From Armatimonadota bacterium (GTDB taxonomy: Bacteria; Armatimonadota; UBA5829), in assembly GCA_012522575.1 (NCBI GenBank), contig JAAYKE010000067.1:64383-99468 (forward strand): a DNA stretch of 35,086 nucleotides, written 5' to 3'. Both the position numbers and the translations under genes were made by a program. Positions 1 through 35,086 of the stretch are shown here, in pieces; positions within the stretch are counted from its first letter, which is position 1; every line of letters begins with the position of its first letter. Under the pieces are notes generated by a model. The model saw nothing but the letters and a program-made list of their open reading frames with translations, did not search any database and was not told where the DNA came from.

Positions 1-168
1 GATTAAAATTGCGCTCAACTCGGAAGGATCCGTGCCGAAGTAACGCAGCGCGGCGGTCAGTTTGCGAATGCCGACGCCGGCATCTATCAAGATCGCCGTT
101 GGGCCTTCCCTGACCAGAATTGCATTGCCCGAGCTTCCGCTCGCCAGAGATATTGCTTCTAAAGTCAC
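1..168 (-). CDS. MBL-fold metallo-hydrolase, YycJ/WalJ-like (N-terminal part, cut by window edge)
   Basis: Only the first ~56 codons lie in the window. The reverse-strand reading begins VTLEAISLASGSSGNAILV and continues into a LIDAGVGIRKL segment. This is the beta-strand start of the YycJ/WalJ group of metallo-beta-lactamase-fold hydrolases, whose members begin with a SLASGSSGNxxYV strand followed by LLIDAG. The HxHxDH metal motif would lie beyond the edge and cannot be checked. GTG at 168 is chosen because it puts the conserved strand at the extreme N-terminus; no clear Shine-Dalgarno is seen and the frame stays open upstream. It follows the methyltransferase by about 100 bases on the same strand and may be the last gene of the nickel operon. 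Family members are exonuclease-like or unknown hydrolases; the role here is inferred only. Confidence 0.6.
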   Translation of the reverse strand, partial: MTLEAISLASGSSGNAILVREGPTAILIDAGVGIRKLTAALRYFGTDPSELSAILI

Positions 169-268
169 GCTATATTTTAGCGCATTTAGCGCCTCTATGC
201 AGCACGATATTCGTTCCTCTGTTTTGCCTGTGCCGAACGCACCGGCAATTTATGCAATATCAGATAGA

Positions 269-868
269 CTACTGCCGCTTTCTGGCGTGTGCCAGATAGA
301 ACTCCGGCTCGTCCGTAGCGGATATATCCGAAAATCCTGCCGCGCTCAACATTCGCTTCATCTCATCAATGCAGGGGGCCCTGTCCTCGGATACAACCGA
401 GTCCGTTTCGGAGTGCACCTGATTGACGGCATCGCGTCCGGTCGGATGGGAAATCACTATTATCCCTTCCGGCCTCAGCAGTGACCAAGCTCGCTTCAGT
501 ACATGAGCCTTGTCGGAAAAATGCGGGTAGACGGCGTTGCAGATGACCGCGTCAAAGGAGGCATCGGCGCAGTCGAAATCCTCGATATCGGCCAACTCGA
601 AGCTCACTTTGTCCGATGATACCTTGGATGCGGCGACTCTGAGCATCTCTTTGGATATGTCAATCGCCCTTATATTGCAGTTATTGTTGGTTGATTGAAG
701 CAGGCAGGGGATGATCACCCCGGTGCCGGTTCCCACGTCCAGAATGTCCATTCCCGGCTCTATCCCCGATTCGCGAACGACCCGGTCGAGCAGTTCGCAT
801 ATATCATCCCGCTCCAGGCTGTCCCACTTATCAGCATAAGAATCGAAAAACTCCGCCTGACTGGTCAT
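269..868 (-). CDS. Class I SAM-dependent methyltransferase
   Basis: 199 aa. A Rossmann methyltransferase core is visible: motif I ILDVGTGTGVIIPCL at about residues 42-56, an acidic end of strand 2 (IRAIDIS), motif II/III DIEDFDCADASFDAVICN and a later LLRPEGIIVISHP strand. This is the Methyltransf_11/25 type; the methyl acceptor cannot be deduced. The ATG overlaps the stop of the upstream metal permease gene by four bases (ATGA), so it is translationally coupled as the distal gene of the metal-uptake operon. Its job there is unknown. It could modify a small metal chelator or a protein, or simply be a co-transcribed housekeeping gene. The fold is certain, the function is not. Confidence 0.85.
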   Translation of the reverse strand: MTSQAEFFDSYADKWDSLERDDICELLDRVVRESGIEPGMDILDVGTGTGVIIPCLLQSTNNNCNIRAIDISKEMLRVAASKVSSDKVSFELADIEDFDCADASFDAVICNAVYPHFSDKAHVLKRAWSLLRPEGIIVISHPTGRDAVNQVHSETDSVVSEDRAPCIDEMKRMLSAAGFSDISATDEPEFYLAHARKRQ

Positions 869-1701
869 ATTTCACCTTCATTTGCAGTTGACATACGAGC
901 GCGTCTCTTTGGGGAAAACGAGTTTGCCAGCACAAAGAATCCGCACGATGTGAGGATTATCAGCGCGCCGGTCGGCAGGTTCAGTTTCCACGACAGCGCA
1001 AGCCCTGCCCAGCCGGACGCTACTCCGAAAATTGCAGCCAGCACAAACATCTTCTTCAAGCTGTATGTAAGTTGATATGCAGCGGCAGCCGGGTTGACTA
1101 TCAGGCTGAAGACCAGAAGCCCTCCAATCGCATTCAGCGAAGCCGTCGCAGTAAGCCCGCTTAGCACCAGTATCCCATAAAACACACAGGTCGCCGGCAG
1201 CCCAAGGGATCGCGCGAGTTCTCTATTGAACACCACGGTCTGAATTTCCTTAAAAAACAGGCTTGTGAGCACAATCGACCCAAGAGCCACTCCCGCAAGC
1301 AGATGCAGGCTCCCGGAGGTAACGGTAAGCACGCTTCCCCATAGCAGGCTCAACGCCTCGGCCTTTGGCCCTGGAATCAGAGACAACAGCAGAAAAGAAA
1401 TGCCCAGCGCCGATGAAAATACTATTCCTATTGCCGTATCGGGCGCGAAATCCCCGCGGTCGGCAAGGGGACCTAAAGCTCCCGCAGCAACCAGACTGGC
1501 GATGATAGCCAGCCACATCGGGTTTGCGTTGAGCGCGAGACCCAGCAAAGCTCCCGCAAACGCCGCATGGCTCATACACACTCCCAGAAACGAAACCCGC
1601 ATCGTCACAACCAGCACGCCGACTATCGAGCACGATACTCCCGCAAACAACGTCGCAAGAACAGCCCTTTGCCAAAACGGATCGTGAATCACGTCAAACA
1701 C
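865..1701 (-). CDS. Metal ABC transporter permease (ZnuB/TroC/ABC-3 family)
   Basis: 278 aa, normal for the ABC-3 family of zinc/manganese/iron permeases. It is almost entirely hydrophobic, with 7-8 predicted membrane helices. The family-typical N-terminal segment is present (FDVIHDPFWQRAVLATLFAG, then GVLVVTMRVSFLGVCMSHAAFAGALLGL), as is the VFSLIVNPAAAAYQLT stretch near residue 195. It overlaps the upstream ATPase gene by eight bases and the downstream methyltransferase by four, so all three are coupled. It would form the membrane channel for the cation delivered by the binding protein at 2389-3279. Family members usually move Zn, Mn or Fe; the NikR operator upstream of the operon suggests nickel here (inference). 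Confidence 0.93.
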   Translation of the reverse strand: MFDVIHDPFWQRAVLATLFAGVSCSIVGVLVVTMRVSFLGVCMSHAAFAGALLGLALNANPMWLAIIASLVAAGALGPLADRGDFAPDTAIGIVFSSALGISFLLLSLIPGPKAEALSLLWGSVLTVTSGSLHLLAGVALGSIVLTSLFFKEIQTVVFNRELARSLGLPATCVFYGILVLSGLTATASLNAIGGLLVFSLIVNPAAAAYQLTYSLKKMFVLAAIFGVASGWAGLALSWKLNLPTGALIILTSCGFFVLANSFSPKRRARMSTANEGEI

Positions 1702-2389
1702 AGGTCGCCGCCTCGCATATTTCCCCGCCTTTCATCACGATAATGCACTCGCATAAATCCGTCAGCATCTCATAATCGTGCGAAACGACAATAGTCGTCA
1801 GCCCGATTTGCGCATGGGCGGTTTTGACTATGTCCCTCACCCTGTGCTGAGATTCCGAATCGAGAAAGGTAGTCGGCTCATCGAGCAGCAAAAGCTGCGG
1901 CTCCTGTGCCAGCGCGCGGGCAAGGTTGATTCGCTGTTGTTCCCCTCCTGACAGTTGACCAAAGGGTCGCTGGGCCAGGTGACTCGCGTCCACCCTCTCC
2001 AATGCATCGCGCACGGCCTGCCTGTCGATCTCCTTTGGACTCCGCAAAAGGCCAATTCGGCCATAGCGTCCCATCAACACCACCTCTTGGGCAATCACCG
2101 GCATACGAGGATCTGTGTTCAGAGTCTGAAATACGCAGGCGACAGAACGGCGAATCTTTTTATAGTTACCGGCGGTGAGCTTCATCCCCAGCGCCTCGGC
2201 ATACCCGGAACTGACCGGCAGCAGACCCTGAATAACGCGCAGCAGGGTTGTCTTTCCCGATCCATTAGGGCCGGATATGCCGACGATGCGCCCGGACTCG
2301 ACCGCCAGGGTAATGTCTTTGAGCGTGCGGCTGCCCTTATACCCGGCGTTTACATTCTCGAAGTTAATGATTTTTCGATGGTCAGTCAT
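1694..2389 (-). CDS. Metal ABC transporter ATP-binding protein (ZnuC-like)
   Basis: 231 aa ABC ATPase. Visible motifs are Walker A GPNGSGKTT (residues ~40-48), the Q-loop in VFQTLNTDPRMP, signature LSGGEQQR, Walker B LLLLDEPT followed by the D-loop, and the H-loop in IVVSHDYE. Length and gene order (binding protein, ATPase, permease) match ZnuC/TroB-type cation importers. Its ATG overlaps the binding protein's TAA by one base (TAATG) and its end overlaps the permease start. It powers uptake by the permease at 865-1701. No unusual residues were seen in the catalytic motifs. Confidence 0.95.
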   Translation of the reverse strand: MTDHRKIINFENVNAGYKGSRTLKDITLAVESGRIVGISGPNGSGKTTLLRVIQGLLPVSSGYAEALGMKLTAGNYKKIRRSVACVFQTLNTDPRMPVIAQEVVLMGRYGRIGLLRSPKEIDRQAVRDALERVDASHLAQRPFGQLSGGEQQRINLARALAQEPQLLLLDEPTTFLDSESQHRVRDIVKTAHAQIGLTTIVVSHDYEMLTDLCECIIVMKGGEICEAATCV

Positions 2390-3279
2390 TAGTTGACGGC
2401 CTGCGGTTGCGAATCGGCGGCCTTTGGCAATCCTGCAATCACCCGCTGCACGTTATCTTCCACCCACGATCTCCAGGTTTCGGTATCCGGAAATCCGCCG
2501 GGAAAATTGGATAAGGTGACGTGGGATGCTCCGATATCGCGCGCCAGCGGACGGCCGGCGGTTGGGCCGCTTTGCAGGTTGTCCACGCATATACGAACCT
2601 TGTTCTTTCGACCGACTCCCGTTATGTGATGCAGTAAGACCGGAGTGAACTGCTCGGATCGCGGATATACATCGACCACATTCAACCCCATCCACCTGAC
2701 AGTCTCCTCCTGTTGATCGGAACACAGAGCCGCAACACCTTCCGCGCCTGCTTCCTTGAGTTCCTTTTTGAGATCGACATTGAGCTTGACATACTCAATT
2801 TCCAGCATCGCCAGCGACTTTCGATAATCATTGGAATTGGCAGGATCGGCATTTGACAGCACGCGGGTAACCTGCTGCAACGCCTGTATATATACGCTCG
2901 GCAGCATCCAGTTTCCCGCTACCGATATCGGAGCTTCTTTCGGCCTTTGACTTCCCGCAGATTCCAGCATCCTCGGCACAAAGCCTTCATAGCCGTGGGT
3001 AAATAGAAGTTTGCTGGAGCACAGGGCTTTCATGTCCTCCGGCCTGATATCATAATGACCCGGACAACTGCCCGGGGCTATCAGCGTCCCCACTTTGACG
3101 TGCTTTCCGCCGACTTCCTTAATTGCGCACTCCAGAAGCGAGGTAGTCGCCATCACCTGAAGCGACCCGATTTTCTCCTGCTGTACGCTCACTCCGGGTC
3201 TGGGCAAAAGCACGACAACCGCGGTCCCAAGTATCAGAAGAATGGCGATTGCGTAAATAACATACTTCCGTGAACGCAT
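2389..3279 (-). CDS. Metal ABC transporter substrate-binding protein (ZnuA-like), membrane anchored
   Basis: 296 aa. An N-terminal hydrophobic segment (YVIYAIAILLILGTAVVVLL) has no lipobox cysteine and looks like an uncleaved anchor or signal peptide. The body resembles cluster A-I metal-binding proteins: VMATTSLLECAIKEVGG, then LIAPGSCPGHYDIRPEDM, where the His in PGHYDIRPED matches the first metal ligand of ZnuA (PGxDPHxYxPxPxD), and LLFTHGYEGF, which supplies the second His. The later His ligand and C-terminal Asp/Glu region are less canonical (ICVDNLQSGPTAG). There is no His-rich loop of the kind common in zinc ZnuA. It starts directly after the pseudopilin stop (TAAATG). With NikR control of the operon, nickel is the likely cargo (inference); Zn or Mn remain possible. 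Confidence 0.85.
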   Translation of the reverse strand: MRSRKYVIYAIAILLILGTAVVVLLPRPGVSVQQEKIGSLQVMATTSLLECAIKEVGGKHVKVGTLIAPGSCPGHYDIRPEDMKALCSSKLLFTHGYEGFVPRMLESAGSQRPKEAPISVAGNWMLPSVYIQALQQVTRVLSNADPANSNDYRKSLAMLEIEYVKLNVDLKKELKEAGAEGVAALCSDQQEETVRWMGLNVVDVYPRSEQFTPVLLHHITGVGRKNKVRICVDNLQSGPTAGRPLARDIGASHVTLSNFPGGFPDTETWRSWVEDNVQRVIAGLPKAADSQPQAVN

Positions 3280-3876
3280 TTACGGGGATTTCCTCCCATC
3301 ACTGAGCCTGACTATTATCCCGTTTTGATCATAAGGGTACCAGTGCTGCTTCGGCACAGGCATCATATTCTGCGCAAATTCTATCAAACCCCGCCTCTTG
3401 CCCGGCCCCACGCTCCATACAACCCATTTGAGAGGTGCGTCTTTCTGGCTGCGGTATGCCACGCACTGCTGCTCGCTGGTCGGATAATCCGCCGGCACAT
3501 AGAGGGTGATTTTGGAGATACCATTAGTCACGTAACCCAACCCCGGGGCTATGTATTTGTAGGTTCGACCGGGATTGAACGGGTCGTAGAACTTCTTTGA
3601 GGAGATATATTTATAAAGCGGCTCAGGCAGTTCGTAGTAGTCGTCTATCTTAACCTGCTGGCACGACTCACTTGCCAGCGGGGGTCTGCCGTTCCAGTCA
3701 TCGCAATACATCTGCACCGCATCCGCAACCTGCCTCAGCTCAACGTGCACCCTCGCCACCTGCGAACGCAACTTGACGTTCACAAATACGGGGAACAAAA
3801 TAGCCGCGATGATCGCGATAACCGCGACCACCACGAGCAGTTCTATTAAACTGAAGCCAGATCTTTTAGCGATCAT
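3280..3876 (-). CDS. Type II/IV pseudopilin-like protein with prepilin N-terminal methylation motif
   Basis: 198 aa. It starts MIAKRSGFSLIELLVVVAVI, a textbook class III prepilin leader: a basic peptide, cleavage expected between Gly7 and Phe8, Glu at mature position 5, then one long hydrophobic helix of about 22 residues. The C-terminal globular part contains WVVWSVGPGKRRG and a final YPYDQNGIIVRLSDG, which resembles the WSVGPD...YDPTNGT ending of pseudopilins common in Planctomycetes and Armatimonadetes. It overlaps the upstream secreted-protein gene by four bases (ATGA) and abuts the metal-binding protein gene, placing it inside the metal-uptake operon, which is unusual. It would be membrane-bound or assembled into a short pseudopilus; its export machinery is not in this window. 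Confidence 0.9.
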   Translation of the reverse strand: MIAKRSGFSLIELLVVVAVIAIIAAILFPVFVNVKLRSQVARVHVELRQVADAVQMYCDDWNGRPPLASESCQQVKIDDYYELPEPLYKYISSKKFYDPFNPGRTYKYIAPGLGYVTNGISKITLYVPADYPTSEQQCVAYRSQKDAPLKWVVWSVGPGKRRGLIEFAQNMMPVPKQHWYPYDQNGIIVRLSDGRKSP

Positions 3877-5219
3877 TGAACTACGGATGCAATATCCTTT
3901 GCATTACCCAACATAAGCACCGGGGCCGACGCGTTGCCTGACGCCACAGCGGTCACTGTTACCATCGTTCCAGTCGCAGGAACAGCATATCCGTTGGAGT
4001 TTAGCGTGATTATGCTGTTATCGTCGGTCGTGAAGCTATAAAGCCCGCCGCCTTGGCTGGTCCCGATCGTGCCGACACATCTTACAAGCAGCCCAAAGAC
4101 GTCAAGCCCGGCCTGACCCGTCAGAGTCCTGCCATTTACCAGAAGCGGAGCCGCGCTGATTCTGCTCTTTACTATATATTTGGCGTTCAAAGCCTTCTGG
4201 CCGTTGGACTCAGTAACAGTACCCATTATACTTACAACATCTCCGACAGTAACAGGCCGACTGCTGATTACTTCCACTCCACCGGTTCTGTCGGAGTCCT
4301 GAATAAAGAACCTGCCCTCATATACCCGCGATACCACCTTGCGAGCAACGGCAACCTGCTCTCCAACTGCGCGGTCCCTGACATCTCTGCAAACATCCAG
4401 AGCAATCGCTATGTCGCCGGCGTTTCGCAGAAGCATTCTATATACGCCATGATACACCACCGGGCTGCCAGATCCGCCGTCCTCCTGGTCATATATGCGG
4501 ACCACGCTGAACTTGCCGGCAGGCTGCGAGACTCCGGAAAGATTGACCATCGGCGGAATATACAGACTGCCGACTCCGCTTTCATCAGCAATTGTCAGAG
4601 TTTCATTGTTTGCCCAGGTACCAGCCGTAATCTGAACGCCGTGCAGCATAGTAAACCGGGTCTGATAACGCTCCCCGCCGTCGTTGCGCGTTTTATCGAA
4701 ATAATTGCAGTTGCTCAAAGAAGGGATCAGTTCAGGATCCGGCAGACCCGGATGACCTATCACCTCGACAACCGGACAAATTTCGAGATCATTGGTGTGC
4801 CTGTCGTTTATGAAAACCTTGCCGTTGTGGTCGGCGAGAAACCCCGTCACCCGCACCCTGTCTCCAGCATTAAACGGCGCATACTGCTCAGGAATCCAGC
4901 CTCCAAGCGGCCACCAGAAACTTCCGGCCCATATCTCCATCCCGCCGCGGTCGCTCGTCTCGTCCTGTATGAACAGCGCATACATAGCTCCGCTGCTCCA
5001 TAGATCGTCCATCCCGGCAAGCGCAACCCCTTCGACCGTGACCATATTGGCTTCAATCACATCCTCATTGCTATTATATGCGGGCGCATTGACCAACGGG
5101 TGCGTGCCAAGACCATAAGCATTCACCGCCTGATAATCCCAAAGAGTGGCCGCCGATGCCGACAAAGCAAACGCGCAGCAGACAAAAATAAGCGCAACAA
5201 TCGATATTGTTCTTCTCAT
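3873..5219 (-). CDS. Secreted protein of tandem OB-fold-like repeats, unknown function
   Basis: 448 aa. A signal peptide is clear (RRTISIVALIFVCCAFALSASAA, cleavage near residue 23). The mature part carries at least two and probably four similar beta-rich units. Each has an FIQD or LFIQDE strand, a GGxEVW-like strand, then GDxVxxxGxVxxxNGxxxL; compare FNAGDRVRVTGFLADHNGKVFIND near residues 115-140 with TVGDVVSIMGTVTESNGQKALN near 325-345. This pattern is typical of OB-fold-like domains in exported proteins. No catalytic motif is visible. It is the first gene after the NikR operator/promoter and is coupled by ATGA overlap to the pseudopilin gene. A role in surface binding or substrate capture is speculative. 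Confidence 0.75.
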   Translation of the reverse strand: MRRTISIVALIFVCCAFALSASAATLWDYQAVNAYGLGTHPLVNAPAYNSNEDVIEANMVTVEGVALAGMDDLWSSGAMYALFIQDETSDRGGMEIWAGSFWWPLGGWIPEQYAPFNAGDRVRVTGFLADHNGKVFINDRHTNDLEICPVVEVIGHPGLPDPELIPSLSNCNYFDKTRNDGGERYQTRFTMLHGVQITAGTWANNETLTIADESGVGSLYIPPMVNLSGVSQPAGKFSVVRIYDQEDGGSGSPVVYHGVYRMLLRNAGDIAIALDVCRDVRDRAVGEQVAVARKVVSRVYEGRFFIQDSDRTGGVEVISSRPVTVGDVVSIMGTVTESNGQKALNAKYIVKSRISAAPLLVNGRTLTGQAGLDVFGLLVRCVGTIGTSQGGGLYSFTTDDNSIITLNSNGYAVPATGTMVTVTAVASGNASAPVLMLGNAKDIASVVQ

Positions 5220-5243
5220 AGCCCGTCCTTCACACCACGGATA

Positions 5244-5270
5244 GTGTTACGATTTTTCACATAGTAGCAC
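5244..5270. promoter_or_regulatory. Candidate NikR operator
   Basis: Inverted repeat GTGTTAC-N13-GTAGCAC. Thirteen of fourteen half-site bases match the GTGTTAC-N13/14-GTAACAC motif that I recall being described for NikR in deltaproteobacteria such as Geobacter. It lies 25-51 bases upstream of the first gene of the metal ABC operon, overlaps that operon's predicted -10 element, and nikR itself is the adjacent upstream gene. Confidence 0.75.
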
Positions 5271-5289
5271 GTGAATCGCAAACTGTCCA
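5261..5289 (-). promoter_or_regulatory. Sigma70-type promoter of the metal-uptake operon
   Basis: On the minus strand TGGACA (5289-5284) is separated by exactly 17 bases from TACTAT (5266-5261). Transcription would start near 5254, about 35 bases before the ATG at 5219. The -10 lies inside the NikR inverted repeat, the geometry expected for repression by nickel-loaded NikR. Confidence 0.6.
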
Positions 5290-5343
5290 GCATGCAGTCG
5301 AAAATCAGAAGGCTTTGGCGTTTGCCCCGCCTTTGCTGCAATT

Positions 5344-5766
5344 CTAGCACGAAATATGCGCGCCGGTGGTTGTGCAGACTAATTGTCCGTGTTTGACTCC
5401 GTGGGCTGCTATCAGCGTATCGGCCACGCTTTTAACATCGCTGCTTGCTCCTCGCACCACGATCACTTCGAGGCAGTTATGCGCGTCGAGGTGAACGTGT
5501 GTGCTGCATACGATATTGTCGTGGCGTTGATGCTGCAGATCGGTAAGCACATTTGCCAACTCGTGCTCGTGGTGTTCATATACGATAGTGATTGTGCCGA
5601 TCACCTCTGCGGCAGGGTCCGCCCACTCCGTTTTGACGAACTCCCTGCGCATCAGGTCCCGAATCGCCTCCGAACGCGAGGCGTAGCCGCGTTCTTTGAC
5701 AAGCTCATCGAACCGCAATAGTATGTCCTGCTCGATAGATACCCCGAATCTTTCAAGAACAGACAC
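5344..5766 (-). CDS. nikR: Nickel-responsive transcriptional regulator NikR
   Basis: 140 aa from the GTG at 5766, the usual NikR length. The longer open frame to 5859 is rejected because GGAGG sits seven bases before this GTG and the protein then starts SVLERFGVSIEQD like other NikRs. An N-terminal ribbon-helix-helix (VSIEQDILLRFDELV, then YASRSEAIRDLMRR) is followed by an ACT-like metal/tetramer domain. The nickel site is intact: a His in HQRHDNIV, the THVHLD pair and the Cys of HNCLEV correspond to E. coli His76, His87, His89 and Cys95. The DNA-contacting strand reads R-F-G-V-S, i.e. Arg/Gly/Ser at alternating positions rather than Arg/Thr/Thr of E. coli, consistent with a GTGTTAC-type operator. 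It likely represses the downstream metal operon when nickel is plentiful. Confidence 0.95.
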   Translation of the reverse strand: MSVLERFGVSIEQDILLRFDELVKERGYASRSEAIRDLMRREFVKTEWADPAAEVIGTITIVYEHHEHELANVLTDLQHQRHDNIVCSTHVHLDAHNCLEVIVVRGASSDVKSVADTLIAAHGVKHGQLVCTTTGAHISC

Positions 5767-5796
5767 GTCATATCCTCCGAATAATTTGCTGCTAAT

Positions 5797-5825
5797 ATCG
5801 TACAATGACAGCCCCAATCGGTCAA
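5797..5825 (-). promoter_or_regulatory. nikR promoter, sigma70 type
   Basis: On the minus strand TTGACC (5825-5820), a 17-base spacer and TACGAT (5802-5797). The predicted start near 5790 leaves a ~24-base leader that contains the GGAGG before the GTG at 5766. No GTGTTAC-type operator overlaps it, so autoregulation is not evident. Confidence 0.6.
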
Positions 5826-5988
5826 CGCTATTGTCGAGCGCGTCTCGATGTGGTAGCATTACTGCAACGTCACAGCAGGAAAGGAGTCATCGCTTTGTGT
5901 TCCATTGACGGCAACGCCAATCCGGCGGAACCTCCGAGTTCGTGTTATTCGGAGCAGAACAACATGTGCGTGTCGGCAGAGCGCTCCT

Positions 5989-6017
5989 TTATCAGGCTGA
6001 TCTCCTAGACGTATTAT
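5989..6017 (+). promoter_or_regulatory. Sigma70-type promoter of the duplicated-permease transporter
   Basis: TTATCA (5989-5994), a 17-base spacer and TATTAT (6012-6017). The predicted start near 6024 gives a ~65-base leader to the TTG leader ORF and ~136 bases to the permease ATG. Confidence 0.5.
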
Positions 6018-6039
6018 AAACCTTCACCAGCCGCCCCAT

Positions 6040-6086
6040 AGCGCCTGTTTGCAGCACGCGATAAGTGAGCAAAAAAAGGAGGCGCT
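6040..6086 (+). promoter_or_regulatory. Possible RBS-sequestering hairpin in the transporter leader
   Basis: AGCGCCT at 6040-6046 is perfectly complementary to AGGCGCT at 6080-6086, the latter including the 3' half of the AAAGGAGG Shine-Dalgarno (6076-6082) of the leader ORF. Pairing would occlude that ribosome site. The 33-base loop contains an A7 run (6071-6077). It could be a simple translational switch or part of a larger unrecognised regulatory RNA. Confidence 0.4.
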
Positions 6087-6088
6087 CT

Positions 6089-6163
6089 TTGAATCTCAAA
6101 AGCAACGGACGTAACTTTCGGCTGAGGCCGCACCGGACGGAGTCACGGGGAGCATACGCATGA
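6089..6163 (+). CDS. Possible 24-codon leader ORF coupled to the permease gene
   Basis: TTG at 6089 follows AAAGGAGG with a six-base spacer, the best ribosome site in the region. The frame encodes 24 residues, strongly basic (six Arg, one Lys, one His), and stops at TGA 6161-6163, overlapping the permease ATG as ATGA. The arrangement is that of a translationally coupling leader peptide. The permease also has its own GGGGAG eight bases upstream, so the leader may be dispensable or coincidental. No homology is recognisable in so short a sequence. Confidence 0.4.
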   Translation: MNLKSNGRNFRLRPHRTESRGAYA

Positions 6164-7878
6164 GCTTGTTCCGAAGGTTTATGCCCGGATGGTCACAAGC
6201 CAGGTTCACTACATGGGCCGATGTGGTGGTTCTGTTCGCCTTAATGGCGCTGATCTATGTCGGCGCCGAACTAGCCAGCTCCGCACCTAAGGTGATAGGC
6301 GGGCCGAACATAAAACTCACCCCTGTCGCGCTGCCGTTTTATGCCGCGTTGTCGGTTTCCAGAATGGCCGCCGCCTATGTGTTGTCCCTGATATTTACCC
6401 TCATCTACGGATACATAGCGGCCAAAAACAAACGAGCGGAGCAGGTTATGATGCCTGTGCTCGACGTGCTCCAAAGCGTGCCCATACTCTCTTTTCTGCC
6501 CGTTGTATTGCTCGGTTTTGCCGCCATTATGTCCGAAAATATCGCGGCGGAAGTGGCGTCCATCGTCCTGATATTCACAAGCCAGGTCTGGAATATGACC
6601 TTCGCCTGGTATCAGTCGCTGACGACCATGCCAAAAGAACTGCAGGAGGCAAGCAGGGTATTTCGATTCAATGGCTGGTTCCGCCTCAAAGCCCTCGAAC
6701 TGCCCTTTGCCGCCATAAGCCTGATATGGAACAGCATGATGAGCTGGGCCGGAGGCTGGTTCTTTTTGATGGCTGCGGAGATTTTCACCGTAGGGGACCG
6801 CGACTTTCGACTCCCGGGCCTTGGCAGCTATCTTCAGACCGCGGCAAATGAGGGAGATATTAACGCGATTTTGTGGGGAGTCGGCGCGTTGGTGCTGGTC
6901 ATAGTCATCCTCGACCAGTTCATCTGGAGGCCGATGCTGGTATGGGCGGAGAGATTCAAAGTGGAGATGGTCGCAGGGGAATCCGTCCCGCAATCGTGGT
7001 TCCACGATATACTGCGAAACTCCGCGCTTGTCACATGGTTCAATGCCAAGGTGATAACGCCGATTGGGGAACGGTTGGACGCCCTTTCGATGCGGTATAT
7101 GCACAGTGATTCAAAACCCGCAGGCAACGGCAGATGGTCATGGGGCTCAGTCGCGTCCGCTGCGATTGTCATAGCGGCTCTTGTCTATGGAATCTACAGA
7201 TCAGTTAACATGCTCATCGAGGTTTCGATGCCGCAATGGGCTGAAATCGCACTGGGACTTGGTGCTACCCTGGCCAGGGTTATGGTCGCGCTGGTCATAG
7301 CCCTTGCGTGGACGATTCCCGTGGGAACGGCTTTGGGAACGAACAAAAAACTGGCGAACTGGCTGCAGCCGATCGTGCAGATAACCGCCTCCGTTCCCGC
7401 GACCGCACTGTTCCCGGTGCTGCTGCTGGTATTGATAGGGTTGCCCGGCGGGTTGAATATGGCTGCGGTGATATTGATGTTGATGGGCACTCAGTGGTAT
7501 CTGCTTTTCAACGTGATTGCGGGAGCGGGAGCAGTGCCGCAGGATCTCAAATACACCTCGGCGCTGCTTGGCCTGAGCAAATGGGAACGCTGGAAAACCT
7601 TGATACTGCCCGCGTTGTTTCCATATATAATCACCGGAGCAATCACCGCCAGCGGAGGCGCATGGAACGCCAGCATTGTCGCTGAATATGCCAAATTCGG
7701 AGGCAAAACCGTGCATACGGTCGGCATAGGCGCGTCAATCGCAAAAGCTACCGCCGCAGGTGATTTCCCATCGCTGCTGGCTGCGACGCTGTCTATGGTA
7801 TTGGCTGTTGTAGTCATCAATAGAGTATTCTGGAGGCGGCTCTATCGGCTTGCAGAAGATCGATATAGAATGGAGTAA
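6160..7878 (+). CDS. Anion-type ABC transporter permease with duplicated permease domain (COG4986-like)
   Basis: 572 aa. Two binding-protein-dependent permease domains lie in one chain: the first about residues 25-265, the second about 345-565, joined by a soluble linker with a WSWG segment. Each half has an EAA-type cytoplasmic loop for the ATPase (ELQEASRVFRFNGWFRLKAL and SALLGLSKWERWKTLILPA). Each loop is followed by a conserved helix pair, as in SsuC/TauC/NrtB proteins. Around 12 membrane helices are expected. The annotated family is 'ABC-type anion transport, duplicated permease component', whose substrate is not settled (nitrate, sulfonate, bicarbonate or others). The ATPase gene follows directly; no periplasmic binding protein is encoded nearby. 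It is divergent from nikR but has no NikR-type site visible. Confidence 0.9.
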   Translation: MSLFRRFMPGWSQARFTTWADVVVLFALMALIYVGAELASSAPKVIGGPNIKLTPVALPFYAALSVSRMAAAYVLSLIFTLIYGYIAAKNKRAEQVMMPVLDVLQSVPILSFLPVVLLGFAAIMSENIAAEVASIVLIFTSQVWNMTFAWYQSLTTMPKELQEASRVFRFNGWFRLKALELPFAAISLIWNSMMSWAGGWFFLMAAEIFTVGDRDFRLPGLGSYLQTAANEGDINAILWGVGALVLVIVILDQFIWRPMLVWAERFKVEMVAGESVPQSWFHDILRNSALVTWFNAKVITPIGERLDALSMRYMHSDSKPAGNGRWSWGSVASAAIVIAALVYGIYRSVNMLIEVSMPQWAEIALGLGATLARVMVALVIALAWTIPVGTALGTNKKLANWLQPIVQITASVPATALFPVLLLVLIGLPGGLNMAAVILMLMGTQWYLLFNVIAGAGAVPQDLKYTSALLGLSKWERWKTLILPALFPYIITGAITASGGAWNASIVAEYAKFGGKTVHTVGIGASIAKATAAGDFPSLLAATLSMVLAVVVINRVFWRRLYRLAEDRYRME

Positions 7879-7882
7879 CAAT

Positions 7883-9190
7883 ATGCACAACGAAGCTCTT
7901 GTCAAAGTAAGGGGTGTGACGCAGAGGTTTCATACCGGCAGAAAAGAGTTTATTGCTGTACGCGATATCAACCTTACAGTCAATGATGGCGAATTTGTTG
8001 AGCTGCTGGGGCCATCGGGCTGCGGCAAAAGCACCCTTCTCAGAATCGTCACCGGGCTGCAGAAACCCAGCGAAGGCACAGTATTATATCGCGGAGAACC
8101 CGTGGTGGGAGTAAACCCGCAGGCCACGATCGTATTTCAGACATTCGCTTTGTTTCCGTGGCTTACCGTCCAGCAGAATGTGGAGGTCGCGCTTAAGGCC
8201 AGGGGAGTGGGAGCCGACGATCGGGCGCACCGTGCGTTGGAGCTTATCGACCGAGTGGGTCTGGACGGCTTCGAGACTGCGTATCCGCGAGAGCTTTCCG
8301 GTGGTATGAGGCAGAAAGTGGGATTCGCCAGGGCGATGGCGGTAGAGCCGGAGTTGCTGTGTCTGGATGAGCCTTTTTCCGCGCTGGATGTGTTGAGCGC
8401 GGAGTCGCTGCGCAGTGAACTGCTCGAACTTTGGCAAAGCGGGGATATTCCTACCAAAGCCATCCTGATGGTGACCCACAACATAGAAGAGGCCGTCTTT
8501 ATGTCCGACAGAATAGTGGTTATGGACAAAAATCCGGGCAGGGTTGTGGCGGATGTCGTCGTGGATATGCTCCATCCGCGCAGACGCAAATCCGGCAAGT
8601 TCGCTAATATAGTAGACACCGTATATGCCACTCTGGCGGGACAGACACAGCCGGAGCATGTGGAGGTCGGGGCTGCTCCCGGTGAGCCGGGCGGCGCACG
8701 CGCACTGCCGGATATCGCGATAGGGGATCTGACCGGCGTGCTGGAGAGGCTTCACGAAATGCCGGGGCGGTCTGCGGATATATTCAGACTGGCAGAGGAA
8801 GTGCAGGCGGACTCGGACAACCTGCTCAGCCTCACGGAGGCGGCGGAACTTCTGGGCTTCGCGACGCTTGCCGAAGGCGACATAACCCTGACTCCGCTTG
8901 GTGAGACCTTTGCAGAAGCAAGGATCCTTGCGCGCAAGGAGATATTCGCTTCGCGCATTCGCAGGCTGCCACTGTTTCAATGGATGCTGCGAATGCTGGA
9001 TGCGGCGGATAATTCGCTCTTGGAACGCAACATTGCCATTACCGCTCTTGAGCTGGATTTCCCCCCTGAAGAGGCCGAGCGACAGCTCGACCTCATCATC
9101 GAATGGGGCAGATATGCCGAAATCCTCAGCTACAACGACAGCAGCGAACTGCTGGAGTCCGAACAGACGGCGATGGCCAAGCCGGTTTAA
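7883..9190 (+). CDS. NitT/TauT-type ABC transporter ATPase with C-terminal AAA-associated domain
   Basis: 435 aa. The start is placed at ATG 7883, four bases after the permease stop, with GGAG just upstream; an open frame to 7850 exists but lacks such a site. The N-terminal ABC ATPase has Walker A GPSGCGKST, Q-loop VFQTFALFPWLTV, signature LSGGMRQKVGFARA, Walker B LLCLDEPFSALD and H-loop VTHNIEEA. Residues ~285-425 form an extra helical, winged-helix-like region (LTGVLERLHEMPGRSADIF, then LTEAAELLGFATLAEGDITLT) matching the AAA-associated C-terminal domain found on ATPases paired with duplicated permeases; it probably senses or regulates. The stop overlaps, in a convergent arrangement, the stop of the NYN gene. 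Confidence 0.93.
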   Translation: MHNEALVKVRGVTQRFHTGRKEFIAVRDINLTVNDGEFVELLGPSGCGKSTLLRIVTGLQKPSEGTVLYRGEPVVGVNPQATIVFQTFALFPWLTVQQNVEVALKARGVGADDRAHRALELIDRVGLDGFETAYPRELSGGMRQKVGFARAMAVEPELLCLDEPFSALDVLSAESLRSELLELWQSGDIPTKAILMVTHNIEEAVFMSDRIVVMDKNPGRVVADVVVDMLHPRRRKSGKFANIVDTVYATLAGQTQPEHVEVGAAPGEPGGARALPDIAIGDLTGVLERLHEMPGRSADIFRLAEEVQADSDNLLSLTEAAELLGFATLAEGDITLTPLGETFAEARILARKEIFASRIRRLPLFQWMLRMLDAADNSLLERNIAITALELDFPPEEAERQLDLIIEWGRYAEILSYNDSSELLESEQTAMAKPV

Positions 9191-10437
9191 TCCGATATCG
9201 GGCTGAGATCCTTCTCAGCCTGAATTTTCCCGCCGGCCTCGGCCAATGCCTGTCCCATTGCCGTCGGCTGGCCATGGAACGGGTTGACTTTTTTTACTAT
9301 CGCCAGGGCTTTTTGCCGCATCTCTTCGTTCACCTCGTCCATAAGCAGCATAGCAAGCCCGTCTATGTCGAGGTGTATATCAGGAATGGCCATAGTCATG
9401 CCCCTGACATAGGTCTCGTTCATCATATCCAGCGCCCGGTCTGAATCAATCCCCGGTCCGGGACAGACGCGAATGTTGAGATTGAAGCCGTGATATTCCC
9501 CGTCTATGTCAAAACATCGCGCTATGAAAAGGGTGCGAACCATGACCTCTATCCCGATCGGATAGATTCCAAAACCGTTGTATTCAGAATAATCGAGCAT
9601 TTCGTCGCACAGGCGTTGGAGCGAGACGTAGCCTCCGATGTCCTCCATAATATCCCATGCGCGTTTTACAAGTTTTTGTCTATGATAAAAGGACTCGATC
9701 CTGACCCTTCTGTGTTCTTTAAGCACGGTTCGATAGTAGGCAACTGTATCTTTCACGTTCGAAAAATCAGGCTCAGGTATAATTATCGCGTCATATATCT
9801 GTGGCTGTTGCGGAGTCGCTGCCCTTGGCTCCGGTGCAACCGGCTCGGCTGGCTCAGCGGGGATAACTTCCGCTTTCTCTTCGGCATCTATATCGACTGC
9901 CTGCTCGGCTGTTTCCTGCGGGGCTGCGGGTTCTTCTACGGCAATTTGAGAGTATTTTGCTCGTCGCTTCTGCTCGAAATCTTCTATCAACGCTTCCAGA
10001 TAAATAAATTGATCGCACAGTCCCTGCAAAATAGTATTGCTGCTCGCCCTAAAACCCATCGCTATAAACTGTTTTAGTTTCCTGCGCAGCTTGGGAGCCA
10101 GCGGCACAAAATCGCCATCGCCGGAGATAACTACGTAAATATCCGGACAATCCGGCAAATGGAGCGACTCCATAACATCCAGCGCCAGCATAATATCTCC
10201 GGTGTTTTTACCTCGGCTGTCGCTCATTAACTGTATCAATTCAAATCCATAAGCTCGATAATCCGGCATTCTCTCTTTTATGCCCGGCTCCGTCCAGTCG
10301 GCGTAAGCCCTGAGCACGACCGGATGGCCTTCGATCCTAATTCTGTCCAGCAGGGCAGCGACAGGAACCGTCTGGCCGTATTTTTCGGCGCTGGTTTCCA
10401 GGTTTTGCACATCTACTGCAAGATAAACGTTAGCCAT
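9187..10437 (-). CDS. NYN-domain (LabA/DUF88-like PIN-fold) putative ribonuclease
   Basis: 416 aa. Residues 1-160 form an NYN/PIN-like nuclease domain: AVDVQNLETSA (Asp and Asn of the acidic site), the LMSDSRGKNTGDIMLALDV segment with further acidic residues, and VVISGDGDFVPLAPKL, the family's SGDxDF signature. A low-complexity acidic/proline linker (about 180-225, many Ala/Glu/Pro) follows. Then comes a helical C-terminal region (RVRIESFYHRQKLVKRAWDI and on) that may be an RNA-binding or winged-helix module. The start is supported by AAGGAGG six bases upstream. It is transcribed alone; it converges on the ABC ATPase gene with overlapping stop codons. An RNA processing or decay role is inferred from the family. 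Confidence 0.88.
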   Translation of the reverse strand: MANVYLAVDVQNLETSAEKYGQTVPVAALLDRIRIEGHPVVLRAYADWTEPGIKERMPDYRAYGFELIQLMSDSRGKNTGDIMLALDVMESLHLPDCPDIYVVISGDGDFVPLAPKLRRKLKQFIAMGFRASSNTILQGLCDQFIYLEALIEDFEQKRRAKYSQIAVEEPAAPQETAEQAVDIDAEEKAEVIPAEPAEPVAPEPRAATPQQPQIYDAIIIPEPDFSNVKDTVAYYRTVLKEHRRVRIESFYHRQKLVKRAWDIMEDIGGYVSLQRLCDEMLDYSEYNGFGIYPIGIEVMVRTLFIARCFDIDGEYHGFNLNIRVCPGPGIDSDRALDMMNETYVRGMTMAIPDIHLDIDGLAMLLMDEVNEEMRQKALAIVKKVNPFHGQPTAMGQALAEAGGKIQAEKDLSPISD

Positions 10438-10729
10438 TGCTAACCTCCTTAATTTGCCGCCTGCAGACGGCTTTGATTTAATAAACAGACAAATTAACTA
10501 TGGGGCATGCATACGACTTATAGAGTTGTTGCGCTATTCCTCTAAATAGTAATACCCTTTGTCGGCATAAACATCCATCAAAGTAATGAGAGCGCGGGCA
10601 TTATTTTGAGACACGCGGGCAAATCGATTCGTCTGCGCGATTTTATGGCAGTCACATATCGTGCAGCATTGCCATTTCTGTTGACCTTAAGCGCGAATGG
10701 TGCGATAATCAGCCGGGAGGAGCAGACTA
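10438..10729. other. Divergent intergenic region (NYN gene / galactose operon)
   Basis: A 292-base spacer between divergent genes. On the left, a near-perfect 16-bp palindrome with a central CTGCAG (10456-10471) lies just upstream of the NYN gene's ribosome site and could be an operator. On the right is the plus-strand promoter at 10681-10709. The middle is AT-rich and shows no gene or known RNA that I can recognise. Confidence 0.45.
10681..10709 (+). promoter_or_regulatory. Sigma70 promoter of the SIS/gal operon, extended -10
   Basis: TTGACC (10681-10686), a 17-base spacer ending in TGC (extended -10 TGn) and GATAAT (10704-10709). The start would fall near 10716, giving a very short leader of about 14 bases that begins at or inside the GGGAGG (10715-10720) ahead of the ATG at 10730. 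Confidence 0.55.
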
Positions 10730-11443
10730 ATGACTACAAGCGCCGAGAATTATTATCACGCAGTGAATGCGTTGCTTGCCAGGATAGCGAGCACGCAGCA
10801 GGGGAGCATTATAGAGGCAGCGGAGGCGATGGCGGACAGCATTCGTCGCGATAAGATCGTCTACCTGCTGGGCAGCGGACATTCGCTGGCTATTGCCATG
10901 GAGGGATATTATCGCGCGGGCGGACTTGCGCCGGTGGATGTGATCCACGACACCACCTTCGGCAGGGCCGAGCGCATAGAGGGCTATGCGGAGACGGTTC
11001 TAAAGAGTTATAATATAAGTTCAGGCTCGGTGGTTATCATCGTATCCAACTCCGGCCGCAACGCTATGCCGGTTGAAACCGCGTTATGGTGCAATGAACG
11101 CGGAATTAAAACCATCGCCATTACTTCGCTGGCACATTCGAAATCCGTCAGCTCAAGACACTCCGGCGGCAAACGTCTCTTTGAGATAGCAGACATAGTC
11201 ATTGACAACTGCGGAGTGCCGGGGGATGCGATCCTGGAGATAGAAGGGTTGCCCGGACGGGCTTGTCCGACATCGGGGCTGGCCGGAATGTTCATTGTGG
11301 AGTCTATGGTCGCCCAGACCATCGAGATTCTGATTAAATCGGGCGAAACGCCGCCTGTGTTTATAAGCGCAAACCTCGACGGCAGCGACGAACATAACGA
11401 TCGGCTGTTGTTGAAGTATGCCAATCGAGTGAGGGGCATTTAA
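10730..11443 (+). CDS. SIS-domain sugar-phosphate-binding protein (UPF0309-like)
   Basis: 237 aa. It has a single sugar isomerase (SIS) fold: IVYLLGSGHSLAIAMEGYYRAGG (phosphate-binding loop GSGHS) at about residues 41-63 and VVIIVSNSGRNAMPVE with the SNSG loop near 100. A SSRHSGGKRLFEIADIVIDN stretch characteristic of the UPF0309/DUF2529-like group near 145-165 and a CPTSGLAG segment follow. Relatives act as phosphosugar isomerases, etherases or sensors; the exact substrate is not known. It is the first gene of a co-directional set leading to galT and galK, four bases before the next gene. It is paralogous to the SIS protein at 29783-30514, with the same -SGKRL- and CP[TA]SG motifs. Confidence 0.85.
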   Translation: MTTSAENYYHAVNALLARIASTQQGSIIEAAEAMADSIRRDKIVYLLGSGHSLAIAMEGYYRAGGLAPVDVIHDTTFGRAERIEGYAETVLKSYNISSGSVVIIVSNSGRNAMPVETALWCNERGIKTIAITSLAHSKSVSSRHSGGKRLFEIADIVIDNCGVPGDAILEIEGLPGRACPTSGLAGMFIVESMVAQTIEILIKSGETPPVFISANLDGSDEHNDRLLLKYANRVRGI

Positions 11444-11447
11444 CCGT

Positions 11448-12626
11448 ATGAACAACAACAGACTGCCGTTGTATGTGATTTTTGTTCTGGTCGCCGTTGC
11501 CATTATCTGGCGGATCAGCAGCCCTCCGCCCAAGGCTCTGCCCGGGCCTGTCGGGCCGTTTGGCGGCTGGAAAAGCTCTCGGACAATTGGTGAGATGGGA
11601 GCGTATGCGGTGAATCCGGCGGGAGCTTTATGGGCCGGTGCGTGGAATCATAAAGAGCCGGCAGCCAATACGACAAGCTCGGCCATCAGAATCATCGATT
11701 TCAACTCGCATTCCGGCAAGTCCTGCGCCCTGCCCAACGGCATCGAAGTCTATTATCTGAGCTGGGCGAACGATCGTATTATCAGAGTATGTTTTTCTAC
11801 GGTGAGCGACCCCGATAAGGGACTCGGCCTTATTCTGGTAGACGCTGTCGAGGGCAAGATAAAAGACGAGCCGGTATATTGCTCGGATATCAAGCGAGTT
11901 GTCTACTGGCCCGAAGCTACCTCAACGCTTATCGCCCAAACCGACGACGAGCCGGCGTGCGTGGCGTCGTTCAAGTTTGCCGGTTTCGAGAAGCCCGACG
12001 AGTCCGGCGAATCATTGTTCTCGATAATAGGGGAGCCTATTCCCATTCCCGGAGAAGATGCGGGGAATCTATATAAGGATGCGGGCATCGTCAACAGTGG
12101 CAGCACTTTCGTGTTTTCAGTCAACGATGATGAAGCAAAAGGCGGGCGCGCATACTATATGTCGGACGCTTATACTGCCTCGGCGGATAAGATTTTCGAG
12201 CTTGATGATGTGCCGGGACGAATATTGCATATCTGGCCTGCGCCTATGGAAGCGCTGATTCTGTGCGGCGTGGGTCAGAAATTGCACCTGGTGATTTATG
12301 ATGTGCAAACTCACAAGATCATCGACAAGCCAAACGGAGTCGGGGATATCACTATCTGGCCTGAAGCGCCGGAAAAGATTCCCTACACCAGCTATGACGG
12401 CGGCTTTGAGCTTGACCTGGCCACCGGCAAATCGAAAGCGGCCTTCGACCTTTCGAAACGGAACTCCGATGATGAAAAAACCTGGCGTGATATGATCAGA
12501 GGCAGCACGTTTTATAAGCTGAAGGATGGCAACTTCGTCACAATATCGGAGGTTGGCGGCCTGGTAGATATTCGTGAGCTTAAACCTAACGGCATGTGGT
12601 ATCGCGATGTGCTGTCCCGAAACTAG
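11448..12626 (+). CDS. Membrane-anchored, beta-propeller-like protein of unknown function
   Basis: 392 aa; no family recognised. An N-terminal hydrophobic segment (LPLYVIFVLVAVAIIWRI, residues 5-22) acts as a signal anchor, followed by a proline-rich stretch. The remainder is rich in beta strands with repeated aromatic/Gly/Asp turns (DIKRVVYWPEA, ILHIWPAPMEALILC, DITIWPEAPEKI), giving the look of WD40/YVTN-type propeller blades repeated about every 45-60 residues. It sits in the SIS-gal operon, four bases after the SIS gene, and runs slightly into the likely start region of the nucleotidyltransferase. It is probably exported and facing outward. No enzymatic motif is visible. Confidence 0.65.
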   Translation: MNNNRLPLYVIFVLVAVAIIWRISSPPPKALPGPVGPFGGWKSSRTIGEMGAYAVNPAGALWAGAWNHKEPAANTTSSAIRIIDFNSHSGKSCALPNGIEVYYLSWANDRIIRVCFSTVSDPDKGLGLILVDAVEGKIKDEPVYCSDIKRVVYWPEATSTLIAQTDDEPACVASFKFAGFEKPDESGESLFSIIGEPIPIPGEDAGNLYKDAGIVNSGSTFVFSVNDDEAKGGRAYYMSDAYTASADKIFELDDVPGRILHIWPAPMEALILCGVGQKLHLVIYDVQTHKIIDKPNGVGDITIWPEAPEKIPYTSYDGGFELDLATGKSKAAFDLSKRNSDDEKTWRDMIRGSTFYKLKDGNFVTISEVGGLVDIRELKPNGMWYRDVLSRN

Positions 12627-13491
12627 TCCGGAAAACGTGATCAGCGCCGGGCTTGTGCTGGCAGCCGGAAGAGGAACGAGGTTTGCCGCCGAGGCCGGTG
12701 ACCCGTTTCCGAAGGTGCTCAGAAAAGCCCTCGGCAAACCGCTGGCAGGTTACGTCATCGATGCGCTGATGGCAGCGGGAATAAAGGACATCACGCTCAT
12801 AGTCGGCTTCGGAGCTTCGCTGGTAAAAAGCGAAGTCGGAGATGCGGTTAGCTACGCCCTGCAGACCGAACAAAAAGGCTCAGGACACGCCGTTGCCTGC
12901 GCGAAAGACGCAATGCGGGACTTAGACGGCGCACTTATCGTGATGTGCGGCGACAGCCCTCTCTTCAGGTCGGACACCGTAAGCGGCATCCGTCGCGAAC
13001 ACATACGCTCCAAAGCAGCGGTCACACTCGCATCGGCGGAGTTGGATGACCCATTCGGATACGGACGGATTTTGCGGGACTCTGCCGGTGATGTGACGGG
13101 AATTGCCGAAGAAAAATGTGCAAGCGAGACACAAAAAACTATCCGCGAGGTAAACGGCGGGATATATGCGTTCGATTCCCGCTGGCTTTTTGATAATATC
13201 GATCAGATGGCGGTCAACGAGGCCGGGGAATATAACCTGACGGATATGGTTCGGGTCGCGGTGGAGCAGGGACGAAGGGTATCGACAATAAAATGCGACC
13301 CTGTCGAAATGATGGGAGTCAACACACCCGATCAACTGAGTGCAGTTGAGGAGATTTTGCGAGGCAGACAGCGGATGGCAATGAAAAAACGCAAGATTAA
13401 GCTCGAAGACGGCAGATATCTGATCTATTACACGTTCAGCGACAAATCAAACGACTCCCAACCCGCAAAAAACGACGGAGGGGCTGCATAG
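12607..13491 (+). CDS. GlmU-type NTP:sugar-1-phosphate nucleotidyltransferase (uridyltransferase domain only)
   Basis: About 294 aa. The N-terminal nucleotide loop GLVLAAGRGTRFAAEAGDPF and the PKVL lysine motif, then LQTEQKGSGHAVACA, VMCGDSPLF (metal-binding Asp), LDDPFGYGRI, VNGGIYAF and GEYNLTDMV, all follow the order and wording of the GlmU pyrophosphorylase domain. The left-handed beta-helix acetyltransferase domain of GlmU is absent; the chain ends in a short basic-then-polar tail. The start is uncertain: ATG 12607 overlaps the previous gene by 20 bases, while GTG 12637 would begin MISAGLVLAAG and also fits. Lying directly before galT and galK, it likely supplies UDP-sugar (UDP-Glc/Gal/GlcNAc) to the Leloir pathway. 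Confidence 0.85.
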   Translation: MCCPETSPENVISAGLVLAAGRGTRFAAEAGDPFPKVLRKALGKPLAGYVIDALMAAGIKDITLIVGFGASLVKSEVGDAVSYALQTEQKGSGHAVACAKDAMRDLDGALIVMCGDSPLFRSDTVSGIRREHIRSKAAVTLASAELDDPFGYGRILRDSAGDVTGIAEEKCASETQKTIREVNGGIYAFDSRWLFDNIDQMAVNEAGEYNLTDMVRVAVEQGRRVSTIKCDPVEMMGVNTPDQLSAVEEILRGRQRMAMKKRKIKLEDGRYLIYYTFSDKSNDSQPAKNDGGAA

Positions 13492-14501
13492 TGTCCGAAC
13501 TGAGATGGCATCCGATACTTGAAGAGTGGGTGATAACCGCCACGCATCGGCAGGATCGCACTTTCCTGCCCCCGGATGACTACTGCCCTTTGTGCCCGAC
13601 CAAACCCGGTGCGTTTCCGACGGAAATCCCGCAGCCGGACTATGAGATAGTTACATTTGAGAACAAGTTTCCATCTCTCCAGCATCCTGCCCCGGAGCCT
13701 GCCGTCGAAGGAAGTGAGCTATATAAAGTGCGCCCGGCACACGGCATTTGCGAGGTGCTGTGCTATACATCCAGGCACGGAGGAACGCTCACCGACGCCT
13801 CGCTGGAAGAGATGGGCAACCTCGTCGAGGTCTGGACGGATCGATTTCGGGAGCTTGGCGAAAGAGATTTTATCGACTACGTGCTGATCTTTGAAAATAA
13901 GGGCAGGGATATCGGGGTTACGCTGACACATCCGCATGGACAAATCTATGCCTTTCCATATATCCCTCCCAAGATTCAGCGCGAATTAGACTCCGCACTC
14001 AAACACCAAAAACGAACCGGTCGATGCCTGTTCTGCGATATCATAGCCGAGGAGCTAAAGGATACCCGCAGAATAGTGGCGCAAAACGATGCGTTTGTCG
14101 CGATGATCCCGTTTTTCGCGCGCTATCCGTATGAGGTCTACATCTTTTCGCGCGCGCATCATCAATCAATGCTCAGCTTCGATGAGGCCCATCGCGCGGA
14201 TATGGCCGCAATAATCAGGACCGTGCTGTTGAAGTATGATAATCTTTGGGGCATATCGATGCCCTATATGATGATTATGCACCAGGCTCCGACCGACGGG
14301 CGGCACTATGATTACTATCATTATCACATAGAGTTCCACCCGCCGCTGCGCACGAAAACAAAGCTGAAATATCTTGCGGGCTGCGAGAGCGGAGCGGGAT
14401 CGTTTGTCAATGACACCATTGCGGAAGAAAAGGCCGCCGAATTGCGACAAGCCGCGCCGAGCACCGTAGAATCTACGTTCATAAACACACAGGAATTGTA
14501 A
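13491..14501 (+). CDS. galT: Galactose-1-phosphate uridylyltransferase
   Basis: 336 aa. It starts at GTG 13491, overlapping the preceding TAG by one base (TAGTG) with GGAGG upstream. Family landmarks are visible: RWHPILEEWVITATHRQDR at the N-terminus, the CPLCP zinc-type Cys pair, and GRDIGVTLTHPHGQIYAFPY with the HPHGQ nucleotidylated-histidine motif. A CLFCDII second Cys pair and the C-terminal YHYHIEFHPPL metal/His region complete the set. It exchanges UMP between UDP-glucose and galactose-1-phosphate in the Leloir pathway. It lies between the GlmU-like transferase and galK in one operon. No missing catalytic residue was noticed. Confidence 0.96.
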   Translation: MSELRWHPILEEWVITATHRQDRTFLPPDDYCPLCPTKPGAFPTEIPQPDYEIVTFENKFPSLQHPAPEPAVEGSELYKVRPAHGICEVLCYTSRHGGTLTDASLEEMGNLVEVWTDRFRELGERDFIDYVLIFENKGRDIGVTLTHPHGQIYAFPYIPPKIQRELDSALKHQKRTGRCLFCDIIAEELKDTRRIVAQNDAFVAMIPFFARYPYEVYIFSRAHHQSMLSFDEAHRADMAAIIRTVLLKYDNLWGISMPYMMIMHQAPTDGRHYDYYHYHIEFHPPLRTKTKLKYLAGCESGAGSFVNDTIAEEKAAELRQAAPSTVESTFINTQEL

Positions 14502-14524
14502 TTGCGGGAGAGGAAATCGGAGTT

Positions 14525-15694
14525 ATGTATGATCGCATAGGGCTTATAAAAAAAGAACACTCGAAACATTTCGGCTCGTCTCCGGAGGCGATAACCAGAG
14601 GCCCGGGGCGTGTCGATTTGATGGGAAGCCACACCGACTATAACGACGGCTTTGTTTTGCCGGTTGCGGTAAATGTGGACGTGATGGCCGGCGGGAGGCT
14701 GCGGGATGACAATAAAATCGGGGTATATTCCGCCAACTTCAAAAAATCGGTCGAGTTCAGCCTCGATAATATCGAGTTCGATACGGTCAACACGTGGAGC
14801 AACTACGTCCGGGGAGTCATTCATTTTCTTAAGGAGGCCGGAGTCAAGCTGCGCGGCGCGGATATGGTTATTCACGGCAACGTCCCGATAGGTTCGGGTT
14901 TGTCCAGCTCTGCGGCGATTGAAATGGCGACCGGTTATCTTATGCAGACGCTAAATGGATTTGAGATGAGCGCCCCGGACCTCGCGCTGATAGGCCAAAA
15001 AGCGGAAAACAAGTTCGTCGGGGTCAATACCGGCATAATGGATCAGTTCATATCCAGACTTGGCAAAAAAGACCATGCCCTGTTTTTGGACTGCCGCACA
15101 CTGGAATATGGATATGTGCCGCTCGATACGTCGCAGGTCAAAATCGTCGTATGCGATACAATGAAGCGCAGAGGGCTGGTCGATAGCGAATATGATCTGA
15201 GACGAAGCCAGTGCGAGGAAGGCGCTCGGCTTTTTGCGCAATGGTATCCGAATGTGAAGGCCCTGCGCGACGTGACATCCGAAATGTATGACGAGCATAA
15301 GGCCGACCTGCCCGAAGTTGTGAGCAAGCGGGTTGCGCATGTGGTCGGTGAAAATGAACGGGTGCTGCGCAGTCGCGATGTTTTACAAGCCGGCGATTTT
15401 GTGGAGTTTGGCAGGCTTATGAACGCCTCGCATGATTCCGCAAGAGACCTCTATGAGGTCAGTTGCGCGGAACTCGAGGCTATGGTCGAGGTCACGCGGG
15501 CGGCTCCGGGGTCACTTGCGGGCAGGATGGCGGGCGCAGGATTCGGAGGATGCACGGTTAGCCTGGTAAAAGATGAAACTGTGGAACAATTCCTGGAGGT
15601 AGTACGCGTAGAATATCATAAGAAGACGCAACTGATGCCGTCTTTATACGTCTGTACTGCTGAGGATGGGACCGGCGTTGTCGAGCGGTTGTAG
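14525..15694 (+). CDS. galK: Galactokinase
   Basis: 389 aa, the usual length. GHMP kinase motifs are intact: the N-terminal galactokinase signature GPGRVDLMGSHTDYNDGFVL (residues ~27-46), where Ser replaces the more usual Glu (GEHTDY). Motif 2 is VPIGSGLSSSAAIEMA (~122-137), and motif 3 is GRMAGAGFGGCTVSLV near the C-terminus. It phosphorylates galactose at C1 with ATP. The Glu-to-Ser change in the sugar-signature loop (GSHTDY for GEHTDY) is a noticeable deviation at a position that helps recognise galactose, so the sugar range might be altered. The upstream spacer carries GGAG/GGAA ribosome-site-like bases; it follows galT by 23 bases. Confidence 0.94.
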   Translation: MYDRIGLIKKEHSKHFGSSPEAITRGPGRVDLMGSHTDYNDGFVLPVAVNVDVMAGGRLRDDNKIGVYSANFKKSVEFSLDNIEFDTVNTWSNYVRGVIHFLKEAGVKLRGADMVIHGNVPIGSGLSSSAAIEMATGYLMQTLNGFEMSAPDLALIGQKAENKFVGVNTGIMDQFISRLGKKDHALFLDCRTLEYGYVPLDTSQVKIVVCDTMKRRGLVDSEYDLRRSQCEEGARLFAQWYPNVKALRDVTSEMYDEHKADLPEVVSKRVAHVVGENERVLRSRDVLQAGDFVEFGRLMNASHDSARDLYEVSCAELEAMVEVTRAAPGSLAGRMAGAGFGGCTVSLVKDETVEQFLEVVRVEYHKKTQLMPSLYVCTAEDGTGVVERL

Positions 15695-15718
15695 CAGTCT
15701 TTGCGGAGGTGAAGATAG

Positions 15719-16237
15719 TTGAAATGCGTCAAGTGCGGCGCTGAGCTGCGTTCGGAACAAAAAGTATGTATAGTATGCGGGACGCGAACGGCTGCAGACG
15801 GCCATTTCCACGTCGAAAAAAAGGAGCCGTGGAAACCAACCCGCAACATGATTTATGCTGCATCAGGCGTGGGTTTATTGCTGATCATAATGCTCGTTTG
15901 CCATATTTTCAGGACAATCCCGCCTGATGTGGTCACCAAAGAATGGTTCTCCGCGATGGCTCAAAGGTCGTGCCAGAAAGCGTCAAGCTACCACACTGAT
16001 GATTACAACTCACGCATGGAGCCGGGAATATCGGATACGTTCGCTATGTCGGACTCCATATTCGACAAAATCCACAACGATGGAGCCAAATATACGGTTG
16101 GTGAGCCTACCTATCCGTCCCCGGGACGCGCAAGCGTGACGGTTACGCTCAAATATCCGGACGATCATATCTATGAAATTCCAATCGAACTGGCCAAATC
16201 CGGGAGAAGATGGCTCATAGACGGCGTGTCGCGCTAG
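15719..16237 (+). CDS. Zinc-ribbon, single-pass membrane protein of unknown function
   Basis: 172 aa from TTG 15719, preceded by GGAGGT nine bases upstream; the ATG five bases later is out of frame. The N-terminus is a short zinc ribbon, CVKCGAELRSEQKVCIVCG (two CxxC pairs 14 residues apart). Then come a basic linker, a membrane helix (MIYAASGVGLLLIIMLVCHIF, ~44-64) and an extracellular domain of about 105 residues. That domain ends in YEIPIELAKSGRRWLIDGVSR, in the style of small NTF2/DUF4878-like lumazine-binding folds. It is the last gene of the SIS-gal operon and converges on the ABC exporter gene 30 bases away. The function is unknown. Confidence 0.75.
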   Translation: MKCVKCGAELRSEQKVCIVCGTRTAADGHFHVEKKEPWKPTRNMIYAASGVGLLLIIMLVCHIFRTIPPDVVTKEWFSAMAQRSCQKASSYHTDDYNSRMEPGISDTFAMSDSIFDKIHNDGAKYTVGEPTYPSPGRASVTVTLKYPDDHIYEIPIELAKSGRRWLIDGVSR

Positions 16238-16266
16238 TGGCAAATTGAAGCAAAATATCCGCGGTA

Positions 16267-18102
16267 TTACTGGTTCTCATCATTGAGCTTGAACTGCATC
16301 TCATACATCTGCGCATAGACGCCATCCTGATCGACAAGGGTCTTGTGGTCTCCGACCTCGCTCACGCTTCCCTTTTCCAGGGTGATGATCTGATCCGCGT
16401 GCTTGATAGTCGATAGTCTGTGGGCTATGACGAATGTGGTTCGTCCCTCCATCAGCCTGTCCATAGCTCTATGTATGAGGTATTCGCTTTCGGAGTCTAC
16501 CGAGCTTGTGGCCTCGTCGAGGATCAATATTCTCGGGTCTGCAAGTATCGCTCTGGCGATTGCGAGACGCTGCTTTTGGCCGCCCGATAATTTGATCCCT
16601 CTTTCCCCGATTTCCGTATCGTAACCATCCTGCATCACCTCGATAAACTCAGCGGCGTTGGCGGCATTTGCTGCCTGTATGATCTCTTCTTCCGTTGCAT
16701 CGAGCTTGCCATAGCGGATATTTTCCCGCACAGTTCCATTGAACAGGAACGTATCCTGCAGCACCATGGCAATCTGGCCGCGCAGCGATGCCTGAGTGAC
16801 GTATTTCACGTCGAATCCATCTACCAGTATGCGACCGGAAATGGGATCGTAGAAACGGGGAATCAGGTTGACTATGCTGGTCTTGCCTGCGCCGCTTCGT
16901 CCCACCAGCGCAACAATCTGTCCCGGCTCAGCTTTTATGCAGATATCGTTGAGAACCTCTTCATCGCCGCCATAGCTGAAATTGACGTGGTCGAACTCCA
17001 CCCTGCCCTGAACGCGCGGCAAATCGGCGGCGCCCTCGACGTCCTCAATCTGGGGCTGCTCGTCGATTACCTCGAATATCCTCTCAGCGGCCGCAAGTGA
17101 GCGCTGGATCGTATCGTTTATGGTAGCCAGGCTGCGCACAGGTTCGTAGAACATACCCAGATACATTGTGAATATGATCAGCGTGCCCATCGTCACTCCG
17201 GCCACATTGTGCAGGATCATAGCCGCGCCCACCGCCCACACAATCACCGATGCCGTTCGCACCTGAAAGTCGATGGTGGGAAAGAAACGGGTCCAAAGCC
17301 CAATTGCCCGAACCCTCATATCATAGAATGCCTCTATATCGTTTTCGAAGTTAGTCTCTTCGTGTTCTTCGCGCGCAAAGGCCTTAATGACACGGATTCC
17401 GCTGATATTTTCCTGCACCTTGGCGTTTATCTCCGCCAGCCGTTCTCGAACCTTGCGGTAGATCGGACGCACTTTTCTGGAAAACGTCAACGCGAGCACG
17501 AATATGATGGGAACCGGCAGCAGTGAGATCAACGCCAGGGTTTTGCACACATAAAACATTATTATGCACATCGCCGCCAGACGAATGGCGTCGGATACAA
17601 GGGTGTCGGCGGCGTGCGTAACGAACTCCTCGACCACCTCCGAGTCGTTGGTGACCCTGGACATTATCTCCCCGGTCTGACTCCTGTCAAAGTATGAAAG
17701 TGACAGTGTCTGAAGCCGGGCGTATACCTGCTTTCGAATATCGACCAGGATGCGCTCCCCGAGGATATGCATAGTCTTCATTCGCACCCAGACCATAAAA
17801 GACGAGCTGCCGTATAGAATAATCTGCGCCGCAGTGCTGATAAGCAGCAACCGCCATCTCGCAGGGCCGGATTCGCCCAGATGGTTAAGGATGACGCGAT
17901 CGGTTATATTTTTGCCGTAGATGAGCGGCGGCGCCAACACCACCAATCCCATCCACAAATTGGCGATCACCCCGATCGAAACGGCTTTCTTATATGGCGC
18001 GAGGTATTCCAGCAGGCGCAAAAATGCCTGTCGTTTATTCTTCGGTTTATGTTTTTCGTCTATGCCAGCCATCAGTTTAATGCTAACACCGTTTCTCCCC
18101 AT
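16267..18102 (-). CDS. ABC multidrug/lipid exporter, half-transporter (MsbA/LmrA-like)
   Basis: About 611 aa. It has a type I exporter architecture: six membrane helices in residues ~30-320, including the conserved SRVTNDSEVVEEFVTH and ENISGIRVIKAFAREEHE cytoplasmic loops. The nucleotide-binding domain has Walker A VGRSGAGKTS, Q-loop VLQDTFLF, signature LSGGQKQRLAIARA, Walker B ILILDEATSSVD and H-loop VIAHRLST. It would act as a homodimer exporting lipids, drugs or oligosaccharides. The start is uncertain: TTG 18108, ATG 18102 and ATG 18072 (MAGIDEKHKPK) are all possible and none has a good ribosome site. It follows argG, separated from it by a strong inverted repeat. Confidence 0.93.
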   Translation of the reverse strand: MGRNGVSIKLMAGIDEKHKPKNKRQAFLRLLEYLAPYKKAVSIGVIANLWMGLVVLAPPLIYGKNITDRVILNHLGESGPARWRLLLISTAAQIILYGSSSFMVWVRMKTMHILGERILVDIRKQVYARLQTLSLSYFDRSQTGEIMSRVTNDSEVVEEFVTHAADTLVSDAIRLAAMCIIMFYVCKTLALISLLPVPIIFVLALTFSRKVRPIYRKVRERLAEINAKVQENISGIRVIKAFAREEHEETNFENDIEAFYDMRVRAIGLWTRFFPTIDFQVRTASVIVWAVGAAMILHNVAGVTMGTLIIFTMYLGMFYEPVRSLATINDTIQRSLAAAERIFEVIDEQPQIEDVEGAADLPRVQGRVEFDHVNFSYGGDEEVLNDICIKAEPGQIVALVGRSGAGKTSIVNLIPRFYDPISGRILVDGFDVKYVTQASLRGQIAMVLQDTFLFNGTVRENIRYGKLDATEEEIIQAANAANAAEFIEVMQDGYDTEIGERGIKLSGGQKQRLAIARAILADPRILILDEATSSVDSESEYLIHRAMDRLMEGRTTFVIAHRLSTIKHADQIITLEKGSVSEVGDHKTLVDQDGVYAQMYEMQFKLNDENQ

Positions 18103-18131
18103 TGGCAAGATTACTGCCCTGTGACGAAACA

Positions 18132-18176
18132 GATGCTCCGGGACATCCTGTGCAACGTTCAGACGCCCGGAGCATC
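18132..18176 (-). terminator. 11-bp inverted repeat after argG, probable terminator or processing hairpin
   Basis: GATGCTCCGGG (18132-18142) and CCCGGAGCATC (18166-18176) are perfect reverse complements around a 23-base loop. On the minus strand the hairpin is followed by TGTTTCG, a poor U-tract. It may end the arg operon or separate argG from the exporter gene by processing. Confidence 0.5.
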
Positions 18177-18200
18177 GTCAATAGCCCTCAGTATAAAACG

Positions 18201-19394
18201 TTAATCGTCCTTTACCGTGTGATACATCCTGGCCTGCATACCGTGAACCTTGACCATTCCGACCGCTTCGCTCTGGTCGAACGTCTTTGAGTCGAAGCTG
18301 GCGAGGTCTTCGTTATACAGCGCATACTTGCTGGCGCGCCCGATGATCTGAGCCGAGCCTTTGAAGAGCCGCATCGTGACGGAGCCTGTTACTCTGGGCT
18401 GGATGGCGTTGATAAACGCTTCGAGGTCATCCTTGAACGGATCATACCACAGCCCCGCATAGGCAAGCTCCCCCCATTTCTGGTCGACCATTGTCTTGAA
18501 TGCGCGCTCATCTGCGGTGCAAACCAGAGCTTCGAGAGCCTGATGCGCGGGAATCAACAGACTTGCGGCAGGGCACTCGTAGTTCTCGCGCACCTTAAGG
18601 CCCATAATCCGGTCCTCCATAATGTCTATGCGCCCGATTCCATTGTCCCCGGCGAGCTTGTGCGCCGCAAGAACAAGGTCCAGCGGCTTCATCTTTTCGC
18701 CATTGATGGAGACGGGAATCCCGTTTTCGAATGCTATCGTGATCTCAGTTGGCGTATTCGGCGCATCCTGCGGACTTTTGGTCCACTGGAAAATCCCCTC
18801 AGGCGGCGGGTAGTTCGGCTCCTCGAGATGGCCCCCCTCGATGCTGCGTCCCCACAAATTTTCATCAATCGACCATATCTTATCCTTGCTCTGCCCTATC
18901 GGGATGCCTTTCTTTTCGGCGTATTCGATCTCCCAGGTGCGCGTCATGGTGTGCTCGCGCATAGGAGCGATGATGGGAGTCTCCGGCATAAAGGTTCTCA
19001 TCACGAACTCAAAGCGGAACTGGTCATTTCCCTTGCCTGTGCATCCGTGGCAAAACGCGTCGATTCCGCCGAGCTTCTGAGCGATCTCAACGGCCTTGCG
19101 GGCGATCAGCGGCCTGGCAATGGATGTGCTGATGGGATAACCCTGGTAGTCGCCGTTTGCCTTGATCGCAGGGAAGATAAAGTCCGTGACAAACTCCTCG
19201 CGAGCATCGATAGAATAGTGCTCCGTCTTGAGCAGCTTGGCCTTATCCTCGGCCTGTTTAAGCTCCCCAGCGGGCAAGCCGACATCGACTGTCACGGTGA
19301 CTACATGATCAAACCCGTAGTCCTCGCGCATCATCGGGATACACACGGAGGTATCAAGCCCTCCGGAGTAGACTAATAGAACGGTTTTTGGCAT
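18201..19394 (-). CDS. argG: Argininosuccinate synthase
   Basis: 397 aa, typical length. The PP-loop LLVYSGGLDTSVCIPMM at residues 5-21 binds ATP. The family segments ISTSIARPLIARKAVEIA, DAFCHGCTGKGNDQFRFE, IPIGQSKDKIWSIDENLWG and the C-terminal FDQSEAVGMVKVHGM region are all present. It joins citrulline and aspartate in the seventh step of arginine synthesis. GGAGGAG lies four bases before the ATG. It is downstream of argF on the same strand, 84 bases away, with a structured spacer between them, and is the last arg gene of the cluster; argH is not in the window. Confidence 0.97.
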   Translation of the reverse strand: MPKTVLLVYSGGLDTSVCIPMMREDYGFDHVVTVTVDVGLPAGELKQAEDKAKLLKTEHYSIDAREEFVTDFIFPAIKANGDYQGYPISTSIARPLIARKAVEIAQKLGGIDAFCHGCTGKGNDQFRFEFVMRTFMPETPIIAPMREHTMTRTWEIEYAEKKGIPIGQSKDKIWSIDENLWGRSIEGGHLEEPNYPPPEGIFQWTKSPQDAPNTPTEITIAFENGIPVSINGEKMKPLDLVLAAHKLAGDNGIGRIDIMEDRIMGLKVRENYECPAASLLIPAHQALEALVCTADERAFKTMVDQKWGELAYAGLWYDPFKDDLEAFINAIQPRVTGSVTMRLFKGSAQIIGRASKYALYNEDLASFDSKTFDQSEAVGMVKVHGMQARMYHTVKDD

Positions 19395-19429
19395 TTTCTC
19401 CTCCGTCGATAGTATATCGCTGAAAGTCG

Positions 19430-19473
19430 AAATCGGAAAGACTAGAACAGTCGCCGATTCCGACCTCCGATTT
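19430..19473. repeat. Nested inverted repeats in the argF-argG spacer
   Basis: AAATCGGA (19430-19437) pairs with TCCGATTT (19466-19473); inside it GACT (19440-19443) pairs with AGTC (19449-19452). Further CGGA/TCCG pieces suggest a degenerate repetitive element rather than a simple terminator. There is no U-tract on either strand. Confidence 0.4.
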
Positions 19474-19478
19474 GCTTA

Positions 19479-20432
19479 TTACGATCCCAATATCATCATC
19501 ACTGCCTTTTGCACGTACAGCCTGTTTTCGGCTTCGTCGAATACCACGCTCTGAGGGCTGTCGATCACCTCGTCCGTCACCTCTGAGCCTCGGTGCGCGG
19601 GCAGGCAGTGTTCGAATATGGCGTCGGGTTTCGCGTGGCTCATTAGAGCGGAGTTCACCTGGAATGGCGCGAAGATCTTCTCTCGTTCGGCGGCTTCCTC
19701 CTCCATCCCCATGCTTGCCCAAACGTCTGTTACGACAACATCCGCATCGCGAACAGCCTCTATCGGATCATTTACGACTTCTATTATCGAGCCGGTTGTT
19801 CGAGCGTCGGCTTTGGCTTGTGTCAGCGTAGATGCATCCGGGTCATAGCCTTCAGGACAGCCCAGACTGAAGTGCGTGCCGACCTTTGCGGCGAGCAGCA
19901 TCAGCGACTGGCTGACATTGTTGCCGTCCCCTAAAAACGCCATTTTAAGCCCTTCGAGCCTGCCTTTATGCTCCAATACGGTCTGGAAATCAGCCAGCGC
20001 CTGACAGGGATGTTCGAGGTCGCTGAGTCCGTTTATCACGGGAATATCGGCGTATTTTGCAAGCTCCGTTACGGTGCGATGGGCAAAGGTTCGAGCCATT
20101 ATGATATCGACAAACCTTTCGAGGTTTCGAGCGGCATCGGCGATGGTTTCGCGCTTGCCGAGCTGGATATCCATCGGCTGCAGATTGATCGCCTGCCCGC
20201 CAAGCTGGAATATGCCTGTCTCAAAACTCACTCTGGTGCGCAGAGAGGGTTTTTCGAAGATCATTGCCAGGGTCTTGCCTTCCAAAACCCTGCGCTGTTC
20301 GCGTGCGCTGATCTCCTCGTGTTTGAGGCTGCGCGTAAGATCGAAAATGGCATCAAGATTGTTCTTTGTTAGATGGGATATCCCGATCAGATCTCCGCCC
20401 TTATCAAAAATGCTTTCAAATTGCTGTTGCAT
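19479..20432 (-). CDS. argF: Ornithine carbamoyltransferase
   Basis: 317 aa from ATG 20432, which has GGAG nine bases upstream; a longer open frame to TTG 20468 lacks such a site. Carbamoyl-phosphate motif EKPSLRTRVSFETG (residues ~53-66), ornithine/catalytic segments ARTFAHRT, LEHPCQALADFQT and TDVWASMG, and the C-terminal HCLPAHRGSEV are all intact. It forms citrulline from ornithine and carbamoyl phosphate. The gene lies between the metallophosphoesterase and argG in the arg cluster, all on the minus strand. Confidence 0.97.
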   Translation of the reverse strand: MQQQFESIFDKGGDLIGISHLTKNNLDAIFDLTRSLKHEEISAREQRRVLEGKTLAMIFEKPSLRTRVSFETGIFQLGGQAINLQPMDIQLGKRETIADAARNLERFVDIIMARTFAHRTVTELAKYADIPVINGLSDLEHPCQALADFQTVLEHKGRLEGLKMAFLGDGNNVSQSLMLLAAKVGTHFSLGCPEGYDPDASTLTQAKADARTTGSIIEVVNDPIEAVRDADVVVTDVWASMGMEEEAAEREKIFAPFQVNSALMSHAKPDAIFEHCLPAHRGSEVTDEVIDSPQSVVFDEAENRLYVQKAVMMILGS

Positions 20433-20464
20433 AATATTTCTCCGCAAAATAGGATTATCCACGC

Positions 20465-21262
20465 TCAATCGACATATATTGTCCTGTAACTGACCTTGCC
20501 GTTGTTATACTCGTACATTCGAAATGCGTTCTGCCTGCCGAACAGGGAGGATACCGGCGGGCAGACGAACTGCGGAACATCGCCGATCCAGTGAAGCTCA
20601 TCGCGGTGGAAATGGCCGGTGATGACCGCCTTCACGTTCTTATGAGAAGAGATCAGAGACTCCCACTTCTTTCTGTTGGACTCCGGCCAGCCGTCATGCA
20701 TTTTATTGAGATAAAAATCTCTGTTGACAGGAGTGTGGGTGAATATAATAACGGGTTTGTCCCCTGCATCCCTCAATGCGCGCTTCAGCCATCCCAGCGC
20801 ATCGAATTCGACCCCAACATCAACCCTCAGCGGCTCGGAATAGACCATCAAGAACACTACGCCCTTTACCGTAGCCTGATACGCCAGCGGGCCGATGTGT
20901 TTGATAAACGCATCGCGCATAGCCGGAGCTTTGTCGCCTTCCACAATATCGTTATTGCCGGGCAGGTAGTAAACGGGCGGCTTGAGCGGCTTAAACGTAT
21001 TTAGCGCGGTCTCGACGACCTTGTCATCTAGTATGCATTCGTCGAATATGTCCCCCGTCACTACCACGGCTTCGATTTTAATCGGAAGAGCGTTGATTGA
21101 GGCTACCACGTTCTCCGTTCTACGGGTATTGTCCCCATATCCGAAATGGGTATCGGTCATCTGCGCAAAATAGAAATGCTGCGCGCCGACCGGCAAAGCC
21201 AGCGCAAAAAGCAGTATTATGAGCGCGGATAGTTTGATTTTTTGTGGGATTCTACTCTGCAA
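20465..21262 (-). CDS. Secreted calcineurin-like metallophosphoesterase within the arg operon
   Basis: About 265 aa from TTG 21262, which overlaps the argD stop by 11 bases and has GGAG four bases before; an open frame extends to TTG 21286. A signal peptide (IKLSALIILLFALALPVGA) puts it outside the membrane. Metallophosphoesterase motifs occur in order: DTHFG (DxH), VVTGDIFDE (GD), YLPGNND, a later His in IFTHTP, and VITGHFHRDE (GHxH). The GNH[D/E] motif reads GNND, so the catalytic-acid His is Asn. Its substrate is unknown (phosphoesters, nucleotides or phospholipids). Its place between argD and argF, with close coupling to argD, is unusual and may reflect insertion into the operon rather than a role in arginine synthesis. 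Confidence 0.88.
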   Translation of the reverse strand: MQSRIPQKIKLSALIILLFALALPVGAQHFYFAQMTDTHFGYGDNTRRTENVVASINALPIKIEAVVVTGDIFDECILDDKVVETALNTFKPLKPPVYYLPGNNDIVEGDKAPAMRDAFIKHIGPLAYQATVKGVVFLMVYSEPLRVDVGVEFDALGWLKRALRDAGDKPVIIFTHTPVNRDFYLNKMHDGWPESNRKKWESLISSHKNVKAVITGHFHRDELHWIGDVPQFVCPPVSSLFGRQNAFRMYEYNNGKVSYRTIYVD

Positions 21263-22409
21263 TGATCTCCACCGCCTTATCCACAAGCTCCTTGGTAACG
21301 ATCAAAGGCGGAACGAAGCGCAGGATATGGTCCCCGATTGCGTTTACAATAAGACCTCTGTCCAGCGCGGTCGCCGCCAGAGTCTTTGCGACAGGTTCGA
21401 CAAACTCCGCTCCTATCATCAAGCCCAGGCCGCGGACCTCTTTGATTCCGGGCAGTTTTCTCAGTTTATCCATAAAATATGCGCCGACTTCGAGGGAATT
21501 GTCCACCCAGCCGCCGTCGATGATCTCCGAAACACAGGCGATTGCGGCCGCACACGCCAGAGGATTGCCTCCAAATGTGGAAGCGTGGTCGCCGGGTTCG
21601 AATACATCGGCATATTTATCCCTTGCCAGACAGGCGCCGATCGGAAATCCGCCGCCGAGGGTCTTTGCCAGGGTCATAATATCCGGCGCGATATCGTAGT
21701 TTTGAAACCCGAACAGCTTGCCCGTTCTCCCAAGTCCGGTCTGCACCTCATCGAAGATAAGCCCTGCGCCGTATTCGTCGCAAAGCTGCCTCGCTGCGCT
21801 CAAAAATTCTTTTGTGGCGGCATGCACTCCGCTTTCTCCCTGCACAGGCTCCATCATAATGGCGCAGGTCTTTTCATTAGCGGCCGATTTTAGCGCGGAG
21901 ACATCGTTATATGGCACATATTTGAAACCCGGAGCAAGCGGGGTAAAGGCAGATTGATACTTCGGCTGGCCGGTAGCGGTGATAGCCGCCAGTGTTCTGC
22001 CGTGGAAAGACTGCTCTGCGGTTATAATCTCGGTTTTTTTCGGCTGGCCTGCTGCTTTCGCGGCTTTCCTGACCAGTTTGAAGGCGGCCTCATTTGCTTC
22101 GGCCCCTGAATTGCAGAAAAATACCTTGTTCATACCGGACGCATCCGCCAGCAATTTGGCGAGCTGCGGCTGCGGGGTTGTGTGATAGAGATTGGATGTG
22201 TGCATCAGCGTACCGGCCTGACTGCAAATCGCCTCTACTACTTTCGGCGGACAATGGCCAAGGCCGTTTACCGCGATTCCGGCGACGAAATCCAAATACT
22301 TCCTGCCGTTTTCGTCATATACGAAGCAGCCCTCGCCTCTCACAAAAACTACCGGCAGCCTGCCATAGGTGTGCATCACATAATTACTGTCTAACTCGAT
22401 GGTGGTCAT
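21252..22409 (-). CDS. argD: Acetylornithine aminotransferase
   Basis: 385 aa class III PLP aminotransferase. Visible are FVAGIAVNGLGHCPPKV, the CNSGAEANEAAFKLVRK cofactor-phosphate region, a SFHGRTLAAITATGQPKYQ stretch, IFDEVQTGLGRTGK with the PLP-ring Asp, and TLAKTLGGGFPIGA with the Schiff-base Lys. It converts N-acetylglutamate semialdehyde to N-acetylornithine. The gene is 23 bases after argB and overlaps the following metallophosphoesterase. Close relatives act on lysine-pathway or succinylated substrates, but the arg context supports argD. Confidence 0.96.
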   Translation of the reverse strand: MTTIELDSNYVMHTYGRLPVVFVRGEGCFVYDENGRKYLDFVAGIAVNGLGHCPPKVVEAICSQAGTLMHTSNLYHTTPQPQLAKLLADASGMNKVFFCNSGAEANEAAFKLVRKAAKAAGQPKKTEIITAEQSFHGRTLAAITATGQPKYQSAFTPLAPGFKYVPYNDVSALKSAANEKTCAIMMEPVQGESGVHAATKEFLSAARQLCDEYGAGLIFDEVQTGLGRTGKLFGFQNYDIAPDIMTLAKTLGGGFPIGACLARDKYADVFEPGDHASTFGGNPLACAAAIACVSEIIDGGWVDNSLEVGAYFMDKLRKLPGIKEVRGLGLMIGAEFVEPVAKTLAATALDRGLIVNAIGDHILRFVPPLIVTKELVDKAVEIIAE

Positions 22410-22432
22410 AAATATAAGTCCTTCCGGGGGAT

Positions 22433-23290
22433 CTACTGCATAATCATCGTTCCGATCCCCGTATCGGTGAAAATCTCCATTAGCAGGGAGTGCGGTTTTG
22501 TGCCGTCGACTATGTGAGTGCGCGGGACGCCGCCTTTGAGAGCGGTAATGCAGGCCTCGACTTTCGGGATCATGCCGGAGCCTATTTTGCCCTCCCGAAT
22601 CATTTTACTCGCATCTGAGGTATTTAGTTCGGAAATGAACGTCGATTCGTCCCCATAGGAGCCATAGATACCCGGCACATCGGTCATCATAATCAGCTTT
22701 TCTGCGCAGACTTTGGCTGCAATCTCCCCGGCGATGTGATCCGCATTGACGTTGAAGCTCTCCCCATTGATCCCGATTGCGACCGAGGAAATCACCGGAA
22801 TATATCCGTGCTGCAAAAGATCAATCAGGATATCCGCGTTTATCTCCGTAACTTTCCCTACAAAACCGAGGTCAACTTCTCCGTCCGCCTTTTCGGCTAC
22901 GATAAGATTTGCGTCTTTGCCGCTGAGTCCGACGGCTTTTGCGCCCTCGCCGTTAATAAGGGAGACTATGCCCTTGTTGGTCTTGCCGGCAAGCGCCATC
23001 TCCACGATTTCCATAGTCTCCGCATCGGTGACCCTCAAACCGTTGACAAACTCCGGCTCCTTACCCATTTTTTTCATCAGCGAACTGATTTCAGGGCCGC
23101 CTCCGTGCACGAGAATCGGTTTCATCCCGACGCAATGCATAAGCACGATGTCGCGGGCGACGCCCTGTTTGAGGTTCTCATCGATCATCGCGTTGCCGCC
23201 ATACTTTATGACGACAATTTTGCCGGAGTAGGCTTGTATGTATGGAAGCGCCTGGACAAGTATCCCTGCTTCCTCGCGTGTATAGTTCAT
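22433..23290 (-). CDS. argB: Acetylglutamate kinase
   Basis: 285 aa from ATG 23290, with GAGGAGAG nine bases upstream; the open frame upstream to 23341 is rejected. Amino-acid kinase landmarks are VVIKYGGNAMIDE (Lys of the phosphate site), PILVHGGGPEISSLMKKMG, and VKVTEIN-like GFVGKVTEINADIL. The C-terminal set SKMIREGKIGSGMIPKVEAC and GGVPRTHIVDG follows. It phosphorylates N-acetylglutamate in the second arginine step and is commonly feedback-inhibited by arginine. First gene of the arg operon here; argC and argJ are not in the window. Confidence 0.96.
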   Translation of the reverse strand: MNYTREEAGILVQALPYIQAYSGKIVVIKYGGNAMIDENLKQGVARDIVLMHCVGMKPILVHGGGPEISSLMKKMGKEPEFVNGLRVTDAETMEIVEMALAGKTNKGIVSLINGEGAKAVGLSGKDANLIVAEKADGEVDLGFVGKVTEINADILIDLLQHGYIPVISSVAIGINGESFNVNADHIAGEIAAKVCAEKLIMMTDVPGIYGSYGDESTFISELNTSDASKMIREGKIGSGMIPKVEACITALKGGVPRTHIVDGTKPHSLLMEIFTDTGIGTMIMQ

Positions 23291-23322
23291 TTGATCAGCT
23301 CTCCTCGGTAGACGAACATTAC

Positions 23323-23351
23323 ATGGTATAGACACCAACAAGCGCCGTCAA
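23323..23351 (-). promoter_or_regulatory. Sigma70 promoter of the arg operon
   Basis: On the minus strand TTGACG (23351-23346), a 17-base spacer and TACCAT (23328-23323). The start would be near 23316, giving a ~26-base leader that holds GAGGAGAG before the argB ATG at 23290. No ARG-box-like dyad was recognised. Confidence 0.5.
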
Positions 23352-23490
23352 GTTTGAGGCGAGTGGTGACGGCTCAGTCTTAGTGAGGAATTGCAGCAAC
23401 TGGCCTCTGTCCCGGCCATATAAATAATGTTATTTCGATGTCCGAGGTCAGATGTCCGAAGTTCGAGCCGGTATCGCAAAGTCTTCTCAA

Positions 23491-23535
23491 TAACCTTTCT
23501 AACCTCTAATCTCTAACTTCTAACCTCTAAACCTT
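23491..23535. repeat. Degenerate heptanucleotide tandem repeat (TAACCTC)n
   Basis: Units read TAACCTTTC, TAACCTC, TAATCTC, TAACTTC, TAACCTC, then TAAACCTTC. The stop codon and last three codons of the methyltransferase gene lie inside the array. Just upstream (about 23438-23466) the sequence also repeats GATGTCCGAGGTC / GATGTCCGAAGTTC. Heptamer arrays (STRRs) are known from filamentous cyanobacteria; this may be a similar phenomenon in another lineage. Confidence 0.7.
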
Positions 23536-24155
23536 CCCGTGGCCAGAAAGACCGAAAACTCCCTGACATCCCCGCCCTCTACTTCCTTGCTAAATTTGTG
23601 GGCGGTCACCACTTTTACGTCCAAGAACCCGGCTTGCTCCAGCAGGCGCATTATCTCTTCTCTTTCGAAGCCATGATGATGGACTTCCGTTGCATTCAAA
23701 TGAAAACTGCCATCTTCCGCGTCGAGGTCGGATATTGCAATGAATCCGCCGGGCTTCAACAGGTTATACATGGTTTTCAATAATCCAGGCACGTCGGGGA
23801 TATGGTGCATGGTCATAGAACTGTAGATCAGATCAAACCGCGCTCCGTCGAGTCCGTGTTCGCTCAGATCGCATAGAACAGGAGTGATGCCATCCACCCC
23901 TTGAGACTCTATTTTTTTGCGCAGTATCTCCAGCATGCCCTGAGAATTGTCCGCTGCGGTGATGGAATGCAGGTACGGACGCAGCGCAAAGGACACCAGC
24001 CCGGTTCCGGCTCCGTAGTCTAAAGCTGACATGTCAGATCTGATCGGCAGTTGTCTGCGAATCTGTTCGGCCACCGCCTCGGCTCGTTGAATAGTGCCGG
24101 GTTTATCGTAACCCAGCGCCTGCACGTCGAAAAACTGGTTATTATTTGTGCTCAT
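23520..24155 (-). CDS. Class I SAM-dependent methyltransferase
   Basis: 211 aa. Motif I is ALDYGAGTGLVSFAL (residues ~43-57), the acidic strand-2 end is ITAADNSQGML, FDLIYSSMTMHHIPDV is motif post-II, and LLKPGGFIAISDLDAEDG is motif III. It resembles Methyltransf_11/25 proteins acting on small molecules; the substrate is unknown. It is only distantly like the methyltransferase at 269-868. Its 3' end runs into the heptamer repeat (final residues GRFRG are read from repeat units), so the C-terminus may have been altered by repeat expansion. It is divergent from the sugar isomerase gene. Confidence 0.88.
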   Translation of the reverse strand: MSTNNNQFFDVQALGYDKPGTIQRAEAVAEQIRRQLPIRSDMSALDYGAGTGLVSFALRPYLHSITAADNSQGMLEILRKKIESQGVDGITPVLCDLSEHGLDGARFDLIYSSMTMHHIPDVPGLLKTMYNLLKPGGFIAISDLDAEDGSFHLNATEVHHHGFEREEIMRLLEQAGFLDVKVVTAHKFSKEVEGGDVREFSVFLATGRFRG

Positions 24156-24309
24156 TGCGATTTACTTCTTCGTTTCAATTCGATCTCTCTTTGATGATAC
24201 GCCTTTCTGATATGATTAAAAACGCCGCGGGCAACATCCTTCCCATGAAGAAGAAGGAACCCCGGCCATCGCTGCAAAAGAGGTCTTTAGGACTCCGGAG
24301 GTACGAATT

Positions 24310-25188
24310 ATGTATGTATCGGTAAGAGACGCGCATCTGCCCGGCCCATTCGGCAGCATTCACGCGGGACTTCGCGCTATGGGCATAGAACACGTTGAGC
24401 TAAACTACGACAGGGACAAAACCGTGCCTTCTCTGGATTCTAAAGACGGCGGCAGGGAATCTCTGGCCAACCCAACCGCAATCGAACACTATCGATATAA
24501 AGCCGACGGCTACAGAGTGAAACCATGCTCGCTGCTGCTGGCCAATAATTTCGGCGCGCAGGATCTGCAGGGCGAGTTAGACTATGTGATTTCCGCACTG
24601 CGGGCGGCGGCTCAGATGGAAATCAAGGCCATCAGAATAGACGCCTACCTCAGCACGCAGGATCAGTGGCCGCTGGAAAAAAGAGCGCAGCATTTTGCCG
24701 ATTGCATGAAAAAGATTCTTGACGCCACCAGCAGCCTCGATGTCACAATGGGCATAGAAAATCATGGCCATAAGGGCAATGAGCAGGAGTTTCTCGATGC
24801 GGTGCTCGATGCGGTAAACTCCGACAGGGTCGGCATGACGCTCGACACCGGCAACTTCTATTGGTACGGCTATCCGCTCAAAAGAGTGCACGAGATTATC
24901 AAGCACTTCGCAGTCCGCACAAAACATACGCACATGAAAACTATCAACTTCCCGGCGGACAAAAGAAACATACAAAGGGAAGTCGGATGGGGCTATGGGG
25001 AGTATTGCAGTTCGCTGCGCGAAGGCGACATCGACATTCCATACGTAGTCAAAGAATTGAAAAACGCGGGCTACACAGGAGACTTGTGCGTAGAAAACGA
25101 ATCTCTGGGCAGATACGATAAGGAAAAGCAGAAGGCGATTCTGATAGATGACGCGGCTTATCTGGCGCAAAGCCTGAAATCGGCATAA
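24310..25188 (+). CDS. Sugar phosphate isomerase/epimerase family protein (xylose-isomerase-like TIM barrel)
   Basis: 292 aa. It belongs to the AP-endonuclease-2 TIM-barrel superfamily. Visible metal-binding and active-site strands are GIEHVELNYD, IKAIRIDAYL, VTMGIENHGHKGN (Glu/His), VGMTLDTGNFYWYGYP (Asp), RTKHTHMKTINFP (His) and GDLCVENESLGRYDK (Glu). A GGAGGT lies eight bases before the ATG. Members interconvert ketoses or epimerise sugars and inositols; the substrate cannot be read from sequence. It is monocistronic, divergent from the methyltransferase, and convergent with the STAS-HATPase gene 133 bases away. Confidence 0.88.
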   Translation: MYVSVRDAHLPGPFGSIHAGLRAMGIEHVELNYDRDKTVPSLDSKDGGRESLANPTAIEHYRYKADGYRVKPCSLLLANNFGAQDLQGELDYVISALRAAAQMEIKAIRIDAYLSTQDQWPLEKRAQHFADCMKKILDATSSLDVTMGIENHGHKGNEQEFLDAVLDAVNSDRVGMTLDTGNFYWYGYPLKRVHEIIKHFAVRTKHTHMKTINFPADKRNIQREVGWGYGEYCSSLREGDIDIPYVVKELKNAGYTGDLCVENESLGRYDKEKQKAILIDDAAYLAQSLKSA

Positions 25189-25321
25189 TCAGCCCGACTA
25201 TGCAATAAACGGCGTTACGGCTGTCCGCATTGTGCGGGTTTCAACGGATGTCACATAGGTGGAGTTCTTCGAAGGCGCATCGGTGTGGCATTAGAGCAAT
25301 CGTCGAAAGCGGGGTTTATTT

Positions 25322-26071
25322 TTAGCCGTAGTTCTTAACAAGCCGAACAGTCGTGCCGCCGTTAAAGCTGAAACTTACGTCGTCCGCTAGCGAATACATA
25401 CACTGAACCCCGCGGCCGCTCTCCGCAAACCAGTCGATTTCGCCCGCTGCTGCGAGGGCAGGCACAAATCCCGGCCCGTTGTCGCTTACGGAAACTGAGA
25501 GCCTGTCCGAACTTGCCAGGCAACTGACGGTAAATGTGCTGTCCTCACGTCCGGAGTGTCCGTATTTTATCGCATTGGTCACCGCTTCACCGACGGCAAC
25601 AAGCATATCGCCGATCCAATGATCTTCAAGACCGGCATCGCGCGCTACCTGCCGCACCCGATGTCGCGCCTCCCGGCAATATATGGAATCACTCGGCAGG
25701 CTGAAGACATCGAGCTTCCACGATTTGCCCGGCACGTCGCATTCCGGGAGCTGTTCGTCAACGTGGTAGTATCTGCCGATGGGGTGATGGGTTAGATGCC
25801 TTTGCACTTCACCGCTGGCGCGGCTGAGTCGCAGATGTCGTTCACTGTGGGCGTGCGCACTCTCTGCCAGGCAGTCGAGCGCGGCAGTATCGATGCTGCA
25901 GACTTCGCTGAGGTCTAAAGAAACACACCGATAGTTCTCCCCGGTCAAATGATCGAGGGCCGAAACTATGCGACAAACGTCACTTTCAACTACGTGTCCA
26001 CTGATTGCCAGCGATGGGCGATCTTCACCGGATCGCAGGGACAAGGTCATAGGGGCCGCAACAAAGGCCAT
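25322..26071 (-). CDS. STAS-HATPase fusion: anti-anti-sigma plus anti-sigma (RsbW-like) regulator
   Basis: 249 aa. Residues ~8-100 form a STAS domain: a beta-strand SLAISGHVVESDV, then VSLDLSEVCSIDTAALDCLAE, where IDTAAL matches the D-[ST]-x-x-L phosphorylation loop with Thr as the candidate phosphosite. Residues ~125-249 form a histidine-kinase-like ATPase of the RsbW/SpoIIAB type: N box GEAVTNAIKYGHS, G1 box VSDNGPGFVP and G2 box ESGRGVQCMYSLAD are intact. These functions are normally on separate proteins in partner-switching. It follows the PEP-utilising enzyme gene by 58 bases. The start is M1 or M8 (MTLSLRS); neither has a clear ribosome site. A target sigma factor is not in the window. 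Confidence 0.87.
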   Translation of the reverse strand: MAFVAAPMTLSLRSGEDRPSLAISGHVVESDVCRIVSALDHLTGENYRCVSLDLSEVCSIDTAALDCLAESAHAHSERHLRLSRASGEVQRHLTHHPIGRYYHVDEQLPECDVPGKSWKLDVFSLPSDSIYCREARHRVRQVARDAGLEDHWIGDMLVAVGEAVTNAIKYGHSGREDSTFTVSCLASSDRLSVSVSDNGPGFVPALAAAGEIDWFAESGRGVQCMYSLADDVSFSFNGGTTVRLVKNYG

Positions 26072-26129
26072 AACACAAATTACCTGTAACCTACATGCAC
26101 GTTAATTAGTAATAGAGAGAATATCACCA

Positions 26130-28472
26130 CTAAGAGGAGGCGTCAAGGTCTTTTGAAAAGTAATTGTGCTGATTTTTTATTCGCCAGTCCTGAGCGCTGA
26201 CCAATCCCATCGAACCATCGACGGCGATCTTCTGCCCGTCCCTTATACTTTCGATCCCTTTGCATCCGACCACCGCGGGAATGCCATAGACTCGAGCCGC
26301 AACCGCTTCGGCTCGCATGTCATGGCCCGACCCGCAGACAAACCCTCCCGCCAGAGCCATAAACGGCGTCCAGGCGGCTCCGTGGCAAGGGATTACCAGT
26401 ATATCACCCGGCTCTATTTCCGATGCCTCGCTCAGCGTTGTCACCACTCGAGCACACCCTGTCGCTATGCCCTCACCTGCGGCTATGCCGTGTAATGACG
26501 GGTCGGCTGAATCAACGCCGAAAGTCTGAGGTTGCTCGTCGGCAGGCAATATGTCAGGAGCCAACAATCGGCGCTCAAGCCAGTTTTCGTGCTTGCGATG
26601 AGCGATTCGATTTGCCAGCTTTGGGTAGTCAGCAGCTTTGAGCGAGGATAATTCATCCACCGATACATAATATAAATCATCTGCGCATGAGATTGTTTTG
26701 TCGGCCATCAGCCTGCGTGCATATTCGCCCACAATCAGCCGAATTGAGGCTCCCGCTCGCGCACAACTCTGCTCAATCTGCGATCTGCCGAGCTTCCATT
26801 TGCGGCATAAACCCAATAGTCGGGTGAAATCGGCGTGAAGATTTTTGGCAATCGCGCCCATTGCTGCGGCCTCAGCGACTGCCGCTTCCTGTTCGGCGGC
26901 GCAATTGAGGGTAACAAGAGTCGGGCTGTCCCCTCGGCGCGAAATCGCGCTGATGATCCAGAAAACCGCATCCCTGTCCTCAATCCAGCTGCTCCATCTT
27001 GCAGGGTCAGATGCGTCGACGTTGTCCGTAAACGCATAAGTATAATCGCAGACAAACTGATCCACATCGTGCTTGTATGGTTTCCACCAGCCTTCATCGT
27101 CGACCCTGCCCGCATTTTCGGCGATTACAAACCGCTCCGCCAACTCCTGCAAATATGCGTCTCTCTGCAAAATAAGATCATCAACTCCGCCGAGCAGCCG
27201 CCATGCCAGCGGCCGGTCATTTAGCAGTTCCGCCAGCATATCGGGAGGGGCAACTGAGGGATGCTGAGTGCGACACATCCAATCATACGCAGATCGCGCA
27301 TCGGAGGCCGCCGTCTGCAGAATGCCGGCCAACTCCGAATCCGTCAGATCAGTCAGCTTACATGCGATATGCTCACCGATTCGGGCGGTCAAATCCGGGT
27401 AGATTTTCTTTTCCCATTCCCTGAGGGTCGCCGTTGCTGCATCGATCTCCTTTGTACGATTGCGATCATTTGATGCCTGCGCCGGTTCATCGCGGGCATA
27501 CAGATAGCCATTGATGGCAATTCTGCCCGATGTCGTCTTTTTGGATGGCGCAGGGCAGGCGGATATCGAGCGCGCTAAATATGATAGCGGCTCCGCGTCC
27601 ATCTTTTTCCACCGGGTATTTTGCGTATAATCGGCGTCGACGGGAAAATATGCGGGCAGATCGCGGATAGGGTTGGCCTGAAGTATCCATAAGCCTTCTC
27701 TTTGCGCCGCCCATTCCACCGTCACCGGGCTGCGCAGGGCGTCCTCCGCCAATATGGACTGCTCGGCTACCTGCCTCAGCGTATCTTCAGAGACCGCCAA
27801 CAGGTCATCGCCGGTTGTTCGACCGACTGACATGCTGCGCAAATCAACGGCATAATGCGCCGATCCATCCTGAGCGGACTTCGCAATTATCTGCGCGACG
27901 CTCGGATCGCCCGTAACAGGGTTCGCGGTGAAGCTGGTTCCGGTGGCTGTTGCGGGGATCATCAACTGAATAATGACCGCCATTGCCGGATCGGTCAGGC
28001 TTTCGAACCTGGACCGATACATCGCAGCCTTGCCGGACCACAATGACGCCCACACTCGCTTGATCGCAACATATAAACCATCGAGACCCGCCACGTTGAG
28101 ATAGCTCTCATAAGCTCCCGGAAACCCGCCGAAGCCGGCATCGTCCAGGGCCGACGGTCGAACGGCGACTTTCGGCTCCGCCAGCCCGGTCTGCCATGAT
28201 ATGCGTTTGTATGCTTCCGCAATCGGCGACAAAATATCTTCGGGGATTTCACCGGCAAGCATGGATGCCCTGACGGCCTCTCTCACTTCGGCATCGGCGC
28301 TTACCGTCGCTGATTGGCGCTGGCCACAGGCCCACAGATGCGCTCGGTAGGCGTCCGCGCTCAAAACGAACCCTCTGGGGATCGCGAAGCCCGCCGAGAC
28401 TAATTCGGCCAGATAAGTGGCTTTGGCCCCGCTTTTGCGAACGTTTTGAGCATCCGCAAGCGGAAAAATCAT
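26130..28472 (-). CDS. PEP-utilising enzyme / rifampin-phosphotransferase-like protein with atypical phosphohistidine motif
   Basis: About 780 aa. The N-terminal ATP-grasp region of the PPDK/PEP-synthase type (~1-290) includes GAKATYLAELVSAGFAIPRG, VAVRPSALDDAGFGGFPGA, YLNVAGLDGLYVAIKRVWAS, GTSFTANPVTGD and LWILQANPIRDLP. A helical middle (~300-680) replaces the substrate domain. A C-terminal mobile (swivelling) domain reads EIEPGDILVIPCHGAAWTPF, GGFVCGSGH, DMRAEAVAARVYGIPAVVGC. There is no PEP/pyruvate TIM barrel, so the layout matches rifampin phosphotransferase rather than PEP synthase. In that family the phosphoacceptor reads S-H-[AG]-A-I-V-A-R. Here the aligned position is Ala, and the nearest His lies four residues earlier. 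The start is ATG 28472 or 28493. Confidence 0.85.
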   Translation of the reverse strand: MIFPLADAQNVRKSGAKATYLAELVSAGFAIPRGFVLSADAYRAHLWACGQRQSATVSADAEVREAVRASMLAGEIPEDILSPIAEAYKRISWQTGLAEPKVAVRPSALDDAGFGGFPGAYESYLNVAGLDGLYVAIKRVWASLWSGKAAMYRSRFESLTDPAMAVIIQLMIPATATGTSFTANPVTGDPSVAQIIAKSAQDGSAHYAVDLRSMSVGRTTGDDLLAVSEDTLRQVAEQSILAEDALRSPVTVEWAAQREGLWILQANPIRDLPAYFPVDADYTQNTRWKKMDAEPLSYLARSISACPAPSKKTTSGRIAINGYLYARDEPAQASNDRNRTKEIDAATATLREWEKKIYPDLTARIGEHIACKLTDLTDSELAGILQTAASDARSAYDWMCRTQHPSVAPPDMLAELLNDRPLAWRLLGGVDDLILQRDAYLQELAERFVIAENAGRVDDEGWWKPYKHDVDQFVCDYTYAFTDNVDASDPARWSSWIEDRDAVFWIISAISRRGDSPTLVTLNCAAEQEAAVAEAAAMGAIAKNLHADFTRLLGLCRKWKLGRSQIEQSCARAGASIRLIVGEYARRLMADKTISCADDLYYVSVDELSSLKAADYPKLANRIAHRKHENWLERRLLAPDILPADEQPQTFGVDSADPSLHGIAAGEGIATGCARVVTTLSEASEIEPGDILVIPCHGAAWTPFMALAGGFVCGSGHDMRAEAVAARVYGIPAVVGCKGIESIRDGQKIAVDGSMGLVSAQDWRIKNQHNYFSKDLDASS

Positions 28473-28505
28473 GGCAATACTGGAGGATAACATAAGGCTG
28501 AAGGC

Positions 28506-28534
28506 ATTATATGGCCGGCTGAAGTCTGTGTCAA
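28506..28534 (-). promoter_or_regulatory. Consensus-perfect sigma70 promoter
   Basis: On the minus strand TTGACA (28534-28529), a 17-base spacer and TATAAT (28511-28506): twelve of twelve consensus bases at the optimal distance. The start is expected near 28499, so the transcript begins about six bases before ATG 28493 or 27 bases before ATG 28472. It should drive the PEP-utilising enzyme and STAS-HATPase genes strongly. Confidence 0.85.
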
Positions 28535-28570
28535 TTGCGGCGTTTCGAAAAAAATAGAAATAATTCTTAT

Positions 28571-28636
28571 TTATTGCCCGCTATATTTGCCGGGATTGGC
28601 ACGGTTCTTGCAGTATATATAACCAGAGACAAACAT
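28571..28636 (-). CDS. Possible 21-residue small ORF antisense to the candidate sRNA
   Basis: The minus strand from ATG 28636 encodes 21 residues and stops at 28571-28573. It is preceded by GGAAGGAG six bases upstream, one of the strongest ribosome-site matches in the window. There is no homology to judge by, and its strand conflicts with the sigma54 promoter/terminator reading of the same region. It may instead be the accidental complement of a CU-rich RNA segment. Confidence 0.25.
   Translation of the reverse strand: MFVSGYIYCKNRANPGKYSGQ
28596..28612 (+). promoter_or_regulatory. Sigma54 (RpoN) promoter
   Basis: TTGGCACGGTTCTTGCA matches the sigma54 consensus TTGGCACG-N4-TTGCA at every specified base, with GG (28598-28599) and GC (28610-28611) exactly ten bases apart. 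The start is expected near 28623. An AT-rich near-palindrome (about 28549-28570) lies upstream and could be an activator or bending site. Confidence 0.8.
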
Positions 28637-28741
28637 CTTATTCTCCTTCCTTACAGTGTTGTGGTTTACTCGCTGATATTAAGGGCTCCCAGCCCTTGAC
28701 AAGGCGGCCCGCCCGCAAAGTTTGCAGGCGGGATTTTTTTT
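28623..28741 (+). ncRNA. Candidate sigma54-dependent small RNA (~119 nt) or attenuated leader
   Basis: It is bounded by the sigma54 promoter and a complete intrinsic terminator, with no start codon that opens a convincing frame between. It contains a CU-rich unpaired stretch TTCTCCTTCCTT (28641-28652), complementary to Shine-Dalgarno sequences. A seven-bp stem-loop AAGGGCT-CCC-AGCCCTT (28681-28697) and the terminator hairpin follow. The layout (promoter, CU-rich single-strand, hairpin, terminator) is that of trans-acting sRNAs such as the sigma54-driven Qrr RNAs. The alternative is a leader with an attenuator for the PFK-like gene at 28814. Confidence 0.55.
28708..28741 (+). terminator. Intrinsic terminator with U8 tract
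   Basis: CCCGCC (28708-28713) pairs with GGCGGG (28727-28732), extended inside by GCA/TGC around AAGTT, and is followed by A then eight T. The U-tract lies on the plus strand only. It sits between divergent genes, so it must end a transcript that starts inside this spacer. Confidence 0.85.
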
Positions 28742-28813
28742 GTACCATGGTCAGCCATATTGGAGGTGTCGCGCTCCGATTTCGCTAAGTGATTACTATC
28801 GGGAGGGTCGGAT

Positions 28814-29767
28814 ATGAAAACACTAGGCGTTCTGACCAGCGGCGGTGATGCACCGGTTATGAATGCGTGCATTGCCGCCATAGCAGGATCTGCGGAAAAA
28901 TGCGGCTTGCAGGTGCGCGGGATATTCCTCGGGTTCCTGGGTTTGATACAAAACAATTGCATACCCATAGGCTCTGAAATAGCCGGACTTGCCAGAAGGG
29001 GTGGCAGCTTTCTGGGCACTTCGCGCAATGAGAATGTCGAGAAAGCTCTTGAGCAGACCGATTACCGCCGCCTGTTTGAGGCGTGTGGCATAGAAGGTCT
29101 GATTATGCTGGGAGGGGGAGGCTCGCAGAGAGCCTTGGCTATGCTGGCGGCGCAGGGCGTCCCTGCAATCGGAATTCCGTGCAGCATAGATAACGATGTT
29201 CCCTGCACTGACTACTGCATAGGGTTCGACTCGGCGGTCAACAGAGCGCTGCGCGCGATAGATGAGATACTCGATACCGCAGAAAGCCTGTCCGACAGGG
29301 TGTTTCTGATCGAGACAATGGGCGGAACGACCGGCCACATAGCCCTGGCTACGGCATATTCCTCCGGCGCGGATGCGGTCTTCATACCGGAACAGCCAAT
29401 TGACATCCCAGGCGTCTCGACACGCATTCGAGCCAAAATGGATTCCGGAGGAACGCATGGCCTGGTTGTGCTGTGCGAAGATCAGGGAACCTTTAAGATT
29501 CAGGAGAAGCTCGAAGCCGCCATCGGAAAGAAAGTTCGACTGACTGTGCTTGGCCATATCCAGCGCGGCGGCAACCCTACCTATCTGGACCGCCGCTTTG
29601 CACGGGAGTTCGGGGAAACCGCACTGGAGCTTATTGTGTCGGGCCAGACCGGGCAAATGGTGGCATACGCAGACGAACAAGTGGTATCAGTGCCTCTTGA
29701 CGAGGGACTGGCCTGCCCAAAACCCATCGATCTGGCCAAATACCGCAAAATTAACAGGCTTGTCTGA
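28814..29767 (+). CDS. 6-phosphofructokinase-like protein with altered ATP-site residues
   Basis: 317 aa, PFK-A fold and length. The start is supported by GGGAGGG seven bases before the ATG. Clear landmarks are LTSGGDAPVMNACIAA, RRGGSFLGTSR, GIPCSIDNDVPCTDYCIGFDSA (catalytic Asp of T/S-IDND), and LTVLGHIQRGGNPTYLDRR. Key deviations are present: GGDAPGMN reads GGDAPVMN (Gly11 to Val), GGDGS reads GGGGS (the Mg-ATP Asp103 is lost), and MGRxxG reads MGGTTG (Arg171, an F6P contact, is lost). It may use another phosphoryl donor or sugar, or be regulatory. It is divergent from the PEP-type enzyme and convergent with the SIS gene. A terminator between it and the sigma54 promoter makes its expression signal unclear. 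Confidence 0.88.
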   Translation: MKTLGVLTSGGDAPVMNACIAAIAGSAEKCGLQVRGIFLGFLGLIQNNCIPIGSEIAGLARRGGSFLGTSRNENVEKALEQTDYRRLFEACGIEGLIMLGGGGSQRALAMLAAQGVPAIGIPCSIDNDVPCTDYCIGFDSAVNRALRAIDEILDTAESLSDRVFLIETMGGTTGHIALATAYSSGADAVFIPEQPIDIPGVSTRIRAKMDSGGTHGLVVLCEDQGTFKIQEKLEAAIGKKVRLTVLGHIQRGGNPTYLDRRFAREFGETALELIVSGQTGQMVAYADEQVVSVPLDEGLACPKPIDLAKYRKINRLV

Positions 29768-29771
29768 TTAG

Positions 29772-29800
29772 GAGAAGGGTTGCTAATAACCCTTCTCTTT
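29772..29800 (+). terminator. Terminator of the PFK-like gene, embedded in the 3' end of the SIS gene
   Basis: GAGAAGGGTT (29772-29781) and AACCCTTCTC (29788-29797) form a perfect ten-bp stem with loop GCTAAT, followed by TTTATAT on the plus strand. The loop and right arm encode the stop and last codons of the opposing SIS gene. The minus strand lacks a U-tract. Confidence 0.75.
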
Positions 29801-30514
29801 ATATCTCTCCTGCCGCGCTTTCACATCCTCCGGGCCGCCGGGAGCGTTGACGCTCTTGTAGACCGTAGGAGTGATTCCGCGTTCGAGCAGCACTTCGACT
29901 ATGCCCGCGCTGATAGCCCACATTATGCACGCCGCAGCCATACCCGAGGCAGGACACACGCCGGCATCAAGCTCCTCGACAGGGATCATGGAATCCCCAT
30001 AGGGCGCGTGGTTATCCAGCACGAACTCCGCTGCTTCGTAGAGTCGTTTGCCCGATGGGTGTTCGGATTTGAGCTTGCTTGAGTAAGACAAAGCGGTCAT
30101 CGCAACCGTGATAACTCCCATTTTGCGCGCCTGAGTCACAAGCTCGACAACCTGTTCGCTCTTGCCGGATACGCTGCCCACAAATAATACATCCCCGGGA
30201 CGAATATTGCTGCGCTTTAGTGCGAGGGAGATAGTGTCGGCGGTAAGGTTGGAGCCGTGCGCCTGCTTGTCTCGATATGAGTTTGGATTATTGACATTCA
30301 GGCTATATGAAAACGGCGTCATGCCGACCAGCCCGCCGGCGCGTCCGATGAACTCGGAGGTGAGCATATGTCCTGTATCGAAAATGTGGATGACCCCGCC
30401 GGACTCTATCGAATGGGCGCACATCTCAGCGATTTGCGCGATGTTGCCGAGTTCGGCATCCTTGATCTCGTTAATTTTGGCGGACAACGACTCGAAATAA
30501 TTTTCTATCAGCAT
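29783..30514 (-). CDS. SIS-domain sugar-phosphate-binding protein (second paralogue)
   Basis: 243 aa. SIS fold with GGVIHIFDTGHMLTSEFIGRAG (phosphate loop, with DTGHM where the paralogue has GSGHS), VLFVGSVSGKSEQVVELV (second loop SVSGKS), SSKLKSEHPSGKRLYEAAEFVLDN, and CPASGMAAACIMWAI. It belongs to the same UPF0309-like group as the protein at 10730-11443 but is clearly divergent. It overlaps the BadF-type kinase gene by seven bases, so it probably works on the kinase product (a hexosamine-, muramic- or similar sugar phosphate). Its C-terminal codons form part of a terminator for the convergent gene. Confidence 0.85.
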   Translation of the reverse strand: MLIENYFESLSAKINEIKDAELGNIAQIAEMCAHSIESGGVIHIFDTGHMLTSEFIGRAGGLVGMTPFSYSLNVNNPNSYRDKQAHGSNLTADTISLALKRSNIRPGDVLFVGSVSGKSEQVVELVTQARKMGVITVAMTALSYSSKLKSEHPSGKRLYEAAEFVLDNHAPYGDSMIPVEELDAGVCPASGMAAACIMWAISAGIVEVLLERGITPTVYKSVNAPGGPEDVKARQERYKEKGY

Positions 30515-31416
30515 TTGGTATCCTCTCTTGCGACCAGCCTGGCTACCGCTTCTCCTGGGCGCATATCGGCTATGACAATTTGCGAATTCGGGAACTGCGG
30601 CCTCAAAACCGCCCGAATCGGCCCAATAACAGGCTTTCCTATATTAAAGACTCCTCCGGCGAGCACAAATGGAAAGCCGTCTTGTTCGTCAAAAAACTTT
30701 CGGGCCACAAATGCAGCAAGCTCCCCAAGAGTTTCACCGGCAGACTCTATTATATCCATAGCGACTTGATCCCCTGCCGCAGCCGCTTTGCTCACCCGCA
30801 CCGCAAAACCCGCTATCACAGGCTGGTTTACTTTGTTGTCGAACAACTTGCGCACAGCCTTGCGCGCACGGTTATGGCCGAAATAATCGCCCATTTCCTC
30901 CGTAAGCAGGGTATTCGAAGCGCGCCCTTCCTGGGCCAGCAGAGCCTGCTTAATGCCGCGCAAGCCAATGTCGTATGCGCTGCCTTCGTCGCCGAATATA
31001 GGTCCCCATCCGCCCGCCGCCAGCACCGCGCCATCAGGTCCAATGCCGACGCACGACGACCCGGTTCCCGCAATAAGCGCAATCCCGCGCAGCTCATCTA
31101 TTCCCGCGCGCTCAAAAGCAACTGCATATTCAGAAAAACCTCGCGGCTCCGCGGCTATCTCCAACTCTTTAAATACCGCGGCGGCGACTGCTCCGAATGT
31201 GCACCCTGCCCTTACGATCTGATCCTGACTAATGCCCGCTTCCCTGATTGCATCCTTGATAGCCCGTCTGAATGCTGCGGCAGCGGATCGGCGAGGGGTA
31301 AAGTTGGCGTTGCTGCCTCCCCCTACGCCCGTTCCCACCACATTGCCCTGCGCGTCCAGTATCACCGCGTCGGTTTTTGTGCCTCCGCCGTCAATGCCAA
31401 GTGTGTAACCCTGCAT
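30508..31416 (-). CDS. BadF/BadG/BcrA/BcrD-type sugar kinase (N-acetylglucosamine kinase-like)
   Basis: 302 aa from ATG 31416, which has GAGGAG eight bases upstream; a longer frame to 31488 has no such site. ASKHA-fold motifs are phosphate-1 LGIDGGGTKTDAVILD, phosphate-2 ALIAGTGSSCVGI, then GGWGPIFGDEGSAYDIGLRG, characteristic of GlcNAc/MurNAc kinases, and FVLAGGVFNI as the adenosine loop. It likely phosphorylates an amino sugar. The gene lies 11 bases after the hydroxyacid dehydrogenase gene and overlaps the SIS gene, forming a three-gene operon. A benzoyl-CoA reductase activator is unlikely, as there are no reductase subunits nearby and no CxxC iron-sulfur site. Confidence 0.9.
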   Translation of the reverse strand: MQGYTLGIDGGGTKTDAVILDAQGNVVGTGVGGGSNANFTPRRSAAAAFRRAIKDAIREAGISQDQIVRAGCTFGAVAAAVFKELEIAAEPRGFSEYAVAFERAGIDELRGIALIAGTGSSCVGIGPDGAVLAAGGWGPIFGDEGSAYDIGLRGIKQALLAQEGRASNTLLTEEMGDYFGHNRARKAVRKLFDNKVNQPVIAGFAVRVSKAAAAGDQVAMDIIESAGETLGELAAFVARKFFDEQDGFPFVLAGGVFNIGKPVIGPIRAVLRPQFPNSQIVIADMRPGEAVARLVAREDTKC

Positions 31417-31427
31417 CAATTGTCTCC

Positions 31428-32420
31428 TCACGCCATAGTGCGCAGCATTTGCTTTGTAATCAGGTTTTTTGGGGTCTTTCCGTCCCAAAACAGCTTCAGG
31501 TCATCTACTACGCACCTGAACATATCCCGCCTGCCATCCGTAGTCGGCCCGGCGATATGGGAGGGTATTATCACGTTGGGAAGCTGTCTGAGGGCATGAT
31601 CCGACGGCAGCGGCTCCGGCCATGTGACATCCAGCGCGGCCTTGAACCGTCCCGTCGCCAATTCCTTTGCCAAAGCATCGTGATCTATGAGAACCCCGCG
31701 AGCGGTGTTTACAAATACTGCTCCGGCCGGTATGAGCTTGAGCTTGTCTGCGTCGAGCATCCCTTTGGTCTCCTCAGTTACCGGCGCATGCAGGGAGATT
31801 ACCTTCGACTCGGCCAACAGTTGCTCAAGGGATACGAGCTTGACTCCAAGTTCCTCTGCCGCAGAGCGCGAGATATACGGATCATAGGCGATAACGTTGC
31901 AGCCGAACGGAGGCAGCAGTCGCAAAAACGCTCTGCCGGTGTGACTCAGGCCGATGATGCCGACGGTCTTGCCGAACAGCGTTTCATTGCCCGCACAGGG
32001 GATATCGTCCCAAGCTTCGGCCGGCGCTCCATAGGCATATCTGGGCAGCGTTCGCAGCATCGCAAGGGTGAGGGTCAGCGCAAACTCACCTACATAAGTC
32101 GCCATAACGGAGGCAGAGTTGGTTATCGTAACTCCGCTGTCAAATATCTGCTCCGGGAACAGGTGTTTAATGCTTCCGGCCGCATGCGCGATGATTTTTA
32201 CCCGTGGAGCCGCATTTATAACGCTCATATCGATCGCCGCAGATCCCCACGAGGTGATTATGGCGTCGCAGTCGACCGCTTTTTCGGCTATTTCTTCTGT
32301 AGTGTATGGCCGATCCAAATCGTTGTGCACCACTTCGGCGCAGCTTTTGAGGTCATCCATTATATCTGCTTGAAAGATATCCGGGCGCTCCGGCACCGTT
32401 ATGATTACTCTTTTATCCAT
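31428..32420 (-). CDS. D-isomer-specific 2-hydroxyacid dehydrogenase (phosphoglycerate dehydrogenase-like)
   Basis: 330 aa from ATG 32420, preceded by GGAGGT; the open frame to 32519 is rejected. It has an N-terminal substrate-binding flavodoxin-like part, then a Rossmann NAD domain FGKTVGIIGLSHTGRAFLRLL. The GxGxxG motif reads GLSHTG, so the central Gly is replaced by Ser. Catalytic residues are present: Arg in VNTARGVLID, Glu in DVTWPEPLP, His in IIPSHIAGPT. The family reduces or oxidises D-2-hydroxyacids; sugar-acid substrates are common in this subgroup. It is first in the operon with the kinase and SIS genes, suggesting a sugar-derived acid or amino-sugar pathway. Confidence 0.9.
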   Translation of the reverse strand: MDKRVIITVPERPDIFQADIMDDLKSCAEVVHNDLDRPYTTEEIAEKAVDCDAIITSWGSAAIDMSVINAAPRVKIIAHAAGSIKHLFPEQIFDSGVTITNSASVMATYVGEFALTLTLAMLRTLPRYAYGAPAEAWDDIPCAGNETLFGKTVGIIGLSHTGRAFLRLLPPFGCNVIAYDPYISRSAAEELGVKLVSLEQLLAESKVISLHAPVTEETKGMLDADKLKLIPAGAVFVNTARGVLIDHDALAKELATGRFKAALDVTWPEPLPSDHALRQLPNVIIPSHIAGPTTDGRRDMFRCVVDDLKLFWDGKTPKNLITKQMLRTMA

Positions 32421-32617
32421 CGCTTTCGCTACCTCCAGAACCGGACTTATTGTAGCACACTGACGGAGAGCTTTGTATCTCCAAATCCGCCGATGCAAGT
32501 GATCTTCCCGGTATCTCACTCAGTATGATTCGTCTTAATAGAGAGGAACAAGACTCAAGGAAGCCCTTTCAGCCGGGGCACGGGAATTACGCATGCAAAT
32601 GAGAGGAGATAATTGCA

Positions 32618-34618
32618 ATGTGCAGGTCCAGAATACTAAGGACTCTGACGGTAGTGGCAATCTCTATCTTGATCTGCGCCGCGCAAGCTAACGCGGCATT
32701 GGTGAAGGTAGATTTATTAGGCGGCCTGGGTGAGTTCGAGTTCAGCGCAGACACCTCTTGGCAGTTAGGCCACGGTTCATGGGCGTATGGGATAACGCCG
32801 GCTACGCCGGAGGATTCTGTCGCGTCAGGTTGGTATAGATTAACTTCAGCGGGCATCGTCCCCGCGGAAAATACTATCTATAAAATAGTACCGGAGACCG
32901 GTCTATCTGGATCGGCAAGCCAGTATATGGCCATTCGCGGCGCGGAGGGCACTATCTCGCTTCGCAAAAACATCACTGCCGCTAACGATAAGCCCTCGGA
33001 GTTACACACCGGCGACCGATTGGTCTTTAGAATCGACAGGGTGTACATGCCCGAATGCACGCTCCCTGCAGGGTGCACGGCGCAGTATCAAATGGCAGTA
33101 AACCTGCATACAAGCGATCCGGTGCAGCCGCGCGTCACCAAAGCGCTGCCGATTTCATTGACTCCCTATGGCATCGAAATGGATTTAGATTTGCCCGAGG
33201 ATGCCAATATAATCACGCTCGGCGTTGAGATGACCGTTCGCGGCAATCCGGGGGATGCTGTGCCCGGCATATATATCGACGGCGCACGGCTCTACCGCAA
33301 GGATGCCGACGGCGTCACATATCAGACCGAACAGGTGCCGATCCCCAAAGAAAACAGAGGCATCAAAACGCAGCAGTATTTGTGCGACCCGAGAGACTGT
33401 GACACCTATGCAATCGCGCGGGATTTCGATGCGGTGTTCCTTAAGTTAGAGGCGGATTTCCCGTGGGCGTTGAGGCTGAAATACTATAATCCCGATATAA
33501 AAGTCGGACACTATGCCCTTGCGGGAGGAGTAACTGACTACAGAAATACGAATATGGAGGACCCGTATTACCAAAACTCTCCGTTATCTTTTGCCACGGT
33601 GGAAGAGAATCATCCTGAGTGGCTTTACACCTGGCCCGACGGCCTGGCTCCATCATCCGATAACAGACCGGACAGGCTGAAAAATTCGCTGTATGTATTT
33701 AACCCGTCCTACAATCTCGAATATTACGTCGATATGGCCAACCCGGCTTTCCAATCGCTGTGGAAGTCTCTGGTCATTGACAAGGTCAAGCGATATCGAC
33801 TCGATATGGTGTTTGCCGACGCTGCGCAGGTGGTGACTCCCAGCGCCTCGACTCCCCTGCAGCGCACAGCCGCCGAGGTGCAATCGTTCCTGCATGCGGT
33901 TTGTCCGGACGTGCGTAAGGCCGAAATAGAATTCGTGATGAACTGCTGCATTGGCAATTTGCTCGACGGGGCGGCAAGCTGCTACTTTGACCCGACCTGG
34001 AAATCCAGTCCCATTGCCCCGCCGGTTGCCGGTTATCGCAATAACACAACTCTCAATACTCCTGAATCTTTCTTCCAGGAGTGGTCGTTTTTCAAGCACT
34101 GGCCGGAAAATGGCGTCGATAAGAACCATTACGAGCTGAAACACTGGCTGATGACCCTGGATAATATGGACGCCCTGACCTATTGGAGCAAAAGCATATC
34201 CTGGTCCTGCCCAAAGACAATGTATGCATCGGTGCACGGAGTTGACAGACCCGAAGACCCTGCAGAGGGCAGAAACGGCTGGATGCACTATGCGCTGTGT
34301 TCATATTTGCTTGCGCAGAGCGACTATACCATGCTGGGTTTCAGTCGAGTTGGCGAGCAGGGAAAGTATATCCCCGTAGATCTATCCGCCACGGCAAGGC
34401 TCGACAAACCGATGGGCAAGAGAAACATACTAGAGCCTGACGGAAGCCTGCAGACAAAGGCATACAGGAACGGTATCGTGGTAGTCAACGGTCACCCTAC
34501 AGCAAGCAGGACATACACCCTGCCCAGAAAATTGATAACTGAGGACAACGTGCAGTTGAAATCCAAGACCGTCATCACCCTACCGCCGCGTTCCGGGAGT
34601 ATATTCTTCAACAAGTAA
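32618..34618 (+). CDS. Secreted GHL15-like putative glycoside hydrolase
   Basis: 666 aa. Signal peptide RILRTLTVVAISILICAAQA, then a ~200-residue beta-sandwich-like N-terminal domain (VKVDLLGGLGEFEFSADTSW and on). A TIM-barrel-like catalytic region starts near 245: KTQQYLCDPRDCDTYAIARD, FDAVFLKLEADFPWALRLKY, NPDIKVGHYALAGGVTDYRN, HPEWLYTWPDG, and RLDMVFADAAQV with an acidic strand end. It ends in a small beta domain. The overall arrangement fits the putative glycoside-hydrolase GHL15-type families of poorly studied bacteria; catalytic acids cannot be assigned with certainty. GAGAGGAG lies ten bases before the ATG. It is monocistronic, ending at a strong terminator; probably extracellular polysaccharide degradation. 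Confidence 0.75.
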   Translation: MCRSRILRTLTVVAISILICAAQANAALVKVDLLGGLGEFEFSADTSWQLGHGSWAYGITPATPEDSVASGWYRLTSAGIVPAENTIYKIVPETGLSGSASQYMAIRGAEGTISLRKNITAANDKPSELHTGDRLVFRIDRVYMPECTLPAGCTAQYQMAVNLHTSDPVQPRVTKALPISLTPYGIEMDLDLPEDANIITLGVEMTVRGNPGDAVPGIYIDGARLYRKDADGVTYQTEQVPIPKENRGIKTQQYLCDPRDCDTYAIARDFDAVFLKLEADFPWALRLKYYNPDIKVGHYALAGGVTDYRNTNMEDPYYQNSPLSFATVEENHPEWLYTWPDGLAPSSDNRPDRLKNSLYVFNPSYNLEYYVDMANPAFQSLWKSLVIDKVKRYRLDMVFADAAQVVTPSASTPLQRTAAEVQSFLHAVCPDVRKAEIEFVMNCCIGNLLDGAASCYFDPTWKSSPIAPPVAGYRNNTTLNTPESFFQEWSFFKHWPENGVDKNHYELKHWLMTLDNMDALTYWSKSISWSCPKTMYASVHGVDRPEDPAEGRNGWMHYALCSYLLAQSDYTMLGFSRVGEQGKYIPVDLSATARLDKPMGKRNILEPDGSLQTKAYRNGIVVVNGHPTASRTYTLPRKLITEDNVQLKSKTVITLPPRSGSIFFNK

Positions 34619-34645
34619 ATCAGCGTCGGTTTAACGATAAACAGA

Positions 34646-34676
34646 AGTGGCCGAGGTCTTATTCCGGCCACTTTTT
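34646..34676 (+). terminator. Intrinsic terminator after the GHL15-like gene
   Basis: AGTGGCCG (34646-34653) pairs perfectly with CGGCCACT (34665-34672) around an 11-base loop, followed by TTTTTAT on the plus strand. The converging phosphatase gene ends five bases beyond. Confidence 0.85.
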
Positions 34677-34680
34677 ATAT

Positions 34681-35086
34681 CTAATAAAACTTCAGTTCCG
34701 TCTCCTTGCCCAGAGTCTCAAAGCGTCTGGCAAGTTTCTCCACGACGGTGCGCCTCAGGAATATCGAATCAGGCAGGCCGGTATTCTGGTGCGCGGGATT
34801 TCTGGCCGTGCCCACCATAAAAGTAATTCCGTCCACCGCATCAAGATGATCGAGAAGAGTGGTGGCGGCGTCCATTCTGCCCTTTGGCCTGCCCTTGACG
34901 AGGTATTCGGAGGCTCGACTGAGCGTCAGTATCCCCTCCGTAACCAGATCAACTCCATCCAGCCTGGCGATAGGAGGCAGGTCGGTGTCGATATATCGTT
35001 CGTCCGGTATCAGTTTGGCATCGAGATGATCGGCAAGCAAGTGAGAGGTTGTGCCGCCGCACACTATCTTCCTGCCTCTTGCAGCC
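34681..35086 (-). CDS. SpoIIE/PP2C-type phosphatase, C-terminal part (cut by window edge)
   Basis: About 134 C-terminal residues, reading from the edge AARGRKIVCGGTTSHLLADH, then YIDTDLPPIARLDGVDLVTEGILTL, which is the end of the SpoIIE-type phosphatase family of Clostridia/Thermotogae relatives (GKKVVCGGTTAxIVAREL, then PPxxxxEGIDLVTEGILTL). The metal-binding Asp residues would lie in the missing N-terminal part. The interrupted frame continues past the edge, so its true start is unknown. Members dephosphorylate STAS-domain proteins; a link to the STAS-HATPase fusion at 25322-26071 is possible but unproven. Confidence 0.75.
   Translation of the reverse strand, partial: AARGRKIVCGGTTSHLLADHLDAKLIPDERYIDTDLPPIARLDGVDLVTEGILTLSRASEYLVKGRPKGRMDAATTLLDHLDAVDGITFMVGTARNPAHQNTGLPDSIFLRRTVVEKLARRFETLGKETELKFY

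Follow-up and report, generated by a model that had tools for sequence, protein, structure and literature searches.

In an Armatimonadota bacterium, a dyad that matches the NikR operator overlaps the promoter of a six-gene operon, and the ZnuABC-like transporter encoded by this operon is probably a nickel importer. We assign a probability of about 80% to the reading that the operator represses the operon and that its ZnuABC-like part imports nickel, as the ion or as a chelate, by means of a binding protein carrying a CPGH motif. Features are given below by their positions in the window, which is the whole stretch of 35,086 nucleotides that was analyzed.

5344 to 5766, minus strand: nikR, nickel-responsive repressor, with a GTG start at 5766, an RFGVS strand, and a His/His/His/Cys nickel site
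5284 to 5289, minus strand: -35 element TGGACA, with the same 17-nt spacing in relatives (TTGAC/TRGACA)
5261 to 5266, minus strand: -10 element TACTAT, in its extended form TGCTACTAT, inside the left half-site; TACNAT is kept in relatives
5244 to 5270, no strand assigned: predicted NikR operator dyad GTGTTAC-N13-GTAGCAC, with the letters GTGTTACGATTTTTCACATAGTAGCAC, overlapping the extended -10
3873 to 5219, minus strand: secreted tandem OB-fold protein, first operon gene, with orthologues; model mean pLDDT of 79 and multi-OB matches
3280 to 3876, minus strand: prepilin-type pseudopilin (Pfam N_methyl; TIGR02532 over its cutoff; orthologues aligned)
2389 to 3279, minus strand: ZnuA-like solute-binding protein of the CPGH type (C72, H75), predicted to bind nickel (Pfam ZnuA, 1e-23)
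1694 to 2389, minus strand: ZnuC-like ATPase (Pfam ABC_tran)
865 to 1701, minus strand: ZnuB-like ABC-3 permease of the CPGH clade (Pfam ABC-3, 4e-54; clade support 100/99)
269 to 868, minus strand: SAM-dependent methyltransferase, a conserved cassette member (Pfam)

A NikR-type dyad on the promoter of the operon

The published delta-proteobacterial NikR consensus is GTGTTAC-[N13/14]-GTAACAC (Rodionov et al. 2004, PMC545781, Table 4), and the dyad agrees with it at 13 of 14 half-site bases in the inverted orientation, here in a host from Armatimonadota. Its N13 spacer falls within the consensus range of 13 to 14 bp and recurs at nearly all sites of the relatives. Its start lies 51 bp 5' of the ATG (position 5219) with which the first operon gene opens, between nikR (5766 to 5344, minus strand) and the co-directional six-gene operon. 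In the minus-strand promoter, TGGACA (5289 to 5284) is followed after 17 nt by TACTAT (5266 to 5261) with the TG of an extended -10. The -10 lies inside the half-site that is nearer the -35, and this promoter position means that the half-site GTGCTAC, as read on the minus strand, holds part of the extended -10. The dyad has the placement expected of a NikR operator: it overlaps a gene promoter, and NikR is encoded in the same genome. The original prediction of a NikR motif sitting on the -10 of a TGGACA-N17-TACTAT promoter is therefore confirmed as an observation, and Ni(II)-dependent binding of NikR to the dyad is predicted.

A scan of the window alone allowing three mismatches did not find the dyad significant; such a scan is uninformative, so significance rests on genome-wide, shuffling, and relatives tests. 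A pattern search of the 3.06-Mb host genome for GTGNTAC-N13-GTANCAC with at most one mismatch returned this dyad as the sole match, and 2,000 shuffles of the promoter region never reached its score. The Rfam search detected no RNA elements, either anywhere in the window or close to nikR, and hence no NiCo riboswitch.

The identity of the regulator is supported by Pfam NikR_C (8e-30), an NCBIfam NikR match over its cutoff, and a PDB match to NikR of Pyrococcus horikoshii. The protein combines an RHH domain with a NikR_C domain holding the H/H/H/C nickel site, the makeup of the family, and all four nickel ligands are present in the window NikR and kept in 47 of the 47 sequences compared. The gene is present in a single copy in the host genome, adjoins the dyad, and runs in the same direction as the operon; its predicted Arg/Gly/Ser pattern proved to be the DNA-contacting strand RFGVS. 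The Arg-Gly-Ser NikR of Geobacter reportedly binds this type of site.

At nikR promoters of other loci, a direct half-site repeat such as GTGTTAC-N13-GTGTTAC often stands in place of the inverted one (L034, L035, L036, L039, L041, L043, L047, L172, L174, L181, L221, L224, L228, and L235). These repeats lie mostly 20 to 45 bp 5' of nikR and have shuffle P values of ≤0.01 (200 mononucleotide shuffles each). The 2004 paper describes inverted and everted arrangements only (PMC545781). The window nikR has no direct-repeat half-site of this type at its own promoter.

Conservation of the dyad follows nikR

Orthologues of the OB-fold gene were located in relatives, yielding ten Armatimonadota genomes with both nikR and this gene, the host (G000) included. 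Alignment of these orthologous promoters, which had been proposed as a check, places the dyad and its promoter register in all ten, so that every nikR-positive relative with the first operon gene keeps the predicted operator. The best dyad 5' of the OB-fold gene scores 10 to 14 of 14 with a spacing of N13 in each genome, and the promoter reads TTGAC or TRGACA, N17, and TACNAT inside the left half-site GTGYTAC, with the -10 variant TACATT in G019 and G025. The same dyad and register also precede NikMQO, pilin, and other operons in relatives. When the ten promoter regions were shuffled, the observed score was reached in 0 of 2,000 trials in seven genomes, with P values of 0.02 in G010, 0.04 in G004, and 0.18 in G008, whose dyad is weak (10/14).

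Comparison of the host with G001 shows identical half-sites (14/14), with 8 of 13 positions shared in the spacer and 6 of 25 in the downstream flank. In the sister pairs G003/G007 and G019/G025, both half-sites have changed in mirror fashion (T/C with A/G), retaining the symmetry. Loss of the dyad from relatives that keep operon genes was seen only in G021 and G023, which keep the OB-fold/pilin pair; this loss fits a NikR operator because nikR itself is lost there. Across 41 relatives, with kinship ignored, 10 of the 25 genomes with nikR carry the exact pattern, compared to 0 of the 16 without it (P = 0.003), and a reversed control pattern has no such bias (3 of 25 versus 4 of 16). Inspection by eye also found an ArsR-like regulator gene and a permease gene placed divergently beside the dyad in L097 (8818 to 10113; G003) and L098 (7250 to 8999; G007).

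Gene content of the operon and its surroundings

Adjacent genes among the six abut or share no more than a few bases, an arrangement expected of a single operon. The expected combination of a metal importer and a pseudopilin is present, with one correction: the first gene encodes the secreted tandem OB-fold protein (3873 to 5219), not the pseudopilin. A sequence search of this protein against the PDB gave no match, and the fold search gave generic multi-OB matches only, with low TM scores.

Elsewhere in the window, positions 6160 to 9190 hold a fused BPD permease and ATPase whose C terminus bears an AAA-associated domain (PF09821). Its transcription leads in the direction away from nikR, and no NikR site was seen at it. 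Positions 18201 to 23341 resemble, by eye, an arginine biosynthesis cluster (argininosuccinate synthase, carbamoyltransferase, aminotransferase, and acetylglutamate kinase).

A binding protein without the canonical ligands

The model of the ZnuA-like protein (mean pLDDT, 93) has the cluster A-I fold and matches YfeA, ZnuA, and MntC with Foldseek TM scores of about 0.7. Its motifs differ from those of the canonical ZnuA of the host: NPHTY, NPHVWLDP, FHPTW, and LLLDAFG of the latter are replaced by CPGHYD, GNWMLP, CSDQQ, and LSNFPGG. In the alignment, the canonical Zn/Mn ligands (three His and an Asp, or two His, a Glu, and an Asp) are absent from the window protein and its clade and present in the canonical ZnuA of the host; with these ligands gone, a Zn/Mn role of the window protein is not supported. 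The clade instead has CPGHxD-like, GNWM, DNLQSG, and SNFPG motifs. Loci were found with DNLQSG and SNFPGG patterns, so these motifs were selected for; the CPGH motif was not used for selection, and across the clade C72 is conserved in 100% and H75 in 93% of sequences. We infer that Cys72 and His75 take part in forming a new site.

FpvC normally serves in pyoverdine iron uptake. It belongs to the same cluster A-I fold and was crystallized with Ni2+ according to its entry title (PDB 6r44), so this fold can hold Ni2+; however, FpvC is about 19% identical to the window protein and was not linked to NikR in this work.

Importers are exchanged within one regulon

In sister genomes, the slot of the ZnuABC genes is filled by other importers. 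Next to the OB-fold/pilin pair, G000 and G001 carry ZnuABC and the methyltransferase; G003, G007, G010, and G004 carry ECF S, FmdE-like, T, and A genes (in G008 only the S gene was seen); and G014, G019, and G025 carry just the methyltransferase. Dyads precede NikMQO in G015, G014, and G011, where NikM, NikQ, and NikO were called as CbiM/CbiQ/CbiO by Pfam for L046 and by BLAST for L099 and L101. G026 combines nikR, a TonB-dependent receptor gene, ECF genes, the methyltransferase, and ExbB, ExbD, and TonB, the last three named by eye. The presence of NikMQO, ECF, or ZnuABC genes in the same slot indicates that the parts of the regulon serve a single nickel task and that its importer can be replaced by another.

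The host encodes a separate canonical ZnuABC elsewhere in its genome. No CbiM/NikM (PF01891), the component expected of a NikMNQO system, was found in this genome, and no NicO-family (NiCoT) permease was found either. As to nickel consumers, LarC (nickel insertion) and an adjoining LarB-type AIRC protein are encoded at L162 (4233 to 6246, contig C120). LarA was rejected as a consumer, since its domain (PF09861) was not found in the host genome although LarB and LarC are present, and so was [NiFe] hydrogenase (PF00374), for which the host has only a NuoD-like match below the cutoff.

The CPGH-type cassette across bacteria

When the alignment of the ZnuA-like protein was used to scan GTDB genomes, it recovered 80 loci (L165 to L244) in Armatimonadota, Chloroflexota, Bacillota (Moorella thermoacetica, Desulfofundulus, and Ammonifex), Elusimicrobiota, WOR-3, Hydrogenedentota, Sumerlaeota, Auribacterota, Thermodesulfobacteriota/Myxococcota, and others. 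In a permease tree of 90 rows, the 71 CPGH-type rows cluster together (support 100/99), separate from 19 canonical rows, which were taken from relatives only. At least 22 of the 80 CPGH loci have nikR, compared to 0 of 8 canonical ABC-3 loci of relatives; the other 58 loci show no nikR, many of them ending at contig edges and those of Moorella, Chloroflexota, and others having long flanks without it. The linkage to nikR recurs in separate clades, and dyads scoring 12 to 14 of 14 lie 5' of nikR in loci of Elusimicrobiota, Auribacterota, WOR-3, FCPU426, and Syntrophus. The methyltransferase accompanies 47 of the 53 CPGH loci with enough downstream sequence and none of the 8 canonical ABC-3 loci of relatives; it is also found beside ECF-type systems (L043).

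A pilin gene lies close 5' of znuA in 10 of the 80 loci and a TonB-dependent receptor gene in 16, never both, and Gram-positive and Chloroflexota CPGH loci have neither. This exclusion, which could reflect phylogeny, is no more than a lead. Proteins of the FmdE family (PF02663), some of them named by eye, turn up repeatedly in operons with a NikR dyad or next to the cassette (L097, L105, L106, L107, L159, L160, and L175).

Proposed mechanism and alternative explanations

We propose that, when nickel is sufficient, Ni(II)-NikR would bind both half-sites, cover the extended -10, and block RNA polymerase. Under nickel shortage, the operon (OB-fold protein, pseudopilin, ZnuA, ZnuC, ZnuB, and methyltransferase) would be expressed, and its ZnuABC-like part would import nickel, either as the free ion or in chelated form, the remodeled binding protein using the CPGH motif in place of the usual His-rich site. 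The pilin and the OB-fold protein may act at the cell surface, and both, together with the methyltransferase, may help nickel acquisition. What the sequence itself shows is the dyad, its overlap with the promoter and its conservation, the NikR residues, the cassette clade, the loss of canonical ligands, and the gene neighborhoods; repression by Ni-NikR is inferred. Nickel rather than zinc or manganese as the cargo, as the original prediction had it, is strongly supported, short of proof, by the importer swap, the separate nikR-linked clade, the ligand loss, and the second canonical ZnuABC.

A random match, or a site used by a different regulator, is a highly improbable account of the dyad. Ten genomes keep it in register with the promoter, its half-sites change symmetrically, and it is absent from all 16 relatives without nikR, which outweighs the nonsignificant window scan; the divergent gene in L097 and L098, ArsR-like by its sequence, would offer another regulator but is not seen at the remaining sites. 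A true NikR operator could also control a transporter of zinc, manganese, or cobalt that is merely under nickel control. The ABC-3/ZnuABC homology and the Zn, Mn, or Fe bound by known members of the binding-protein fold make this conceivable, as does the ability of NikR to control non-importers, such as at the predicted hydAB2 site in Desulfovibrio desulfuricans (PMC545781). We nonetheless consider it unlikely, given a clade devoid of canonical Zn/Mn ligands, a separate canonical ZnuABC in the same genome, NikMQO or ECF genes in the same slot of sister operons, and the recurrence of nikR linkage in separate clades.

Another reading takes the cargo to be not free Ni(II) but a nickel- or cobalt-related chelate or organic ligand (metallophore, corrinoid, or tetrapyrrole) made or modified by the methyltransferase. 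In its favor, 16 of the 80 loci have a TonB-dependent receptor gene ahead of znuA, the methyltransferase is almost always present, few classical metal ligands are left in the binding protein, and FmdE and DUF364 "heavy-metal chelation" genes lie nearby in Moorella; however, no ligand biosynthesis genes were recognized, and Gram-positive and Chloroflexota members have no receptor gene. We regard this as a minority possibility, one that overlaps nickel import under NikR control, since the latter allows a nickel chelate.

Relation to known systems and implications

The operon resembles the delta-proteobacterial NikR regulon (nikMQO and nikK; PMC545781) in its half-sites, its 13- to 14-bp spacing, the kind of regulator, and a site before an importer operon. 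It differs in its target, an ABC-3/ZnuABC importer accompanied by pilin, OB-fold, and methyltransferase genes, and in its phylum, Armatimonadota. With ZnuABC, MntABC, and YfeABCD (ABC-3, cluster A-I), the cassette shares the permease, the ATPase, and the binding-protein fold, but it lacks the conserved canonical ligands, has other motifs, falls into a separate permease clade, and is NikR linked. NikMNQO/NikKMLQO and NikABCDE are likewise ABC-type nickel uptake systems under NikR control, and NikMQO takes the same regulon slot in sister genomes, yet their membrane and binding components are unrelated to those of the cassette.

Surveys of nickel uptake list NikABCDE-, NikMNQO-, and NiCoT-type importers and no ABC-3 type (PMC2667541, PMC11247825). 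Our literature search, outside which most subscription papers lay, found no earlier description of an ABC-3-type nickel importer, a NikR-controlled pilin, or a NikR-controlled ZnuABC. The regulator, the site, and the transporter fold are known; what is apparently new is their pairing with a distinct, widespread subfamily. A broader and more speculative proposal, which we hold tentatively and think somewhat improbable as a whole, is that the CPGH ZnuABC-methyltransferase cassette is an unrecognized family of nickel or nickel-chelate importers in about ten phyla and that a pseudopilin under NikR control, alone or together with the secreted OB-fold protein, replaces the TonB-dependent receptor as the surface module for nickel capture in Armatimonadota and some relatives.

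If nickel import by this cassette is true, it would be a new entry route for nickel in many anaerobic bacteria, and many "zinc or manganese transporters" of nickel-demanding anaerobes (acetogens such as Moorella, Dehalococcoidia, sulfate reducers, and syntrophs) would be nickel importers, with the CPGH motif as a simple annotation rule. The NikR code, a GTGYTAC half-site carrying the extended -10, would extend to Armatimonadota, and why nickel should control a pilin becomes a testable question.
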